This document shows positions 1 through 64,000 of a stretch of 64,000 nt of DNA, piece after piece. Origin of the DNA: Bradyrhizobium genosp. L (GTDB taxonomy: Bacteria > Pseudomonadota > Alphaproteobacteria > Rhizobiales > Xanthobacteraceae); the NCBI RefSeq assembly GCF_015624485.1, contig NZ_CP061378.1:2108001-2172000 (forward strand). Reading direction: 5' to 3'. The translations under genes and the position numbers were made by a program. How positions within the stretch are numbered: the stretch's first letter is position 1; the number at the start of each line of letters is the position of its first letter. Below the pieces are notes generated by a model. That model was not told the DNA's origin, searched no databases, and saw only the letters and a program-made list of their open reading frames with translations.

Positions 1-1
1 G

Positions 2-3000
2 GGCACGGTCTATTGGCCTTGGGCCTTGAGTGCCAACCACGACAACGAAGCGACGCCATCGGATCCCACGGTCCAGCAGGCGATGGTCAATCTGTTCGCC
101 GACATGGGCGTTCAGCCAGGAACGCTCCAATCAGGATTGATCAAGGGGCAGGCTTCGACCGATCACACAGCGCCGGTTTCGATCATCAGCAATCCCGGCA
201 CCGTAACGGCCGGCAGCCCCGTCACGATTACGGGCACCGCGAGCGATGTGGGTGGCGTCGTCGCCGGCGTCGAGATTTCGACAGACGACGGCGCGAGCTG
301 GCATCCGGTCACCGGCGACAATACATGGAGCTATACTTGGTCCCCGCAGGTCGCCGGCAGTTACACGATTCTCTCGCGTGCCGTCGACGACAGCATCAAC
401 CTGGAAACCCCGTCTTCCGGACTGACGATCAACGTCGCTCCGGCCCCTTATCTCACCCTGTTTTCCGGAAGTGCGACGCCGGCGACCCTCAACACGCTCG
501 ACGCCGGCGCGGTCGAGCTCGGCGTGAAGTTCGTTGCCTCGGTGTCGGGCACCGTGACCGGTGTTCGCTTTTACAAGAGCAGCCAGGACACCGGAGTACA
601 TACCGGGGAACTGTGGTCGAGCACCGGCACGCAACTGGCGACCGTCACTTTCACCAACGAAACAGCCAGCGGATGGCAATCCGCCATCTTCTCCAACCCC
701 GTAACGATCACGCCAGGCGCGACCTACACCGTCTCGTATCACACCAATGTTGGCCATTATTCCAATACGGGCGAATACTTCACCTCCGACGTCGTCAACG
801 GTCCGCTGACGGCACCAGCCACCGGCAACGGCGTCTTCGTCTACGGCAATGGAGGTGTTGCCCCGACCAATACCTACCAATCCACCAACTTCTGGGTGGA
901 TGTCGAGTTCAAGCCTTCGGGCGGAACGACCAATGTTGCGCCGGTCGCCGTCGATGATTCCGGCCTGGTGGCCACGCAGAACACCGCCGCGGTCATCGCG
1001 GCCGCGGCGCTGATCGCCAACGATAGCGATGCCAACGGTGACGCACTTACGGTCACCGCGGTGAGCGCGGCGGTTCACGGCACGGTCGTGCTCAACACAC
1101 AAGCCAATCCAGCCAATAATACGATCACGTTCACGCCCGACGCGGGCTATACGGGGCCAGCTTCCTTCAAGTACACGATCTCGGACGGCCGGGGCGGCAC
1201 TGCGACCGCGAATGTCAGCTTGAATGTTGCGGCGCCGGGAACACAGCCGGTGAGCTTGTTCAACGCTAGCAATACACCGCAGCAAGTTGGCTTGAACGAC
1301 GGCACCCCGCTCGAAGTCGGTGTCAAGTTCAGCTCGTCGGCGGCGGGCAGCATCACCGCGTTGAAGTTCTACCGCAGCGCCGGCGATACCGGGTCGGACC
1401 TGCTCGATCTCTGGAGTTCGACCGGTACCAAGCTTGCCAGCGTCACATTCTCCAACACCTCGGCGACCGGCTGGCAGACGGTGCAATTGACGACACCGGT
1501 CGCGATCACGGCCAACACCACCTACGTCGCCTCGTACCACACCAATGGTACCTATGTGGCGACCAACAATTACTTCACATCAGCGGTGACCAGCGGCAGC
1601 CTGACCGCGCCTTCCGGAACGAACGGCGTCTACGCCTATGGCGGCACCAGCACGGCCGGCATCTTCCCGACCAGTACCTACAGCTCGGGGAATTATTTCG
1701 CCGACGTTGTCTTCACCCCGTCGGGCGGCAGCTCGCCCGGCAACACGCCGCCGACGGCGGTCGCCGACACCGGCAATGCGACCGAGAAGGGCGGCATTGC
1801 CAACGGATCGGGTGGCTCGCCTGCGAGCGGCAACGTGCTGACCAACGATACCGATCCCGACACCGGCGACACCAAGGCGGTGTCCGCGGTGAGCTTCGGC
1901 AGCACCAACGGCACGTTGGGCACGGCCCTGGCCGGCGCGCATGGCAGCCTCGTCCTCAATGCCGACGGCACCTATACCTACACGGTCAATGAGAACGACG
2001 CGACCGTGCAAGCTTTGCGGCTATCGACCGACACGGTGTCCGACGTCTTCAACTACACCATGCGGGATACCGCCGGCGCCACGTCGTCGACGACGCTGAC
2101 GATCGCGATCCACGGCGCCAACGACGCGCCGGTGCTGGCAAGCCAGACCGCCACGCAGAATGCGGTAGTCGGATCGCCGTTCTCGCTGGCGCTGCCGGCC
2201 GGCACCTTCACCGATGTCGATACCGGCGACAGCCTGACCTATGCGGCAACGAAAGCCGACGGCACGGCGCTTCCGGCCTGGCTGACGTTCAACCCGACCA
2301 CGCGGACCTTCAGCGGCACCCCCGGCTCGACCAACGTCGGCACACTGAGCGTCAAGACGACTGTGACGGATCTCGGCGGTCTGACCGCCGGCGAGACCTT
2401 CAACATCGGGGTCACGACGACGGCGCAGGTGAGCCTGTTCAACAGCACGAGCACGCCGCAGCTGACCGGCTTGAACGATGGCACACCGCTCGAAGTCGGT
2501 GTCAAGTTCAGCTCGTCGGCGGCGGGCAGCATCACCGCGTTGAAGTTCTACCGCAGCGCCGGCGATACCGGGTCGGACCTGCTCGATCTCTGGAGTTCGA
2601 CCGGTACCAAGCTTGCCAGCGTCACATTCTCCAACACCTCGGCGACCGGCTGGCAGACGGTGCAATTGACGACACCGGTCGCGATCACGGCCAACACCAC
2701 CTACGTCGCCTCGTACCACACCAATGGTACCTATGTGGCGACCAACAATTACTTCACATCAGCGGTGACCAGCGGCAGCCTGACCGCGCCTTCCGGAACG
2801 AACGGCGTCTACGCCTATGGCGGCACCAGCACGGCCGGCATCTTCCCGACCAGTACCTACAGCTCGGGGAATTATTTCGCCGACGTTGTCTTCACCCCGT
2901 CGGGCGGCAGCTCGCCCGGCAACACGCCGCCGACGGCGGTCGCCGACACCGGCAATGCGACCGAGAAGGGCGGCATTGCCAATGGATCGGGTGGCTCGCC

Positions 3001-4102
3001 TGCGAGCGGCAACGTGCTGACCAACGACACCGATCCTGACACCGGAGATACCAAGGCGGTGGCCGCGGTGAGCTTCGGCAGCACCAACGGCACGTTGGGC
3101 ACGGCCCTGGCCGGTGCGCATGGCAGCCTCGTTCTCAATGCCGACGGAACCTATACCTACACGGTCAATGAGAACGACGCGACCGTGCAAGCTTTGCGGC
3201 TATCGACCGACACGGTGTCCGACGTCTTCAACTACACCATGCGCGACACGGCCGGCGCCACCTCGTCGACGACGCTGACGATCGCGATCCATGGCGCCAA
3301 CGACGCGCCGGTGCTGGCGAGCCAGACCGCCACGCAGAATGCGGTAGTCGGATCGCCGTTCTCGCTCGCGCTGCCGGCCGGCACCTTCACCGATGTCGAT
3401 GCCGGCGACAGCCTGACCTATGCCGCAACGAAAGCCGACGGCACGGCGCTTCCGGCCTGGCTGACGTTCAATCCGACCACGCGGACCTTCAGCGGCACCC
3501 CAGGCTCGACCGATGTCGGCACCCTGAGCTTGAAGACCTCCGTGACCGATCTCGGCGGCCTGACGACCAGCGAAACCTTCAACGTCGGCGTCACGGCGAC
3601 AGCGCAGGTGAGCTTGTTCAACAGCACGAGCACGCCGCAGCTCGTCGGATTGAACGACGGCACGCCGCTTGAGGTCGGCGTCAAGTTCAGCTCGTCGACG
3701 GCAGGCGACATCATCGCGCTGAAGTTCTACCGCAGCACGGGCGACACGGGCCCGGACCTGCTCGATCTCTGGAGCTCGACCGGTACCAAGCTTGCCAGCG
3801 CCACGTTCACCAACACCTCGGCGACCGGCTGGCAGACGGTACAGCTTGCGACACCGGTGACGATTGCGGCCAACACGACCTACGTCGCCTCCTATCACAC
3901 CAACGGTGCCTACGCTGCGACCAGCAACTTCTTCAACTCCGCGGTGACCAGCGGCAGCTTGACCGCGCCGTCTTCCGCATCCGCCGGTGGCAATGGCGTC
4001 TACGCCTATGGTGGCACCGGTACCGACGGGTTGTTCCCAACGAACAGTTTCAACGCAGGAAATTACTGGGCTGACGTCGTGTTCCGGCCGGCACTTGCCT
4101 AG
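2..4102 (+). CDS. Large secreted modular repeat protein (DUF4082, VCBS/cadherin-like and putative Ig domains), 5' end missing
   Basis: The frame is open to the left edge, so the N-terminus lies outside the window; the first internal candidate start (TTG at 26) is not convincing. The visible ~1366 residues are Thr/Ser/Gly/Asn-rich beta modules. In order they are an Ig-like module (~45-120), a first DUF4082 module (~150-300), a cadherin-like module, a second DUF4082, VCBS, putative Ig, a third DUF4082, VCBS, putative Ig, and a fourth DUF4082 that ends the protein. DUF4082 copies are recognised by the repeated ELGVKF/EVGVKF, LWSSTGT and SYHTN motifs. The first residues (VYWPWALSANHD) resemble the end of N,N-dimethylformamidase-beta-like domains that precede DUF4082 in some rhizobial proteins; this is inference. 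No RTX nonapeptides are visible. The type I exporter genes downstream make this the likely exported substrate, perhaps an adhesin or surface enzyme. Confidence 0.85.
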   Translation, partial: GTVYWPWALSANHDNEATPSDPTVQQAMVNLFADMGVQPGTLQSGLIKGQASTDHTAPVSIISNPGTVTAGSPVTITGTASDVGGVVAGVEISTDDGASWHPVTGDNTWSYTWSPQVAGSYTILSRAVDDSINLETPSSGLTINVAPAPYLTLFSGSATPATLNTLDAGAVELGVKFVASVSGTVTGVRFYKSSQDTGVHTGELWSSTGTQLATVTFTNETASGWQSAIFSNPVTITPGATYTVSYHTNVGHYSNTGEYFTSDVVNGPLTAPATGNGVFVYGNGGVAPTNTYQSTNFWVDVEFKPSGGTTNVAPVAVDDSGLVATQNTAAVIAAAALIANDSDANGDALTVTAVSAAVHGTVVLNTQANPANNTITFTPDAGYTGPASFKYTISDGRGGTATANVSLNVAAPGTQPVSLFNASNTPQQVGLNDGTPLEVGVKFSSSAAGSITALKFYRSAGDTGSDLLDLWSSTGTKLASVTFSNTSATGWQTVQLTTPVAITANTTYVASYHTNGTYVATNNYFTSAVTSGSLTAPSGTNGVYAYGGTSTAGIFPTSTYSSGNYFADVVFTPSGGSSPGNTPPTAVADTGNATEKGGIANGSGGSPASGNVLTNDTDPDTGDTKAVSAVSFGSTNGTLGTALAGAHGSLVLNADGTYTYTVNENDATVQALRLSTDTVSDVFNYTMRDTAGATSSTTLTIAIHGANDAPVLASQTATQNAVVGSPFSLALPAGTFTDVDTGDSLTYAATKADGTALPAWLTFNPTTRTFSGTPGSTNVGTLSVKTTVTDLGGLTAGETFNIGVTTTAQVSLFNSTSTPQLTGLNDGTPLEVGVKFSSSAAGSITALKFYRSAGDTGSDLLDLWSSTGTKLASVTFSNTSATGWQTVQLTTPVAITANTTYVASYHTNGTYVATNNYFTSAVTSGSLTAPSGTNGVYAYGGTSTAGIFPTSTYSSGNYFADVVFTPSGGSSPGNTPPTAVADTGNATEKGGIANGSGGSPASGNVLTNDTDPDTGDTKAVAAVSFGSTNGTLGTALAGAHGSLVLNADGTYTYTVNENDATVQALRLSTDTVSDVFNYTMRDTAGATSSTTLTIAIHGANDAPVLASQTATQNAVVGSPFSLALPAGTFTDVDAGDSLTYAATKADGTALPAWLTFNPTTRTFSGTPGSTDVGTLSLKTSVTDLGGLTTSETFNVGVTATAQVSLFNSTSTPQLVGLNDGTPLEVGVKFSSSTAGDIIALKFYRSTGDTGPDLLDLWSSTGTKLASATFTNTSATGWQTVQLATPVTIAANTTYVASYHTNGAYAATSNFFNSAVTSGSLTAPSSASAGGNGVYAYGGTGTDGLFPTNSFNAGNYWADVVFRPALA
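1307..3609 (+). repeat. Two near-identical 1179-bp tandem repeats inside the DUF4082/VCBS gene
   Basis: The unit (DUF4082 + VCBS + putative Ig, 393 codons) occurs at about 1251-2429 and 2430-3608. By eye the two copies are identical at every base from 1307 to 1803 (matching 2486-2982), including silent positions. Differences appear afterwards, for example KAVSAVSF against KAVAAVSF. A third, partial DUF4082 unit from about 3609 is clearly more diverged. The pattern points to recent tandem duplication or gene conversion. Confidence 0.9.
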
Positions 4103-4140
4103 GCCGTCTTAAACGCAACTCGAAGCATAGGAAAAAGACG

Positions 4141-4473
4141 ATGCATACCGAAATATATACTGACGGCATCGATGAAATCACGGTGGGTGGCTCGATCGTC
4201 CGGGTCGATCTGGTCAGTCTTTCGCCGACCGAGCGCGACGCCAATAACGCACCTGTAAAAGTGTTCCGCCAGAGACTGATCTTTTCGCTCGAAGCGTTCG
4301 CGAATTCGGTGGACGTCATGCAGAAGGCGCTGCAGGGATTGGTCGACGCCGGCGCGGTCACGCGCTCGCAGCCGAGGGCAACGGTCAATGCGTCGCCTGT
4401 CGCCGGCGAACGCGGCGTCGTCAAAACTCTGGATTCTGCACGGTCTCCGAATGTCTCTGCAAACTTCGGTTGA
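4141..4473 (+). CDS. Small conserved-looking protein between T1SS substrate and exporter, unknown function
   Basis: This 110-residue soluble protein has no signal peptide or membrane segment. The start is supported by AGGAAAAAG just upstream. Residues 1-75 look folded: a beta-rich part (ITVGGSIVRVDLVSLSP) followed by an amphipathic helix (FANSVDVMQKALQGLVDAG). The last ~35 residues look disordered. The layout vaguely recalls DUF3467-type proteins but I do not recognise the family. It begins 38 bp after the repeat-protein gene and overlaps the ABC exporter gene, so co-transcription is likely. A role in type I secretion, such as a chaperone or cytosolic adaptor, is only a guess from position. 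Confidence 0.75.
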   Translation: MHTEIYTDGIDEITVGGSIVRVDLVSLSPTERDANNAPVKVFRQRLIFSLEAFANSVDVMQKALQGLVDAGAVTRSQPRATVNASPVAGERGVVKTLDSARSPNVSANFG

Positions 4474-6679
4474 GGCGGACGAGGTCCGGAGCGAACTCGT
4501 CGAGCCGGCGCGTGCTGCACCGGAACCGTCAGGCACTGAAACACAGACCGCGCTCGAATGCCTGTCCCGGGTGGCCGTCCTTCACGGGGTGGACCTGCCG
4601 GTCGAGCGGCTCAGGCACGCCTACGCCCTGGATAACACACCGGTTTCGCAAGCCTTGCTGCTTCGCATGATGCAGGAAGCGGGGCTTCGGGCGCAGCAAT
4701 TGCACCTCGATTGGAATACGCTCTGCGGCCTGGGCGAGGCATACCCCGCGCTGGTCCGCCTCGCGAACGGCAACTGGATCCTCGTCCTGGGTGCAGAAGA
4801 CGGAATGGACGGTGAGGGCGCCGTCAGAATGATCGATCCGCTTGCCGAGCGGTGGGACGAGCCGCTGATTGTTGCCAAGGCGCGGTTCTGCGCCAATTGG
4901 GATGGCGAAACCGTCCTGGTGAAGCGCGGTCAGGCTTCATCGAGCGCGCAAACGCCTTTTGGATTCCGATGGTTCTTCCCCGAACTGCGGCGGGAGTGGC
5001 GGCTGTTCGCGGACGTGGCCATGGCCGCGCTCCTGCTCTACGCATTGGGGTTGGCGATCCCGATGTTTTTCCAGCTCGTGATCGACAAGGTTCTCGTTCA
5101 CGAAAGTTTCACGACGCTCTACGTGCTGGCCGGATGTGCCGCCGTCGCGCTGATCTTCGATGCGACCTTCAATTTCCTGCGCCGGTTCCTGCTGCTGTAT
5201 GCAACCAACAAGATCGACATCCGTGTTGCCACGAAGACGTTTGGCCACCTTCTGGGCTTGCCCATCACGTTCTTCGAACACATGTCGGCGGGTGTGCTCA
5301 TCAAGCACATGCAGCAGGCGACCCGTGTCCGCGAGTTCTTGACCGGCCGGCTGTTCCTGACCGCGCTTGATGGATTGTCGCTGTTCGTCTTTCTGCCGGT
5401 TCTGGCGCTCTACAGCATCAAGCTGACCGGCCTCGTGCTGGCGTTCACGGCGCTGAGCGGCATCGTGATCCTGCTCCTGATCGGACCATTTCGGCGTCGG
5501 CTGTACGACCTCTACCAGGCGGAGGGAGCTCGCCAGGCTTTGCTCGTCGAGACCGTTCACGGGATGCGAACCGTGAAGGCGTTGGCGATGGAGCCGATGC
5601 AGGGGCGGACATGGGACGATCGTTGCGCACAATCGGTCTCAACGCGTTTCAGCGTGGAGAAGATCTCGGCCATGGCGCAATCCGTGACCGGGCTGCTCGA
5701 AAAGGCCATGACCGTCGGGATCATCGCGCTCGGTGCCCTCGATGTGTTCTCCGGCGAGATGACCATCGGAGTGCTCGTTGCGTTCAACATGCTGGCGGGA
5801 CGCGTCTCGGGACCGCTGGTCCAGATCGTGACGACGGTGCACGAGTATCAGGAAGTCGCGCTGGCGGTAAAAATGCTCGGCGAGGTGATGAACCAGACGC
5901 CGGAGAGTCGCGGCAATACTGGCGGATTGCGGCCTGAGATCACCGGCAAGATCGAATTCGAGAACGTCTCGTTTCGTTACGGTCCCGACGGTGCGCCCGC
6001 ACTGGACAACGTGTCTCTCGCGATCGAGCCGGGCAAGGTGTTCGGCGTCGTGGGTCGAAGCGGATCGGGCAAATCGACGCTGACGCGCCTCATTGCAGGC
6101 CTGTACCCGATACAACAAGGGTTGCTGCGGATCGATGGATACGATTCGCGCGAGCTCGATCTGGCTCACCTGCGCAAAAGCCTCGGGCTTGTCCTGCAGG
6201 ACAACTTCCTGTTCCGCGGCACCGTGCGCGAGAACATTGCCTGCGCCAAGCGCGACGCGACCTTTGCCGAGGTGGTACAGGCGGCTCAATTGGCGGGCGC
6301 AGACGAGTTCATCGAGCGGCTGCCGCGCGGCTTCGACACGATGCTCGAGGAAGATGCCTCGAACCTGTCGGGTGGCCAGAAGCAGCGTCTGGCCATCGCA
6401 AGGGCGCTCATTGTCAAGCCGCGCGTGCTGATTTTCGACGAGGCGACCAGCGCGCTCGACGCCGAAAGCGAAATGATCATCCGGCGCAATTTGCGCAGAT
6501 TGGCGCAAGGCCGGACGGTGATCATCGTGTCGCACCGGCTGTCGATGCTGACGGAAGCCAACGCAATTGCGGTGATCGATCAGGGGCGCGTGGTGGACGT
6601 CGATCGTCACGACCAGCTCCTGGGCCGGTGCCACATCTATCGCTATCTTTGGAACCAGCAGACGAAGCAGGTCGCATGA
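4451..6679 (+). CDS. Type I secretion ABC transporter (permease-ATPase) with degenerate C39-like domain
   Basis: This 742-residue HlyB/LapB-type exporter would energise secretion through the inner membrane. Residues ~30-155 are a C39-peptidase-like domain. The usual catalytic His position reads NGNWIL and the Cys box is degenerate (ALECLSRVAVL), so it should bind substrate rather than cleave it. A six-helix permease domain spans ~185-460 and the nucleotide-binding domain runs from ~495. It has Walker A GRSGSGKST (~535), signature LSGGQKQR (~639), Walker B VLIFDEATSALD (~660) and the switch SHRLS. I chose ATG 4451 over the in-frame ATG at 4388 because the latter would overlap the preceding gene by 86 bp. 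It is translationally coupled (ATGA) to the HlyD gene. No TolC-type outer-membrane gene follows. Confidence 0.92.
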   Translation: MSLQTSVEADEVRSELVEPARAAPEPSGTETQTALECLSRVAVLHGVDLPVERLRHAYALDNTPVSQALLLRMMQEAGLRAQQLHLDWNTLCGLGEAYPALVRLANGNWILVLGAEDGMDGEGAVRMIDPLAERWDEPLIVAKARFCANWDGETVLVKRGQASSSAQTPFGFRWFFPELRREWRLFADVAMAALLLYALGLAIPMFFQLVIDKVLVHESFTTLYVLAGCAAVALIFDATFNFLRRFLLLYATNKIDIRVATKTFGHLLGLPITFFEHMSAGVLIKHMQQATRVREFLTGRLFLTALDGLSLFVFLPVLALYSIKLTGLVLAFTALSGIVILLLIGPFRRRLYDLYQAEGARQALLVETVHGMRTVKALAMEPMQGRTWDDRCAQSVSTRFSVEKISAMAQSVTGLLEKAMTVGIIALGALDVFSGEMTIGVLVAFNMLAGRVSGPLVQIVTTVHEYQEVALAVKMLGEVMNQTPESRGNTGGLRPEITGKIEFENVSFRYGPDGAPALDNVSLAIEPGKVFGVVGRSGSGKSTLTRLIAGLYPIQQGLLRIDGYDSRELDLAHLRKSLGLVLQDNFLFRGTVRENIACAKRDATFAEVVQAAQLAGADEFIERLPRGFDTMLEEDASNLSGGQKQRLAIARALIVKPRVLIFDEATSALDAESEMIIRRNLRRLAQGRTVIIVSHRLSMLTEANAIAVIDQGRVVDVDRHDQLLGRCHIYRYLWNQQTKQVA

Positions 6680-8100
6680 GCGTCTCTGAAAGTCGATCGC
6701 GCCGCCTGGCCGCGCGATTATTCCCCGCGCGGCGAAATGCGCGTCGCTCGTCATCGCTCCGCTCGGCGCCTCCGTCGCGTCCCGCAGCGGTCACCCAATT
6801 CCAATCCGACGCAATGGAGGTTGGCGGCCGTACGCCACCGCACATTGCGCGTCTTACCCTGTACGGCATTGCGGCGTTGATCGTGACGGCCGTGACCTTG
6901 GCATCCGTGTCGCATGTCGACACCATCGTCATGGCGCAGGGAAGGGTGACCACGGTCAGCCCCAACCTGGTGGTCCAGCCGCTGGAGACGTCGGTCATTC
7001 GAGAGATTCATGTGAAGGTCGGCGACGTTGTCGCAAAGGGCGCTCCTTTGGCAACGCTCGATCCGACTTTCTCGCAGGCCGATCTGGATGCGTCGCGCAT
7101 CCGTGTTCGGGCGTTTGACGCGACGATCGATCGCCTCAAGGCCGAACTGGGCGGACACGATTTCGTGGCTGCGAGCGGCGCAAATGCCGATGAGGTGCTG
7201 CAGGGAAATCTGTTCGCCCAGCGCCAGAGATTCTACCAATCTCAGATGCGCAATTTCGATGCCCAGATCGCGAGCGCGCAGGCCAATCTCAAGACCAGCC
7301 AGGAGGAAGAGGCCGTCCTGGTCGAGCGTCTCGATACGATGGCCGCGATCGAGAAGATGCGCAGCAATCTGATGGCAAAGGAGGTCGGCTCGCAGCTGAA
7401 TCTCCTGTTGTCGCGCGACGCACGGCTCGACGTTCAAACCAGCCTGGCGAGGGTTCGCGGCAGCATTGCCGATTACGAACACAAGGTTGATAAGGCTCAG
7501 GCGGATCGCGACGTCTTTGCCGAGGACTTCCGCAAGACCGCCTACCAGGAGCTTGTCGAGACGGTAGCGAAACGCAACGGCGCTGCAGAGGATCTGAAAA
7601 AGGTCGAACTTCGCCGGGAGCTGATCATGTTGACGGCGCCCGCGGATGCCATTGTGCTCGAGATCGCCAATCGAACCGTAGGTTCGGTCGTCCGGGAGGC
7701 GGAAACGCTTTTCATCCTGGTGCCGCGAGATGTTCCGCTGCAAGCCGAAGTCAATGTCGAGGGCAAGGATATCGGGCGATTGGAGGTCGGTCAGCCGGTC
7801 CGGATCAAGTTCGAGGCGTTTCCCTTCCAGAAATTCGGAACGGCAGCGGGCACGGTCCGCGTCGTGAGCAATGACGCGTTCGCGCCGGATCAAAAAGCCG
7901 AAACCTCGCACCGGACGCAGGTTCCTTATTTCCGGGTGCTCGTGGACATTGTCGACCTGAAGCACCTTCGCTCCGATCGAATTCAGATTACGCCCGGAAT
8001 GGCAGTCACAGCTGAACTGAAAACGGGCACACGCAGCGTCATCTCGTATTTCCTGTACCCCATCCTTCGCGGATTGGATGAAAGCATTCGCGAGCCCTAG
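6676..8100 (+). CDS. HlyD-family periplasmic adaptor (membrane fusion protein) of type I secretion
   Basis: The 474-residue protein should link the ABC exporter to an outer-membrane channel. It has an Arg-rich cytosolic tail of ~55 residues, one transmembrane helix (LYGIAALIVTAVTLASV), and a lipoyl/biotinyl half-motif (EIHVKVGDVVAKGAPLATLDP). A long charged coiled-coil hairpin (~130-320) is followed by the second lipoyl half and the HlyD beta-barrel (VNVEGKDIGRLEVGQPVRIKF). The start ATG overlaps the exporter's TGA (ATGA), so the two are coupled. An earlier in-frame start at 6628 would lie inside the exporter gene and is less likely. Confidence 0.93.
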   Translation: MSVSESRSRRLAARLFPARRNARRSSSLRSAPPSRPAAVTQFQSDAMEVGGRTPPHIARLTLYGIAALIVTAVTLASVSHVDTIVMAQGRVTTVSPNLVVQPLETSVIREIHVKVGDVVAKGAPLATLDPTFSQADLDASRIRVRAFDATIDRLKAELGGHDFVAASGANADEVLQGNLFAQRQRFYQSQMRNFDAQIASAQANLKTSQEEEAVLVERLDTMAAIEKMRSNLMAKEVGSQLNLLLSRDARLDVQTSLARVRGSIADYEHKVDKAQADRDVFAEDFRKTAYQELVETVAKRNGAAEDLKKVELRRELIMLTAPADAIVLEIANRTVGSVVREAETLFILVPRDVPLQAEVNVEGKDIGRLEVGQPVRIKFEAFPFQKFGTAAGTVRVVSNDAFAPDQKAETSHRTQVPYFRVLVDIVDLKHLRSDRIQITPGMAVTAELKTGTRSVISYFLYPILRGLDESIREP

Positions 8101-8985
8101 CGAAAATCCGCGGACGCGAGGCAGAGGTCGTCGACCCCCGCATCGGTTTCCGGACGGAAGCTGGTGGCCAAAGGTGCGCTTGCTAGATCATGCGCGCGCT
8201 GGACAATGCCTGTTGAGCTTCCGCGCGATTTCGGGCGGGGGTCAAAGCCAGTAACCCGCCCCCCAGCCAACGATTCCAGCGTGCGGGATCATTCGCCTCG
8301 GCGGAGGTTGGAATCTGTCGTCATCGAGCGCTTGCGGAGAATAAAGCAATCGTGCGCGCGCCTGGCGCGGGGTCAACATTAGGGGCGCGAGCTTTGCCCG
8401 AATCCCTGCAACAGAATCGCGCACAGCGTGTGGTCGACAAACCACGACGGATCGCGCAATCGCTGCGTCGAACGCCGCTATGTCGTTCATGCGGCGGTAT
8501 TTTTTGCATGGAAACGGGAATTGCCGATCGGAATCGCCAGGACCGGAATCGGTGCCGGCGGCTCATCTCCTCCGTAGGATTACGCGTTTTGCACACCGTT
8601 CCGGCCCCTGTTGCCCAATTCCACATCGGTCGCCGGTATTGTAAATATTACGCTTATATTTCAATTGGTTGCCGAGGGTCCAGGTCTCACGCGCCCGTGA
8701 TATTTGTGCAACATTTGCCCGAAAACAGCCGTATGTGGGCCGAAACGGAGCGGTCTTTTGTTGCGTGATCGGGGGCCTTCTGTCTCTTATGGAACTGCGA
8801 CGGAGGGGGGCATCCCGAGGTCGTCCCGTTCTAGGTGGTTCGCTTAAGTCCCTCGCGTTCATGCGGGTGTGTCCGAAGGCGCGAAGCGACTAAGCGGGGT
8901 TAAGGGATAAAGGGAACCAACCTGAGGGTGTCTCACCCGGCGGATCCGGAACCTTCCCAGAGATAGAGCAACTTGGAGGTTTAAC
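8101..8985. other. Gene-free 885-bp interval upstream of the porin
   Basis: No reading frame here has a believable start, codon usage or recognisable product on either strand. The stretch 8620-8760 is visibly richer in A/T than its surroundings and could hold the porin promoter or a distal regulatory element. The last 30 bases contain a clear ribosome binding site (TTGGAGG) ahead of the porin ATG. No small RNA or riboswitch could be recognised with confidence. Confidence 0.6.
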
Positions 8986-10566
8986 ATGAAGATGGTTAAG
9001 AGCCTTATCCTCGGCTCGGCGGCGGCTCTGGTCGCGGTCGGCGGAGCTCAGGCAGCCGATCTTCCCGTCAAGGCCAAAGCGGTCGAGTACGTGAAGGTTT
9101 GCTCCCTGTATGGTCCCGGATTCTACTACATCCCGGGCACCGACACCTGTATCAAGCTGGGCGGCTACCTGCGCGTTGACGTTCTCGCGAACACCAACAA
9201 CGACGCCGGCGGCAACATGTACGGCGCTGGTGGCGCCAACAACCGCTTCACCAACGGCTACACCTGGCGCTCGCGCGAAGACCTGAACCTCGATACGCGC
9301 ACCGCGACCGAGTACGGCGTGGTCCGCACATTCTTCGACGCGACCTTCTCCTGGACGTCGGACAACTACTCCGCCAACGGCGCAGCGCCTGGCACGACCA
9401 TCTACAACGCACTCGGCGGTGGCGGCACCGTTGCTCCGGGCAGCGTGGGTGCCAACGGCGGCGGCGGCAACATCGCTTACGGCGGCGTCGGCGTGTACTA
9501 CGCCTTCATCCAGTTCGCCGGTTTCACCATCGGTAAGGCGGTCTCGCAGTTCTCGACCCCCTGGACCAACTATCCGGGCAACAGCTCGGACATGCTCGTC
9601 GGCGGCGGCGGCACGGTCACTGGTGTGAACCAGTTCACCTACACCGCTCAGTTCGGCAACGGCGTATCGCTGTCTCTGTCGGCTCAAGACCAGACGCAGT
9701 ACTACCAGTCGGGCGTCAACAACCTGGGTGCTCTCGGCACCGCTTCCGGTACCAACGGCGCCAGCGACTATGCCGGCACGATCGCGCCGGACCTCGTCGC
9801 CATGCTGCGCGTCGACCAGGCTTGGGGTCTGTTCCAGGCGTCGTTCGCGGCGCATGACAACCACGCTGCCTACTACGGCGCCACCGAAGTCACCGGTCAT
9901 CCGGACGACAAGTGGGGCTGGGCTGGTCAGCTGGCCTTGTCGATCAAGAACATCCCGACCGGACCTGGCGACACCATCAACGTCCAGGGCGTCTACACCA
10001 ACGGTGCGACCCGCTACAACATCCAGGACCTCGCCGCCTCGAGCAGCGCTGGTGCGGCGGTGTTCAGCGGCACCAACGTGGCCGGTGCCTACCAGAGCGT
10101 CGGCTTCGGCTTCGCGCCTGACTCGGTGTTCGTCACCGGCGGTCAGCAGCAGCTGATCACGACCTACGGTATGCGCGGTGCGTATGTCCACAACTGGAAC
10201 CCGAACTGGAACACCAGCATCTACGGTGCTTGGGCTGCAGTTAGCTACAACGGCACGGCCAAGTCCTACATCTGCGGTCCGACCGGTACCGGAGCGGGTG
10301 GTTCGTTCGGCGCTGCCTTCGGCACCGCTGGCCTGACCTCCTGCAACCCCGACTACCAGGTTGCGCAGATCGGTACCCAGACCCAGTGGACCCCGGTCAA
10401 GAACCTGACCTTCTCGGCCGATCTGACCTACATGCTTCTCGATCAGAAGTATGCCGGTACGATTACGTTCCCCGGCTCCGGCAGCATCGGCAAGCCGGCT
10501 GCGGTGTACGAGCTCAAGGATCAGGGCCAGGTCTCGCTGCTGCTCCGCGCTCAGCGCAACTGGTAA
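8986..10566 (+). CDS. Outer-membrane porin, Porin_2 (Omp2b-like) family
   Basis: The 526-residue general-diffusion porin of the alphaproteobacterial Omp2 type should form trimeric beta-barrel channels. It has a clean Sec signal peptide (MKMVKSLILGSAAALVAVGG, cut after AQA) followed by the family's opening ADLPVKAKAVEYVKVC. The conserved CSLYGPGFYYIPGTDTC disulfide segment, IKLGGYLRVD, and the C-terminal barrel strand ending ...LLLRAQRNW with a terminal aromatic residue are all present. Glycine- and asparagine-rich loops are typical. A strong Shine-Dalgarno, uniform codon use and an immediate rho-independent terminator suggest high expression from its own promoter. Confidence 0.95.
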   Translation: MKMVKSLILGSAAALVAVGGAQAADLPVKAKAVEYVKVCSLYGPGFYYIPGTDTCIKLGGYLRVDVLANTNNDAGGNMYGAGGANNRFTNGYTWRSREDLNLDTRTATEYGVVRTFFDATFSWTSDNYSANGAAPGTTIYNALGGGGTVAPGSVGANGGGGNIAYGGVGVYYAFIQFAGFTIGKAVSQFSTPWTNYPGNSSDMLVGGGGTVTGVNQFTYTAQFGNGVSLSLSAQDQTQYYQSGVNNLGALGTASGTNGASDYAGTIAPDLVAMLRVDQAWGLFQASFAAHDNHAAYYGATEVTGHPDDKWGWAGQLALSIKNIPTGPGDTINVQGVYTNGATRYNIQDLAASSSAGAAVFSGTNVAGAYQSVGFGFAPDSVFVTGGQQQLITTYGMRGAYVHNWNPNWNTSIYGAWAAVSYNGTAKSYICGPTGTGAGGSFGAAFGTAGLTSCNPDYQVAQIGTQTQWTPVKNLTFSADLTYMLLDQKYAGTITFPGSGSIGKPAAVYELKDQGQVSLLLRAQRNW

Positions 10567-10593
10567 TCCGGTTGATCTGACCACGACTAACAG

Positions 10594-10628
10594 AACCCCC
10601 GGCGGTCACCCGTCGGGGGTTTTGCTTT
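10594..10628 (+). terminator. Rho-independent terminator of the porin gene
   Basis: An 11-bp stem (AACCCCCGGCG at 10594-10604 pairing with CGTCGGGGGTT at 10611-10621, one G-T wobble) closes a 6-nt loop and runs into a T-rich tail. It lies 27 bp after the porin stop and may also act on the convergent flavin monooxygenase gene. Confidence 0.9.
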
Positions 10629-10648
10629 TCAGCACATCCGGTAGCGCG

Positions 10649-11683
10649 TCAGGCCGCCAGCATCTCCCGCACCATCGGCACCACCTTGCTGCCGTAGAGC
10701 TCGATGCTCTTCATCAGCCTGTCGTGCGGCAGCGGCCCGGCCGAGTATTTCAGCTGGAAGCGCGCCAGTCCGAGCGCCTGCACCGTCGCCGCGATCTTGC
10801 GCGCCACGGTTTCCGGGCTGCCGACATAGAGCGAGCCGTGCTCGGCCTCGGCCACGAATTCGTCGCGGCCCATCGGCGGCCAGCCGCGCTCCTTGCCGAT
10901 GCGGTCGCGCATCACCTTGTAGTCGGGCCACAGCTCCTCCCGCGCCTGGGTGTCGGTCTCGGCGACATAGCCGGGCGAGTGCACGCCGATCGGCTGCGGC
11001 TCGCGGCCGAGCTGGTCGTAGGCGCGCTGATGCAGCTCGACATAGGGCGCAAACCGCCTGGGATCGCCGCCGATGATCGCGAGCATCAGCGGCAGGTCGT
11101 AATGCGCCGCCCGCACCACCGATTCGGGGCTGCCACCGACGCCGATCCAGGTTTTCAGCCGGCCATGCTCGACCGGCGGATAGACCGACTGATCGGTGAG
11201 CGGCGGCCGCAGCTTGCCCTGCCAGCTCACCGGCTCCTGCTTCAAGAGCGCGGTGAACAAATCGAGCTTTTCCTCGAACAGCTCGCTGTATTGCCGCAAG
11301 TCGAAGCCGAACAGCGGGAACGATTCGGTAAACGAGCCGCGGCCGAGAATCACCTCGGCGCGGCCGCCTGAGACAGCGTCGACGGTGGCAAAGCGCTGAA
11401 ACACCCGGATCGGATCGTCCGAGCTCAGCACGGTGACCGCCGAGCCGAGGCGGATGTTGCTGGTGCGCGCGGCGATCGCCGCCAGCACGGTCTCGGGCGA
11501 GGAGATCGCGAAGTCGGCGCGGTGGTGCTCGCCGAGCCCGATGAAATCGATGCCGAGCGCATCGGCCAGCACCGCCTCGTCGACGACGTTGCGGATCACC
11601 TGGGCATGCGGCAGCGGGGCGCCGGCAGCGTCTTTGGTGACATCGCCAAAAGTATCGAGCCCGAATTCGAGGGAAGTCGTCAT
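10649..11683 (-). CDS. LLM-class flavin-dependent oxidoreductase (luciferase-like monooxygenase)
   Basis: The 344-residue TIM-barrel protein belongs to the bacterial luciferase superfamily. Such enzymes use reduced FMN or F420 and oxygen, or act as flavin dehydrogenases. Diagnostic stretches are GIDFIGLGEHHRADFAISSP near the N-terminus, TSNIRLGSAVTVLSSDDPIR, and RAEVILGRGSFTESFPLFG. The C-terminal part (GSPETVARKIAATVQALG) fits the family's substrate and flavin region. Substrate cannot be told. It is transcribed alone and converges on the porin. The Shine-Dalgarno is weak (GGACTG). Confidence 0.88.
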   Translation of the reverse strand: MTTSLEFGLDTFGDVTKDAAGAPLPHAQVIRNVVDEAVLADALGIDFIGLGEHHRADFAISSPETVLAAIAARTSNIRLGSAVTVLSSDDPIRVFQRFATVDAVSGGRAEVILGRGSFTESFPLFGFDLRQYSELFEEKLDLFTALLKQEPVSWQGKLRPPLTDQSVYPPVEHGRLKTWIGVGGSPESVVRAAHYDLPLMLAIIGGDPRRFAPYVELHQRAYDQLGREPQPIGVHSPGYVAETDTQAREELWPDYKVMRDRIGKERGWPPMGRDEFVAEAEHGSLYVGSPETVARKIAATVQALGLARFQLKYSAGPLPHDRLMKSIELYGSKVVPMVREMLAA

Positions 11684-11905
11684 CAGTCAGTCCGGTTGTC
11701 GGCGCAGCGGAGGGATCCGCCGCGGGCTACCCATCGCACGCAGGCCGCGAAATGCGTGTTGCCGCGGAGTTACCGGCAAAACCTGCGCTGTGGAGCCTTC
11801 GGTTGGAGATACCGAGCAATTGGCTGCGGTTCGCGGCCGGACAAGGCCGTGCCGCGAAACGCTGGGTTTCCATCCCGATCAATCGCTGGATGGGGCAGGG
11901 CGCCC

Positions 11906-12664
11906 TCAGAACTGCTCCGCCCAGGGCCGCAAATCGAGCTCGAGCGTCCAGGCGCTGCGATGCTGGTGGTGCAGCACCCAATAGGCCTCCGCGATCGCCG
12001 CGATGTTGAGCAGCCCGTCCGGTCCGCGCTCGTCCTTCAGTTGCGGGCGCAGGCTCAACAGACGATCGCCCCCGATGCCGCCATCGACCACGACGTGACC
12101 GACATGAATGCCCTGCGGCCCGAACTCACGCGCCACGCTCTGCGCCAGCGCGCGCAGCGCCGCCTTGGCCGCGGCGAACGGCGCGTAATTGGCCTTGCCG
12201 CGCAGCGAGCCGGAGGCGCCCGTGAACACCAGCGTGCCGCCGCCGCGCGCAAGCAGCGCAGGGATCGCGGCCTGTGCCAGCTGGAAGCCGCCGAGCGCGT
12301 GCTCGCGCCAGTGCTCCTCGAAGCGCTGCTCGCTCACCTTCAGGAACGGTGCGGGCCGGTTTGAGCCGGCATTGTGCACGGCCATCGCGAGCGGCGCGAG
12401 CGTCTCGGCCGCGGCGACGAAGCGCGCAACGTCCGCGGCGATGGAGGCGTCGCCAACGACATGCGTGACCTGCGCGCCCGTTGCGCCGAGTTCGGCCGCG
12501 GTGGCGGCGAGCTTGTCGGCATTACGGCCGGCGATCGCTACCGGATAGCCACCTGCCACGAACCGTCGCGCGATCGCGGCGCCGAGGCCGTTCGATGCGC
12601 CGACGCCTGATATCAGCACGCTGCCCTGCACGGCGGTCGGCTCGAGCGTGGATCGATCGTTCAT
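11906..12664 (-). CDS. SDR-family protein with Phe in place of the catalytic Tyr
   Basis: The 252-residue Rossmann protein has an unusual cofactor loop, GVGASNGLG, instead of TGxxxGIG. The active-site line reads TGASGSLRG...NYAPFAAAK, so the YxxxK motif has become FxxxK. Similar Phe-containing SDRs with a GIHVxHVVxDG stretch form a recognisable clade, so activity may be altered rather than lost. ATG 12664 is chosen because GGAG lies 6 nt upstream; longer in-frame starts exist at 12676 and 12685. The gene follows the TetR gene by 43 bp and is probably in its operon. Confidence 0.85.
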   Translation of the reverse strand: MNDRSTLEPTAVQGSVLISGVGASNGLGAAIARRFVAGGYPVAIAGRNADKLAATAAELGATGAQVTHVVGDASIAADVARFVAAAETLAPLAMAVHNAGSNRPAPFLKVSEQRFEEHWREHALGGFQLAQAAIPALLARGGGTLVFTGASGSLRGKANYAPFAAAKAALRALAQSVAREFGPQGIHVGHVVVDGGIGGDRLLSLRPQLKDERGPDGLLNIAAIAEAYWVLHHQHRSAWTLELDLRPWAEQF

Positions 12665-12707
12665 CGCTTGCTCCATCAACGGCATGGGCCCGCATCGCAG
12701 GCAGAGA

Positions 12708-13277
12708 TCATTGGTCCGACGCCATCGCGATGATGCCGTCGTGCACGGTGCGCAGCACCGCATCCGACCTTCTCGAGTCGGTCAGCACCCGCGAGATCGC
12801 GAGCGCGCCGACCATGGCGCTGACCACCACCATGGCGCGGCCATCGTCATCGTCGCCGAAGGTCTCGGCGACGTTGGCGATGAAGGCTTCGATGTGCGGC
12901 TCCATCACCGCACGGCATTCGGCATCGGCGCGGCCGACGTCCGAGATCAGCGCGGCGATCGCGCAGCCGGTCTTGCGGGAATCGCGATGGGTGCGGCTGA
13001 GATAGCTTCGCGCCATCGCATTGACGCTGACCGGCTTGCCGGGGTCGCGCGCCGCGTGCGCGGCTGCTTCGCCCGCGGTCAGCGCCTGCGCGAGCGCCGC
13101 GGCGATCAGGTCCGAACGGGAGGCGAAGTGCCCGTAGAAGCCGCCATGGGTGAGATTCACGCGCTGCATCAGGCCGCCGATGCTGACCGCGTCGATCCCC
13201 TTGTCGCGGATCTCGGCCGCAGCTTCGTTCAGAATGCGTTCGCGGCTCCTGGCCTTGTCGGCCTGAGAATGGCCCAT
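12708..13277 (-). CDS. TetR/AcrR-family transcriptional regulator
   Basis: The 189-residue protein has an N-terminal HTH (ILNEAAAEIRDKGIDAVSI...LTHGGFYGHFASRSDLI) and an all-helical ligand domain containing CAIAALISDV, a pattern of TetR_C members near small-molecule catabolic genes. It is transcribed away from the enoyl-CoA hydratase gene and upstream of the SDR gene. A perfect dyad in the shared 101-bp intergenic region is the likely operator. It probably represses itself, the SDR and the hydratase; the ligand is unknown, perhaps an acyl-CoA or aldehyde. Confidence 0.92.
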   Translation of the reverse strand: MGHSQADKARSRERILNEAAAEIRDKGIDAVSIGGLMQRVNLTHGGFYGHFASRSDLIAAALAQALTAGEAAAHAARDPGKPVSVNAMARSYLSRTHRDSRKTGCAIAALISDVGRADAECRAVMEPHIEAFIANVAETFGDDDDGRAMVVVSAMVGALAISRVLTDSRRSDAVLRTVHDGIIAMASDQ

Positions 13278-13326
13278 GTCATGCAGCCCCTGTTTGACTC
13301 TCGTTCAGGATTATGACCATCATTTC

Positions 13327-13346
13327 TGGATGACAAGTATCATCCA
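13327..13346. promoter_or_regulatory. Candidate TetR operator (dyad TGGATGA-N6-TCATCCA)
   Basis: A perfect 7+7 bp inverted repeat with a 6-nt spacer lies between the divergent TetR and enoyl-CoA hydratase genes, 33-52 bp upstream of the hydratase start. Length and symmetry fit TetR-family operators. Assignment is by position only. Confidence 0.6.
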
Positions 13347-13378
13347 CAAAATAACGGTCACAAGGATGGGAGAAACAG

Positions 13379-14167
13379 ATGTCCGGCAGCGCGAGCGAGG
13401 GGCGGGTCCGTCACGAACGCCATGACCGCATCCTGAAGGTCGTCATCGACAATCCCGCGAAGAAGAACGCGTTCAGTCCCGACATGATGGAGCAGCTGTC
13501 GGACGCGCTGACGCTGCTCGACGACGACGACAGCCTCTGGGTCGGCGTGCTCTGCGCCGCCGGCGACAGTTTTACGGCGGGCCTCGACATGCCGAAATTC
13601 TTCGGCCCGACCGCAACGCGCAAGCCGCTGCCGGAGGGCAATGTCGATCCGTTCGGGTTGGCGAAGCGGTGCCGGAAGCCGATCGTCACCGCCGTGCAGG
13701 GCATCGTGTTCACGGTCGGCATCGAGATGATGCTGGCCGGCGACATCGTCGTTGCCGCGGATAACTCCCGCTTCTGCCAGATGGAAGCCAAGCGCGGCAT
13801 CGCACCGCTGGCCGGTGCGCATTTCCGCTACATCAGCCGCGCCGGCTGGGGCGATGCGATGTACCACCTGCTGCTGTGCGACGAGTTCTCGGCGGCGGAG
13901 GCGCACCGGATCGGTCTCGTGCAGGAGGTCGTGCCGGCAGGGCAGCAGATCGAGCGCGCGATGGCGCTGGCCGCGATCATCGCAGGCAACGCGCCACTCG
14001 GCATCCAGGTCACCAAGGAGGCGGGTCGCAAGTTCATCGAACCCGGCGAGCAGGCCGCGATCGCGGTCATTCCAGAGATCCGTAAGCGCGTGCTCAACAC
14101 CGCCGACGCGGCCGAGGGCATCAAATCGTTCGTCGAGCGCCGCGCCGCCGTCTTCCAGGGCCGCTGA
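13379..14167 (+). CDS. Enoyl-CoA hydratase/isomerase family protein (crotonase fold)
   Basis: The 262-residue crotonase-fold protein would hydrate or isomerise enoyl-CoA thioesters. Oxyanion-hole segments are visible: CAAGDSFTAGLDMPKF in the first half, and VQGIVFTVGIEMMLAGDIVVAAD with SRFCQMEAKRGI in the second. The C-terminal trimerisation helices are intact and length is normal. The start is supported by GGGAG upstream. It is divergent from, and likely controlled by, the neighbouring TetR protein. Substrate is unknown. Confidence is high for the fold and moderate for hydratase as opposed to isomerase activity. Confidence 0.9.
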   Translation: MSGSASEGRVRHERHDRILKVVIDNPAKKNAFSPDMMEQLSDALTLLDDDDSLWVGVLCAAGDSFTAGLDMPKFFGPTATRKPLPEGNVDPFGLAKRCRKPIVTAVQGIVFTVGIEMMLAGDIVVAADNSRFCQMEAKRGIAPLAGAHFRYISRAGWGDAMYHLLLCDEFSAAEAHRIGLVQEVVPAGQQIERAMALAAIIAGNAPLGIQVTKEAGRKFIEPGEQAAIAVIPEIRKRVLNTADAAEGIKSFVERRAAVFQGR

Positions 14168-14400
14168 TCGAAACGGCACTGCGCGCGGCGCGCTCGTCGC
14201 GCTGCAACGGCGTTCACGATACGTGCACCTGCGGTTGTGGCCATGATGTCGCAACCACTCAATTTAGATCGCGACGATGCCGTGATGACTCTTGTCGAGA
14301 TTCGTCGAATCAGGGAGATTCGATTCCATTCCACGTCAAGCCAACTTTCACTTAGTCAATTTTCGTCCTGCTTTGACTCAAGCGTCCGGTCTGGAATCGC

Positions 14401-15252
14401 ATGACAAACGCACGTGTAATTGTCGTAGGAAACAACAAGGGCGGCTCGGGCAAATCGACAATTGCCATGCATGTCGCCATCGCATTGATCAAGGCGGGTC
14501 AGCGTGTCGCCACCATTGATCTCGACAACAAGCAGAAGACGCTGACCCACTACGTCGACAACCGGCGGGACTGGGCGCGAGAGACTTCGCAGGAGCTCGG
14601 CATCCCGACGCATATGTGCTTCGAGACGCTGGGCGGCAGGGGCAGCGAGGTCGAGACGCTCGGACGCAGCGCGCTCGCCGAGATTGTCGAGCGGCTCAGC
14701 CGCTCCCACGATTTTGTCGTCATCGACTGCCCCGGTCACGATACCTATCTGACCTCGTTCACGCATTCGCTGGCGAATACGCTGATCACGCCGCTCAACG
14801 ACAGCTTCCTCGATTTCGACGTGCTCGGCACCGTCGATCCGAGCGACTTCAGGGTGACCGGCATCAGCCATTATTCGAGCATGGTGGAGACGGCGCGCCG
14901 CGAGCGCAGCGGCCACGACCAGCCGGCGTTCGAGTGGGTGGTGCTGCGCAATCGCCTGTCGATGCTCGGCTCGCGCAACAAGCGTCTGGTCGGCGAGGCC
15001 CTCAGCGAGCTGTCGAAGACGCTGAACTTCCGCCTGGTCGACGGATTGGCCGAGCGGGTGATCTTCCGCGAATTCTATCCGCGCGGGCTCACGGCCCTCG
15101 ATGACATCAGCCAGCTCGCGCCGGCTGCGCGACCGACCATGTCGCATGTCACCGCGCGCCTCGAGATGGAGCGGCTGATGACCGCGATCATGCTCGGCCA
15201 TCTGGTTGCGCGGCCGGCCGAGCCATCCGACGCCAGCCGCGACGCGGCGTAA
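14401..15252 (+). CDS. mipZ: Division-plane positioning ATPase MipZ
   Basis: The 283-residue deviant-Walker ParA/MinD-type ATPase has NNKGGSGKST as its P-loop and the switch segment VVIDCPGHDTYLTSFTHSLAN. MipZ features include TIDLDNKQKTLTHYVDNR, LITPLNDSFLDFDVLG and ...LVDGLAERVIFREFYPRGLT. In Caulobacter-type alphaproteobacteria MipZ binds ParB at the origin, forms a bipolar gradient and blocks FtsZ assembly away from midcell. No parAB or ftsZ gene is nearby. It is monocistronic, with a 233-bp upstream gap. Confidence 0.93.
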   Translation: MTNARVIVVGNNKGGSGKSTIAMHVAIALIKAGQRVATIDLDNKQKTLTHYVDNRRDWARETSQELGIPTHMCFETLGGRGSEVETLGRSALAEIVERLSRSHDFVVIDCPGHDTYLTSFTHSLANTLITPLNDSFLDFDVLGTVDPSDFRVTGISHYSSMVETARRERSGHDQPAFEWVVLRNRLSMLGSRNKRLVGEALSELSKTLNFRLVDGLAERVIFREFYPRGLTALDDISQLAPAARPTMSHVTARLEMERLMTAIMLGHLVARPAEPSDASRDAA

Positions 15253-15264
15253 GATACCCGAGCG

Positions 15265-16743
15265 CTACCGGCAATTGGCGTTGCCGGCGTCGGCAACGAC
15301 CAGGAAGGTGATCGTTGCCGGCGCGAAGGTGATCGTTCCGGCTGCGGACGCCTTGCCTGCGACCTCAGGGATCTGGTCTGCGTCCGCAAGCGCCAGCGTC
15401 TTGCCATTGAGCTGAACCGTGCCGTCCTCGGGCGCTGCGCTCGCGAGCGTGTAGCGTTGCGCAGCGGCCGGCAGCGCGAAAGCGCGCGGCGCCTCGCGAT
15501 CATTGTTGATGACGAGCAGGGTAACCGCGCCCGGCACGCCCCGCGCGCAATGGGCATAGACATGGAGATTGGGCCGCGGCGCGAGGCCCGCATCCAGCAC
15601 GGTCGTTCCCATCAAGCGCCGCCACAGCAGCGCGGCCCAATAGTTCGGCCGCGGCAAATGGGTTCGCTCGTCGAGCAGGCCATAGTCGCTGGCGGCGAGC
15701 GTGTTGTGCATCACCACCGCGACGCCCGTCTTTGCCAGCCGTCCGAGCTGGTCGAGATAACGGAACGTATCGACGAAGCTCGCGGCCCAGCGATTGCCGC
15801 CGCAGGCGGTCTCCGCAGTCTCCGTCAGCCAGATCGGCTTGCCCGGCGCGAGGCGATCGCGCAGCGCCTGATAGAAGGCGAGGGTCTTGTCGGTTCGGGC
15901 CAACCATTCGTCCGATAGCGCGATCGCCGGCGTGCGATCGCCGTCGCAGCGCGCCGAGAGCGCGCCGTAGTGATGATAGGAGATCGCATCGACGCCTCGC
16001 GCCGTCGCGGTGAGAAGGGCTGCGGCATCCGCGCCGGTGCTGGCCGTGCTCGGGCCGAGGATCATCACGCTGGGCGCCGCGCGCTGCATGAAGGCGCGAA
16101 ACGCGGCGGTGTCGCGGCCATAGGCCGCAGCGTCGTAGCCCTCCGGCGCGCTGCCGATCGCCGGAAGATCAGGCTCGTTCATGAATTCGGCTGCGGCGAT
16201 ATCCCCACCGATCGATTGCGTGAAGGCGAGCAGGCGTTCGGCCTGCTGCGGCGTCCAGCGCCCAGCCGCGTCACGCGTGCCGGCGCTGATCGCAAATGAC
16301 GTCACGATTGGCGCGTCGACGGCGTGTGAGAAGTCGATCACGCTTCGCCATTGTTGCCGGCTCAGGACGCCCTTGAATCCCGCCGGCGGTGTGGCTGGGG
16401 GCGTATCGGAATCCGCAAAGAAGGTGCTGTTGGCCCAGGTCCCGCTGACGCGCAAATAGGCCGGCGCGAGGGCCGCGGCGAGCTTGCGCAGCCTGCCATC
16501 GCCGAGATCGATCGGGGCGCGCATCGCGAAGCGGTCGGCTTTTGTATCGGTTGCGGCATAGGGCTTCCAGAAACGGCCGCCGGTCACCTCGACCATCTCG
16601 ATGTTGTAGGACTGGAAGCGCGGGTCGATGGTCGCAACACGCGGCATGGTGTTAAGCGCGAGCTCTGCAGCGGGCGCGTTAGTGCAAACGAAAATCGACG
16701 TCGTTGAGGCAACGACCCATGCGAGGCAACGTAAGGTGAGCAC
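15265..16743 (-). CDS. Glycoside hydrolase, GH79-like (heparanase/beta-glucuronidase type), secreted
   Basis: The ~492-residue protein has an N-terminal signal-like segment (LRCLAWVVASTTSIFVCTN, APAAE cleavage region) and then RFQSYNIEMVEVTGGRFWKPY, the opening of GH79 proteins. The acid/base Glu sits in AAEFMNEPDLP and the nucleophile Glu probably in PIWLTETAETACGG; a C-terminal beta-sandwich follows. It probably releases glucuronic acid or related residues from polysaccharides. GTG 16743, with GGGAG upstream, is preferred. The longer frame to 16857 would translate an intergenic palindromic repeat. Confidence 0.8.
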   Translation of the reverse strand: MLTLRCLAWVVASTTSIFVCTNAPAAELALNTMPRVATIDPRFQSYNIEMVEVTGGRFWKPYAATDTKADRFAMRAPIDLGDGRLRKLAAALAPAYLRVSGTWANSTFFADSDTPPATPPAGFKGVLSRQQWRSVIDFSHAVDAPIVTSFAISAGTRDAAGRWTPQQAERLLAFTQSIGGDIAAAEFMNEPDLPAIGSAPEGYDAAAYGRDTAAFRAFMQRAAPSVMILGPSTASTGADAAALLTATARGVDAISYHHYGALSARCDGDRTPAIALSDEWLARTDKTLAFYQALRDRLAPGKPIWLTETAETACGGNRWAASFVDTFRYLDQLGRLAKTGVAVVMHNTLAASDYGLLDERTHLPRPNYWAALLWRRLMGTTVLDAGLAPRPNLHVYAHCARGVPGAVTLLVINNDREAPRAFALPAAAQRYTLASAAPEDGTVQLNGKTLALADADQIPEVAGKASAAGTITFAPATITFLVVADAGNANCR

Positions 16744-16754
16744 GCGGCTCAGGC

Positions 16755-16918
16755 TCCCTCCCCCCTTGCGGGGGAGGGTTGGGGAGAGGGGTGAGCCCCG
16801 GGCGAGATGAGTGACGGGACCGTCACCTTGGCAATCCTGATGCATCACTGAAATCATATCGAGAGAGCACGTCGTGTGGCACCCCTCTCCCTAACCCTCC
16901 CCCGCAAGGGGGGAGGGA
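16755..16918. repeat. Pair of inverted GC-rich palindromic repeats
   Basis: A ~37-bp unit (CTCCCTCCCCCTTGCGGGGG core followed by AGGGTTGGGGAGAGGGG) at 16755-16791 recurs inverted at 16882-16918, with ~90 bp between. Each unit also contains its own small hairpin. The pair lies between the MFS gene end and the GH79 gene start, both on the minus strand, and could form a large cruciform or RNA hairpin that ends MFS transcription. Confidence 0.8.
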
Positions 16919-16955
16919 ACCCTTCCGTCTGTGCCTTCCTTACGTGTCGTGCGGC

Positions 16956-18296
16956 TCACGCCCGCGCCGGCATCACCGCAGGCAGTTCATCCGCCGTCGT
17001 GTTGTCGGCCGCGATATTCTCTTGATAGGTCTCCGGGCCGATCCAGATCGCGACGACGGTGCAGGCGGAGAGGAACATCGCGTAGCAGGCGACCGGCCAC
17101 CAGGTGCCGTAGGCTGCGACCAGCGCAGTCGCGACGAACGGGGCCGGGCCGCCCGAGAGCAGCGAGCCGAGCTCGCGCGCGAAGGCGAAGCCGGCGAAGC
17201 GGCGCTGCGGCGGGAACAGCTCGGCGAAATAAGCCGCTTGCGGCCCGAACATCGCCGCCGTCACCACCGCGCGGGCGAGGATGAAGGCGAGCGCGATCAT
17301 GATCCACTGCTTGGTGCCGACCATCCAGAAGAACGGGAACGACAGCGCCACGCCGGCCAGCGCGCCGAACATGTAGACCGGCCGCCGCCCGATCCGATCC
17401 GATAGCGCCGCGAAGCCGAGGATCGCGAACAGCTCGACCGTGAACGCCAGCATCAGCGCGCTGAGCGCATCGGCCTTTGGCACGCCCAGCGTGGTGATGA
17501 TGTAGCTCAGGCCGAACACCGGGAAGAAATAGCCGAGCCCGTTCTCGGCCATCCGCGCCCCGAGCACGACGAAGAAATTGCGCGGATGCCGCCGCAACGC
17601 TTCCATCGCGGGGTTGCTCTCGATCTTGCCGCGCTTGACCACCGCTTCGGTATAGACGGGCGTCTCGGTGACGCGCAGGCGGACGAGGATACCGACCACG
17701 ATCAGCAGGAAGCTCGCCAGGAAGGGCAGGCGCCAGCCCCAGTCCATCAGATCCTCGCGCGGCAGCGTCGTCACCAGCGCGAAGGCGCCGGCCGCGAGCA
17801 GGTTGCCGACGGAGACGCCGAGCGGCGCGAAGCCGCCCCAGAAGCCGCGATGCTTCGGCGGGGCATTCTCGACCAGATAGATCACCGCGCCGCCATATTC
17901 GGCACCGGCGCCGAGGCCCTGGATGACGCGCATCGCAACGAGCAGGACCGGCGCCCAGATGCCGATCTGCGCGTAGGTCGGCAGCACGCCGATCGCGGTG
18001 GTGCCGATGCCGATCATCAGCAATGTTGCGACCAGCACCGGCTTGCGGCCATAGCGATCGCCGAGGATGCCGAACAGGAGGCCGCCGAACGGCCGCACCA
18101 CGAAGCCGACCCCGAAAGTCAGGAACGACAGCAGCGTGCCGACGACCGGATCGCTCTTCGGGAAGAACAGCTCGCCGAACACCAGCGCCGCGGCGGTGCC
18201 GTAGAGGAAGAAGTCATACCATTCGAGCGCGGAGCCGACGCTTGCGGCCAGGATCACGCGCAGGCGCGCCCTGGCGCCATTTGCCATCTCGGTCAT
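16956..18296 (-). CDS. MFS transporter, metabolite:H+ symporter (MHS) type
   Basis: The 446-residue protein has ~12 transmembrane helices. SALEWYDFFLYGTAAALVFG opens the protein, as in the ProP/ShiA/KgtP/CitA group. GDRYGRKP between helices 2 and 3 and SDRIGRRP in the second half are the classic MFS loops; RVIQGLGAGAEYGG is also typical. The group imports dicarboxylates, betaines or shikimate with protons; the substrate here is unknown. ATG 18296 has GGGGAA 5 nt upstream and avoids a start inside the 18337-18385 repeat. The cytosolic C-tail is Ala/Asp/Glu-rich. Confidence 0.92.
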   Translation of the reverse strand: MTEMANGARARLRVILAASVGSALEWYDFFLYGTAAALVFGELFFPKSDPVVGTLLSFLTFGVGFVVRPFGGLLFGILGDRYGRKPVLVATLLMIGIGTTAIGVLPTYAQIGIWAPVLLVAMRVIQGLGAGAEYGGAVIYLVENAPPKHRGFWGGFAPLGVSVGNLLAAGAFALVTTLPREDLMDWGWRLPFLASFLLIVVGILVRLRVTETPVYTEAVVKRGKIESNPAMEALRRHPRNFFVVLGARMAENGLGYFFPVFGLSYIITTLGVPKADALSALMLAFTVELFAILGFAALSDRIGRRPVYMFGALAGVALSFPFFWMVGTKQWIMIALAFILARAVVTAAMFGPQAAYFAELFPPQRRFAGFAFARELGSLLSGGPAPFVATALVAAYGTWWPVACYAMFLSACTVVAIWIGPETYQENIAADNTTADELPAVMPARA

Positions 18297-18336
18297 TCGT
18301 TTCCCCGTTATGTATGTTTTTATGGTCGTTTTGTTT

Positions 18337-18385
18337 GAGCATGATCTATTCGGAAAACCGGTGCCCACTTTTCCGGATCATGCTC
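18337..18385. repeat. Palindromic intergenic repeat, copy 1
   Basis: The 49-bp imperfect palindrome starts with GAGCATGATC and ends with GATCATGCTC, with CGGAAAA and TTTTCCGG inside. It sits between the end of the PhyH gene and the MFS gene. A second copy in opposite orientation lies at 20429-20476. I recognise the sequence as a common rhizobial intergenic palindrome. It may form a transcript-end hairpin. Confidence 0.85.
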
Positions 18386-18433
18386 GAAGCTGCGATGCCC
18401 GCTGGCGTTGGCCGCGGGTATCGTCGTCGGTGG

Positions 18434-19306
18434 TTACGCAGCGCGCGTAAAATAGGATTTCTTCGACGCCGACTGGGTCTCGTAGATCGAGCCCTGCCGC
18501 TTCGCCGGCGGCAGCGGCATCCGCACCGGCACGTCGGTGAGCCGCGGCGTGAGGACCGGCGGCCCCGCCAGCAGGCGGCTGTTGAACTCGTCAAAATCCT
18601 TGACGCCCATCAGCGGCCAGGCGTCGCTGGCGGCGACTTCGTAGAGCAAGAGGTTGCGCGGCCGGTTCGAGGTGTTGGTCGCAGAGCCGTGCAGCGCGCG
18701 CACATGGTGGAACGACATGCTGCCGGCCTTGCCCATGCAGGGCACCGCGCGCTCGATCTCGGGCTGGATCTGATCGGGGTCGATCAGGCCGGCGAAGTGG
18801 CCGTCGTCGCCGTGATGGTCCCACATCGTGTCGCCGGTGTGCGAGCGCGGCGTCACCAGCATCGGGCCGTTCTCGAGATCGCAGTCGTCGAGCAGCACGC
18901 CGATGGCAAGGATGTCGTCATTGGTGTGCGGATAGAACGCCCAGTCCTGATGCCACTCGACCGGCGAGCCGTACTGCGCCGACTTCATGTTGAGTTTCGA
19001 GCCGTGCAGGCGAAGGCTGGGGCCGATCAGCCTGGTGAGGATCGAGATCACGGCCTCGCTGCGCACGATCTCGTCGAAGATCGGATGCACTTTTTGCGGC
19101 GCCTTGATGCGGCGGACGCGCGGGGTCTCCGGCGTATGGCCGGGCTCGAGATCGTAGACGTCGTTATGTTCGGTCACGTTGGCCGCGCCGGCGACCAGCT
19201 CCGCGAGCACCGTGCGCACCGTCGCGAGCGTCTCCTGGTCGAGCACCTCGGGGACCACGATCACCCCGTCGCGCTTGTAGGCCTCCACCTGCTGGTCCGA
19301 AATCAT
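18434..19306 (-). CDS. Phytanoyl-CoA dioxygenase (PhyH) family oxygenase
   Basis: The 290-residue Fe(II)/2-oxoglutarate-dependent oxygenase has a metal-binding HxD in PVEWHQDWAFYPH and the distal His in SMSFHHVRALHGS, followed by the 2OG-binding Arg region (SNRPRNLLLYEV). Such enzymes hydroxylate diverse small molecules, including ectoine, halogenated and alkylated compounds; the substrate is unknown. A weak GGGAG precedes the start at 11-nt spacing. It is divergent from a LacI regulator across two operator dyads and is therefore probably repressed by it. Confidence 0.9.
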   Translation of the reverse strand: MISDQQVEAYKRDGVIVVPEVLDQETLATVRTVLAELVAGAANVTEHNDVYDLEPGHTPETPRVRRIKAPQKVHPIFDEIVRSEAVISILTRLIGPSLRLHGSKLNMKSAQYGSPVEWHQDWAFYPHTNDDILAIGVLLDDCDLENGPMLVTPRSHTGDTMWDHHGDDGHFAGLIDPDQIQPEIERAVPCMGKAGSMSFHHVRALHGSATNTSNRPRNLLLYEVAASDAWPLMGVKDFDEFNSRLLAGPPVLTPRLTDVPVRMPLPPAKRQGSIYETQSASKKSYFTRAA

Positions 19307-19342
19307 GCTGTTTTTCTCCCTTCCATTGATCGCATTGGCGCT

Positions 19343-19380
19343 ATGTTAGCGCTAACATTCGGTCATGCTAGCGCTAACAT
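19343..19380. promoter_or_regulatory. Paired LacI-type operators (ATGTTAGCGCTAACAT and ATGCTAGCGCTAACAT)
   Basis: The first site (19343-19358) is a perfect 16-bp palindrome. The second (19365-19380) differs at one base. Their centres are 22 bp apart, about two helical turns, so two dimers or a tetramer could bind the same DNA face. The TTAGCGCTAA core has the central CG step typical of LacI/GalR operators. It lies in the divergent phyH/lacI promoter region. Confidence 0.85.
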
Positions 19381-19417
19381 CATGGCTTGGCAACCCGGAA
19401 TCGTGCACCCTCCGTCC

Positions 19418-20428
19418 ATGAGCTCCGAATTGCCCGCCCCCCAAACCGGCCCGGCCGAGGCCGTGCCGACGCTGTCGGCGGTGGCCAAGCGCGCCGGGGT
19501 CTCCTCGATCACGGTGAGCCGAGTGGTGCGGATGCCCGACCTGGTCGCGCCGGAGACCCGCGCCCGGGTCGAGCTCGCGATGCGCGAGCTCGGCTATGTG
19601 CCGAACCTGGTGGCCGGCGCGCTGGCCAGCGCACGGACCAATTCGGTCGGCGTGCTGGTGCCGACCATCGCCAATTCGATCTTCGCCGACACCGTGCAGG
19701 GGCTGTCCGACAAGCTCGAGCCGCTCGGGTTCTCCGTGATCCTGGCGCAGTCGCGCTACGACGCTGTACGCGAGGATCGCATGCTGGCGGCGCTGCTGTC
19801 GCGGCGGCCGGAGGCGATCATCATGGTCGGCTCGCCCGCGACCGAGGAGGGCAGCCGCCTGTTGCGCAATGCGCGGATCCCGATCGTCGAGACCTGGGAG
19901 CTGCCTGCGATGCCGGTCGACGCGGTTGCGGGGTTCGACAATTACAAGGCCGGCACCGCGGTCGCCAAACATCTCGTCGCGCAGGGACGCCGGCAGCTCG
20001 CCTTCATCGGCGGCGACGATCCGCGCGCGACGCGGCGCTGGCTCGGTTTCAGGGAAGAGATTGTGGCCAGCGGCCTTGCCGAGCCGCGCCGGCTGATCCT
20101 CGACCGCAATGCCTCGGGCAGCGTCGTGGCGCATGCGCGTCTGCCGGGCGTCGATGCGGTGTTCGCCGCCAACGATGCGCATGCGATCGGCTTCATGGCG
20201 GGGCTGCGCAACGCCGGCCTGCTGCGCGACGGGCCGGCGTCAGCCCAACCGGTCGCCGTGATCGGGCTCGGCGATCTCGAGATGGGCCGGCTGATCTCGC
20301 CGACGCTGAGCACGATCAGCGTGCATGGCGACGCGATCGGCCGTACCGCGGCGACGCTGACCCTGGAGCGCGGCGGCGAGCGCCGCATCGATCTCGGCTT
20401 CGAGCTGGTGCTGCGCGACAGCGGCTAG
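19418..20428 (+). CDS. LacI/GalR-family transcriptional regulator
   Basis: The ~336-residue protein has a LacI HTH (LSAVAKRAGVSSITVSRVVR), a hinge helix (VPNLVAGALASARTNSVGVLVP) and a periplasmic-binding-protein-like effector domain (DAVFAANDAHAIGFMAGLRNAG). A longer start at ATG 19382 is possible, but it begins 1 bp after the second operator and has no Shine-Dalgarno. It likely represses itself and the divergent PhyH oxygenase gene. It belongs to the GntR/IdnR-like subgroup of LacI proteins, which often senses sugar acids; the effector is unknown. Confidence 0.9.
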   Translation: MSSELPAPQTGPAEAVPTLSAVAKRAGVSSITVSRVVRMPDLVAPETRARVELAMRELGYVPNLVAGALASARTNSVGVLVPTIANSIFADTVQGLSDKLEPLGFSVILAQSRYDAVREDRMLAALLSRRPEAIIMVGSPATEEGSRLLRNARIPIVETWELPAMPVDAVAGFDNYKAGTAVAKHLVAQGRRQLAFIGGDDPRATRRWLGFREEIVASGLAEPRRLILDRNASGSVVAHARLPGVDAVFAANDAHAIGFMAGLRNAGLLRDGPASAQPVAVIGLGDLEMGRLISPTLSTISVHGDAIGRTAATLTLERGGERRIDLGFELVLRDSG

Positions 20429-20476
20429 CGCATGATCCGGAAAAGTGTGAAGCGGTTTTCCGAAAAGATCATGCTC
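20429..20476. repeat. Palindromic intergenic repeat, copy 2 (inverted relative to copy 1)
   Basis: The sequence from CGCATGATCC to GATCATGCTC, with CGGAAAAGTGTGA and GGTTTTCCG inside, starts directly after the LacI stop codon. It is the inverse-orientation partner of 18337-18385, so the two copies bracket the phyH-lacI pair. Confidence 0.85.
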
Positions 20477-20485
20477 AAACAAAGA

Positions 20486-20530
20486 GCTAAAGCGCGATGA
20501 CGATTCAACCCAATCTCATCGCGCTTTAGC
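20486..20530. terminator. Bidirectional terminator-like hairpin overlapping the SulP stop codon
   Basis: A perfect 15-bp stem (GCTAAAGCGCGATGA at 20486-20500, TCATCGCGCTTTAGC at 20516-20530) has a 15-nt loop. The SulP stop codon (20526-20528, minus strand) is inside the right arm. It separates convergent lacI and SulP genes. It also looks like a dispersed repeat family member. Confidence 0.75.
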
Positions 20531-21803
20531 GTGCGCCTCGCCGCCACCGGTCGACGCCGGCCAACAGCGCGGCGACCAGACATCCAGTGACGATGCCGAA
20601 CGTCAGGTCCTCGAATACGGTCAGGCCAAACGTCGGGATCAGCACCGCGGCGCTGCGCCAATCCGTGATCAGATGCAGGAACGCCTCTTTCTCCGCCATG
20701 TACCAGCAGACCACGACCAGCACGCCGGCCAGCGCCGAGAGCGGGATGTAGCTCGCAAGCGGTGCGGCAAGGATCATGAACGACAGCAGGAAGGCCGAAT
20801 GCATCATGCCCGAGAGCGGGCTGCGCGCTCCGGCGCGGATGTTGGTCGCGGTGCGCGCGATCGTGCCGGTGACGCTGATTCCGCCGAACAGGGCGGACGC
20901 GATATTGGCGATGCCTTGCGCCACCAGCTCCATGTTGGAGCGGTGCTTGCGGCCGGTCATGCCGTCGGCGACCTTGGCCGAGAGCAGGCTTTCGACGCCG
21001 CCGAGCAGCGTGAAGGAAAGTGCCGACGGCAGGATCTGCAGCAGCAGACCTGACGAGATCCCGGGTAGATGCGGCACCGGCAGGCCGCGGGGAATCTCGC
21101 CGAAGCGGCTGCCGATGGTTTCGACCGGCAGATGCAGGGCGAGCGCTGCGATCGCGGCCAGCACGATCGCGATCAGCATCGCCGGCCATGCCGGCCGCCA
21201 GGCGCGCAGCGCGAAGATCAGCGCGGCCGAGCCGGCACCGACCGCGAGCGCCGGCCAGTTCAGCGTCGGCAGCGCATGGCCGAGGGCTGCAAGCTTGGGC
21301 AGAAACGGGCCGGGCTCTGCGCCTGCCAGGGTCAGTCCGCCGAGGTCGCGCAGCTGGCTCGCCAGGATGGTCACCGCGATGCCGCAGGTGAAGCCGACGG
21401 TCACCGGATGCGGGATGTAGCGGATCAGCGATCCCAGTCCCGACGCGCCGATCAGCGTCAGCAGCAGGCCGGACACCAGCACGGCGAGCACCAGGCCCTC
21501 GATCCCGAACTGCGCGACGGTTGCCGCGACCAGCACGATGAACGCGCCGGCCGGTCCGCCGATCTGAAACCGGCTGCCGCCGAGCGCCGAGACCAGGAAG
21601 CCGCCGACGATCGCCGTGAACAGTCCGCGCTCCGGCGTCACGCCCGAGGCCACCGCGATCGCCATCGACAGCGGCAGCGCCACCACCGCGACCGTCAACC
21701 CGGCGATGACATCGTGCCGGAACGCGGCGAGGCCGTAACCTTCGGTCAGCGTGGTGACGAGCTTGGGGCGATAGAGATGTGCCGTGGAAGAACCGTCAGG
21801 CAT
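20526..21803 (-). CDS. SulP-family anion permease lacking the STAS domain
   Basis: The 425-residue multi-span protein has SulP landmarks: DVIAGLTVAVVALPLSMAIA, GGSRFQIGGPAGAFIVLVA, and GGISVTGTIARTATNIRAGARSPLSGMMHS. Family members transport sulfate, bicarbonate, molybdate or dicarboxylates. Typical SulP proteins have ~500-570 residues with a C-terminal cytosolic STAS domain; this one stops just after the last helix (GVDRWRRGAR) and no STAS remnant follows. ATG 21803 is used; a GTG at 21812 is the alternative. Confidence 0.88.
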   Translation of the reverse strand: MPDGSSTAHLYRPKLVTTLTEGYGLAAFRHDVIAGLTVAVVALPLSMAIAVASGVTPERGLFTAIVGGFLVSALGGSRFQIGGPAGAFIVLVAATVAQFGIEGLVLAVLVSGLLLTLIGASGLGSLIRYIPHPVTVGFTCGIAVTILASQLRDLGGLTLAGAEPGPFLPKLAALGHALPTLNWPALAVGAGSAALIFALRAWRPAWPAMLIAIVLAAIAALALHLPVETIGSRFGEIPRGLPVPHLPGISSGLLLQILPSALSFTLLGGVESLLSAKVADGMTGRKHRSNMELVAQGIANIASALFGGISVTGTIARTATNIRAGARSPLSGMMHSAFLLSFMILAAPLASYIPLSALAGVLVVVCWYMAEKEAFLHLITDWRSAAVLIPTFGLTVFEDLTFGIVTGCLVAALLAGVDRWRRGAR

Positions 21804-21890
21804 GCGTGTCACCGCGTGGACAGATTTTGAAGCGAGGCCGGCCCGCGCTGCGGGCTGCGGGACGAGGATGCAAAGGTGGGCGGCTGGAGG

Positions 21891-22790
21891 TCATCCGGCG
21901 ATCTTCCGGTAGACCGCCGCGGCCTGGCGCAGCAGCTGGCTCTTGCGCTTGCGCTCATGCTCCTTGCGGCGCTTCGCCTTGCGGCGGCGCTTCTGCAGCT
22001 CGCGCTCGTCGGCGTTCTCGACGAGCTCGCGGCGAACCTCGTCGTCGTTCAACTCGCCGAGCAGCTGCTGTCCCTTGCGCAGATGCTTCAGCACGGTCCG
22101 CCACGACGCGTAGACATCTTCGGGCAGGCCGCCTTCGGAGAATTCGATGGCATAGCGCAACCGCTTGCTGGCGAGCCTGACGCGGTGCCGCTTGGTCTTG
22201 CCCATGCCCTGCAGCCCGCGGCTCTTGCGGCGCAGCTTCTCGTGCCAGCGCGCCAGTCGCTGCGCATGAAACGCCGCCACCGGCACGGCCCGCCGCTGCG
22301 CGGCGTGGCGGTCCTGGCGCGCGGTCCAGGGGCCGCTGCCGACCCAGTCCCACATGCCCTCGAACCATTGCCGGTAACGCTCGCTCTGCAGCGCCTCCTT
22401 CAGCGCCTCGAAGGCATCGGCCCGCGCCGTCCTGAACATCGGCTCTTCGGGCGAGCCCTTGCTGTTGTCGATCGCGACGTCGAGATCGCGCGTTGCGCCG
22501 AGATGGGCGCTCAGCCATTTCAGCTCGGTGCGCAGCCGCGTCCATTCGGTATCCGCCACCATCGGGCCGTAGAAGGCGATCGTGGCCTTCAGCCGCGTCA
22601 GCGCGATGCGGGTGTGGTGGAGCGCGGTGGGGTCGCCGGCCTGGACACCCGGATGATTGGTCGCGACCTCCTCGAGACAGTCCGACAGGATCAGCCGAAA
22701 CGCGGTTTCGCAACGCATGGCCTGGCTCAGTTGGCGCGGCCGTTTCGGGCGGACAGCACGCTCCTTGGCCGGACTTGCCGCTAACGTCAT
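21891..22790 (-). CDS. CHAD-domain protein
   Basis: The 299-residue, strongly basic helical protein carries the CHAD domain (conserved histidine alpha-helical domain), which binds inorganic polyphosphate and targets polyphosphate granules. Conserved helices include LHHTRIALTRLKATIAFY and HRVRLASKRLRYAIEFSE. The C-terminus (~255-295) is an Arg/Lys-rich helix (ELQKRRRKAKRRKEHERKRK) that could add polyanion binding. No CYTH domain is fused and no polyphosphate kinase is adjacent. A FixK/FNR-like half-symmetric site lies ~115 bp upstream. Confidence 0.88.
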   Translation of the reverse strand: MTLAASPAKERAVRPKRPRQLSQAMRCETAFRLILSDCLEEVATNHPGVQAGDPTALHHTRIALTRLKATIAFYGPMVADTEWTRLRTELKWLSAHLGATRDLDVAIDNSKGSPEEPMFRTARADAFEALKEALQSERYRQWFEGMWDWVGSGPWTARQDRHAAQRRAVPVAAFHAQRLARWHEKLRRKSRGLQGMGKTKRHRVRLASKRLRYAIEFSEGGLPEDVYASWRTVLKHLRKGQQLLGELNDDEVRRELVENADERELQKRRRKAKRRKEHERKRKSQLLRQAAAVYRKIAG

Positions 22791-22810
22791 CACTCTCTCT
22801 TGAACCTAAA

Positions 22811-22853
22811 TCGGTAAGCCAAGTCGGGTAAGCCAAGTCGGTAAGCAAGTCGG
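22811..22853. repeat. Short tandem repeat (three ~13-bp units)
   Basis: Three consecutive imperfect copies of TCGGTAAGCCAAG (13, 14 and 12 bp) lie ~20 bp upstream of the CHAD start, in its likely promoter or leader. This may be a slippage-prone element. Confidence 0.75.
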
Positions 22854-22902
22854 CACCGCAGCGCAACACGCGGCATCCCAGGCGGGAACATTTCCCGTTT
22901 GA

Positions 22903-22916
22903 TCGATCCGGATCAA
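22903..22916. promoter_or_regulatory. Possible FixK/FNR-type box upstream of the CHAD gene
   Basis: TCGATCCGGATCAA matches the rhizobial FixK2/FNR consensus TTGATCnnGATCAA at all but one position. A separate CGGGAA-CAT-TTCCCG palindrome lies at 22883-22897. Distance to the CHAD start is ~115 bp. The call rests on motif resemblance only. Confidence 0.35.
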
Positions 22917-23045
22917 GCGCTTTCTGACATCGATCCGCTCAACGCCAGTGCAGCGGCCAAAATCTCGCAACCGGGACGAGCAGTTGCGGCGAAAACCTGG
23001 CGAGTGCACAGGGCGCGATGGCGTTGGCGCCCATCGTCGCATCGG

Positions 23046-23804
23046 CTATTTCGGCGGTCGGTCCGCGCCCGCCTGTGTCAGCGCCTCGCTGCTCCTGCGT
23101 CGCGGCAGTGCTGCGGCGATATTGCGTTCGGTCAAGTCGATCAGCCGGTGCATGGCCGCGCGTGCGCCGGCGGGATTGCGCGCCCAGATCTCGTCGAGCA
23201 CGGCGCGGTGATAGGGCAGGCCGCGGCGCGGCGCGGCGGGATTGTGCATCGACAGTTCCAGCGACACCCGGATGCCGGCTTCCATCGTTGCGGCGAACGC
23301 CACCAGGAAGTCGTTTCCGGTCGCCATCAGGATGGCACGGTGAAAGCGCAGGTCCGGCTCGGCATAGGCCGAGCGGTCCATTCCGGCGGCTTCCATCTCG
23401 CGATAGGCGCGCTCGATCCGCGCGAGATCGGAATCGGTCGCGCGCTCGGCGGAGATTGCGGACGCCTCGGGCTCGACGATGCGGCGCATCTGCATCAACT
23501 GCCGGGCGAACTCCTCGCGCGGCTGGTCCGCCCAGGTCCATTCCAGCAGCTCGGCATCCATCATGTTCCAGTTGAGCCGCTCGCGCACATGCGTGCCGGC
23601 CTTCTGCCGCGCGGCGATCAGGCCCTTGGCCTTCAGCACCGACAATGACTCGCGGATCGAGGTGCGGCTGACATCGAATTGCGCGGCGAGCTCGATTTCG
23701 CGCGGCAGCGTCCAGCCTTCCCGCCAGGTGCCCGTCACGATCAGCCGCGCGATCTCGCGGGCGACATGGGGGTTGGACGGGCGCGCTTCAGCCGCTTTGG
23801 GCAA
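23046..23804 (-). CDS. GntR-family regulator, FadR subfamily (FCD domain)
   Basis: The 252-residue protein has an N-terminal winged HTH (LPREIELAAQFDVSRTSIRESLSVLKAKGLI) and a helical FCD ligand domain with the metal-site histidines and aspartate (EPDLRFHRAIL, LSMHNP, PYHRAVLDEI). Start is TTG at 23804 with GAGGA upstream. It is divergent from the sugar ABC importer operon, which it probably controls. FCD regulators often sense sugar acids or other carboxylates, which would fit the importer's unknown ligand. Confidence 0.92.
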   Translation of the reverse strand: MPKAAEARPSNPHVAREIARLIVTGTWREGWTLPREIELAAQFDVSRTSIRESLSVLKAKGLIAARQKAGTHVRERLNWNMMDAELLEWTWADQPREEFARQLMQMRRIVEPEASAISAERATDSDLARIERAYREMEAAGMDRSAYAEPDLRFHRAILMATGNDFLVAFAATMEAGIRVSLELSMHNPAAPRRGLPYHRAVLDEIWARNPAGARAAMHRLIDLTERNIAAALPRRRSSEALTQAGADRPPK

Positions 23805-23960
23805 ATCGGGGTCCTCAGCTTTGAGGCAATATTGTCTGCTTTATTGTGATGCGATGTCAATTATCCATTGAAACAAGCTTCAAAACGTATCGCACGTGCT
23901 TTTGACAGATGATTTTATGTCGGTCATATTCTCCAAAAATCTTATCGGGAGGGCGTACCC

Positions 23961-25319
23961 ATGACCGGCCTGAAACCGCGCCAAGCCTCGACCGTCAGCC
24001 GCCGGACGCTGCTGCAGGCTGGCGCCGCCTCACTCGGCGCTGCGGCTTTTCCGGCGCCGCTGATCGCCCAGAGCAAGCCGTTCGCCGGGATCACACTGCA
24101 TGGCGCCTCGTTCCAGCATCGCTTCTTCACGCTGCTGCAGGACTACATTCCCGAATTCGAGGCGCAGACCGGCATGAAGGTCGATCTTCAGCTCTCGGCC
24201 TTTCCGGTCTACAACCAGCAGGCCAATCTCGAATTGTCGTCGGGCGGATCGGCGTTCGATTTCGTCAACGTCACCTTCATCCTCGCCGCGCGCTGGGTGG
24301 CGGCCGGGCTGCTCGCCAATCTCGACGAGTTCACCGGCGATCCGAACCTGACGCCGGCGGAGTGGAATCCGAAGGATTTCGTCGACGGCGCGCAGGTGCC
24401 GTATCGCGACGCCAAGGGCGCGACCTACGGCTATTCCTGGGAAGGCGGCGCCATGCTGATGGGCCTGTCGCGCATGGACCTGATGGAGAAGAAGGGGCTC
24501 AAGATCCCGAAGACTTTCGCCGAGCTGCAACAGGTGACCAGCGAGATCAACGGCACCGACGGGGTCAACGGCATCGTCTCGTTCCAGCTCCATCACTGGT
24601 GCTTGCCGCCCTACATCCAGGGTTTTGGCGGCAACATCTTCAAGAACCCGCCGGCCGACATCATGCCGACGCTGAACACGCCGGAGACGATCCAGGGCAT
24701 CGAATATTACGCCAACCTCCTGAAGAACGCGCCGCGCGGCGTGCTGACCTACACCGAGGACCAGGCCCGGCAGTCGCTGCTGACCGGGCGCTCCAACATC
24801 TTCATCCATTCCAGCGCGTGGGTGACGCCGATCCTGCTGTCCGACGAGAGCAAGGTGAAGGACACCTCGCGCGTGGTGCGGATGCCGGCCGGGCCCGTGC
24901 ACGACCATCCGGCGTCGAACAGCCAGGGGCTCGGCATTCCCAGGAACGCCAAGAACAAGAAGGCCGCCTGGGAATTCATCAAATGGGCGCTCAGCCCCGA
25001 AATATCGCTGCGCATCGTCAAGGAACACGGCCATTCGTCGGTGTGCCGGCGCTCAATCATCACCAGCGAGGCCTATCGCAAGCTCAACACCGTCAACGGC
25101 CAGGATCTCGGCGCGCTCTATCTCGATGTACTGGAGCTGCCGGCGAAGGGCGACAATTACATGGCCTATCGCACGGTGAAGGAGTTTCCGATCGTCGGCG
25201 ACGTCCTCAACAAGGCGTTCGAACAGGTCGCGACCGGCCAGGCCAGCGCGCCTGACGCGATGAATGCAGCGCAGGAGCAGGCAATCGCCAATCTGCGCCG
25301 CGGCGGAGCCAAACTTTGA
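23961..25319 (+). CDS. ABC transporter substrate-binding protein, CUT1 sugar type
   Basis: The 452-residue family-1 extracellular solute-binding protein has a twin-arginine signal (SRRTLLQAGAASLGAAAF, cut near IAQS). Typical features are PEFEAQTGMKVDLQL near the N-terminus, the TWG-like hinge region around YGYSWEGGAMLMGLS, and KAAWEFIKWALSPE near the C-terminus. It should bind a sugar or oligosaccharide in the periplasm. The start follows a strong GGGAGG. It is first in an operon with two permeases and an aldose-epimerase-like gene; no ATPase gene is present. Confidence 0.93.
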   Translation: MTGLKPRQASTVSRRTLLQAGAASLGAAAFPAPLIAQSKPFAGITLHGASFQHRFFTLLQDYIPEFEAQTGMKVDLQLSAFPVYNQQANLELSSGGSAFDFVNVTFILAARWVAAGLLANLDEFTGDPNLTPAEWNPKDFVDGAQVPYRDAKGATYGYSWEGGAMLMGLSRMDLMEKKGLKIPKTFAELQQVTSEINGTDGVNGIVSFQLHHWCLPPYIQGFGGNIFKNPPADIMPTLNTPETIQGIEYYANLLKNAPRGVLTYTEDQARQSLLTGRSNIFIHSSAWVTPILLSDESKVKDTSRVVRMPAGPVHDHPASNSQGLGIPRNAKNKKAAWEFIKWALSPEISLRIVKEHGHSSVCRRSIITSEAYRKLNTVNGQDLGALYLDVLELPAKGDNYMAYRTVKEFPIVGDVLNKAFEQVATGQASAPDAMNAAQEQAIANLRRGGAKL

Positions 25320-26212
25320 GGAGCGTCGGGATCGACGCCGAGCGCCGCAGCTTCCAGCGCTGGGCGCTGGCGCCGAGCCTGATCGTGCTGTTCGTCGTGG
25401 CGGTGTTGCCGGCGCTGTATCTGCTGATCACGAGTCTGACGCCATTCCAACTCGCCGAGCCCGGAACGGCTACGGACTTCAGCGCGCCATTCCGCAATTA
25501 TGCCCTGCTGCCCGGCGATCCGCGCTTCGTCAATTCGCTGTGGGTGCAGGCCAAGCTGTCGTTCTGGAGCGTGCTGTTCCAGGTCGTGCTCGGCATGTTG
25601 CTGGCGCTGCTGCTCAATGCGCAGTCACGCTTCGTCGAACTCGCGCGCAGCTTGTTCCTGATTCCGATGGTGTTGCCGCCGATCGTGGTCGCCGTGATCT
25701 GGAAGCTGATCTACTCCCCCGACATCAGCCCGCTTTATTATGCGGCAAGCCTCCTCAATTTTGCGATGCCGTCGCTGACCTCGAGCGTCCGGTTCGCGCT
25801 GACGTCGATCGTCATTGCCGACAGCTGGGAATGGCTGCCCTTCACCTTCCTGATGGTGTTGGCGGCGCTGCAAACCATCCCGGACGAATATTCCGAAGCC
25901 GCGCTGGTCGATGGCGCCAACCGGCTGCAGGTCTTCTGGTACGTCACGCTGCCCTTCATCACGCCGATCCTGGTGATCTCGGGCATGTTCCGCCTGATCG
26001 ACAGCGTGAAGGCGTTTCCGCTGATCTTCCTGTTGACCGGCGGCGGGCCGGGCACCGTCACCGAGGTGACGAACTACTATGCCTATCTGCTGGCATTCGA
26101 TAGCAACGAGATCGGCTATTCGAGCGCGGTGACGATCGTCATGCTGCTGCTGGTGGCCTCGATCAGCCTCGGCCTGGTCTGGATGGGCCGCCGCCGCGAG
26201 GCGATGGCATGA
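25316..26212 (+). CDS. ABC sugar permease (MalF-like)
   Basis: The 298-residue membrane protein has six predicted helices and the EAA coupling loop (YSEAALVDGANRLQVFWYVTLP). It starts at TTG 25316, overlapping the binding-protein stop, with GGAG about 8 nt upstream; no ATG or better GTG is available before the first helix. The next permease overlaps its end (ATGA). It forms the inner-membrane channel with the following gene product. Confidence 0.92.
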   Translation: MRSVGIDAERRSFQRWALAPSLIVLFVVAVLPALYLLITSLTPFQLAEPGTATDFSAPFRNYALLPGDPRFVNSLWVQAKLSFWSVLFQVVLGMLLALLLNAQSRFVELARSLFLIPMVLPPIVVAVIWKLIYSPDISPLYYAASLLNFAMPSLTSSVRFALTSIVIADSWEWLPFTFLMVLAALQTIPDEYSEAALVDGANRLQVFWYVTLPFITPILVISGMFRLIDSVKAFPLIFLLTGGGPGTVTEVTNYYAYLLAFDSNEIGYSSAVTIVMLLLVASISLGLVWMGRRREAMA

Positions 26213-27036
26213 GCGGAGTGGCCGGACGTAAGCCGGGCGCGGCACGGCTGGTCGCGATCGGCGTCACGCTGCTGGTGATGCTGTTGCCGTTCCTGTGGCT
26301 GTTGCAGATGAGCTTGAAGTCCAACGACCAGATCCTCGAATTCCCGCCGCCTCTGATCTTTACGCCGACGCTTTCGAATTACAGCTCGCTGTGGCACAGT
26401 ACGTTCCCGGCGTCGTTCCTCAACAGCCTGCTCAGCGCATCGTTCTCGACCGCACTGGCGCTGCTGCTCGGGGTTCCTGCGGCCTACGCGCTGTCGCGCT
26501 GGGCCGGGCGCGGCAAGCACGCGCTCGGTTTTGCGATCCTGGTGACGCGGATGGCGCCGCCGATCGCGTTCACGATTCCGTTCTTCCTGTTCTATCGCTG
26601 GATCGGCCTGCTCGACACCGTGACCGGGCTGGTGCTGGTTTACACCAGCTTCAACCTGCCGCTGACGATCTGGATGATGCAGCCGTTCTTCGACACCGTG
26701 CCATCGTCGCTGGAGGAGGCGGCCCTTGTGGACGGGGCGCGGACCCGCGTGGTGTTCACCAAAATCGTGCTGCCGATGGTCGCGCCCGGGATCGCGGCGA
26801 CCGCGATCCTGTGCTTTCTCTATGCCTGGAACGATTTCTTCTTTGCGCTGATCCTGACCCGCACCCATGCGCGCACCGCGCCGGTGGCGGTCGTCAATTT
26901 CATGAACTATGAAGGCTGGGAATGGGGCAAGATCGCCGCCGGCGGATCGCTGGTGATGGCACCGGTGCTGATCTTCTCGCTCGCGGTGCGCCGCTATCTC
27001 GTCAGCGGGCTGACGGCGGGCGCGGTGAAAGGATGA
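26209..27036 (+). CDS. ABC sugar permease (MalG-like)
   Basis: The 275-residue second CUT1 permease has an N-terminal helix (LVAIGVTLLVMLLPFLWLLQ), the EAA loop (LEEAALVDGARTRVVFTKIVLP) and the family's C-terminus RRYLVSGLTAGAVKG. It is coupled to the previous gene through ATGA. A MalK-type ATPase would normally follow; instead an epimerase-like gene begins 30 bp later, so the importer probably borrows an ATPase encoded elsewhere. Confidence 0.93.
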   Translation: MSGVAGRKPGAARLVAIGVTLLVMLLPFLWLLQMSLKSNDQILEFPPPLIFTPTLSNYSSLWHSTFPASFLNSLLSASFSTALALLLGVPAAYALSRWAGRGKHALGFAILVTRMAPPIAFTIPFFLFYRWIGLLDTVTGLVLVYTSFNLPLTIWMMQPFFDTVPSSLEEAALVDGARTRVVFTKIVLPMVAPGIAATAILCFLYAWNDFFFALILTRTHARTAPVAVVNFMNYEGWEWGKIAAGGSLVMAPVLIFSLAVRRYLVSGLTAGAVKG

Positions 27037-27066
27037 GATGATGAACGCATTTTGGCGAGGCCGGCC

Positions 27067-27936
27067 ATGAGCGACAGTCACACGCTGCGCGGTGAGGCGA
27101 TCGCCGCCACGATTTCGGCGCAGGGTGCAGAACTGGTGTCACTGCGCAATGTCGAGGGCGTGGAGCTGTTGTGGCAGGCCGGTCCGCAATGGCCGCGCCA
27201 CGCGCCGATCCTGTTCCCGATCGTCGGCAAGTTGAAGAACGACACACTGCGCCACAACGGCAAGACCTATCCGATGATGCAGCACGGCTTTGCGCGCGAC
27301 CGCCGCTTCGCGTGGCTGGAGCAGGGACCGCGTTCCTGCAAGCTTGCTCTGTCCGACGACGGCGAGACCCGCGCGCGCTATCCATTCGCGTTCCGGCTCG
27401 AGGTCACCTACAGCGTCGATGGCCCCGATCTCGACGTCGCCTTCGACATCATCAACAGCGGCGATGAGATGCTGCCGGCGTCGCTCGGTGGACATCCCGC
27501 CTTCAACTGGCCGCTGCACGCGGGCGTGCCGAAGGACGCCTACGCGCTGGCCTTCGCGCATGATGAGCCCGCGCCGATCCGGCGGCTTGAGGGTGGACTG
27601 ATGCGGCGGCAAGGCGAACCGAGCCCCGTCAGGGGCCGGACGCTCGCATTGTCGGAGGCGCTGTTCGATGCCGACGCGATCATCCTCGATCATGTCGCCA
27701 GCAGATCGGTCCGCTTCGCGGCCGCCGATGACCCGGCGATCGAGATGTCCTGGAGCGGCTTTCGCGAGCTCGGCATCTGGTCGAAGCCCGGCGGCGCGCC
27801 GTTCCTCTGCATCGAGCCATGGCACGGCTTTGCCAGTCCGATCGAATTCGATGGCGAGTTTGCCGACAAGCCCGGCCTGATGCACATCGCTCCCGGCGCG
27901 CGGCAGTCGCTCAACTATCGTATACGGGTGCGCTGA
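27067..27936 (+). CDS. Aldose 1-epimerase family protein (LacX-like)
   Basis: The 289-residue beta-sandwich protein of the galactose-mutarotase superfamily resembles LacX: ELLWQAGPQWPRHAPILFPIVGKL, MMQHGFARDRRFAW (catalytic His region), LGGHPAFNWPL, and the C-terminal CIEPWHGFASP. It likely interconverts sugar anomers or related carbohydrates. Position at the end of the importer operon supports sugar catabolism. ATG 27067 is chosen over a TTG at 27052. Confidence 0.9.
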   Translation: MSDSHTLRGEAIAATISAQGAELVSLRNVEGVELLWQAGPQWPRHAPILFPIVGKLKNDTLRHNGKTYPMMQHGFARDRRFAWLEQGPRSCKLALSDDGETRARYPFAFRLEVTYSVDGPDLDVAFDIINSGDEMLPASLGGHPAFNWPLHAGVPKDAYALAFAHDEPAPIRRLEGGLMRRQGEPSPVRGRTLALSEALFDADAIILDHVASRSVRFAAADDPAIEMSWSGFRELGIWSKPGGAPFLCIEPWHGFASPIEFDGEFADKPGLMHIAPGARQSLNYRIRVR

Positions 27937-27957
27937 CCGGTCGCGGCCGCGAGTAGG

Positions 27958-28161
27958 TCAATGCGCCCCGCGCGTGCTCAGCACGCTGGTGATCCCGCTC
28001 ATTGAGGGCGGGTTCTCATGTGCCCAGGCTTCATGCGCGGCCAGATCGCGGTAGTGCTCGGCCATGCGCAGCAGCCGCTCGCGGATGCCGGGTTCTTCCT
28101 CGCCCTTGGCCTGCTCGGCCAGTTGCGCGGCGCGTTCGAGCAGCACTTTCGGATCGATCAC
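27958..28161 (-). CDS. Small helical protein of unknown function
   Basis: This ~67-residue protein has one long charged helical pair (VLLERAAQLAEQAKGEEEPGIRE followed by RLLRMAEHYRDLAAHEAW) and a Ser/Gly-rich tail. Similar short helical proteins are common in Bradyrhizobium genomes; I know no function. GTG 28161, with GGAG 6 nt upstream, fits better than a TTG at 28173. It converges with the epimerase-like gene. Confidence 0.65.
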   Translation of the reverse strand: MIDPKVLLERAAQLAEQAKGEEEPGIRERLLRMAEHYRDLAAHEAWAHENPPSMSGITSVLSTRGAH

Positions 28162-28266
28162 GACAAGCTCCAAATCGGGTTTTCGCCTGACGGATAACGG
28201 CCGCAGGCAAGCACAGTTCCCCGCACGGTTTGATGACAGCGCCGGAATATGCCGCGCTTGTCGCGA

Positions 28267-29001
<735 letters not shown>

Positions 29002-29204
29002 CGCGATCTCCTTCTTTCTGTCAGGTTCGCAAAGGGCGGCGCGCGACGCAACGCAACCCCGCTCAAATCTGCGTTGCCGGGGACGCCCGGCGACGAAAAC
29101 CGGTCGAAAAACCGCAAGTAATCGCCGAAATCGGCCTTGCGTCCGGCGCGGGCCGGCGGCAATGGTGGGGTATCATTCCTGCCAAGCCCACCCACGAGAG
29201 ATCG

Positions 29205-29618
29205 ATGAGCAAACTGATTGTCCATGCCGGCGACTTCACCTTTGACGCCCGTTTCGAGGAGCAGCTGGCGCCGAAGACGGTCGCCGCGTTCCGCAAGGCG
29301 ATGCCGTTCGAGAGCCAGGCGATCCATGTGCGCTGGAGCGGCGAGGGCGTCTGGATGCCGCTCGGCGATCTCGATTTCGGCGTCTCCTACGAGAACCACA
29401 CCAGCTATCCGGCGCCGGGCCAGATCATCCTCTATCCCGGCGGCATCAGCGAGACCGAGATCCTGCTCGCCTATGGCGGCGTGCATTTTGCCAGCAAGAT
29501 GGGCCAGCTCGCCGGCAACCATTTCATCACCCTGACGTCGGGGCTGGAGAACCTCACCGCGTTCGGCAAGGCCGTGCTGTGGAAGGGCGCGCAAAAAATC
29601 CGCTTCGAGGAAGTCTGA
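29205..29618 (+). CDS. DUF3830 family protein
   Basis: The 137-residue beta-rich protein has DUF3830 landmarks: an opening beta strand with FTFDARFEEQLAPKTVAAF, SGEGVWMPLG, TSYPAPGQIILYPGG, and a cyclophilin-like close HFITLTSGLENL. Distant resemblance to cyclophilin-like folds is known for this family. The gene abuts the PuuE-type allantoinase (1-bp gap), suggesting a role in ureide or pyrimidine-type catabolism. No enzymatic activity is assigned. Confidence 0.85.
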   Translation: MSKLIVHAGDFTFDARFEEQLAPKTVAAFRKAMPFESQAIHVRWSGEGVWMPLGDLDFGVSYENHTSYPAPGQIILYPGGISETEILLAYGGVHFASKMGQLAGNHFITLTSGLENLTAFGKAVLWKGAQKIRFEEV

Positions 29619-29619
29619 T

Positions 29620-30558
29620 GTGAGCGAGAACGGCTACCCGCGCGATCTCCGCGGCTACGGCCGCAATCCGCCCGACCCGAAATGGCCGGGGCAGGCGCGT
29701 GTCGCGGTGCAGTTCGTGGTCAATTTCGAGGAAGGCGGCGAGAACAACATCCTGCACGGCGACCGTGCCTCGGAGGCGTTTCTGTCGGACGTGCTGGGCG
29801 CGCAGCCCTGGGTCGGCAAGCGTCACGCCAATATCGAATCGATGTTCGAATATGGCTCGCGCGCCGGCTTCTGGCGGCTGTGGCGGATATTCACCGAACG
29901 CAAGCTGCCGACGACGGTGTTCGGCGTCGCGATGGCGCTGAAGCGCAATCCGGACGTGGTCGCCGCGATGCAGGAGGCGGGCTGGGATATCGCCAGCCAC
30001 AGCTTGCGTTGGGTCGAGCACAAGGACATGACGGAGGCCGAGGAGCGCGAGGAGATCGCGCGCGCCATCGCCGTCCATACCGAGGCGACCGGCGCGCGGC
30101 CGCTCGGCTGGTACACCGGCCGCTCCTCGATCAACACGCTGAGGCTTTTGATGGAGGCCGGCGGCCTGCGCTATCTCTGCGACTCCTATGCCGACGATCT
30201 GCCATATTGGATCAAGTCTGCCGGCACCGAGCCGCATCTCGTGATCCCCTATACGCTCGATGCCAACGACATGCGCTTCATCAACCCGCAAGGTTTTCCC
30301 GGCGGCGACGAGTTCTACACCTATCTGAAGGACAGCTTTGACGTTCTGTACGCCGAGGGCGCGACGCGGCCTGCGATGATGTCGGTCGGCCTGCATTGCC
30401 GCGTGGTCGGCCGTCCCGGCCGCGCCGCCGCGCTGATGCGGTTCCTCGATTACATCCAGAAGCACGAGCACGTCTGGATCCCGACGCGCCTCGCGATCGC
30501 CGAGCACTGGCACGCCAATCTGAAGCATCTCGCGGAACAGGCGTTCGAGATCGGCTGA
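29620..30558 (+). CDS. puuE: Polysaccharide-deacetylase-type allantoinase (PuuE-like)
   Basis: The 312-residue NodB-fold protein has the PuuE signature NFEEGGENNILHGD instead of the usual DDG motif, together with WDIASHSLRWVEH and PLGWYTGRSSINTLRLL. Such enzymes hydrolyse allantoin to allantoate without the usual metal. GTG start at 29620, preceded by GAGGAAG inside the DUF3830 gene, implies coupling. With the BMP importer and the amidohydrolase at 37.6 kb it suggests purine/ureide use as nitrogen source. A related cyclic-amide substrate is possible. Confidence 0.88.
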   Translation: MSENGYPRDLRGYGRNPPDPKWPGQARVAVQFVVNFEEGGENNILHGDRASEAFLSDVLGAQPWVGKRHANIESMFEYGSRAGFWRLWRIFTERKLPTTVFGVAMALKRNPDVVAAMQEAGWDIASHSLRWVEHKDMTEAEEREEIARAIAVHTEATGARPLGWYTGRSSINTLRLLMEAGGLRYLCDSYADDLPYWIKSAGTEPHLVIPYTLDANDMRFINPQGFPGGDEFYTYLKDSFDVLYAEGATRPAMMSVGLHCRVVGRPGRAAALMRFLDYIQKHEHVWIPTRLAIAEHWHANLKHLAEQAFEIG

Positions 30559-30691
30559 CCTTGGACCCATTTGTGTCGCCCGCACGGTTCCACTGCATCT
30601 CGGGATGCGCCGGCTGAATTGCTGCGTTGCACAGACGTCAGAAGCGATCCCGGACTCCACGCGTTAGCAGCGCTGGAGCAGGCGGGATCGC

Positions 30692-31834
30692 ATGCAAGAC
30701 ATCATTGCCGAATTGGAACATACCTTTCGCTGGGTGCCGGACTGGGTTGTCGGCCTCGGCCTGATCACGGGCGCGATCGTCGTCGCGCTCGTCATCCACT
30801 CGATCGCGCAGCGCCTGGGACGCCGCATGTTCAGCCCGAGCAACGCGGTGGCGCCGCTGCTGCTCGACCGGATATCCGGCCCGTCGCGGCTGGCGCTGTG
30901 TCTTGCGGCCGTCGCACTGGTGCTGCCATTGGCGCCGCTCAATGACATGCTGCGTCAGGCGTTGAGCCATTTCTTCGGCATCGCCGTCATCGCGCTGGTC
31001 GGCTGGATCTCGATCCGCGTCACCGAAATGGTGTCTGCCCGATATCTGGATAAATTCCGTCTCGACGTCGCCGAGAATTTCCTGGCGCGCAAGCACGTCA
31101 CCCAGGTCCGTGTCTTCAAGCGGGTCGCCGACACGTTGATTGTCGTCATCGCAGTCTCCACCGCGCTGATGACGTTCGATTCTGTGAAGCAATATGGCGT
31201 CAGCCTGTTCGCCTCTGCCGGCGCTGCCGGCTTGATCGTCGGTCTTGCGGCAAGGCCATTGCTCAGCAATCTGATCGCCGGCGTGCAGATCGCGGTGACG
31301 CAGCCGATCCGGATCGAGGATGCCGTGATCATCGAGAACGAATGGGGCTGGGTCGAGGACATCGCCTCGACCTATGTCGTGATCCGTCTGTGGGATTGGC
31401 GGCGCATGGTGGTGCCGCTGTCCTACTTCATCGAGCGACCGTTCCAGAACTGGACCCGCGACGCGCAGTCGCTGATCGGCGCCATCGCGCTGCATGTCGA
31501 CTACAGCGCCGACGTGCCGGGAATCCGGAAACGGCTGGAGCAGGTGGCGAAGGAATCCCGGCTGTGGGACGGCGCGGTGGTCAATCTGCAGGTGATCGAT
31601 ACGCATCCGCGCACCATCGAGCTGCGCGCGCTGGTCAGTGCACGCAACGCGCCGCAATCCTGGGACCTGCGCTGTGAAATCCGCGAAAAGCTGCTGGCGT
31701 TCATCCGCGACGAGATGCCCGATGCGCTGCCGCGCGACCGCGCCATTCTTGCGCCGGCCGCCGACGGCTTTGGCAAAGCATTCCTGCGCGGCGGTCCACC
31801 GCGCGAACGGGCAGCCGCATCGTCGCCGAATTGA
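30692..31834 (+). CDS. Mechanosensitive ion channel, MscS family
   Basis: The 380-residue protein has ~4 transmembrane helices. The MscS pore helix reads SLFASAGAAGLIVGLAARPLLSNLIAG, and the beta domain contains QPIRIEDAVIIENEWGWVEDI and the VVPLSYFIERPFQNWTR segment. It should release solutes at hypo-osmotic shock or conduct ions. It is a stand-alone gene between the ureide genes and the convergent BMP operon. Confidence 0.93.
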   Translation: MQDIIAELEHTFRWVPDWVVGLGLITGAIVVALVIHSIAQRLGRRMFSPSNAVAPLLLDRISGPSRLALCLAAVALVLPLAPLNDMLRQALSHFFGIAVIALVGWISIRVTEMVSARYLDKFRLDVAENFLARKHVTQVRVFKRVADTLIVVIAVSTALMTFDSVKQYGVSLFASAGAAGLIVGLAARPLLSNLIAGVQIAVTQPIRIEDAVIIENEWGWVEDIASTYVVIRLWDWRRMVVPLSYFIERPFQNWTRDAQSLIGAIALHVDYSADVPGIRKRLEQVAKESRLWDGAVVNLQVIDTHPRTIELRALVSARNAPQSWDLRCEIREKLLAFIRDEMPDALPRDRAILAPAADGFGKAFLRGGPPRERAAASSPN

Positions 31835-31846
31835 TCAGCGCCTTGC

Positions 31847-33379
31847 CTAATGCCCCGCCATGTGCCGGCCGATCTCGGTAAGGTCGGCCTCGCTGGCGCG
31901 GGCTTCGTGGACGAACTGGCCGTGGAACATCACCACCAGCCGATCCGATAGTTCCAGCAGCTCGTCGAGGTCCTCGCTGACCAAGAGCACCGCGGCGCCG
32001 CGATTGCGTGCGGCCATGACCTCGGCGTGGATCTGCGCCACCGCGGCGAAGTCGAGGCCGAAGCAGGGGTTGGCGGCGATCAAGACCTCGACGTCGCCGG
32101 AGAGCTCGCGCGCCAGCACCGCACGCTGCACATTGCCGCCCGATAGCGCCGCGATCGGCGTCTCCGGCGTGCGGGTCTTGATCTTGTAGCGGCCGATCTT
32201 TCGTTCGGCATCCCTGCGAAACGCGGATCTATTCAGCCACCAGCCGCCGCGCGCGAACGGGGCGCGGTCGAATTCGCGGAACGCGATGTTGTCGGCAACG
32301 CTCATGCCGCCGACGCAGGCATTTTTCAGCGGCTCCTCCGGCAACAGTGACATCTTGTGTCGCCGCATCTCCTCGCGGCGGGCCGAATAGGCCTCGCCTT
32401 GGACGCGGATGACGCCGCTCTCGGCCTCGCGCTGGCCGGCCAGCACCTCGACCAGCTGGCGCTGGCCGTTGCCGGAGACGCCGGCGATGCCGACGATCTC
32501 GCCGCTCTTCACCGTCAGCGACACGCCATGCACCGCGATCGCGCCGGCATCGTCGAGCGCGGTCAGCTTGTCGAGCTCGAGCCGTGGCGCGCCGGCGTCA
32601 CCGGTGCGCGGCGGCTGCACCGTCAGTTGCTCGGCGCCGATCATGGTGCGCGCCATTTCGTCCGGCGTCAGCTCTGAGACCTTGCCGGTGCCGGCAAGCT
32701 TGCCGCGGCGCAGGATCGTGACCTCGTCGGCAAACGCCATCACCTCGCGGAACTTGTGGGTGATCATCAGAATGGTCAATTCGCCCGCCACCACCATGGC
32801 GCGCAGCATGCCGAGCACCTCGTCGGCTTCGCCCGGCGTCAGCACCGAGGTCGGCTCGTCCAGGATCAGGAAGCGGCGCTTCAGATAGAGCTGCTTGAGG
32901 ATCTCGCATTTCTGCCGCTCGCCGGCCGAGATGTCGGAGACCCTTGCGTCGAGCGGCACCTTGAACGGCATCCGCGCCAGGAACGCTTCGAGCTCCTGCT
33001 TCTCCTTGCGCCAGTCGACCATGGCGGGCACGTCGTCGCGCGCCAGCACCAGGTTCTCGGCGACCGTCATCGCCGGCACCAAAGTGAAATGCTGGTAGAC
33101 CATGCCGAGCCCGAGCGCATGCGCGTCCTTCGGGTTGGCGATGGTCTGCTGGCGATCGCCGACGATGATCTCGCCTTCGGTGGCGTGGTAATAGCCCATG
33201 ATGCATTTCACGAGCGTGCTTTTGCCGGCGCCGTTCTCGCCGAGCAGGGCATGGAACGAACCGGGGCGCACCTTCAGTTCGACATTGTCGAGCGCTGCGA
33301 AATCACCGAATTTCATCGTCATGGCGATAGCGTCGACGCCGAACGCGCCAGACGGGGCGGGCGGCTCGCCGACGATCAC
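31847..33379 (-). CDS. BMP-type ABC importer ATPase (duplicated nucleotide-binding domains)
   Basis: The 510-residue protein has two NBDs, as in YufO/NupO-type nucleoside importers. NBD1 has GENGAGKST, the Q-loop VYQHFTLVP, the unusual signature [11 protein letters not shown], and [13 protein letters not shown]2 has the degenerate P-loop GVSGNGQRQ and [15 protein letters not shown], so only one site is likely fully catalytic, as is usual here. GTG 33379 overlaps the cysteine hydrolase stop (GTGA). An upstream extension of the frame merely reads through that gene and was rejected. Confidence 0.92.
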
Positions 33380-34059
33380 GACAGCGCCCCGATCAGGTCG
33401 GCCGACGTCGCCACCGCGCCGAACACGCCGCCCTGCATCTTGATCATCTTCAGCGCGTGGTCGTGGTTGCTGCGATCGGTCGCGCCGCAGCAATCCTCGA
33501 TCAGCACGCATTCGAAGCCGCGGTCGTTGGCCTCGCGCATCGTGGTGTGGACGCAGACGTCGGTGGTGATGCCGGTCAACACGATGTTCTCGATGCCGCG
33601 CAGCCGCAGCATCAGCTCGAGATCGGTGGCGCAGAACGAGCCCTTGCCGGGCTTGTCGATGATGGGCTCGCCCGGGAGCGGCGCCAGTTCGGAGATGATC
33701 TCCCAGCCGGGCTCGCCGCGCACCAGGATGCGGCCGCACGGCCCGGGATCGCCGATCCCGGCGCCGATCTGCCGCGAGCGCCAGCGCTTGTTGTCGGGCA
33801 GGTCGGCGAGGTCCGGCCGGTGGCCCTCGCGGGTGTGGATGATGTGGAAGCCCTGCGCGCGCATCACGGCAAGCAGCTTCTTGATCGGCTCGATCGGCGC
33901 TCGGGTCAGCGACAAATCGTAGCCCATCTTGTCGACATAGCCGCCGACGCCGCAGAAATCGGTCTGCATGTCGATGATGATCAACGCGGTGTTTTGCGGA
34001 CGCAGGTCGCCATTGTAGGGCCAGGCGTAGGGTTCGGACTTGAGGGTGCGCTCGGGCAT
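33376..34059 (-). CDS. Cysteine hydrolase, isochorismatase superfamily (RutB/biuret-hydrolase-like)
   Basis: The 227-residue protein has a complete Asp-Lys-Cys triad: [18 protein letters not shown] and [10 protein letters not shown]. It resembles RutB and biuret hydrolases, which cleave C-N bonds in ureidoacrylate or biuret. It lies inside the BMP importer operon between the permease and ATPase genes, so its substrate is likely what the importer carries or a product of it. A close paralogue lies at 45050-45727, sharing HTREGH and IGDPGP segments. Confidence 0.9.
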
Positions 34060-34075
34060 GGACGATCTCGCAAAC

Positions 34076-35002
34076 CTATCGGGTGATGGACAATTCGGCC
34101 GGCGCGCCGGTCAGCGTGCGCTTCGGCGAGCAGGTGATGATCATGATCGCCAGGGTCAGGATGTAGGGCGCGGCGTTGAACAGGTGATAACCGGAGGTGA
34201 TGCCGACTGATTGCAGGGCAGGGCCGAGTGCCGCGGCGCCGCCGAAGGCGAGCGAGGCCCACAGGCAGAGCATCGGATTCCAGCGCGCGAAGATCACCAG
34301 CGCCACCGCGGTGATGCCCTGTCCTGAGGAGAGGCCCTCGTTCCAGCTGCCGGGATAGAACAGCGACAGGAACGAGCCGCCGATGCCGGCGAGGAAGCCG
34401 CCGACCATGGTGGCGCGCAAGCGAATCAGCAGCACCGAATGGCCCATCGCGCGCGCCGCGTCGGCGCTTTCGCCGGCGGTGCGGATCAAGAGGCCCCAGC
34501 GCGTAGTCCGGAACGCCCAGGTGAGCAGCGGCGCGATCGCGACGCCGATCAGGAACAGCACGTTGATGCGCAGCGCCGCGCGCACCTGCGGGATGTCGCT
34601 CCACCAGCCGAAATCGATCGCCGGCAATCTTGCCGCGGTCGGCTCGATCAGCGGCTTGCCGAGGAAGAAGGCCAGCCCGGTGCCGAGCAGCATCAACGCG
34701 ATGCCGACTGCGATATCGTTGACCCGCGGCAGCGAGCAGATGCCGGCATGCAGCGCGCCGAACAGCGCACCGGTGATGCCGGCGGCAAGCACGCCGAGCC
34801 ACGGCGAGCCGGACAGGTAGGAGATGCCATAGGCGCTCATCGCGCCCATCACCAGCGTGCCTTCGAGGCCGAGATTGATGCGGCCGCTTCGCTCTGTGAT
34901 GCATTCGCCGAGGCTGACGAACAAAAACGGCGTCGAGACGCGGATGGCGCCGCCGAACACGGCGAGCGGAACGGTCCAGAGCCCGAGCGATGCATCCGCC
35001 AT
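34076..35002 (-). CDS. BMP-type ABC importer permease (second)
   Basis: The 308-residue membrane protein of the BPD_transp_2 family (NupQ/YufQ type) has [20 protein letters not shown] at the N-terminal side and [17 protein letters not shown] in the second half. About eight hydrophobic segments are seen. It follows the other permease with a single-base gap and is followed by the hydrolase at 16 bp. Together they form the channel for nucleoside-like or ureide solutes. Confidence 0.92.
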
Positions 35003-35003
35003 G

Positions 35004-36113
35004 TCAGCTCTTTCCCTTCAGGAAGCCGATCCGCCCGTAGAGTGCATCGCTTGCGAGCACGAACACGAAGATGATGCCTTGCAGCACCAGCACCGAGGCG
35101 TCGGGCAGGCCGAGCCGGCGCTGCAGCAGCCCGCCGGAGGCTGAGATGCCGCCGAGCAGGATCGCCACCGGAATGATCGCGAGCGGATTGTGCCGCGCCA
35201 GGAAGGCGACGAGGATGCCGGTGAAGCCGTAACCCGCCGCAAGGTTGGCATTGGTGCGGCCCTGTACGGCCGCGACCTCGATCATGCCGGCGAGCCCGGC
35301 GCAGCCGCCGGCGAGGAAGCAGATCGTCAGGATCAGTTTGCTGACGCCGAGGCCCACGATCTTCGCGGCGCGGATGTTGCCGCCGGCGACGCGCGCGGCG
35401 AAGCCGAAGGTGGTGTGGAAGATCAGGATGTAGGCTGCGATCGCGGCGACCAGGCCGAACACCAGGCCCCAATGCACGTCGGTGCCGGGAATGCTGCCGA
35501 TCATATTGGCGGCGCCGATCTCCCGCGTCGACGGCTTGTTGAGGCTCGCCGGATCGCGCATCGGCCCCTCGACCAGATGGTTGAGGATCGCGAGCGCGAT
35601 GTAGACCAGCAGCAGGCTCGAGATCGTCTCGTTGACGCCGCGATACTGTCGCAGGCCTCCTGACAGCGCGATCCAGAGCCCGCCGCCGATTACGCCCGCG
35701 ACCACCATCGCGATCTGCACCACGATCGGCGCCGCGCCTTGCACGGCCAGCGCTGCCGCGGTTGCCGACAGCGCGCCGATCAGCAGCGCGCCTTCGCCGC
35801 CGATGATCACCATGCCGAGCTGCGCCGGCAGCGCGGTGCACAGTGCGGTCAGGATCAAGGGTGCAGCCCGGGTCAGCGTGTTCTGCCAGGAGAACCAGGT
35901 GCCGAACGCGCCGTAATACATGTAGAAATACAGATCGAGCGGGTTCTTGCCATAGACAGCGACGAACGCCCCGAACACCGCGAGCGCGCCGACCAGCGCC
36001 GCGCCCGGGATCAGGATGTATTCGATACCAGCGCCGTAGCGCTGGAGGAATCCGGGATCGGCGGCCGGCGCGACGGCGACTGCGTCGACCGATTCCGCCG
36101 TGTCCGTGGTCAC
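35004..36113 (-). CDS. BMP-type ABC importer permease (first)
   Basis: The 369-residue permease of the NupP/YufP type has a ~25-residue cytosolic N-tail, ~8-10 hydrophobic helices, AQLGMVIIGGEGALLIGALSA, and GVNETISSLLLVYIALAILN. It overlaps the binding-protein gene by 4 bp (ATGA type), indicating coupled translation. Confidence 0.92.
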   Translation of the reverse strand: MTTDTAESVDAVAVAPAADPGFLQRYGAGIEYILIPGAALVGALAVFGAFVAVYGKNPLDLYFYMYYGAFGTWFSWQNTLTRAAPLILTALCTALPAQLGMVIIGGEGALLIGALSATAAALAVQGAAPIVVQIAMVVAGVIGGGLWIALSGGLRQYRGVNETISSLLLVYIALAILNHLVEGPMRDPASLNKPSTREIGAANMIGSIPGTDVHWGLVFGLVAAIAAYILIFHTTFGFAARVAGGNIRAAKIVGLGVSKLILTICFLAGGCAGLAGMIEVAAVQGRTNANLAAGYGFTGILVAFLARHNPLAIIPVAILLGGISASGGLLQRRLGLPDASVLVLQGIIFVFVLASDALYGRIGFLKGKS

Positions 36114-37219
36114 GCGGTGGCTCCGATCACGCCCTCGACCAGATAGTCCATCTTCTCGAGTTCGGGATCCTGCTGGCCGCGGTCGGTGCCGGCCGCGATC
36201 ACGGTCTTGCCCTTGTTATCGACCAGCGGCCCCTTGAAGATCGTGTAGCCGTTGGCCATGAACTTGGCCTTGACCTCGTCGGCGTGCTTGCGCGCCTCCG
36301 CCGAGACCATGTCGCCATAGGGCGAGACCTTGACGATCTCCTCCTTGAGGCCGCCGCGATAGAAGTTCGGGATCGGTTCTCCCGCGGTGATCATCTTGAC
36401 GAACTTCGGATAGAGCGCTTCCCAATTCCATTCGGCGCCGGTGAGATAGGCCTTCGGCGCCAGCGGCGACTGGTTGACGTGATAGCCGCACACCATCGCG
36501 CCGCGGCGCGCGGCGTTCTCGACCATGGTCTTGGGGCCGTCGACATGGCAGGTCAGCACGTCGATGCCCTGGTCGATCAGGCTGTTGGTGGCTTCGGCCT
36601 CCTTGACCGGCATCGACCAGTCGCCGGTGAAGATCACCTGCGTGGTGGCCTTCGGATTGGCGAGCTTGGCCCCTAACGTGAAGGCGTTGATGTTGCGCAG
36701 CACCTGCGGGATCGGCTTGGCCGCGACGAAACCGAGCTTGCCGCTCTTGGTCGAATAGCCGGCGACGATGCCGGAGATGAATTGCGCCTCGTCGATGTAG
36801 CCGAAATAGCTGCCGGCGTTCTTCGGGTCCTTGTCGGACCACAGGCCGCCGCAATGCTCGAAATGCATCTTGGGAAACTTGGCCGCCATCTTGAGGACGT
36901 GCGGATTGTAGTAGCCGAAAGAGGTCGGAAACAGCAGCGAGGCGCCGTCGAGGTTGATCATGGACTCGATGGTCTTCTCGACCGCATCGGTCTCCGCCAC
37001 CTTCTCTTCCTCGACCACCTTGATGCCGGGCAGCTTCTTCACGGCAGCCGCGCCCTGCGCGTGCGCCTGGTTGTAGCCGTAGTCGTCGCGCGAGCCGACA
37101 TAGATGAAGCCGACCGTGGTCTCCGCCGCGGCCGCGCCGCGGATCCCGAGCCCGCTGCCCAATGCCAGCGCCGCGCTTCCCTGCAACAAATGCCTTCGTG
37201 AAATCCTGCCGAAATCCAT
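36110..37219 (-). CDS. BMP-family substrate-binding protein (PnrA/BmpA-like)
   Basis: The 369-residue periplasmic protein has a Tat signal (ISRRHLLQGSAALALGSGLG). Family landmarks are FIYVGSRDDYGYNQAHAQG, LFPTSFGYYNPHVLKMA, and a Trp/Tyr-rich ligand pocket (GYIDEAQFISGIVAGY). BMP proteins bind nucleosides, purines and related compounds; context suggests a purine, ureide or amide. ATG 37219 has GGGGAG 6 nt upstream; frames extending to 37360 lack this. It is first gene of a five-gene operon and diverges from the M20 amidohydrolase. Confidence 0.93.
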   Translation of the reverse strand: MDFGRISRRHLLQGSAALALGSGLGIRGAAAAETTVGFIYVGSRDDYGYNQAHAQGAAAVKKLPGIKVVEEEKVAETDAVEKTIESMINLDGASLLFPTSFGYYNPHVLKMAAKFPKMHFEHCGGLWSDKDPKNAGSYFGYIDEAQFISGIVAGYSTKSGKLGFVAAKPIPQVLRNINAFTLGAKLANPKATTQVIFTGDWSMPVKEAEATNSLIDQGIDVLTCHVDGPKTMVENAARRGAMVCGYHVNQSPLAPKAYLTGAEWNWEALYPKFVKMITAGEPIPNFYRGGLKEEIVKVSPYGDMVSAEARKHADEVKAKFMANGYTIFKGPLVDNKGKTVIAAGTDRGQQDPELEKMDYLVEGVIGATA

Positions 37220-37590
37220 CGCCTGCTCCCCTCCGGCGGTCCAGCCGCCTGTCGTTTTCGCCAGCCGCCGCAACGGCGGCGCGAATAGGGATGTCGCAAG
37301 CTTCGTGCCAAAGCGCATTCGGTGGTCATGGGGACCTAATGGGCTGGAGAATAACGACAATCTCGACTGCTCGGAATTGGGGCAAGAAGTAATTGCTTAA
37401 ATATTAGGCGATCAAGCGCCGTTGTATGCAATGCCGTTAAGCAGCCGCTAACCGGCGGCTGGGCGAGCGCTGGCCGGTTGCGCGCGACCCGCGACGGCGT
37501 GATTTGCCGGCTGGTGAATCGGGGTGGGCCTGCTACGAGTGAGGGGCGTTGCGGGACCGTATTTGCAAGCGGCCCACGCACTGGAAGAGC
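37220..37590. other. Divergent promoter region between BMP operon and M20 amidohydrolase
   Basis: This 371-bp gap has no credible gene. The middle (37340-37440) is A/T-richer and probably holds the two divergent promoters. No clear operator dyad was seen and no regulator gene is adjacent, so control is probably by a distant regulator such as a nitrogen-response system. Confidence 0.5.
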
Positions 37591-38859
37591 ATGAGCGAGA
37601 TGGAAACAGCAGCCGGCCCCAAGCAACCGTCGCTCGGCCATGAGATCGTGGCGCGGATCAACGAGCTGGCCGCGATCTCCGAGACGCCGGAGCATCTGGC
37701 GCGCGTGTTCCTCACGACGGAGCATCGCAGGGCCGCCGATCTCATCCTGTCCTGGATGCGCGAGGCCGGCATGAGCGCGCATCTCGATGCGATCGGCAAT
37801 GTCTGTGGCCGCTACGAGGGCGAGCGGCCGGGCCTGCCGGCGCTGATGCTCGGCTCGCATTACGACACCGTGCGCGATGCCGGCAGATGGGACGGCCCGC
37901 TCGGCGTCCTCACCGCGATCGCCTGCGTCGCCGATCTCAATCGGCGCGGCAAGCGATTGCCGTTCGCGATCGAGATCGCGGGCTTTGCCGACGAGGAGGG
38001 CGTCCGCTTCGCCTCGACCCTGCTCGGCAGCCGCGCCATCGCCGGCACCTTTGACGAAAGCGTGCTCGCGACCCGCGACCGCCAGGGCATCTCGATGCGC
38101 GGCGCGCTGCTCGCCTTCGGGCTCGATCCCGATCATATCGGCAAAGCCGCGCGCGCCCGCCGCGAGCTCTCCGGCTATGTCGAGCTGCACATCGAACAGG
38201 GCCCGGTGCTCGAGGAAAAGGGCCTGCCGGTCGGCGTCGTCAGCGCGATCGCCGGCGCGACGCGGCTTGCGGCCAATCTCACCGGCATGGCCGGCCATGC
38301 CGGCACCGTGCCGATGCCGCTGCGGCGCGACGCGCTCGCGGGCGCCGCCGAATGCATCGTGGCGATCGAGGCGTTCTGCAAGACCGATGAAGCGGGCCTT
38401 GTCGGCACCGTCGGCTACATCACCGCGATGCCCGGCGCCACCAATGTGATCCCGGGCAAGGTCTCGTTCACGATGGACATCCGCTCGCAGAGCGACATGC
38501 ATCGCAAGCGCGCGGTCGCCGACATCGTGCGGCGGATCGAGGCGATCGCCAGGCGCCGCGAGCTCGCGTTGCAGATCGACGTCACCCACGAGAACCGCAG
38601 CGTGCCTTGCGCGCCCTGGCTGAAAGCGCAGATCGCGGACGCCGTCGCGGGCGAGGGATTCCCCGTCTTCGAGCTGCCGAGCGGGGCCGGGCATGATGGC
38701 ATGGCGATGGTCGACGTCGCCGACATCGGCATGATCTTCGTGCGCTGCCGCGGCGGGATCAGCCACAATCCGGCCGAGCATGTCGAGCTCGCCGACGCCG
38801 ACACCGGCGCGCGGGTGCTGTTGCGGTTTGTCGAGAATTTCCGGCCGCAGGCGGCCTGA
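37591..38859 (+). CDS. Zn-dependent hydrolase, allantoate amidohydrolase / N-carbamoyl-amino-acid hydrolase family (M20)
   Basis: The 422-residue di-metal amidohydrolase has metal ligands in LGSHYDTV, RWDGPLGVL, GFADEEGVRF, ELHIEQGP and the final SHNPAEHVE. The dimerisation domain with GMAGHAGTVPM is present. The family includes AllC (allantoate to ureidoglycolate) and L-carbamoylases. With puuE and the BMP importer, allantoate is the likeliest substrate. ATG 37591 is chosen; a TTG 42 bp upstream extends the frame but adds no conserved sequence. Confidence 0.88.
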   Translation: MSEMETAAGPKQPSLGHEIVARINELAAISETPEHLARVFLTTEHRRAADLILSWMREAGMSAHLDAIGNVCGRYEGERPGLPALMLGSHYDTVRDAGRWDGPLGVLTAIACVADLNRRGKRLPFAIEIAGFADEEGVRFASTLLGSRAIAGTFDESVLATRDRQGISMRGALLAFGLDPDHIGKAARARRELSGYVELHIEQGPVLEEKGLPVGVVSAIAGATRLAANLTGMAGHAGTVPMPLRRDALAGAAECIVAIEAFCKTDEAGLVGTVGYITAMPGATNVIPGKVSFTMDIRSQSDMHRKRAVADIVRRIEAIARRRELALQIDVTHENRSVPCAPWLKAQIADAVAGEGFPVFELPSGAGHDGMAMVDVADIGMIFVRCRGGISHNPAEHVELADADTGARVLLRFVENFRPQAA

Positions 38860-38881
38860 GCGGCGTGGCGATTCCGCCATC

Positions 38882-38967
38882 CGTCATTGCGAGGAGCGAA
38901 GCGACGAAGCAATCCATCCATCCGCGTGTGCGGGGCGATGGATTGCTTCGCTTCGCTCGCAATGACG
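38882..38967. repeat. Palindromic REP-like element, family A
   Basis: The arms CGTCATTGCGAG / CTCGCAATGACG and an inner AGCAATCCATCC / GGATTGCTTCG dyad form a long hairpin 22 bp after the M20 gene stop. It is recognisable as a very common rhizobial intergenic repeat and may act as a transcript-end hairpin. Confidence 0.88.
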
Positions 38968-38990
38968 GGAGAGGCAGGGATTCAGGCCCT

Positions 38991-39069
38991 GTAGGATGGG
39001 TAGAGCGAAGCGAAACCCATCACCGCACGGCCGCAAAATGATAGGTTTCGCTACGCTCTACCCATCCGA
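38991..39069. repeat. Palindromic REP-like element, family B
   Basis: GGATGGGTAGAGCGAAGCGAAACC (left arm, in part) pairs with GGTTTCGCTACGCTCTACCC, about 30 bp apart. It follows family A by 23 bp. The rest of 38860-39247 contains no gene until the small membrane protein. Confidence 0.85.
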
Positions 39070-39247
39070 CCGACGATCGAGATTTTCGCGCTCGGGTGAG
39101 TTGCTGTCCGGGCAAAAGAAGAAAACTCTCCCCCGACCGCCTACCGGAAAATGCCGTTCCAATCCGGCGTTACAAAAGGCAGTCCGCTACCCTTGCTTCC
39201 GGCCCCCGCATCGCGACATCTTGGACACGTTCCAAAAGGTCCCCACG

Positions 39248-39469
39248 ATGAGCCAATCCGCCTACGATCCCTTCGGTGAGCCGGTCCCCGCGGCCGAGCC
39301 TTCGGGTGCGAACGCGCGCGCGTCGCAATGGCTGAAGACGGCGGGCACCAGCGTGTTCTGGGTGCTGGTCGTGGGCATCGTGCTGGCGCGGGCGGTTTAT
39401 TTCGAGCCCGGCGTGTTCAGCTTCGAGCGTGCCGTTGCCTGGGCGCAGGGTCTGTTCGCCGCGATCTAG
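39248..39469 (+). CDS. Small single-span membrane protein, unknown function
   Basis: The 73-residue protein has an Ala/Pro/Gly-rich soluble N-terminus, one transmembrane helix (VFWVLVVGIVLARAVYF) and an amphipathic C-terminus. No family is recognised. A weak AAAGGT precedes the start. Its last 53 bp overlap the 3' end of the convergent LysR gene. A longer in-frame extension upstream only translates the repeat elements and was discarded. Confidence 0.6.
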   Translation: MSQSAYDPFGEPVPAAEPSGANARASQWLKTAGTSVFWVLVVGIVLARAVYFEPGVFSFERAVAWAQGLFAAI

Positions 39470-40370
39470 CCGCGGGCTTCGTGCCGCGCGTCTCCCGGAT
39501 AATCCCCTCGAATGCAACCGCGGCCGGAACGTCCAGTCGTCCCGGCGATTTCAGTTGCCAGAGCGTGCGCTCGATCTGCACGTTCTTGATCGGGATCACC
39601 TTCAATTTCCCCAGGCTGACCTGATCATCGATCGTCGCGATCGACACGATCGCGACCCCGACGCCGGCGGCCACCGCCTGCTTGATCGCCTCGGTGCTGC
39701 CGATCTCGAGTGTGCGCTGCGGCTCGACGCGGTGGCTGGCGAGTGCCTGCGCGACCACCTCGCGGGTGCCCGAGCCGGGCTCGCGCACGATCAGGATCTC
39801 GTCGGCCAGCAGTCGGATGTCGATCGGGCCGGCCGCCGCAAAACGATGATCGGGAGCCGCGATCAGCGCCATCACGTCGGTGCGCCAGGCGGTGCTGACC
39901 AGATTCTCGTCCTCCACCGGCCCCTCGACCAGCGCGATTTCGATCTCGTGCCCCAGCATCAGGCTGGCGATATCGCTGGTGTTGGCGCTGACCACATGGA
40001 GATCGATGCCGGGAAAGGCGCGATGAAACACGCCGAGATATTCCGGGATCATGTAGGTCGCGATGGTCGTGCTGGCGCCGATCCGCAGCGAGCCGCTGTC
40101 GAGATTGCGCAATGCCTGCAATTCGTCCTCGGCAGCGCGTTCGGCCGCGAACAGCGCCTCGGCGTGGCGAGCGAGCGCGGCGCCTTCCCGCGTCGGCCGC
40201 ACTCCCTTCGACGTGCGGTCGAGCAGGCGGCAGCCGACCTGCAGCTCGAAATCCCGCACGCCCTTGGAGATCGCCGGCTGGCTGATGTGCAACAGCTCGG
40301 CGGCGCGGGAGAAGCTTCCAGTCCGCGCCACGGCAGCGAACAGGCGGAGCAGATGCAGGTTGAGGGACAT
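39417..40370 (-). CDS. LysR-family regulator, YeiE/CysB-like, beside yeiH
   Basis: The 317-residue protein has a classic LysR HTH (LHLLRLFAAVARTGSFSRAAELLHISQPAISKGVR) and a periplasmic-binding-like effector domain. Divergent arrangement with a YeiH-type permease matches the yeiE-yeiH layout of enterobacteria, where YeiE responds to sulfite. The C-terminal ~25 residues (TKPAARSRRTDPAPRQRHARS) are basic and unlike the family. This tail is the part encoded opposite the small membrane protein. Confidence 0.9.
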   Translation of the reverse strand: MSLNLHLLRLFAAVARTGSFSRAAELLHISQPAISKGVRDFELQVGCRLLDRTSKGVRPTREGAALARHAEALFAAERAAEDELQALRNLDSGSLRIGASTTIATYMIPEYLGVFHRAFPGIDLHVVSANTSDIASLMLGHEIEIALVEGPVEDENLVSTAWRTDVMALIAAPDHRFAAAGPIDIRLLADEILIVREPGSGTREVVAQALASHRVEPQRTLEIGSTEAIKQAVAAGVGVAIVSIATIDDQVSLGKLKVIPIKNVQIERTLWQLKSPGRLDVPAAVAFEGIIRETRGTKPAARSRRTDPAPRQRHARS

Positions 40371-40456
40371 AACTTCTCTTCATTGGGGCAGTTCGAAAAG
40401 ATATTAGCCAATCGGGCCGGTCTGGCGCATAAAATCTTCTCTGAAAAGAGGATTTC

Positions 40457-41527
40457 GTGCCGGAACCAGCCAAAGGCCAAGGGGGCAAGCAAGCGCAGAA
40501 GCAGGGGGCGCTGAAGCGCGCCTTTCTGCTCATTCCAGGCATCCTGCTCTGCGGGGTGATCACGGTCATCGCGCTCGGCATCCAGGCCGCCGAGGAGCGC
40601 GTCTTCGACCACCCCTACATCGAGGCGCTGGTGGTCGCGATCCTGCTCGGCATGGCCGTGCGCACCGCCTGGCAGCCGTCGGAGCGCTGGCGCTCCGGGA
40701 TCGCGTTCAGCGCCAAGCAGCTGCTCGAGGTCGCCGTGATGCTGCTCGGCGCCTCGATCAGCTTTGCGGCGATCGTGGCGTCGGGCGGGCTCCTGATCGG
40801 CGCAATTGTGGTGACGGTCGTGATCATGCTGGCGGTAAGCTATGGTCTCAGCCGGATGCTCGGGCTGAAGGCAAAACTCTCGATCCTGATCGCGTGCGGC
40901 AATTCGATCTGCGGCAACTCGGCGATCGCAGCCGTGGCGCCGGTGATCGACGCCGACGGCGACGACATCGTCTCGTCGATCTCGTTCACCGCGATCCTGG
41001 GTGTGCTGATGGTGCTCGGCCTGCCGCTGCTGATCCCGTTGCTCAAACTGACGGCGACGCAATACGGCATCCTCGCCGGCCTTACGGTTTATGCCGTGCC
41101 GCAGGTGCTGGCAGCGACGGTGCCGGCCGGCATCGTCTCGACTCAGATCGGCACGCTGGTGAAGCTGGTGCGGGTCCTGATGCTGGGCCCGATCGTGCTC
41201 GGCCTCTCGCTGTTCGTGGCACGCCGCAAGCGCGAGGCCGGCACCGCGAAGGCCGCGCCCATCAGCCCGTTCAAGCTGGTGCCCTGGTTCATCATCGGCT
41301 TCCTGCTGCTGGCCGCGCTGCGCTCGTTCCAGCTCGTGCCTGACGTGGCGATCACGCCGGTGACGAAGATTGCCGCTGTTCTCACCGTGGTCTCGATGGC
41401 GGCGCTCGGACTCGGCGTCGACGTGCGGGTTCTGTCGACGGTCGGAGGGCGCGTGACGGCGGCCGTCACGCTGTCGCTCATGTTGCTGCTGGGCTTGAGC
41501 ATCGGACTGGTGCACGTCTTCAAATAG
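40457..41527 (+). CDS. yeiH: YeiH-family putative sulfate/sulfite exporter
   Basis: The 356-residue protein of the UPF0324 family has ~10-11 helices, with the hallmark ACGNSICGNSAIAAVAPVI and LLGASISFAAIVASGG. Start is GTG 40457 with GAGGA upstream. Family members are annotated as putative sulfate exporters and are linked to sulfite or taurine metabolism. It is regulated presumably by the divergent LysR protein, and might relate to the organosulfur locus at 54-61 kb. Confidence 0.9.
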   Translation: MPEPAKGQGGKQAQKQGALKRAFLLIPGILLCGVITVIALGIQAAEERVFDHPYIEALVVAILLGMAVRTAWQPSERWRSGIAFSAKQLLEVAVMLLGASISFAAIVASGGLLIGAIVVTVVIMLAVSYGLSRMLGLKAKLSILIACGNSICGNSAIAAVAPVIDADGDDIVSSISFTAILGVLMVLGLPLLIPLLKLTATQYGILAGLTVYAVPQVLAATVPAGIVSTQIGTLVKLVRVLMLGPIVLGLSLFVARRKREAGTAKAAPISPFKLVPWFIIGFLLLAALRSFQLVPDVAITPVTKIAAVLTVVSMAALGLGVDVRVLSTVGGRVTAAVTLSLMLLLGLSIGLVHVFK

Positions 41528-41766
41528 CAGTGACGATTTGCAGGGTAGGCATTGGCGCGCCAGTGCCCGCCGCATCTTGTATTCGTCGTGATGGCGGGTT
41601 CGCTGCGCCTTACCAAAATTGCGCAACCGGCCTCACTCCACAACCTTTGCCATCTTGACGACATTCTGTCCGATCGCGCTCGAAGGGACTATGTAATCGA
41701 AACAACCTGTGATAGAATGATCCCGTTGATGTATTCCGCCGATTTGGCTTTCGTCGGAGTGGCACC

Positions 41767-43551
41767 GTGTCGCTTGAATGGATAGCACTTACAGTTGTCG
41801 GGCTCTTGGTTTCCCACACGTCGGCCGCCTTGCTCGGATCGACGATCAAGGATTTCTTCCGGAACCGCTTGCAAAAGAAACCGACCGTTGTCCTCCGGAG
41901 CAAGATTGGCGGTCGGGACACGTTTAAGTTCGACCACTGGGTTTCCGATCTGCCGCACGACCTCGCCAAACAGCTTGAAACGCTCGGCACAGATTTTCTC
42001 ATCAAGAAGGACGGACCGGATCCCGATCTCCTTGATGGCGCTCCCCCGAAGGCTCCGGTCGTGCCCAAGCTCAAGCCCCGTACGATCGACGCGAATTTCG
42101 TGACGGAGAAGTTCGAGCCGGGCGCCGTCGGGACGTTGACCATTACCATTCGACTTCCAACCAGCGCCGTGAAGGGGAAGTGGCAGGGGCAGGCGTTGCT
42201 GCAGCCGGATGGCGGCGCGATCGATGTCATCCTGGAGACCCAGGGTTTCACGCTGGTGTCGGAGCGTCCGCCGCCGGTCGAGGTGTCCGATGAGCGGGAT
42301 ACTCCGCCGATGGCTTTCGAACTGCGCATCGAAGAGAGCAATCCGCGCTGGATACATGTTCTTCTGGTGCAAGGCGGTTCGCCGGTCGGTGAACTGACGA
42401 TCAACGATTTCTCCCAATTGGGGGCGGACGCGGCCCACCGGGCCAGCACAGACTTTCGGCCGAGCAGCGAAGCCGACCTGACCCTCGTCATACGCTCGAC
42501 GGACGGTCGGATCGAAGTTTCGAGTCCTCGCGGGAGAGCGTCTCTCGACCACGTCACCATTTCCGGCTTTCGGTATCCTCAAATGCCGTTCCGCAAGTTG
42601 CTGGCCGGGCGCCTCAAGGACCTCTACGATTCGAAATCAAATCCCGAAGACACCGAGCGCGAGATGAAACTCGTCGGTGCCGAGCTTGCAGGGTGCCTGC
42701 CGCCGGATTTGATCAAGCTGTTGCGCCGTGACGACATCAAATCGATCATGCTGCGTCACGAGGAGGATTTTGATTTCCCCCTCGAGCTGGTGTTCCTGGA
42801 CGACGCGAAGGATCCGTTCTTCATTGGCGATCGAATCGCGATCTGCCGGTGGTTCCTTGGGGTGACGAATCCACCGGATATCGTGGCAAAGAAACTTGCG
42901 AGGGTTGCCTTCCTCAAGGGCACCGACGCGGCGTTCGCCGCCGACGAACGGCTTCTGCAAGGCTTGTTCGGTCAGCAGGCTGAGACGTTCGGCGCGCGAG
43001 GAGAGGTCGTCGAAAAGATCTTCAAGACCGCGAATTTCGACCTGATTCACTTCACCGGCCATTGCCGCCAGAAGGACGATACCCAGGGCGGCCTTGAATT
43101 GGCCGATGGCTCGTTCCTGCGTCTCGGCGACGTCGGGCAACTCGAGGCCGAGCGCAAATTTGCCGCGTCGTATCCTTTCGTGCTCTTGAATGCCTGCGCC
43201 AGCGCCACGCCCTTTTTGGGGCTGACGCAGCGCGACAGCTTCGGACACCGCTTCGTCATGAGCCAGGCCTGCGCCGTCGTCGGGACGCTGTGGCCGGTCT
43301 CGGGACCGATTGCCAATGATTTCGCCCAGCGCTTCTACGCGGCGCTTTCGGCCGAGACGATTGGCCGCGCACTACTCACGGCGAAAAAGGCGCTGGCGGA
43401 TGGCACCGATGCAGGCGGCGCCGACGAGCGACAGAAGGCCTTGCGCAAGCTCGCGCGGCAGGTTGCGGCGCGCAGCTATTGCCTGTTTGCAAATCCCGAT
43501 CTTCGTGTGTCTGGTCTCAAGCAGTTGGAGAAAATCAATGTCGTCAGCTGA
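41767..43551 (+). CDS. CHAT-domain protease with N-terminal membrane anchor
   Basis: The 594-residue protein starts at GTG 41767 (GGAG 7 nt upstream). Residues 5-25 form a membrane helix (WIALTVVGLLVSHTSAALLG). Residues ~40-260 are a beta-rich region of unknown fold. Residues ~285-580 are a caspase-like CHAT domain: catalytic His432 in LIHFTGHCR and Cys477 in VLLNACASATPF, followed by GTLWPVSGPIANDFAQRFY. CHAT proteases act as effectors in bacterial conflict and stress systems. It overlaps the next gene by 14 bp. No other protease target or sensor gene is adjacent. Confidence 0.88.
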   Translation: MSLEWIALTVVGLLVSHTSAALLGSTIKDFFRNRLQKKPTVVLRSKIGGRDTFKFDHWVSDLPHDLAKQLETLGTDFLIKKDGPDPDLLDGAPPKAPVVPKLKPRTIDANFVTEKFEPGAVGTLTITIRLPTSAVKGKWQGQALLQPDGGAIDVILETQGFTLVSERPPPVEVSDERDTPPMAFELRIEESNPRWIHVLLVQGGSPVGELTINDFSQLGADAAHRASTDFRPSSEADLTLVIRSTDGRIEVSSPRGRASLDHVTISGFRYPQMPFRKLLAGRLKDLYDSKSNPEDTEREMKLVGAELAGCLPPDLIKLLRRDDIKSIMLRHEEDFDFPLELVFLDDAKDPFFIGDRIAICRWFLGVTNPPDIVAKKLARVAFLKGTDAAFAADERLLQGLFGQQAETFGARGEVVEKIFKTANFDLIHFTGHCRQKDDTQGGLELADGSFLRLGDVGQLEAERKFAASYPFVLLNACASATPFLGLTQRDSFGHRFVMSQACAVVGTLWPVSGPIANDFAQRFYAALSAETIGRALLTAKKALADGTDAGGADERQKALRKLARQVAARSYCLFANPDLRVSGLKQLEKINVVS

Positions 43552-43831
43552 CAAAGTCATCATCTTCACCAAGAACGCCGACGAATTCGAGCTTCTTGGC
43601 GAGAAGAGCAAGGTGGAGCTTCCGGTCGATGATCTTCGTCGAAACCTCGAAGAGTTCATGAGCGCCTTCAAGGATATCCTGCCAGCGGCCGAGAAGCCTG
43701 CGGCGGGGCTTGGCCTCAAGACGATCTCCGTTGCGCTCGGCATCAACGGCAAAGGCCAGGTCGGTTTTCTCGGAACCGGTGTCGAAGTCGGCGGCAGCGC
43801 GACGTTGACGCTGACCTTCGATCGCAGTTGA
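43538..43831 (+). CDS. Small partner of the CHAT protease (Pepco/TRYPCO-like)
   Basis: The 97-residue protein has an initial beta strand (KVIIFTKNADEFELL), a helix (DDLRRNLEEFMSAFKDIL), then a glycine-rich beta hairpin (LGINGKGQVGFLGTGVEVGG) ending in TLTLTF. The organisation resembles Pepco/TRYPCO small domains, which recur beside caspase-, CHAT- or trypsin-type peptidases. Start ATG 43538 lies inside the CHAT gene with GGAG 7 nt upstream, so expression is coupled. It could be substrate, inhibitor or activity modulator of the protease; none is shown by the sequence. Confidence 0.7.
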   Translation: MSSADKVIIFTKNADEFELLGEKSKVELPVDDLRRNLEEFMSAFKDILPAAEKPAAGLGLKTISVALGINGKGQVGFLGTGVEVGGSATLTLTFDRS

Positions 43832-43876
43832 TGCAGTCGCGACGTCGGTCCGGCGTCCGGGCGCAAACCGCCGACC

Positions 43877-44890
43877 TCACTCCGCCGCCTTCGCCGTCGT
43901 GCCGAACATCCGCGTCGGCGCGGCAAAGCCGCAAGATGTGCCGTCGGTGATTTTGACCTGATCCTCCCACGGCAGGCGGAAGCGGCCGGACACCATGTCC
44001 TGCATGAAGGTGTAGGGGCAGTCCATCGCGCCGCCCTTCACCGCGACGTAGCCGCGGTGCCAGAGCTGATAGATGTTGTTCTCGACGCCCCAGTTGATCC
44101 GCGCCTCGCGCACGAGGTCGGGCCGGACCTCGGCGGTGATGATCTCGTCGACGCGCCCCGTGGTGCCGTGCGCCATGATGCTGCCGTCGAAATTGACGAT
44201 CATGCCTTCGCCCATCGAGTCGAACGAGCCGTCGGAGCCGCACATGCAGACATTGGCCGTCACCATCAGGTTCTGGAATGCATTGGCCTGGTTGGTGAAG
44301 CGCCAGCTCTCGCGGATCGGCGCGGTGTAGCCGGCGGTGCGGATCATGATCTCCGCGCCCTTGTAGGCGCATTCGCGCGCCATCTCCGGGAACATGCCGT
44401 CGTGGCAGATGATCAGCGCGATCTTGGCGCCCTTCGGGCCCTCGATCACGGGAATGCCGACGTCGCCTGGCTCCCACGGTTCGACCGGAATCCAGGGATG
44501 GAATTTGCGGTAGTAGAGCTTGATCTCGCCGTGATCGTCGATGATCAGGCCGGAATTGTAGGGATTGCCGTGCGGGTTGAACTCCATGATGGAGAAGCAG
44601 CCCCAGATCCTGTTGTCGACGCATGCCTTCTTGAACGCTGCGACCTCCGGCCCGTCGAGCCGGCACATGATTTCCGGATTGGTGTCCATCGACAGCCCGT
44701 GCAGGGCGTATTCGGGGAACACAACGAGGTCCATGGTGCCGAGATTGCGCCGGGCCTTGCCGACCATCCAGACGATGCGTTCGGTCTGCCGCGCCAGATC
44801 GGCCTTGGTCGCGACCACGGGCAATTGCAGCTGCACCAGCCCGATCACCACCCCATTGGGTGATTTGTTGAGACCACCAAGCCCGTTCAT
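43877..44890 (-). CDS. amiF: Formamidase / aliphatic amidase (nitrilase superfamily), AmiF-like
   Basis: The 337-residue enzyme has the Glu-Lys-Cys triad: VVFPEYALHG, YYRKFHPWIPVEPW and LIICHDGMFPE. Length and the PEYALHGLSMDT and YQLWHRGYVAVKGG segments match formamidase AmiF and the related aliphatic amidase AmiE. It hydrolyses formamide or short aliphatic amides to ammonia and the acid. ATG 44890 has GGGAGG 3-9 nt upstream. It is divergent from a cysteine hydrolase, with ~160 bp between, suggesting a shared nitrogen-scavenging role. Confidence 0.92.
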   Translation of the reverse strand: MNGLGGLNKSPNGVVIGLVQLQLPVVATKADLARQTERIVWMVGKARRNLGTMDLVVFPEYALHGLSMDTNPEIMCRLDGPEVAAFKKACVDNRIWGCFSIMEFNPHGNPYNSGLIIDDHGEIKLYYRKFHPWIPVEPWEPGDVGIPVIEGPKGAKIALIICHDGMFPEMARECAYKGAEIMIRTAGYTAPIRESWRFTNQANAFQNLMVTANVCMCGSDGSFDSMGEGMIVNFDGSIMAHGTTGRVDEIITAEVRPDLVREARINWGVENNIYQLWHRGYVAVKGGAMDCPYTFMQDMVSGRFRLPWEDQVKITDGTSCGFAAPTRMFGTTAKAAE

Positions 44891-45049
44891 GCCTTCCTCC
44901 CGATTGTCTGACGCGCGGTGATGCGCGAGTTCTTGCTGTGCGATCGTCGACGCAGCAATCATCATGCCAAGACGGCCGAAAATCCATTGTGTACAATGGC
45001 ACGTCAATTGCTTGCCATGCATGACAATGTTTCGTTGGGTGGGGGTGTC

Positions 45050-45727
45050 ATGATGACCTCAAGCGGCACGATCGCGGCGGAGCCGGAACCGATCACGCTC
45101 GACTGGAGCGGGACCGCGCTCGTCATCATCGACATGCAGCGCGATTTCCTCGAGCCCGGCGGGTTCGGCGAGACGCTCGGCAATGACGTGAGCCAGCTCG
45201 CCCGCGCGGTCGAGCCGATTGCCGCCGTGCTGCAGGCGGCGCGCGATGCCGGATTGCTGGTGATCCACACCCGCGAAGGCCATCTGCCCGATCTCTCCGA
45301 CGCGCCGCCGGCGAAGCTCGAGCGCGGCGCGCCGTCATTGCGGATCGGCGATCCTGGCCCGATGGGCCGGATCCTGATCCGCGGCGAGGAGGGGCACGAC
45401 ATCATTGCCGAGCTCTATCCGCGCACCGACGAGATCGTGATCGACAAGCCCGGCAAGGGCGCGTTCTACGCCACCGAGCTCGGCGATATCCTGCAGAAAT
45501 ACGGCATCGAGAATCTCCTGGTGTGCGGCGTCACCACCGAGGTCTGCGTCAACACCACGGTGCGCGAGGCGAACGATCGCGGCTACCGCTGCGTCGTGAT
45601 CTCCGACGGCTGCGCGTCCTATTTCCCTGAATTCCACGAGATGGGCCTGAAGATGATCAAGGCCCAGGGCGGCATCTTCGGCTGGGTTGCCGATTCCGCC
45701 GCGGTGCTGGAGGCGCTCGCTGGCTAG
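45050..45727 (+). CDS. Cysteine hydrolase, isochorismatase superfamily (second copy)
   Basis: The 225-residue protein has the Asp-Lys-Cys triad in [17 protein letters not shown] and [10 protein letters not shown]. It is clearly related to the enzyme at 33376-34059, sharing HTREGH, IGDPGP and REANDRG segments. RutB- or biuret-hydrolase-like C-N cleavage is the best guess. The start could be either of two adjacent ATGs (45050, 45053). It is divergent from amiF. Confidence 0.9.
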
Positions 45728-45783
45728 AGCAAGATGAGATTGGGACGCGGACTCATCGCGCAGCCATAGCCGGATCGAAATGC

Positions 45784-46311
45784 CTAGCCCCTCGCCGCGG
45801 GCACGGGCGGCACCGGCAGAATGATTTCGGAAGCGACCTTCCAGTCCTTTCCGACGCGAAGCCAATTGATGATCATGAGAAACGGCCTGGCTGTTCCATC
45901 CTGCCCCGCATAAGAGACCGTGATGTTCATCGGCACGTAGGACTCGGCGACGTCACGTGTCAGGCCGACAACCCTGAGCTTCGAATAATCTGGCTCGAGC
46001 ACGACCGGACCGGAGCTGCCGATATCATGCAGCTTTTGATCAATTGCCTCGTTGCCCCAAAAACCGGCCCAGTTCCCCTCGGACTGGATCGCGCTCTTGG
46101 CCACCAACAGTGTCGAGGACGATTGCCAGAACATCCCATGCAGAGCCTTGAAATCGTGCTTGTTGGCCAATTCCATCAACCTGCCGAACTTCGATCTTAT
46201 CGCGCTGAGCGTGGCAGCATCCAGCGGCTCTTCCTTGACGGCGGGAGCAGCCGCGACGGCCCCGATGGCAAGAGCCGAGGCAGCGAGAGTGGCAAGAAGC
46301 GTCTTGTACAT
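45784..46311 (-). CDS. Secreted SnoaL/NTF2-like protein
   Basis: The 175-residue protein has a Sec signal (MYKTLLATLAASALAIGAVA, cut after AAA) followed by an NTF2-fold-like domain (GRLMELANKHDFKALHGMFW near the start, FLMIINWLRVGKDWKVASEI at the end). Such proteins bind small hydrophobic ligands or act as non-catalytic scaffolds; no function is assigned. It sits 142 bp downstream of the alpha/beta hydrolase gene on the same strand, separated by a strong hairpin, so it is probably expressed less or separately. Confidence 0.75.
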   Translation of the reverse strand: MYKTLLATLAASALAIGAVAAAPAVKEEPLDAATLSAIRSKFGRLMELANKHDFKALHGMFWQSSSTLLVAKSAIQSEGNWAGFWGNEAIDQKLHDIGSSGPVVLEPDYSKLRVVGLTRDVAESYVPMNITVSYAGQDGTARPFLMIINWLRVGKDWKVASEIILPVPPVPAARG

Positions 46312-46420
46312 GCTGGAGTTTCCCTTCGAACGTCTGGCTCGCGCCATGACAAGACCCGTTGCGTTCCGCGATTGGCCATCGCGGTCCGAGGCGCTCCGCA
46401 TTCCCTGAGTGAGCGTGCGT

Positions 46421-46446
46421 GCTCCCGGCGCGAAAGCGCCGGGAGC
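46421..46446. terminator. Strong hairpin after the alpha/beta hydrolase gene
   Basis: A perfect 11-bp GC stem (GCTCCCGGCGC / GCGCCGGGAGC) is closed by GAAA (TTTC on the transcribed strand). It lies 7 bp beyond the hydrolase stop. No T-run follows, so it may attenuate or stabilise mRNA rather than terminate fully. Confidence 0.6.
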
Positions 46447-46453
46447 GGTACCG

Positions 46454-47224
46454 TCACTTCACGAGCGCCGCCTTTTCGATGACTTCAGCGACTTGCTTCG
46501 CATGAACGACGAGCGAGGCGTGGCTGCCGGCGACTTCCGTCGTCTGAGCCTTGATCCTGGCTGCGAACGACTTCTGCGCCTCGGGCGCGAGGACTTTGTC
46601 TTTGGTGCTGATGACATAGAACGTCGGCTTGTCACGCCAGGCCGCGATGTCGACGGGAGCTTCGAACGCAACGTGGTTTAGCGGAAGCTGCGAGTTGGCC
46701 AGGTGCTCGGCGATTTCCGGAGGAAGGTCAGCCGCGACGGCTGACGGAAACACCTTGGGGTCGATGTACAGATTGCCCTTCGCATCGGGATGGATCGCAT
46801 TGCCGCCTTCGGTCGGCGGGCCTGCTTTGGCCAGCGACGCCAGGGATTCACCGATATCCGGCGCGAAAGCGGAAACATAGACCAGCGCCGACACCTTTGG
46901 ATCGCTGCCGGCTTGCGTGATCACCACGCCGCCCCAGGAGTGGCCGACCAGAACGGTCTTGCCGTTCTGCTTCGCGAGCGCCTGTTTGGCGGCGTCGACG
47001 TCAGCGGCAAGGGAGGTGAGCGGATTTTCGACGAGCGTAACGTTGTAGCCCTTCTTCGTGAGAATATCGGCAACGGGCTGCCAGCTCGTCTGGTCCACGA
47101 AAGCGCCGTGCACGAGTACGATGTTGTGGGCCGCTCCGTTGGGCAGCTCGGCGGAATGGACGGAGCCGGCCAATGTCGTTCCGGCCAGAAGTACGGTGGC
47201 GGCTGAGAGCAAGATATTTCGCAT
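46454..47224 (-). CDS. Secreted alpha/beta hydrolase
   Basis: The 256-residue enzyme has a signal peptide (ILLSAATVLLAGTTLAGSVH, cut near SAE), oxyanion segment IVLVHGAFVDQTSW, nucleophile elbow VGHSWGGVV, and the catalytic His in AGSHASLVVH. It resembles small esterases with the VHGAF opening. ATG 47224 is chosen (AGGAA upstream). It is divergent from an AraC regulator, which likely controls it. Substrate is unknown. Confidence 0.88.
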   Translation of the reverse strand: MRNILLSAATVLLAGTTLAGSVHSAELPNGAAHNIVLVHGAFVDQTSWQPVADILTKKGYNVTLVENPLTSLAADVDAAKQALAKQNGKTVLVGHSWGGVVITQAGSDPKVSALVYVSAFAPDIGESLASLAKAGPPTEGGNAIHPDAKGNLYIDPKVFPSAVAADLPPEIAEHLANSQLPLNHVAFEAPVDIAAWRDKPTFYVISTKDKVLAPEAQKSFAARIKAQTTEVAGSHASLVVHAKQVAEVIEKAALVK

Positions 47225-47375
47225 CGATTGTTCCTGTTGGCGTATCGGACGAACACGGTCCGGGGAATGGACAGGCGTTTCCAGCAAGGTCGCGGTTCTT
47301 CCATGTGCCATCGGCGAAATGGTTGCCGTACGTGACGTCGGCCCGCCGCGGCATGACCTAGTGCGCGGACCTTTT

Positions 47376-47419
47376 GGACGATAGGGAGCAATCGTCCGGA
47401 TGTTGTGTCCGATCGTCCG
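47376..47419. promoter_or_regulatory. Candidate AraC binding sites (ATCGTCC repeats)
   Basis: GGACGAT (47376-47382) and ATCGTCC (47391-47397) form a 7+7 inverted repeat with 8-nt spacer. ATCGTCCG recurs directly at 47412-47419, exactly 21 bp after the copy at 47391. Two-turn spacing of direct half-sites suits AraC-type monomers with two HTH motifs. It lies between the divergent hydrolase and AraC genes. Confidence 0.55.
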
Positions 47420-47438
47420 CCGGCCTAGTCTCGGCGAC

Positions 47439-48401
47439 ATGGACATACTCGCCCAGGTGCTCGATCGCGTTCGTCTCGGCGGGACGCTGCTCTTTCATTT
47501 CGAGCTCGGCCATCCCTGGAATCTGGAGTTGCCGGCGCGCCCTTACGCCCTGTTTCACTATCTCAGCCGTGGCTCGGCGACCCTTGCGCTCGGACAGGGA
47601 CCGGAGATCCAGATGACGGAGGGCGATTTTGTCGTCATCACGCGCGGCGAGCCCCATGTGTTTTATTCGGATCGCCGGGCCAAGCCTTTGCAGATCATCG
47701 ATATCGATCGATCGTCGCCGCGGCTTGGCGTTGTTCGTCACGGCAGTCGTGCAAAACCGCTCTCGACCATGATCTGCGGCAATTTCACCGTCTCACGGCC
47801 GCTGTTCGGGAGCGTGCTGGAGCTGCTTCCGCCCGTGCTGCTGCTGAAGCCGACGGCGGACGGTGAGTGGCTTGAAGCGATCCTGCGTCGCATGGTCAGC
47901 GAGTCCGCGCTTGAGCGTCCCGGCCAACGCGTCGCGCTCTCACGATTGACGGAAGTGCTCTTTGTCGAGGTGTTGCGAAACTGGATCAAGTCTCTCGGTC
48001 CCGGAGAAGGCGGATGGCTCGGGGCGATATCGGACCCGCATATCGGGCCCGCACTCAAGCTGATCCACGAAAACCCGGAGCGGCCCTGGGCGCTGAGCGA
48101 CCTCGGCCAGCACGTGGGGCTCGGCCGCTCGGCATTCTCGGCCCGTTTCACCAGGCTCGTCGGCCAGTCCATGCATCGCTATGTCATCGGGCGACGGATG
48201 GCAGAAGCGGCGTTCCTGCTCGAAACCAGCGACGAGCCGATCGCACGAATTGCGAGCCGGGTCGGTTACGAGACGGCGGCGGCGTTTTCGAAGCTGTTCC
48301 AACGGCATCACGGACTGTCGCCTGGCCGGTACCGAGCGGCTCGACGATCTGACGGCGGAGGAAGGCAAGGGGACGTTCGGGAAGCAGAAGTTGCCGAATG
48401 A
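47439..48401 (+). CDS. AraC-family transcriptional regulator with cupin-type ligand domain
   Basis: The ~320-residue protein has an N-terminal cupin-like domain (GDFVVITRGEPHVFYSD) and two C-terminal HTHs (ALSDLGQHVGLGRSAFSARF; PIARIASRVGYETAAAFSKLF). It ends with the family FQRHHGLSPGRYR box plus an unusual basic/acidic tail. This architecture is common for regulators of nearby reductases or hydrolases. ATG 47439 is preferred over a TTG at 47400, which would overlap the candidate binding sites. Confidence 0.9.
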   Translation: MDILAQVLDRVRLGGTLLFHFELGHPWNLELPARPYALFHYLSRGSATLALGQGPEIQMTEGDFVVITRGEPHVFYSDRRAKPLQIIDIDRSSPRLGVVRHGSRAKPLSTMICGNFTVSRPLFGSVLELLPPVLLLKPTADGEWLEAILRRMVSESALERPGQRVALSRLTEVLFVEVLRNWIKSLGPGEGGWLGAISDPHIGPALKLIHENPERPWALSDLGQHVGLGRSAFSARFTRLVGQSMHRYVIGRRMAEAAFLLETSDEPIARIASRVGYETAAAFSKLFQRHHGLSPGRYRAARRSDGGGRQGDVREAEVAE

Positions 48402-48411
48402 CCCTGCCCCT

Positions 48412-48523
48412 GGTGTGATGGGCGCGGTCGCGCGCGGCACGCTGAACAACGGCGGCAAGGTCGGCGCGATCATTCCGAGATTTCTCACAAACTGGGAAAC
48501 GACGATCGATGCGCTGAAGATGG
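48412..48523 (+). pseudogene. Fragment of a LOG-family (TIGR00730-like) gene
   Basis: Reading in the frame from 48412 gives GVMGAVARGTLNNGGKVGAI then IPRFLTNWE, closely resembling the LOG/lysine-decarboxylase-like core (GxMGAVAxxxLxxGGxVxGVIP). No N-terminal half is present. It begins 11 bp after the AraC stop and degenerates before 48600. It is a ~37-codon remnant, not a working gene. Confidence 0.65.
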
Positions 48524-48607
48524 CGCGTCCGATGGCGGTGTTTCGTCGATCATCGACACGATGTAGATGTCGGTGTCCTCAGACGTCATGGTGCCGAGGC
48601 ACGCGTT

Positions 48608-49432
48608 CTAGCCACCCTTCACTGCGCCCGCGGTGAGACCGGCGACGATCTGCCGCTGCGCCAGCACCGTGAGCAGCAGCACTGGCGCGGTCACGATCAA
48701 TGCCGCGGCGGCGAGTGGGCCCCAGCTCAGCTGGTCGAACGAGATCATGTTGTAGACCGCGACCGGCAGCGTGCGGGTCTCGCGCCCGGCCAGCACGATG
48801 CCGAACACGAAGTTGTTCCAGGAGAAGATCACCGCGAGGATGAAGGCGACCGCGAGTCCCGGCTTGGCGATCGGCAGCGCGACGTGGCGGAACACCTGCC
48901 AGCGCGTGGCGCCGTCGATCAGCGCGGCTTCCTCGAGCTCCAGCGGCGTGGTCTCGAAATAGCCGATCATGATCCAGATCACGATCGGCACCGTGACCAC
49001 GAGATGGATGATGATCTGCGGCACCAGCGTGCCGAGCAGGCCGAGCCACTGGAACAGCAGGAACAGCGGGATCAGATAGGACAGGCCCGGCGTAATGCGC
49101 GCGATCAGGATCACGATCGCCGATTTGTGCGCGGCCATCCGCGCGATGCCGTAGCCGGCGGGCACGCCGACCAGCATTGCAAGACCCGTCGCGCTTCCGG
49201 TGACGATCAGGCTGTTCATGAAATAGGTCAGGAAGCGGTTCGAGGCGAACACGTCGGCATAGTTCTTCCAGGCGATGTTCTCCGGGATGAACACCGGCGG
49301 ATAGGACGCGTTGTCGATCTCGAATTTCAGCGACAGCGAAGCCATCCAGAGGAAGAACAGGATCGCCGGCGAGACGATCACGAGCACGCTCAGCCACAGC
49401 CCGATCCGGCCCAGGATCTGACGCACGCTCAT
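48608..49432 (-). CDS. ABC sugar permease (MalG-like)
   Basis: The 274-residue CUT1-type permease has six helices, the EAA loop LEEAALIDGATRWQVFRHVALP, and C-terminus QRQIVAGLTAGAVKGG. Start overlaps the preceding permease stop (ATGA). It is the last gene of the operon, with no ATPase following; the LOG-gene fragment lies immediately downstream, so the end of the operon may have been lost by rearrangement. Confidence 0.93.
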   Translation of the reverse strand: MSVRQILGRIGLWLSVLVIVSPAILFFLWMASLSLKFEIDNASYPPVFIPENIAWKNYADVFASNRFLTYFMNSLIVTGSATGLAMLVGVPAGYGIARMAAHKSAIVILIARITPGLSYLIPLFLLFQWLGLLGTLVPQIIIHLVVTVPIVIWIMIGYFETTPLELEEAALIDGATRWQVFRHVALPIAKPGLAVAFILAVIFSWNNFVFGIVLAGRETRTLPVAVYNMISFDQLSWGPLAAAALIVTAPVLLLTVLAQRQIVAGLTAGAVKGG

Positions 49433-50367
49433 GCGCCGCTCCCGAGCTCTGATGTCCACAGCATGCGCTTGCGCAAATAAAGCAGCAGCGCCGCGAGCGC
49501 GACGATCAAGAGGAAGAATACGACTGCGATCGCGGAGCCGTAGCCGAGGTCGTAATAGACGAAGGCGACGCTGTAGAGATAGACGTTGATGGTCTCCGAC
49601 GCCGAGCCGGGGCCGCCCTGCGTGATCGCGAAGATGATGTCAAAACTCTTCACCGCGTCGATCATGCGGATCATGCCGGCGATGAACAGGAACGGCATGA
49701 TCAGCGGCAGGGTGATGAAGCGGAAGACCTGCCAGAAACTGGCGCCGTCGATCTGCGCGCTCTCATAGGGTTCGGTCGGGATCGCCGCGAGGCCGCCGAG
49801 CACGATCAGCATCACCAGCGGCGTCCATTGCCAGGTCTCGACCAGCACCAGCGAGGGGATCACGGTCGCCGGGTTGAACACCCAGAGCTGCGGCGGAATG
49901 CCGACCAGCGACAGCAGATAATTCAGCACGCCGAGCTGCGGGTGGAACATCATGGTCCAGACCAGCGCGATCGCCACGGGAGTGGCCATCATCGGCATGA
50001 TGAAGATGCCGCGCCAGAAGCCGCGCGCGGCGAATTTCTGATGAAACACGATCGCCGCCAGCGTGCCGAACACCAGCGGCAGCAGCACCGACAGCGCGGT
50101 GTAGACCAGCGTGTGCCCGACCGCCTCGACGAAGCGCGGATCGGTCGGCAACCGCAGATAATTGGCGAGGCCTACGAAGGTGGTCGGCGAGCCCACCTTC
50201 CATTCCTGGAAACTCATCCAGATCGTGAACGCCCAGGGAAAGATGATCACCGCCAGCACCACGACCAGCGCCGGGATCACGAACGGCCAGTACGATGGCG
50301 GCCGCCATTCACGTTCCGGCGCGGAGCCCTGCACCGCGGCCGGAGTATCCTGCGTCACCACGCTCAC
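49429..50367 (-). CDS. ABC sugar permease (MalF-like)
   Basis: The 312-residue permease has six helices and EAA-like loop PYESAQIDGASFWQVFRFITLP. It overlaps the binding-protein gene by 4 bp and the second permease by 4 bp. A Pro/Gly-rich cytosolic N-tail of ~25 residues precedes the first helix. Confidence 0.92.
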   Translation of the reverse strand: MSVVTQDTPAAVQGSAPEREWRPPSYWPFVIPALVVVLAVIIFPWAFTIWMSFQEWKVGSPTTFVGLANYLRLPTDPRFVEAVGHTLVYTALSVLLPLVFGTLAAIVFHQKFAARGFWRGIFIMPMMATPVAIALVWTMMFHPQLGVLNYLLSLVGIPPQLWVFNPATVIPSLVLVETWQWTPLVMLIVLGGLAAIPTEPYESAQIDGASFWQVFRFITLPLIMPFLFIAGMIRMIDAVKSFDIIFAITQGGPGSASETINVYLYSVAFVYYDLGYGSAIAVVFFLLIVALAALLLYLRKRMLWTSELGSGA

Positions 50368-51686
50368 GCTTTTTCACTGCGCTCCAGGATCGGGCGGAAC
50401 TGGTCGTGCGCCTTCTTCATCTCGGTGGCGGGATCGGCGCCGGACAGCGTCGCGGTCAGCGCCGCGCCGACGATGTCGCGATATTCGGCGACCGGGATCA
50501 CGACCGGCAGGCCGAGCTTCGAGATCTTCGAGGAATCGATCACCGATTGCAGCCATTCCTTGGTCTTGACGCCCTTGGCGACTTCGGGGTCGTCGACGAT
50601 GGAGCTGCGGAACGGCACGCCGCCGCCGGCCTGGATCAGGCGCGTGCCCTGGCCGCGCGAGGCCACCCACTGGCAGAGCAGGTAGGCGGCTTCCTTGTTC
50701 TTGCTGGCAGCCGCGATGCCGATGCCGTCGCCATAGGTCGAGGAGAAATGGCCCTTGGGGCCACCTGGCACCACGGTGTAGCCGACCTTGCCGGGCACAC
50801 GCGAGGCGGTCGGATCTTCGATCGGCGGCGCCCAGCCGGTGGCGTCGATCCACATCGCGGCGCGGCCTTGCGTGAAGGAGGCCATCGACTCCATCCAGTT
50901 GAAGCCGGCGACGCCGGGAGGCGCCGACTTTGTCAGCAGGCGCTGGTACAGCTTGGTCGCTTCGATGCCCTCGGGGCCGTCGGACAGGATGTTGCCCTTG
51001 GCGTCGAGGAATTCGCCGCCATAGTTCAGGTAGAAGTTGCTCCACATCGCCATGTTGGCGTTGCGCAGGCCGCGGCCGACGAAGCCGTAGATGCCGTCCT
51101 TCGGGTCGGTCAGCTTCTCGGCAGCGACCGCCATCTCGTCGAGCGTCTTCGGCACCTCGACGCCCTTCTTCTGGAACAGCTCCTTGTTGTAATAGAGGAT
51201 GAAGTAATCGACCGACCACGGCAGCGACAGCATCTGCCCCTTGTCGTTACGCGCATATTGCAGGCCGGCCGCCGAGAAATCGCTCTCGACCAGGTCCGAC
51301 GGCGTCAGGCTGGGATCCTTCAGATAGCCGGACATGTCGGCGAGCCAGCCGGCTTTCTCGAACTGCCGCTTCTGCACGTGGTAGCTGATGTGAACGAGGT
51401 CGAAGCTCGGCTTGCCCGACGACAGCTCGATCACGCATTTCTGGCGCTGCTGCTGCTCGGGGATCTGCTCGGACTCGACCTGAATGCCGGAGAGCTGGGT
51501 GAATTCCTTGATGTATTTTTGCAGATTGTCGCCGCGCGGCCCCTTGGCCAGGATCACCTCGAGCGTGGTACCGGAATATTTCTTCCAGTTCACCTCGGCG
51601 TAGGCCGGAAATCCGCTCAGCGACAACGCGCCGGCGGCGGCCGTGCCGGCCAGCATCTGGCGGCGCGAGATCAGGTGATGCGTCAT
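50364..51686 (-). CDS. ABC transporter substrate-binding protein, CUT1 type
   Basis: The 440-residue protein has a Tat signal (ISRRQMLAGTAAAGALSLSG). Typical segments are LQKYIKEFTQLSGIQVESE, GQMLSLPWSVDYFILYYNK, and the conserved GYTVVPGGPKG. Ligand is presumably a sugar or polyol. It is first gene of a three-gene operon with no ATPase. No regulator is adjacent. Confidence 0.93.
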   Translation of the reverse strand: MTHHLISRRQMLAGTAAAGALSLSGFPAYAEVNWKKYSGTTLEVILAKGPRGDNLQKYIKEFTQLSGIQVESEQIPEQQQRQKCVIELSSGKPSFDLVHISYHVQKRQFEKAGWLADMSGYLKDPSLTPSDLVESDFSAAGLQYARNDKGQMLSLPWSVDYFILYYNKELFQKKGVEVPKTLDEMAVAAEKLTDPKDGIYGFVGRGLRNANMAMWSNFYLNYGGEFLDAKGNILSDGPEGIEATKLYQRLLTKSAPPGVAGFNWMESMASFTQGRAAMWIDATGWAPPIEDPTASRVPGKVGYTVVPGGPKGHFSSTYGDGIGIAAASKNKEAAYLLCQWVASRGQGTRLIQAGGGVPFRSSIVDDPEVAKGVKTKEWLQSVIDSSKISKLGLPVVIPVAEYRDIVGAALTATLSGADPATEMKKAHDQFRPILERSEKA

Positions 51687-51802
51687 GGTTCTCTCCCCTG
51701 GGACGGTTCTTGTTTGGGAGAGATACTAACCTGTGAGGCTGGTCTGCCTAGCCCCCATGCGCGGCGGCGCCGCATGGCGCAGCGCCGCGCATGGTAGATC
51801 CG

Positions 51803-52657
51803 CTATGCCTTGACGAAGGCGAGCAGGGTGCCGTTGGCCGCCGCCGGTGGCACGCAGATGTTGCCGCCGCTCTTCACGCCGGTTGCACCGAGCGCCTTCT
51901 CCGTCGCGGCGAGATCGGCTGCGATCACGAGACCGGCGCCGCCGCGATCGGGCAGGCCGTCCAGCGCCACGCCGGGATAACGCTTGCCGAGTTGCGCCCT
52001 GGTCAGGAATACGAAGTCGGCGCGGTCGCCGCCCGACGGCACCGCGGTCGCGCCGTCGGCCTCGGTCCTGGTCGCGATGTCGATCATCTCAGAGAGGTGC
52101 GCCGCATCGGTGGCCGGGTCCGGCGAGACGATCAGCACCTGCTCGAGCCGTTTTGCCCCATTGGCGTGGGTCATCAATTCGGGGATCCACACCGTCTCGC
52201 GGGTCTTGTGCTGGCAGGCGAAGATGCGGACGCCGCCCGGCGCCTCCGCGGTCGGCCACATGAAGGTGCGGAATTTCGCCGCGGAGACCGTGCCGCCGGG
52301 GAGCGTCACCGGGCGCTCGAAATCGGTCGGGCCGATTGGCGTGTAGCCGCGGGCGCGGATCTCTTCGGCGCCGGCCGCCGAATCGACCGCGGTGAACGCG
52401 ATCCGCTCGATGCCCTCGCCGCGGCTCTCCAGCAGCGCGCGGGTCGGCGCGTTGTGCTCGGTCGGCGCCAGCACGCCGAGCAGCTCCATATAATCGGGGT
52501 CGAACATGATCGTATAATTGCCCGTTCCCATATGCGCGCTGTGGGTGCCGCGCGGCGAGAGGATGAAGCCGAGCCGCCGGTAGGTCTCGGCCGCCCTGTC
52601 GAGATCCTTCACCACGACCACGGCGTGATCGATGCCAATGATGTTCTTGAGTGCCAC
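51803..52657 (-). CDS. VOC-family protein (glyoxalase-like)
   Basis: The 284-residue protein has an N-terminal vicinal-oxygen-chelate module (IGIDHAVVVVKDLDRAAETYRRLG) and a second half with FACQHKTRETVWIPELMTHANG, as in Glyoxalase_3-type proteins. Such proteins bind a divalent metal and act on small hydrophobic or thiol-linked substrates. GTG start at 52657, with GGGGAAG upstream. It is monocistronic, and its substrate is unknown. Confidence 0.85.
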   Translation of the reverse strand: MALKNIIGIDHAVVVVKDLDRAAETYRRLGFILSPRGTHSAHMGTGNYTIMFDPDYMELLGVLAPTEHNAPTRALLESRGEGIERIAFTAVDSAAGAEEIRARGYTPIGPTDFERPVTLPGGTVSAAKFRTFMWPTAEAPGGVRIFACQHKTRETVWIPELMTHANGAKRLEQVLIVSPDPATDAAHLSEMIDIATRTEADGATAVPSGGDRADFVFLTRAQLGKRYPGVALDGLPDRGGAGLVIAADLAATEKALGATGVKSGGNICVPPAAANGTLLAFVKA

Positions 52658-52988
52658 GTGTTGTCTTCCCCGGCTGGACTGCGGCGAAAGCTAGCCGGAA
52701 CGAGCGCGGCGCCGCAACAAGAGGATGGCGCTCGCGGCGGCGCCATGCGCGAGACAGATGTGTCGGTGCGGCGCAACTGATTCGCTTTGGTGGCCGGTTT
52801 TTCGCCGCTCGGAGGCGCGCAAACCCTGTAAATTCAGGGGTCGCAAGCGACTTGACTTGGAAAAACCCTGAAAAAATCGCTGATTCGGAGGCTTTCCACA
52901 GCGATATTGCTGTGGGGAGTGCAGAAAACCCTGTTTTTTTCGGCGTTTTCAGCCATATCGTGACCGCTCCAGAATCAATGGAGCAACC
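52658..52988 (+). promoter_or_regulatory. HU promoter/leader region with three phased AAACCCTG motifs and a dyad
   Basis: AAACCCTG occurs at 52821, 52863 and 52926, i.e. 42 and 63 bp apart (four and six helical turns). A CCACAGC-N6-GCTGTGG dyad lies at 52896-52915, and TTGACT at 52852 could be a -35 element. The region is A/T-rich compared with its neighbours. No gene is present. Confidence 0.55.
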
Positions 52989-53288
52989 ATGGCTACCCAA
53001 TTGTCGAAGTCGCAAGTGATCGAGAAGATCGCGACCACCACCGAACTCTCCAAGCGTGACGTCAAGAACGTCTTGGACTCACTGGTCGATGTCGGCCACA
53101 AGGAGCTGAAGAAGAGCGGGGTGTTCCTCGTCCCCGGCTTCGCCAAGTTCGTCGTGGTCAAGAAGCCTGCGACCAAGGCGCGCAAGGGCACCAACCCCTT
53201 CACCGGCGAAGAGATGATGTTCAAGGCCAAGCCGGCCCGGAAGATCGTCCGCGCCCGGCCGGTCAAGGCCGCCAAGGACGCGGTCTAA
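52989..53288 (+). CDS. HU-family DNA-binding protein
   Basis: The 99-residue nucleoid-associated protein has LSKSQVIEKIATTTELSKRDVKNVLDSL, the dimerisation core VFLVPGFAKFVVVKKPA, and the DNA-binding arm tip TNPFTGEEMMFKAKPARK. The basic C-terminus (RPVKAAKDAV) is short, unlike long histone-like tails. GGAG precedes the start. Terminator follows directly. Likely monocistronic and highly expressed. Confidence 0.95.
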   Translation: MATQLSKSQVIEKIATTTELSKRDVKNVLDSLVDVGHKELKKSGVFLVPGFAKFVVVKKPATKARKGTNPFTGEEMMFKAKPARKIVRARPVKAAKDAV

Positions 53289-53296
53289 GACGAAAG

Positions 53297-53328
53297 AAAA
53301 GGCCTCCGGTGACGGAGGCCTTTTGCTT
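53297..53328 (+). terminator. Rho-independent terminator of the HU gene
   Basis: AAAAGGCCTCC (53297-53307) pairs with GGAGGCCTTTT (53314-53324) around a 6-nt loop, with T-rich tail on the plus strand and A-rich on the other. It may serve the convergent SDR gene too. Confidence 0.92.
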
Positions 53329-53357
53329 TCGGGCCTGCGAGTCTCCGCCTTGGATTG

Positions 53358-54137
53358 CTATACCACCGGCGATCGGCCGCCATCGACGTTGATGGCGGTG
53401 CCGGTGATGTAGGAGCCCTGCTCGGAGGCGAGGAAGCAGGCGAGGTTGGCGAACTCCTCCGCCGTGCCGATCCGGCCCATTGGCGTGCCCTTGGCCAGGC
53501 TCTTCGCGAATTCCTCGAAATCCGTGTTCGGCGATTGCGAGGCGTGGCGCTTGACCCACTGATCGCTCATGATCAGGCCGACCAAGAGCGCATTCACCAG
53601 GATGTTGTGCTCGCCGCCTTCATTGGCCATCACCTTGGTCAGCGCCATGCCGGCGGCGCGCGACACCGAGGTCGGTGCGGAATTGCCGGCCGGCGCCTTG
53701 GCAAAGGTGTTGAGCACGTTGATGATGCGGCCCCATTTGCGCGCCTTCATGCCGCCCCAGACCAGCCGGCTGAACCGGATCGCCGCGAACAGCTTCAGGT
53801 CGAGATCCTCCTGCCAGGCCTCGTCGCTGATGCTCTCGAAGGCCAGCGTCCGCGCCGTGCCGGCATTGTTGACGAGCACATCGATCTTGCCGAGATCGGC
53901 GATGATCCTGTCGTGTGTGGCCTTGATGTCGGCCGCCTTCGAGACGTCGCAGACATAGTCGCGCACCACCAGCCCGTCTTTGGCGAGCGCCTCGCGCGCC
54001 GCGGCGAGATCAGCGGCACCGCGGGCGAGGATCGCCACTTTGGCGCCGGACTCCGCAAACCGCCGCGCCACCGCGATCCCGATGCCCTTGCTGCCGCCGG
54101 TGACCACCGCGACGCGGTCCTTCATTGATAGTTGCAT
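53358..54137 (-). CDS. SDR-family protein lacking the YxxxK catalytic motif
   Basis: The 259-residue Rossmann protein has an intact cofactor motif TGGSKGIG and NNAG. The catalytic line reads INVLNTFAKAP...APTSVSRAAGMALTK: the Ser is replaced by Asn and YxxxK by TxxxR. The C-terminus (GTAINVDGGRSPV) is normal. I recall rhizobial SDRs with the same PTSVSRAAG pattern, so this is likely a stable subfamily with altered or no redox chemistry. ATG 54137 has GGGAG 8 nt upstream. Confidence 0.85.
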   Translation of the reverse strand: MQLSMKDRVAVVTGGSKGIGIAVARRFAESGAKVAILARGAADLAAAREALAKDGLVVRDYVCDVSKAADIKATHDRIIADLGKIDVLVNNAGTARTLAFESISDEAWQEDLDLKLFAAIRFSRLVWGGMKARKWGRIINVLNTFAKAPAGNSAPTSVSRAAGMALTKVMANEGGEHNILVNALLVGLIMSDQWVKRHASQSPNTDFEEFAKSLAKGTPMGRIGTAEEFANLACFLASEQGSYITGTAINVDGGRSPVV

Positions 54138-54297
54138 TGTCGTGCTCCCTGGCAAGGTCCCTGGGAGAGAAAGCTATCAAACCGAGAGAATGACCAACAA
54201 GGTCATGCAAAGCAGGTGTGCTGTGACAATCAGTGAGAGGTGGAGCGGACCGGACATCAGATGTCTCCGTATGGCGCAGTGAGGTGAGCAGCGCTTT

Positions 54298-54500
54298 TCG
54301 GCTCCCTCACCCTGAAAGGGGGAGGGTGGGGTGGGGGTTGCTCTCCACGAACGCCGGCGTTTGTGGAGGCAGGATCCCCACCCGGTCTGCGCTTGCGCGC
54401 AGTCCGACCTCCCCTTTTCAAGGGGAGGTGGAGACCGCCGCTAGTTCAAGCTCGCGCCGGCGGCAAAGCTGCGGTCGACGGCCTTGCCGACATCGAGCGC
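54298..54500. repeat. Upstream copy of a ~205-bp direct duplication containing a second 3' end of the sulfonate-binding gene
   Basis: GGCTCCCTCACCCTGAAAGG at 54300 starts a segment repeated at ~54541 (offset 241, then 246 after small indels). The right part (54441-54499) encodes, on the minus strand, the same final ~19 residues (LDVGKAVDRSF...) and stop codon as the binding-protein gene at 54687. There is no functional gene here; it is a duplicated gene tail plus the palindromic repeat between copies. Confidence 0.85.
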
Positions 54501-54538
54501 AATATCTCCGAATGCACAGGTAAGATGAGCACTGCTGT

Positions 54539-54746
54539 TCGGCTCCCTCACCCTGAAAGGGGGAGGGTGGGGTGGGGGGTTGCTCTCCGCGAACGCTGGC
54601 GTTTGTAGAGGCAGGATCCCCACCCGGTCTGCGCTTGCGCGCCGTCCGACCTCCCCTTTTCAAGGGGAGGTGAAGAAAGCGCGCGCCTAGTTCAAGCTCG
54701 CGCTGGCGGCAAAGCTGCGGTCGACGGCCTTGCCGACATCGAGCGT
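54539..54746. repeat. Downstream copy of the same duplication, overlapping the intact sulfonate-binding gene
   Basis: The second copy begins in the intergenic palindrome and continues into the last ~60 bp of the genuine gene (54687-54746). Copies differ at a few positions (e.g. FAAGASLN against FAASASLN) and by 5 bp of indel. The interval 54138-54540 otherwise holds no gene. Confidence 0.85.
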
Positions 54747-55670
54747 CTTGGAAAGAATCCCGTACCGCGCGGCGCGATCCGACGCCGCTTGCACTTCCTT
54801 CACCACGGCCTCATCGATCGCGATCGGGCTGGTCTTCTGCGCGGTATACGCCGCGAGCAGCACGTCCTCCGGCAGTTTGGTCAGCTCCGCCGTGCTCTTG
54901 GCATACTCCGCGAGATGGTCGAGCGACCACAGCCGCGCCCTGTTCAGCCGCTGCACCAGATCCTGCACCGCCGCGCGCTTGGTCGCGATCGCGTTGTCGG
55001 AGGCGACGATGAAGGTGATGGTCGGCGTCAGGCCCTCGCCATCGGCGACGACACGGGCCTTGTCCTTCAGCGTCGCGTAGGAGACGTAGGGCTCCCACAC
55101 CGCCCAGCCGTCGATCGAGCCGGCGACCAGCGCGATCTTGGCGTCGACCGGGCCGAGCGGCGCGAAGGTCGCGTCCTCGACCCTGTTGCCGGTCTTCTCC
55201 AGCGTCGCGTCGATCAGGAACTGGCCCCAGCCGCCGCGGGTGCCGGCGAGCCGCTTGCCCTTCAGATCATCAGCGGTCTTGATCGGCGAATCCGCGCGCA
55301 CCAGGATCGCCTGGGTCTTGGGGTCGGCACGCGTTCCGCCGATCGCCTTGATCGGCGCGCCGGCGGCGTAGACCGAGAGGAACGCGAGATCGCCGGTATA
55401 GCCGACATCGAGCGCGCCGGCGTTGAGCGCCTCGAGGATCGGTGCCGCCGCCGGGAATTCCGACCATTCGATCTTGTAAGGCAGGTCCTTGGCAAGCCCG
55501 GAGATCTCCAGCAGCGAGCGGTTGCCGCCCTTCTGGTCGCCGACTTTCAGCACGATCGCGTCAGCGGCGAAGGCCGCGGCCGATGTCGACAGTGTGATCG
55601 CCGCCGCAATCAGCACGGCGGCGGTGCGGCGGGTGAGGGAGTGAGAACTTGGGCGGGTGAGTTTGCGCAT
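54687..55670 (-). CDS. ABC substrate-binding protein, aliphatic sulfonate (SsuA-like) type
   Basis: The 327-residue periplasmic protein has a Sec signal (RRTAAVLIAAAITLSTSAAA, cut after AFA). Family segments are LKVGDQKGGNRSLLEISG, FPAAAPILEALNAGALDVGY, and GWAVWEPYVSYATLKDKARV. It resembles SsuA, which binds alkanesulfonates. It stands alone on the minus strand, facing away from the permease/ATPase operon at 56-61 kb. Its 3' end is duplicated downstream. ATG 55670 is chosen; ATG 55691 is possible. Confidence 0.9.
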   Translation of the reverse strand: MRKLTRPSSHSLTRRTAAVLIAAAITLSTSAAAFAADAIVLKVGDQKGGNRSLLEISGLAKDLPYKIEWSEFPAAAPILEALNAGALDVGYTGDLAFLSVYAAGAPIKAIGGTRADPKTQAILVRADSPIKTADDLKGKRLAGTRGGWGQFLIDATLEKTGNRVEDATFAPLGPVDAKIALVAGSIDGWAVWEPYVSYATLKDKARVVADGEGLTPTITFIVASDNAIATKRAAVQDLVQRLNRARLWSLDHLAEYAKSTAELTKLPEDVLLAAYTAQKTSPIAIDEAVVKEVQAASDRAARYGILSKTLDVGKAVDRSFAASASLN

Positions 55671-56146
55671 ATCCGTTTCTTTCTGATTCATTCGCTGCTC
55701 GGCGGGAAGCGCGTCAGCGTTCGACAAGGTTGATGAGCAGATTGTGCGCCGTCAACGAAACGGAAAACTGAATTGTTGCGCTGCGCGGCAAGGATCGCCT
55801 CGTTGCGCATGGTGTTCGTAGAACGCCTCACGCGCACACTGGCGAAACGCTCAAACGTGATGCAATCGATGCCGCTGCGGCGTGTCCCGTTGCAGAAATC
55901 ACGGCGAAAATCCTTTCATCGTCGCGCGTTGCGATCGTGGAGATATCAGCTGCCTCGCCGACAACATTCGAAATTCCATTTCATTGACGATGAACTTATC
56001 GCGCCGCATCATTTGCGCGTTGCCGAGAGAGCAATAGCGCCGGAGAGATCGGCTTTTTCTAGACCATGAGCTTCGAACGACGGGGCGTGCAGACGGCGAC
56101 GTCTGCGCGCAGGGCGCGGAGCGTTGCCGAAATGCAGGAGTGATTG
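55671..56146. other. Divergent intergenic region upstream of two binding-protein genes
   Basis: This 476-bp interval has no reading frame with plausible product. It must hold promoters for the minus-strand SsuA-like gene and the plus-strand operon. No clear dyad was recognised. GGAG lies 7 nt before the plus-strand start. Confidence 0.5.
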
Positions 56147-57238
56147 ATGTCGCGAAATAACAAGACGGTGATGGATCGCCGCACCTTGCTGCGCGCGGGT
56201 GCCGCCGCAGCCCTTGCCGCGCCGATCGGGACGATGGGTGCGCAAGCTTTCTCGCCCCGTGCGGTGCGGCCTGCGATCGACCTCACGGAATTCCCGATCT
56301 GCAAGACGGCCTCCGACGCGTCGCCATTGTCGGGGGCGCCGCGCAAGCTGAAGCTGTCGTGGAACGCCGGCGCGGTCTGCCTCGCGCCGCTGCCGGTCGC
56401 GATCGACTACGGCTTCTTCCAGAAGCAGAACCTCGACGTCGAGCTCGTCAACTATTCCGGCTCGACTGACCAGCTCTTGGAGGCGATCGCCACCGGCAAG
56501 AGCGACGCCGGTCTCGGCATGGCGCTGCGCTGGCTCAAGCCGCTGGAGCAGGGTTTCGACGTCAAGATCGCCGCCGGCACCCATGGCGGCTGCATGCGGG
56601 TCTTGACCCGCGGCGATTCCGGCGTCGGCAAGCTCGCCGACCTCAAGGGCAAGGTCGTTGCGGTCGGCGACCTCGCCGGTCCCGACAAGAACTTCTTCTC
56701 GATCCAGCTTGCCAAGCTCGGCATCGACCCGGTGAGGGATGTCGACTGGCGCGCCTATCCCGGCAATCTGCTCAACGTCGCGGTCGAGAAGGGCGAGGTG
56801 CAGGCCTTCCTGTCGTCGGATCCGCTGGCCTATCTCTGGCTCAAGGATATCAAATACAAGGAGGTCGCCTCCAATCTCGACGGCGAGTACCGTGACAAGA
56901 GCTGCTGCATCGTCGGTCTGCGCGGCAGTTTGGTACGGGAAGAACCCAACGTCGCGCGCGCCATCACCCAGGCGCTGCTCGATGCCGCGATGTTCACCGC
57001 GCAGAATCCGGACAAGGCGGCGAAATCGTTCCAGCCCTATGCGCCGAAGGCGGCGAGCCTCGCCGATCTCGAGGCGATGGCGCGCTACCACACCCATCAC
57101 CATCATCCGACCGGCGAGGTGCTCAAGCGCGAGCTGAAGGCTTACGCCGACGATCTGAAATCGGTTCAGGTGTTCAAGCAGAGCACCGATACGGCCAAAT
57201 TCGCGGAGCGGATCTATGTCGACGTATTCAGTGTCTGA
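56147..57238 (+). CDS. ABC substrate-binding protein, NMT1/SsuA-like, with His-rich motif
   Basis: The 363-residue protein has a Tat-like signal (MDRRTLLRAGAAAALAAPIG). A binding core (KLKLSWNAGAVCLAPLPVAIDYGFF, YSGSTDQLLEAIATGKSDAG) resembles nitrate/sulfonate/thiamine-precursor binding proteins. An unusual YHTHHHHPTG segment lies near residue ~315, and the doublet SCCIVG near ~250. The family ligand is a sulfonate, taurine-like or other small anion; a metal-linked ligand cannot be excluded. It overlaps the permease gene by 23 bp. Confidence 0.88.
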   Translation: MSRNNKTVMDRRTLLRAGAAAALAAPIGTMGAQAFSPRAVRPAIDLTEFPICKTASDASPLSGAPRKLKLSWNAGAVCLAPLPVAIDYGFFQKQNLDVELVNYSGSTDQLLEAIATGKSDAGLGMALRWLKPLEQGFDVKIAAGTHGGCMRVLTRGDSGVGKLADLKGKVVAVGDLAGPDKNFFSIQLAKLGIDPVRDVDWRAYPGNLLNVAVEKGEVQAFLSSDPLAYLWLKDIKYKEVASNLDGEYRDKSCCIVGLRGSLVREEPNVARAITQALLDAAMFTAQNPDKAAKSFQPYAPKAASLADLEAMARYHTHHHHPTGEVLKRELKAYADDLKSVQVFKQSTDTAKFAERIYVDVFSV

Positions 57239-58226
57239 CACGGCGGCCGCGCCGCGCGCCGCCTTCATCGTCTCGAACATTTCCGGCAGCTACGGTGTCG
57301 GCCTCGCGGCGAGCCTCACCTGGCTCGCTTTCGGGCTGTCATGCCTGTACTGGCCTGATCTCGGCGACTGGTCGCGCACCTCCTCGCTCGGCATCGGCGC
57401 CATCGTCGTCGCCGCCTTCATCCTGTTCGGCACGTTTGGCGCCGACTATCTCGGCAGCGCCGGCGAGGCGTTGCGCAAGCGCGCGCCGTGGCTTACTGCG
57501 CTCGGCGTCGTCTTCACATTGTGGGAAGTCGCCACCGCAAAATTTGCCTGGCTGCCGTTGCCGTTCTTTCCGCCGCCGCAGGCGATCCTCGAGGTCTACA
57601 CCGACGATCTGCCGAAACTGCTCGATAGCGTGTTCGCCTCGATCAAGCTGCAGCTCGGCGGCTATATCGTCGGCGCGGCCGTCGGCTTCCTGACCGGTGT
57701 CTCGATCGGCTGGTCGCAAAGGATCGGCTACTGGGTGCATCCGGTGCTGCGCTTCATCGGCCCGTTGCCGGCGACCGCCTGGCTGCCGATCGCCTTCTTC
57801 AGCTTTCCGTCGAGCTGGAGCGCCTCGACCTTCCTGATCGCGCTCGCCACCGGCTTCCCGGTGACGGTATTGACCTGGTCGGGCGTCGCAAGCGTCAGCA
57901 GTGCCTATTACGACGTCGCGCGCACGCTCGGTGCAAAACCGTCGTTCCTGGTGCTGAAGGTCGCGATCCCCGCAGCGCTGCCGCATGTGTTCGTCGGCTT
58001 GTTCATGGGGCTTGGCTCGTCGTTTGCCGTGCTCGTCGTCGCCGAGATGATCGGCGTCAAGGCCGGGCTCGGCTGGTATTTGCAATGGGCGCAGGGCTGG
58101 GCGGCCTATGCCAACATGTACGCGGCGCTGATCGTGATGTCGCTGCTCTGCTCCGGCGCGATCACGCTGCTGTTCCGCACCCGCGACCGCCTGCTGGTCT
58201 GGCAGAAAGGCGTCGTCAAATGGTAG
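57216..58226 (+). CDS. ABC permease, SsuC/TauC-like, with extra N-terminal helices
   Basis: The 336-residue inner-membrane protein has a C-terminal ~230 residues with the normal permease core and the coupling loop YYDVARTLGAKPSFLVLKVAIP. An additional ~100 residues with two hydrophobic segments (SLTWLAFGLSCLYW, LGIGAIVVAAFILFGTFG) precede it, longer than SsuC (~260). The start is inside the preceding gene with GGAG upstream. It partners the following ATPase. Confidence 0.9.
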   Translation: MSTYSVSDTAAAPRAAFIVSNISGSYGVGLAASLTWLAFGLSCLYWPDLGDWSRTSSLGIGAIVVAAFILFGTFGADYLGSAGEALRKRAPWLTALGVVFTLWEVATAKFAWLPLPFFPPPQAILEVYTDDLPKLLDSVFASIKLQLGGYIVGAAVGFLTGVSIGWSQRIGYWVHPVLRFIGPLPATAWLPIAFFSFPSSWSASTFLIALATGFPVTVLTWSGVASVSSAYYDVARTLGAKPSFLVLKVAIPAALPHVFVGLFMGLGSSFAVLVVAEMIGVKAGLGWYLQWAQGWAAYANMYAALIVMSLLCSGAITLLFRTRDRLLVWQKGVVKW

Positions 58227-59017
58227 CGCAAGCCGCCGCTGAAGCGATTGCCTATCCGGCGGTCGGCGCCGAGCTCGATGTCGAGGGCGTCAGCCACGCC
58301 TTCGATATCGACGGCGTGGCCTTGCCGGTGCTCGACAATGTCAATCTCGCGATCGCGCCGGGCGAATTCGTTGCGCTGCTCGGCCCGTCCGGCTGCGGCA
58401 AGTCGACCTTGCTGCGGCTGGTCGCTGGGCTGGAGAAGCCGCGTGCCGGTACGTTGCGCGAGGATGACGTCCGCATCGCCGGCCCGCATCCGTCGCGTGT
58501 CGTCGTGTTCCAGGATCCGACCTTGTTTCCATGGCGTTCGGTCTGGGACAATGTCGCGCTCGGGCTGGAGGCGCAGGGCATCCTGAAGGCGCAGCGCCAT
58601 CGGGTCGATGACGTCATCGAGCTGGTCGGTTTGTCCTCGTTCCGCAACGCTTATCCGCACCAGCTCTCCGGCGGCATGGCGCAGCGCGTGGCGCTGGCCC
58701 GCGCGCTGGTCAACGATCCCAAGATCCTGGTGCTCGATGAGCCGCTCGGCAAGCTCGACTCGCTGACGCGGATCGCGATGCAGGCCGAACTCGTGGCGCT
58801 GTGGCAGCGCAAGGGCTTTACCACGCTGCTCGTCACCCACGACGTCGAGGAGGCGCTGGTGCTCGCCAACCGCGTCATCGTGCTGTCGGATCGCCCGGCG
58901 CGGATCAAGGCTGACATCGCGGTGGCGCGGCCGTATCCGCGACATCGCGGCGATCCCCATCTGGCCGAACTGCGCAAGCAGATCCTCAGCCTGCTCGGAC
59001 TGGAGGCGACATGGTGA
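58220..59017 (+). CDS. ABC importer ATPase, SsuB/TauB-like
   Basis: The 265-residue ATPase has GPSGCGKST, VFQDPTLFPWRSVWDNV (Q-loop), QLSGGMAQRVALARAL (signature), and ILVLDEPLGKLDSLTR (Walker B and D-loop) with THDVEEAL (switch). ATG 58220 overlaps the permease stop (ATGGTAG). It energises uptake by the permease of this operon. An upstream extension of the frame lies inside the permease gene and was not used. Confidence 0.94.
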   Translation: MVAQAAAEAIAYPAVGAELDVEGVSHAFDIDGVALPVLDNVNLAIAPGEFVALLGPSGCGKSTLLRLVAGLEKPRAGTLREDDVRIAGPHPSRVVVFQDPTLFPWRSVWDNVALGLEAQGILKAQRHRVDDVIELVGLSSFRNAYPHQLSGGMAQRVALARALVNDPKILVLDEPLGKLDSLTRIAMQAELVALWQRKGFTTLLVTHDVEEALVLANRVIVLSDRPARIKADIAVARPYPRHRGDPHLAELRKQILSLLGLEATW

Positions 59018-60183
59018 CGACCTTGGCCAAGGAGCTGCCGCAGGCCTACGAGCCCGAGCATATCGCGCGCGCCTTGCAGCTTGCCGACGCGATTGCCGCG
59101 CGGGCGCCCGCGTATGACCGCGACGCCAGCTTCCCGTTCGAGAACTTTGCCGATCTCTCGCGCGAGGGCCTGCTGGCCTTGACCGTCCCGGCGGCGCTCG
59201 GTGGCGTCGGGGTTGGCGCCCGCGATGCCGCGCGCGTGCTCGGCATCATCGGCAAGGCCGATCCGTCGACCGCGCTGGTGCTGTCGATGCACTACATCCA
59301 GCATCTGGTGATGGCGCGCTCTACGCGCTGGCCCGGCCGTCTCTCGCGCAAGCTCGCCAGGGAGGCGGTCGAGGGCGTGTCGCTGATCAACGCGTTGCGG
59401 GTCGAGCCGGAGCTCGGCTCGCCTGCGCGCGGCGGCTTGCCGGCGACGACGGCGCGGCGTACCGAGACCGGCTGGCGGCTCTCGGGAAAGAAGATCTATT
59501 CGACCGGCGCGCCGATCCTGAAATGGTACGCGGTCTGGGCCAAGACCGATGAGGCCGAGACGCGTGTCGGATTGTTTCTGGTGCCGGCCGGATTGCCGGG
59601 TACCCGGATCGAGGAAAGCTGGGATCACCTCGGCCTGCGCGCCAGCGGCAGCCACACCGTGATCTTCGACGACGTCGTGTTTCCGCTGGATTACGAGATC
59701 GACGTCCGCAAGCCCGACGACTGGGCGGTTCCGGATTTCACCCAGGCCACCGTGCACGCGATCTTCGTCGCCGCGATCTATGACGGCATCGCCCGCGCCG
59801 CCCGCGACTGGCTGGTCGGCTTCCTCAGGGAGCGCGTGCCCGCCAATCTCGGCGCGCCGCTCGCGACCCTGCCGCGCATGCAGGAAGTGGTCGGCGGCAT
59901 CGAGGCGCGGTTAGCCGTCAATGCCCGGCTGATCGAGAGCTTTGCCGCCGATTTCGATAACGGCTTCCAGCTCTCGGCGATCGAGTCTAACATCATCAAG
60001 CTGACGGTGACCAATAATTCCGTCAAAGCGGTGGAGGACGCCTTGCAGCTGACCAGCAATCACGGTCTGTCGCGAACCAATCCGCTGGAGCGGCATTATC
60101 GCGACGTGCTGTGCGGCCGCGTCCACACCCCGCAAGACGATTCCACCCGTATCTCCGCCGGACGTCTGGCGCTGGGCGTCTGA
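59011..60183 (+). CDS. Acyl-CoA-dehydrogenase-like flavoprotein, SfnB/DszC type
   Basis: The 390-residue flavin enzyme of the acyl-CoA dehydrogenase fold has FPFENFADLSREGLLALTVP in the N-terminal helical domain, WRLSGKKIYSTGAPILKWY in the middle beta domain, and IKLTVTNNSVKAVEDALQLT with HYRDVLCGRVHTPQDD in the C-terminal part. SfnB/DszC-like members act as oxygenases in sulfur acquisition. Overlap with the ATPase gene (7 bp) supports a role in metabolising the imported organosulfur compound. A flavin reductase is not encoded nearby. Confidence 0.88.
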   Translation: MVTTLAKELPQAYEPEHIARALQLADAIAARAPAYDRDASFPFENFADLSREGLLALTVPAALGGVGVGARDAARVLGIIGKADPSTALVLSMHYIQHLVMARSTRWPGRLSRKLAREAVEGVSLINALRVEPELGSPARGGLPATTARRTETGWRLSGKKIYSTGAPILKWYAVWAKTDEAETRVGLFLVPAGLPGTRIEESWDHLGLRASGSHTVIFDDVVFPLDYEIDVRKPDDWAVPDFTQATVHAIFVAAIYDGIARAARDWLVGFLRERVPANLGAPLATLPRMQEVVGGIEARLAVNARLIESFAADFDNGFQLSAIESNIIKLTVTNNSVKAVEDALQLTSNHGLSRTNPLERHYRDVLCGRVHTPQDDSTRISAGRLALGV

Positions 60184-60215
60184 AAAAAACAGTCAACAAA
60201 CCGGAGCTTTCTGTC

Positions 60216-61310
60216 ATGTCCGTCGAGTTCATCGGCTTCGTCACCAACAACAATTCCTCCGAGATCATCGTGCGCTCGGGTCCGATCCTCAATCCGCCCT
60301 ATATCGAGACGGTCGCGAAAGCCCATGAGCTCGCCGGCTTCGACCGCGCGCTGCTGGCGTTCCATTCGACGACGCCCGACGCACTGCAGGTCGCGCAGCA
60401 TGTGCTGACCATCACCAAGACGCTGAAGGTGATGATCGCACAGCGCCCGGGCTTCACGGCGCCGACGCTCTTGGCGAGGCAACTCGCGACGCTCGACCAG
60501 TTCTATGGCGGCCGCGTCTCGCTGCATGTCATCACCGGGGGCAACGCCATCGAGCTGCGCCAGGACGGCAACACACTCGACGACAAGGACGAGCGCTACG
60601 CCCGCACCGACGAGTTCCTCGACGTGGTGAGGCTGGAATGGACCAGCGAGAAGCCGTTCAACTACAGCGGAAAATACTACAACGTCGAGAACGGTTTCTC
60701 GCAGGTGAAGCCGCTGCAGAAGGGCGGCATCTACACCTTCGTCGGCGGTGGCTCGGACGCTGCGATCGAGGTCGCCGGCAAGCATGCCGATACGTTCGCG
60801 CTGTGGGGCGAATCCTACGCCCAGGTGCGCGACGTCACCGCACGGGTGCGTGCCGCCGCGGCCAAGCACGGCCGGCCGACGCCGCGCTTCAGCCTCTCGG
60901 TGCGGCCGATCCTCGCGGATACCGAGGAGAAGGCCTGGAAGAAGGCCGACGCCATCCTCGAGCGCGCCACCGCGTTGCAGGACCAGACCGGTTATCGCCG
61001 CCCCAATCACGCCACCGACGGCGCCAAGCGGCTGCTCGCGCTCGCCGACCAGGGGGCGCGCATCGACAAGCGGCTGTGGACCGAGATCGCGAAATTGACC
61101 GGCGCCAACAGCAACACCACGGCACTGGTCGGCACGCCCGAGCAGGTCGCCGAAGTGTTCGCCGACTATTACGACCTCGGCGTCAGCCATTTCCTGATCC
61201 GCGGCTTCGATCCACTGGTCGACGCCATCGACTATGGCCGTGAGCTGATCCCGCTGACGCGCAAGCTGATCGCGGCGCGCGACGAGCAGCGCGGGATTGC
61301 GGCAGAATGA
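60216..61310 (+). CDS. LLM-class FMN-dependent monooxygenase, SsuD-like
   Basis: The 364-residue TIM-barrel enzyme resembles alkanesulfonate monooxygenase: AKAHELAGFDRALLAFHSTT near the N-terminus, KTLKVMIAQRPGFTAPTLLA, TLDQFYGGRVSLHVITGG, and YTFVGGGSDAAIEVAGKHAD. It should use FMNH2 to cleave C-S bonds of sulfonates. GGAG lies ~9 nt upstream of ATG 60216. It follows the SfnB-like gene by 32 bp; its stop overlaps the downstream 47-codon remnant. Confidence 0.92.
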   Translation: MSVEFIGFVTNNNSSEIIVRSGPILNPPYIETVAKAHELAGFDRALLAFHSTTPDALQVAQHVLTITKTLKVMIAQRPGFTAPTLLARQLATLDQFYGGRVSLHVITGGNAIELRQDGNTLDDKDERYARTDEFLDVVRLEWTSEKPFNYSGKYYNVENGFSQVKPLQKGGIYTFVGGGSDAAIEVAGKHADTFALWGESYAQVRDVTARVRAAAAKHGRPTPRFSLSVRPILADTEEKAWKKADAILERATALQDQTGYRRPNHATDGAKRLLALADQGARIDKRLWTEIAKLTGANSNTTALVGTPEQVAEVFADYYDLGVSHFLIRGFDPLVDAIDYGRELIPLTRKLIAARDEQRGIAAE

Positions 61311-61450
61311 TCCGTCCTCTCGTCGCGGCGGCGCTCGCGCTCGCCGACGAACACAGGACCATCGACCTCTACGACCGGCAGAAGATCAACGCGGCTGATA
61401 TCGTGGACAGGTCGTTTGGCGCAGCGGTCGAGACGGGCGCCGGGCTGTAG
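61307..61450 (+). pseudogene. 47-codon remnant of a sulfonate-binding protein gene
   Basis: The short frame starts in ATGA overlap with the SsuD-like gene and ends at TAG 61448. Its translation (LADEHRTIDLYDRQKINAAD then IVDRSFGAAVETGAGL) resembles only the extreme C-terminus of SsuA-like proteins, including the VDRSF motif also present at the end of the gene at 54687. It is probably what is left of a third binding protein after deletion; it might still be translated. Confidence 0.55.
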
Positions 61451-61465
61451 GCATTTTTTGCAAGC

Positions 61466-61588
61466 GTCGTCCTGGCGAAAGCCAGGACCCATTACCCCGG
61501 ATGGCGGTTGTTGTACGACGCTGGGGGCCGCGATTCCGCTCACCACCAAATTCGGTGGTAATGGGTCCTGGCTTTCGCCAGGACGACG
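61466..61588. repeat. Long imperfect palindromic repeat
   Basis: CGTCGTCCTGGCGAAAGCCA near 61466 and its complement TGGCTTTCGCCAGGACGACG ending at 61588, extended by CCCATTACC/GGTAATGGG, form outer arms of ~30 bp around ~60 bp. It is a common rhizobial intergenic palindrome and is not part of the insertion sequence. Confidence 0.85.
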
Positions 61589-61644
61589 GGTGTAAAAGAT
61601 TTCGGAATAATGGAAGAATACCTCTGATTTGCCCGACGTGTCAA

Positions 61645-61661
61645 GTTGCCGTGTCGAACGG
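61645..61661. repeat. Direct repeat (target-site duplication), left copy
   Basis: GTTGCCGTGTCGAACGG directly left of the insertion sequence, identical to 63053-63069 on its right. Its 17-bp length suits IS1202-type elements, which make unusually long duplications. Confidence 0.75.
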
Positions 61662-63052
61662 TGTCGGTAGCACACGATATGTCCGGTTTACGTAGCACAC
61701 GATCTGTCCGGTAATTCTCGTGCCCTTTGGAGGGGCATGTGATGCGCCGGACGGAAGCCCTTCAGGGTGTGCGCATGATCAAGTTTCTGGACATTTTGGG
61801 CCGGTACGAGGCTTTGGAGTTCAACCAGTTGGAAGCAGCGGAGCTTTTGGGTGTCGGTGAACGGACGTTTCGGCGGTGGTGTCAGCGCTACGAAGAGGAC
61901 GGCGAGGCGGGGTTGCTGGATCGTCGGCTCGGCAAGGCTTCCGGCCGGCGGGTTCCGGTTGACTGTGCAGACGAGGTGGAAGCGCTTTATCGCACGCGCT
62001 ACGCCGGCTTCACGGCGAAGCATTTTCACGAGCATCTGGTGAAGGATCATCGCTTCAATTGGAGCTACACCTGGACCAAGACCTTCCTGCAGTCGAAGGG
62101 GCTTCTGAAGAAGGCCCGCCGCCGCGGCGCACACCGACGCAAGCGTCCGCGCCGGCCGTTACCGGGGATGCTTCTGCATCAGGACGGATCGCGGCATCAA
62201 TGGCTCGAAGGGCAGCCGATGTTCGATCTGATCGTGACCCTGGATGACGCGACGAGCGCAATCTATTCGGCGTTCCTCGTCGAGGAAGAAGGTACCGGCT
62301 CGACCTTCCGCGCGCTGGAGGAAGTGTTTGGCCGGCATGGCCTGCCATTGAGCCTCTACACCGATCGGGGCTCGCATTACTTTCAGACGGCGACGGCTGG
62401 CGGCGCGGTCGATCGCGTGGCGCTGACCCAGGTCGGCCGGGCGCTGGCACATCTGGGTGTCGAACATATCGCGGCTTATTCGCCGCAAGCGCGGGGCCGT
62501 TCCGAGCGTGTCTTTCAGACGCTGCAAGACCGGCTGACCAAGGAGCTGGCATTGGCCGGGATCGCCACGGTGGAGGCCGCCAATTTATTTATTCGCGAGG
62601 TCTACCTGCCGGCCCACAACGCCCGTTTTGCCGTCAAGCCCGAGCAGGACGGCAGCGCTTTCGTCGCGATTGCGGGTATCGATCTCGGCGAGATTCTTTG
62701 CGTGCAGGAGGAGAGGCAGGTCGGCAACGACAATTGCGTGTCGTTCAACCGCTTGAAGTTGCAGATCCCGGAGAGTCCTTTGCGCGCGCATTTCGTCAAG
62801 GCGCGGGTCAAGGTCCGTCAGTACCACGACGGCACCCACGCCATCTTCCACGGCCCGCGTTGTCTCGGTCGCTATGACCGCAGCGGCGCGGCCGTGGACA
62901 TACCGATTGCCGCTTAAATCCGCTCGGCGGCGAGCCTGTGGACGGCATGGACAAGTCTGCGACTTGCCCACCCCGCCCACAGGAGAACAAAAGCAGACGA
63001 AGCGGACATTTGATGTGCTACCAAAACCGGCCAACTCAATTAGCTATCGACA
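61662..63052 (+). mobile_element. ISNCY-type insertion sequence, 1391 bp, apparently intact
   Basis: Left end TGTCGGTAGC and right end GCTATCGACA are inverted repeats with one mismatch. Inside, GTAGCACA...TGTCCG motifs recur twice at the left end (61667-61686, 61692-61711) and once inverted near the right end (~62999-63024), as expected for transposase sites. One intact transposase gene lies between. 17-bp direct repeats flank the element. The disrupted target appears to be a rhizobial intergenic repeat, resumed at 63070. Confidence 0.8.
61742..62917 (+). CDS. ISNCY-family transposase
   Basis: The 391-residue DDE transposase has an N-terminal HTH (LEFNQLEAAELLGVGERTFRRWCQRY) and a catalytic core with LLHQDGSRHQWLEG (first D), LYTDRGSHYF (second D), and GRSERVFQTLQDRL (E). 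The C-terminal beta domain includes CVQEERQVGNDNC. The start follows GGAGGGG. Full length with no frameshift, so the element may be active. The same family is widespread in Bradyrhizobium. Confidence 0.92.
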   Translation: MRRTEALQGVRMIKFLDILGRYEALEFNQLEAAELLGVGERTFRRWCQRYEEDGEAGLLDRRLGKASGRRVPVDCADEVEALYRTRYAGFTAKHFHEHLVKDHRFNWSYTWTKTFLQSKGLLKKARRRGAHRRKRPRRPLPGMLLHQDGSRHQWLEGQPMFDLIVTLDDATSAIYSAFLVEEEGTGSTFRALEEVFGRHGLPLSLYTDRGSHYFQTATAGGAVDRVALTQVGRALAHLGVEHIAAYSPQARGRSERVFQTLQDRLTKELALAGIATVEAANLFIREVYLPAHNARFAVKPEQDGSAFVAIAGIDLGEILCVQEERQVGNDNCVSFNRLKLQIPESPLRAHFVKARVKVRQYHDGTHAIFHGPRCLGRYDRSGAAVDIPIAA

Positions 63053-63305
63053 GTTGCCGTGTCGAACGGCGGCGGCGGCACCTTTGCATGGGGTTGTTTT
63101 CGACATTTTGGCAGCGCCGCCGTCTTGTTGCCGCTAACGAAGCCGTGATCCCAAAATATCCGTTCACTCGGCGTCGGGCGCCGGCAAGGATTTTCTTCGT
63201 TTCCGGCCCGCGGAAGCCACAACATTGCTATTTTTGCCGCGCCCTTGCCGACCTCTCCCGCACCGCCAGATCAAATAAACCAACAATCGAGTCCGGGAGA
63301 TCACC
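63053..63305. other. Target-site copy, remainder of split repeat, and upstream region of the last gene
   Basis: 63053-63069 is the right copy of the direct repeat. The sequence continues as CGGCGGCGGCACCTTTGCAT and GGGGTTGTTTTCGACATTTT, which reads as the second half of the repeat interrupted by the insertion. The last ~60 bp carry the ribosome site (GGGAG) for the gene at 63306. No gene is seen in 62918-63305. Confidence 0.6.
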
Positions 63306-64000
63306 GTGGGCCTTCAAGAAACTCGCATCGAGTCGCTGCCGTTCGTTACCGCCGAACTCAATTACCTCGCACCGACGCCGGGCAAGCCCCGGACCTACGC
63401 TTTCGATCCGCCGCCCGGCGAACCCAGATCCACCGCGCTGCCCGAACCGCACAATGTCCCGATCTTCGACGGCCGCCTGATCGCGGACGGCTTCTCGCTG
63501 GATCGCGAGGGCTTTGCGCTGGTCAAGCATCCGACCGCGGTCAGGGATTTCTACGACGACAATGAAGTCCGCAAGGTCTACTACCCGGCGGTCGAGGCCT
63601 TCCTGAAGGCGACGCTGAAGGCCGACCGGGTCTTCATCTTCGATCACACCGTGCGCAAGCGCGTCGAGGGTGCGGCGGATATCCGCGGCGCCGGTCCGCG
63701 CCAGCCCGCGACCCGGGTCCACGTCGACCAGACCGCGGTCTCCGGCCATAACCGCGTGTTCGAGCATCTGCCCGGTGAGGCCGAGCAGTTGATCAAGGGC
63801 CGCGTCCAGGTGATCAATCTGTGGCGGCCGATCCGCGGGCCGTTGCGCGATTCACCACTGGCGATGGCCGACGGCACGACGGTGGCACCCGAGGATCTGA
63901 TCGCCTCCGATTTGATCTATCGGAACCGCAGCGGCGAGACCTATTCGGTGAAGTACAATCCGAACCATCGCTGGTTCTACATCCCCGAGATGATGCCGGA
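63306..64000 (+). CDS. CmcJ/NvfI-family oxidoreductase, 3' end missing
   Basis: The first ~231 residues are visible; the gene runs off the window. It starts at GTG 63306 (GGGAG 7 nt upstream). Family segments are an N-terminal TAELNYLAPTPGKPRTY, VFIFDHTVRKR, RVHVDQTAVSGH (first metal ligands of a 2-oxoglutarate-type site), INLWRPIRGPLRDSPLAMAD, and YNPNHRWFYIPEM. Related to cephamycin CmcJ and fungal NvfI oxygenases, often misnamed methyltransferases. Substrate is unknown. Confidence 0.88.
   Translation, partial: MGLQETRIESLPFVTAELNYLAPTPGKPRTYAFDPPPGEPRSTALPEPHNVPIFDGRLIADGFSLDREGFALVKHPTAVRDFYDDNEVRKVYYPAVEAFLKATLKADRVFIFDHTVRKRVEGAADIRGAGPRQPATRVHVDQTAVSGHNRVFEHLPGEAEQLIKGRVQVINLWRPIRGPLRDSPLAMADGTTVAPEDLIASDLIYRNRSGETYSVKYNPNHRWFYIPEMMP

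Follow-up and report, generated by a model that had tools for sequence, protein, structure and literature searches.

Two overlapping genes in the window (the whole 64,000-nucleotide stretch of Bradyrhizobium genosp. L DNA analysed here), one for a CHAT protease and one for a small protein, raise the question of whether they form a self-contained unit and what the small partner does to the protease; to our knowledge, the silencing and switching-on of bacterial caspase-like proteases have been worked out for few systems. The preliminary description had read the pair as a compact conflict or stress cassette. The features on which the following paragraphs draw are these:

41528..43878, no strand: inserted islet, 2.35 kb, holding the cassette (flank spacing in same-genus loci, lower GC)
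41767..43551, plus strand: CHAT protease gene, 594 aa, GTG start (ORF; Pfam CHAT, E = 1.6e-11)
41782..41838, plus strand: probable single membrane anchor, residues 6-24 (hydropathy 1.82; the AlphaFold2 model gives no confirmation)
42073..42402, plus strand: predicted eight-stranded beta domain, residues 103-212 (AlphaFold2, pLDDT about 77)
42994..43404, plus strand: CHAT domain, residues 410-546 (Pfam)
43060..43062, plus strand: codon of catalytic His432 (CHAT alignments)
43195..43197, plus strand: codon of catalytic Cys477 (CHAT alignments)
43538..43551, plus strand: overlap between the CHAT and Pepco genes, 14 bp (ORF ends)
43538..43831, plus strand: Pepco gene, 97 aa, ATG start (Pfam PF24393, E = 2.2e-19, residues 21-96)
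43751..43789, plus strand: CHAT-partner signature KGQV...LGTGVEV, Pepco residues 72-84 (motif comparison)

Both frames lie where they had first been placed, with the 14-bp overlap, and the CHAT identity of the larger product held (44.6 bits against the curated Pfam cut-off of 24). The His432/Cys477 pair, described earlier as intact, is at the correct positions and invariant in all ten rows of two overlapping alignments of CHAT proteins, some of which have no Pepco found next to them (L003, L010 and L020 in one alignment, L003 and L020 in the other). The small protein had been called Pepco/TRYPCO-like, of which the first half stands (70.4 bits against the PF24393 cut-off of 27) and the second found no support, Pepco being its sole Pfam match at E ≤ 1; Trypco1 was absent from the host's own genome and from all 96 genomes searched. 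Neither cassette protein matched NCBIfam, and the islet holds no further convincing ORF, a 77-aa frame at 41552-41785 being without a Pfam match. Compared with a relative on an IMG/VR contig (L007), the beta region plus protease is identical at 304/483 residues (dN 0.31, dS 2.24) and Pepco at 67/97 (dN 0.21, dS saturated), and these values indicate that the frames are not due to chance. The first 100 residues of the protease are identical at 18/90 aligned positions, and this pattern suggests that protease and Pepco are held by selection while the anchor region drifts or adapts. The observation of a genuine two-gene cassette is confirmed at the level of sequence.

Foldseek and VIA matches of the protease model to Csx29, the best Foldseek match, and to separase point to a separase/CHAT fold over about residues 200-584, and the solved structure of DdvA was matched by residues 232-575, that is, by the protease fold alone. 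No PDB chain matched the protease by sequence at E ≤ 1, and the model found no match in a viral structure library at E < 0.001. The Pfam scan of the protease (E ≤ 1) contained no TPR repeats, and residues 103-212 are predicted as strands. The proposed membrane anchor is plausible, favoured by the best 19-residue hydropathy (1.82 at residues 6-24; 1.99 in L007) but met by an AlphaFold2 model that has no confidence for residues 1-99, and we regard a single N-terminal anchor as probable. The region between anchor and protease is indeed predicted to be rich in beta structure, with eight strands and weak Ig-like structure matches only, and we read it as a beta-sandwich. Candidate identities for this region were rejected: DUF7363, which L020 carries in that place, had no Pfam match in the window protein; profile comparison to the beta regions found in L020, L003 and L010 failed to exceed the shuffled controls (2/60 reached the score; hhalign probability < 1%); and hmmsearch in both directions against the C-terminal domain of the actinobacterial upstream proteins described below found decoys only. 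One local profile match between the beta region and that C-terminus, of 23 columns and 4% probability, beat 60/60 shuffles.

The islet lies between a Cons_hypoth698 membrane protein gene upstream, which we take to be YeiH-type, and a carbon-nitrogen hydrolase gene. Hydrolase-region DNA was matched in 110/117 genomes of the genus, and of stretches fetched from eight, six lack the islet, their flanking gene ends (window 41527 and 43879) being separated by 14-142 bp; the remaining two are a contig end and a locus in which the upstream gene is not adjacent. GC content is 0.606 and 0.578 in the cassette genes and 0.548 in the upstream spacer, compared to 0.62-0.69 in the surrounding genes from 35004 up to the hydrolase. 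The GC3 values of the two cassette genes, 0.74 and 0.72, compare to 0.84-0.90 in neighbours, a moderate argument when composition is taken alone, since genes at 45784-48401 also have GC3 of 0.72-0.73. The protease was present in 1/265 genomes of the genus (the host's own) and in 3/198 of the family, where both additional matches are distant (E = 1.2e-12 and 7.6e-11), and Pepco in 2/385 genomes of the class and 2/398 of the phylum, the host being counted each time. Taken together, the spacing, composition and distribution indicate that the cassette is horizontally acquired. Pfam assigned the flanking genes to transporter parts, an M20-type hydrolase, a LysR regulator, the Cons_hypoth698 protein, the carbon-nitrogen hydrolase, an isochorismatase, an alpha/beta hydrolase and an AraC regulator; with no known defence family among the ten flanking genes or frames scanned, the surroundings are not a defence island. 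Neither a gasdermin gene nor a Cas7-11 or CRISPR gene was found in the islet, and the flanking genes belong to other families. A scan for one promoter type, sigma-70-like, gave no match at the cassette. A second variable spot lies at window 38850-39116, where about 0.27 kb corresponds to about 1.45 kb in same-genus locus L052, whose insert carries a PAS/histidine-kinase-type gene (L052:1558-2796; Pfam PAS_4, HATPase_c).

The order CHAT then Pepco was found in nine loci besides the window (L007, L009, L013-L018 and L078). A scan built from three CHAT-linked Pepco sequences, biased to such Pepco and therefore no measure of how often Pepco accompanies CHAT, returned six loci (Vineibacter L013, Streptomyces L014 and L016, Paractinoplanes L015 and L017, Acidobacteria L018), all six with a CHAT gene directly upstream, and L009, a Streptomyces plasmid, completes with L078 a CHAT-linked set of ten that includes the window. 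The Pfam CHAT cut-off is exceeded by 9/10 of these proteases, L017 scoring 20.5 bits against 24 (E = 3.6e-4). Among eight CHAT-Pepco pairs, some with starts chosen among several candidates, five overlap by 4-29 bp and three are separated by 9-52 bp. L007, an 18.5-kb contig with the layout anchor-beta-CHAT followed by a Pepco 69% identical to that of the window, also encodes a head maturation protease (PHROG, E = 6.5e-18) and a dCTP deaminase, and from this gene content we call it prophage-like. Beside its cassette (L007:1135-2744) lie a protein with a HELGH motif, seen by eye and without a Pfam or PHROG match, and the dCTP deaminase, possibly further defence cargo. A pattern scan of IMG/VR for CHAT relatives found none, and as L007 was found there via Pepco, that scan misses some. 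Phage records contained no Pepco, and plasmid records one Hymenobacter CHAT, with no Pepco found nearby, and one Streptomyces Pepco.

The simplicity of the window cassette had been called unusual, and it is indeed simpler than most relatives: among the eight CHAT-linked relatives whose upstream side was seen, L007 is the only one built alike. The CHAT-Pepco loci of actinobacteria, Acidobacteria and Vineibacter share its gene order and Pepco motifs but have an upstream membrane protein, an nSTAND2 ATPase or an FHA domain in place of the single anchor. In L013 the FHA domain replaces the anchor within the protease (E = 3.9e-15), whereas six of the eight (L009, L014-L018) carry an extra upstream gene, which in L009 and L014-L017 encodes a protein of 683-862 aa, multi-pass by eye and, in the four of five scanned at that limit, without a Pfam match at ≤ 0.01, and in L018 an nSTAND2 ATPase (E = 5.2e-13). 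A profile built from the last 165 residues of these five membrane proteins matches the C-terminus of the L018 ATPase (E = 5.2e-14; best decoy 0.36), which argues for a single coupling domain carried by both types of upstream protein; this profile gave no match to the window beta region. Upstream of CHAT-Pepco in L018 (L018:21-6511), a 1606-aa HEAT-repeat/AAA protein accompanies the nSTAND2 ATPase, which may make this locus a four-gene variant.

Pepco, a name that presumably stands for peptidase co-occurring domain, carries marks of its partner. Two motifs, KG[QT][VI] and LG[ST]G[GV]E[LV], each occur in 10/10 CHAT-linked Pepco proteins and in 0/19 others, both having been picked after inspection of these same 29 sequences, so that a fresh set is needed; L083 was omitted from the comparison owing to its short match. 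A single clade of CHAT-linked Pepco was not resolved, the split between CHAT-linked and other sequences having a tree support of 45; the window, L007 and L013 separate from the rest (support 99), and the remaining seven CHAT-linked sequences group together (support 98). The Pepco structure model reached a pLDDT of 67, and its fold search returned no structural match at E < 1. PADLOC gave no match to Pepco, no open-access article describing it was among the matches listed (titles, counts and abstracts), and the available portions of Kaur 2021 (PMC8195603) and of PMC10907252 do not mention it.

Co-occurrence with proteases, on which the proposal had been staked, was surveyed by running the Pepco family model on 200 genomes of the family to which the Streptomyces genome of L014 belongs; 18 of these have a Pepco. 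Altogether the model was run on about 1,000 genomes, and search loci were taken with 1.5-kb flanks. Of the 18 genes, 14 adjoin a caspase-superfamily peptidase: two CHAT (L078 and L065, the latter at the position of L014) and 12 C14 (L067-L074, L077 and L079-L081; Pfam E ≤ 0.001). The lack of co-occurrence that would have refuted the proposal was thus not observed. L082 has an iHD-CE neighbour without a C14 match and L076 a 123-aa frame without a match, and no family was found beside Pepco in L075 and L083 (two and one neighbouring frames scanned, respectively). A C14 gene also adjoins the second Pepco of the L016 genome (L066, outside the 18) and the Azospirillum Pepco L011. Like the window, the C14 loci place a small protein above the PF24393 cut-off next to a caspase-superfamily peptidase; unlike it, the Pepco gene comes first, directly before the caspase gene, Pepco lacks the CHAT-type motifs, and the C14 proteins differ in their C-terminal part (a fused iHD-CE in several, HSP70 in L067, a DnaG zinc finger in L081). 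Pepco preceding C14 with varied C-termini was seen in L067, L081, L068, L070, L071, L072, L074, L079 and L011, the last with a weak HATPase match, and Pepco with a C14 caspase looks like a constant pair with exchangeable parts. In L006/L085 a Sel1-repeat gene and in L008/L086 a patatin gene stands beside Pepco, with no peptidase found adjacent, as judged in L085 and L086 with the CHAT model and by eye from ORF lists. Pepco directly follows the patatin-like phospholipase gene at L086:8310-9769, and may thus serve other effectors too. The host genome has a single Pepco despite 12 C14 matches and two CHAT matches above cut-off, which argues that the small gene belongs to the window CHAT; the second CHAT match lies in a 1084-aa frame (G000:C1).

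What, then, would the pair do? We favour, with a probability of about 0.55, the view that the two genes are a caspase-superfamily module of conflict or stress type that was acquired horizontally and has Pepco as its dedicated regulatory subunit. The first gene would encode a CHAT/separase-fold cysteine protease tethered at the inner membrane by its N-terminal anchor via the beta domain, and the second, from the overlapping frame, a small non-enzymatic subunit, adaptor or brake, that would bind the protease, probably via the C-terminal strand-loop that is specific to its partner. A membrane signal sensed through the N-terminal part and beta domain would alter this complex, freeing or positioning the protease to cleave cellular targets, with growth arrest or death as the outcome. 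A regulatory role is favoured by the small size, the overlapping frames, the partner-specific segment and the pairing of Pepco with several kinds of peptidase, while Pepco beside patatin or Sel1-repeat genes, and the 4/18 survey loci without a peptidase Pfam match, are points against, as are the slight PADLOC match, the surroundings without a known defence family, the weak anchor, the unresolved clade and the Pepco model without a structural match. Sequence and models establish the gene pair, its active-site residues, the protease fold, the mobility, the repeated pairing and the motifs specific to the partner. We infer the mechanism, from the complex, its regulation by Pepco and sensing at the membrane to the trigger, the target and a role in defence. 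Among known systems, EACC1-caspase systems likewise combine a small constant protein with a caspase-superfamily peptidase, but in the window the small protein is Pepco by Pfam, the peptidase gene comes first and the peptidase lacks a fused variable C-terminal effector, as set against the accessible part of Kaur et al. 2020 (PMC7159879). The PADLOC profile of the CHAT protease BovA, for which no curated cut-off is given, produced weak partial matches to the window protease (E = 0.0055, residues 472-548) and to that of L007 (E = 2.7e-5, residues 486-616). Borvo, the system of BovA, is a single-gene system and is not known to include a Pepco.

The strict brake form of this explanation, a toxin-antitoxin-like pair in which an inherently harmful protease would be kept in check by Pepco as a labile inhibitor, is unlikely, though it deserves weight: an islet of two overlapping genes, rare and accessory, would suit it, but the effector gene precedes Pepco, and Pepco is conserved beside many different caspases with fused domains of their own. 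It is rather improbable that Pepco is instead the substrate, cut by activated CHAT into a fragment acting as signal or effector. Such a scheme would resemble Craspase (type III-E), whose Csx29 cuts Csx30, encoded in its own locus, according to the available part of PMC10028731. TPR-CHAT (Csx29) shares the CHAT/separase fold and His/Cys pair with the window protease and is its best structural match, and the CHAT-specific glycine-rich Pepco segment could be a cut site. Unlike Csx29, the window protease has no TPR match, and its partner is Pepco instead of Csx30. Against the substrate reading, Pepco also pairs with C14 caspases, then without the glycine-rich segment, has only 97 residues and no effector domain, and stands beside a patatin gene without an adjacent peptidase, which speaks against a mere peptidase substrate. 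We doubt more strongly that the pair is a membrane signalling device for gene regulation and not for killing, by analogy with the transmembrane anti-sigma factor DdvA, likewise a membrane protein with a CHAT-like fold, given that the structural match is limited to the protease fold and that no sigma-factor gene adjoins the protease or occurs in the islet and flanking genes scanned. Inert or decaying cargo, to which rarity in the genus and the missing match to the one promoter type scanned would point, is very improbable in the face of two open frames, intact catalytic residues and a low protease dN/dS against L007.

Under the favoured reading of Pepco as a regulatory subunit, the window pair resembles a pared-down form of the switches by which bacteria self-destruct or respond to stress. 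It is an acquired unit that recurs in other loci, most of which are more elaborate. As a 2.35-kb two-gene unit with intact catalytic residues and a matched partner, it offers a very small test case for protease control, and the CHAT-Pepco pair could supply the first function for Pepco, so far a catalogued family. The exchange of modules around a single core of protease and partner also predicts which part is the sensor and which the executor. More tentatively, and as a possibility that we would not call probable, Pepco may serve bacterial caspase-superfamily proteases in general as a small regulatory subunit, with CHAT-Pepco as a portable effector core that takes interchangeable sensors (anchor plus beta domain, FHA, multi-pass membrane protein or nSTAND2 ATPase) that would plug in partly through a common C-terminal coupling domain; the window would then be the most reduced form, with sensing placed inside the protease chain, perhaps by gene fusion.
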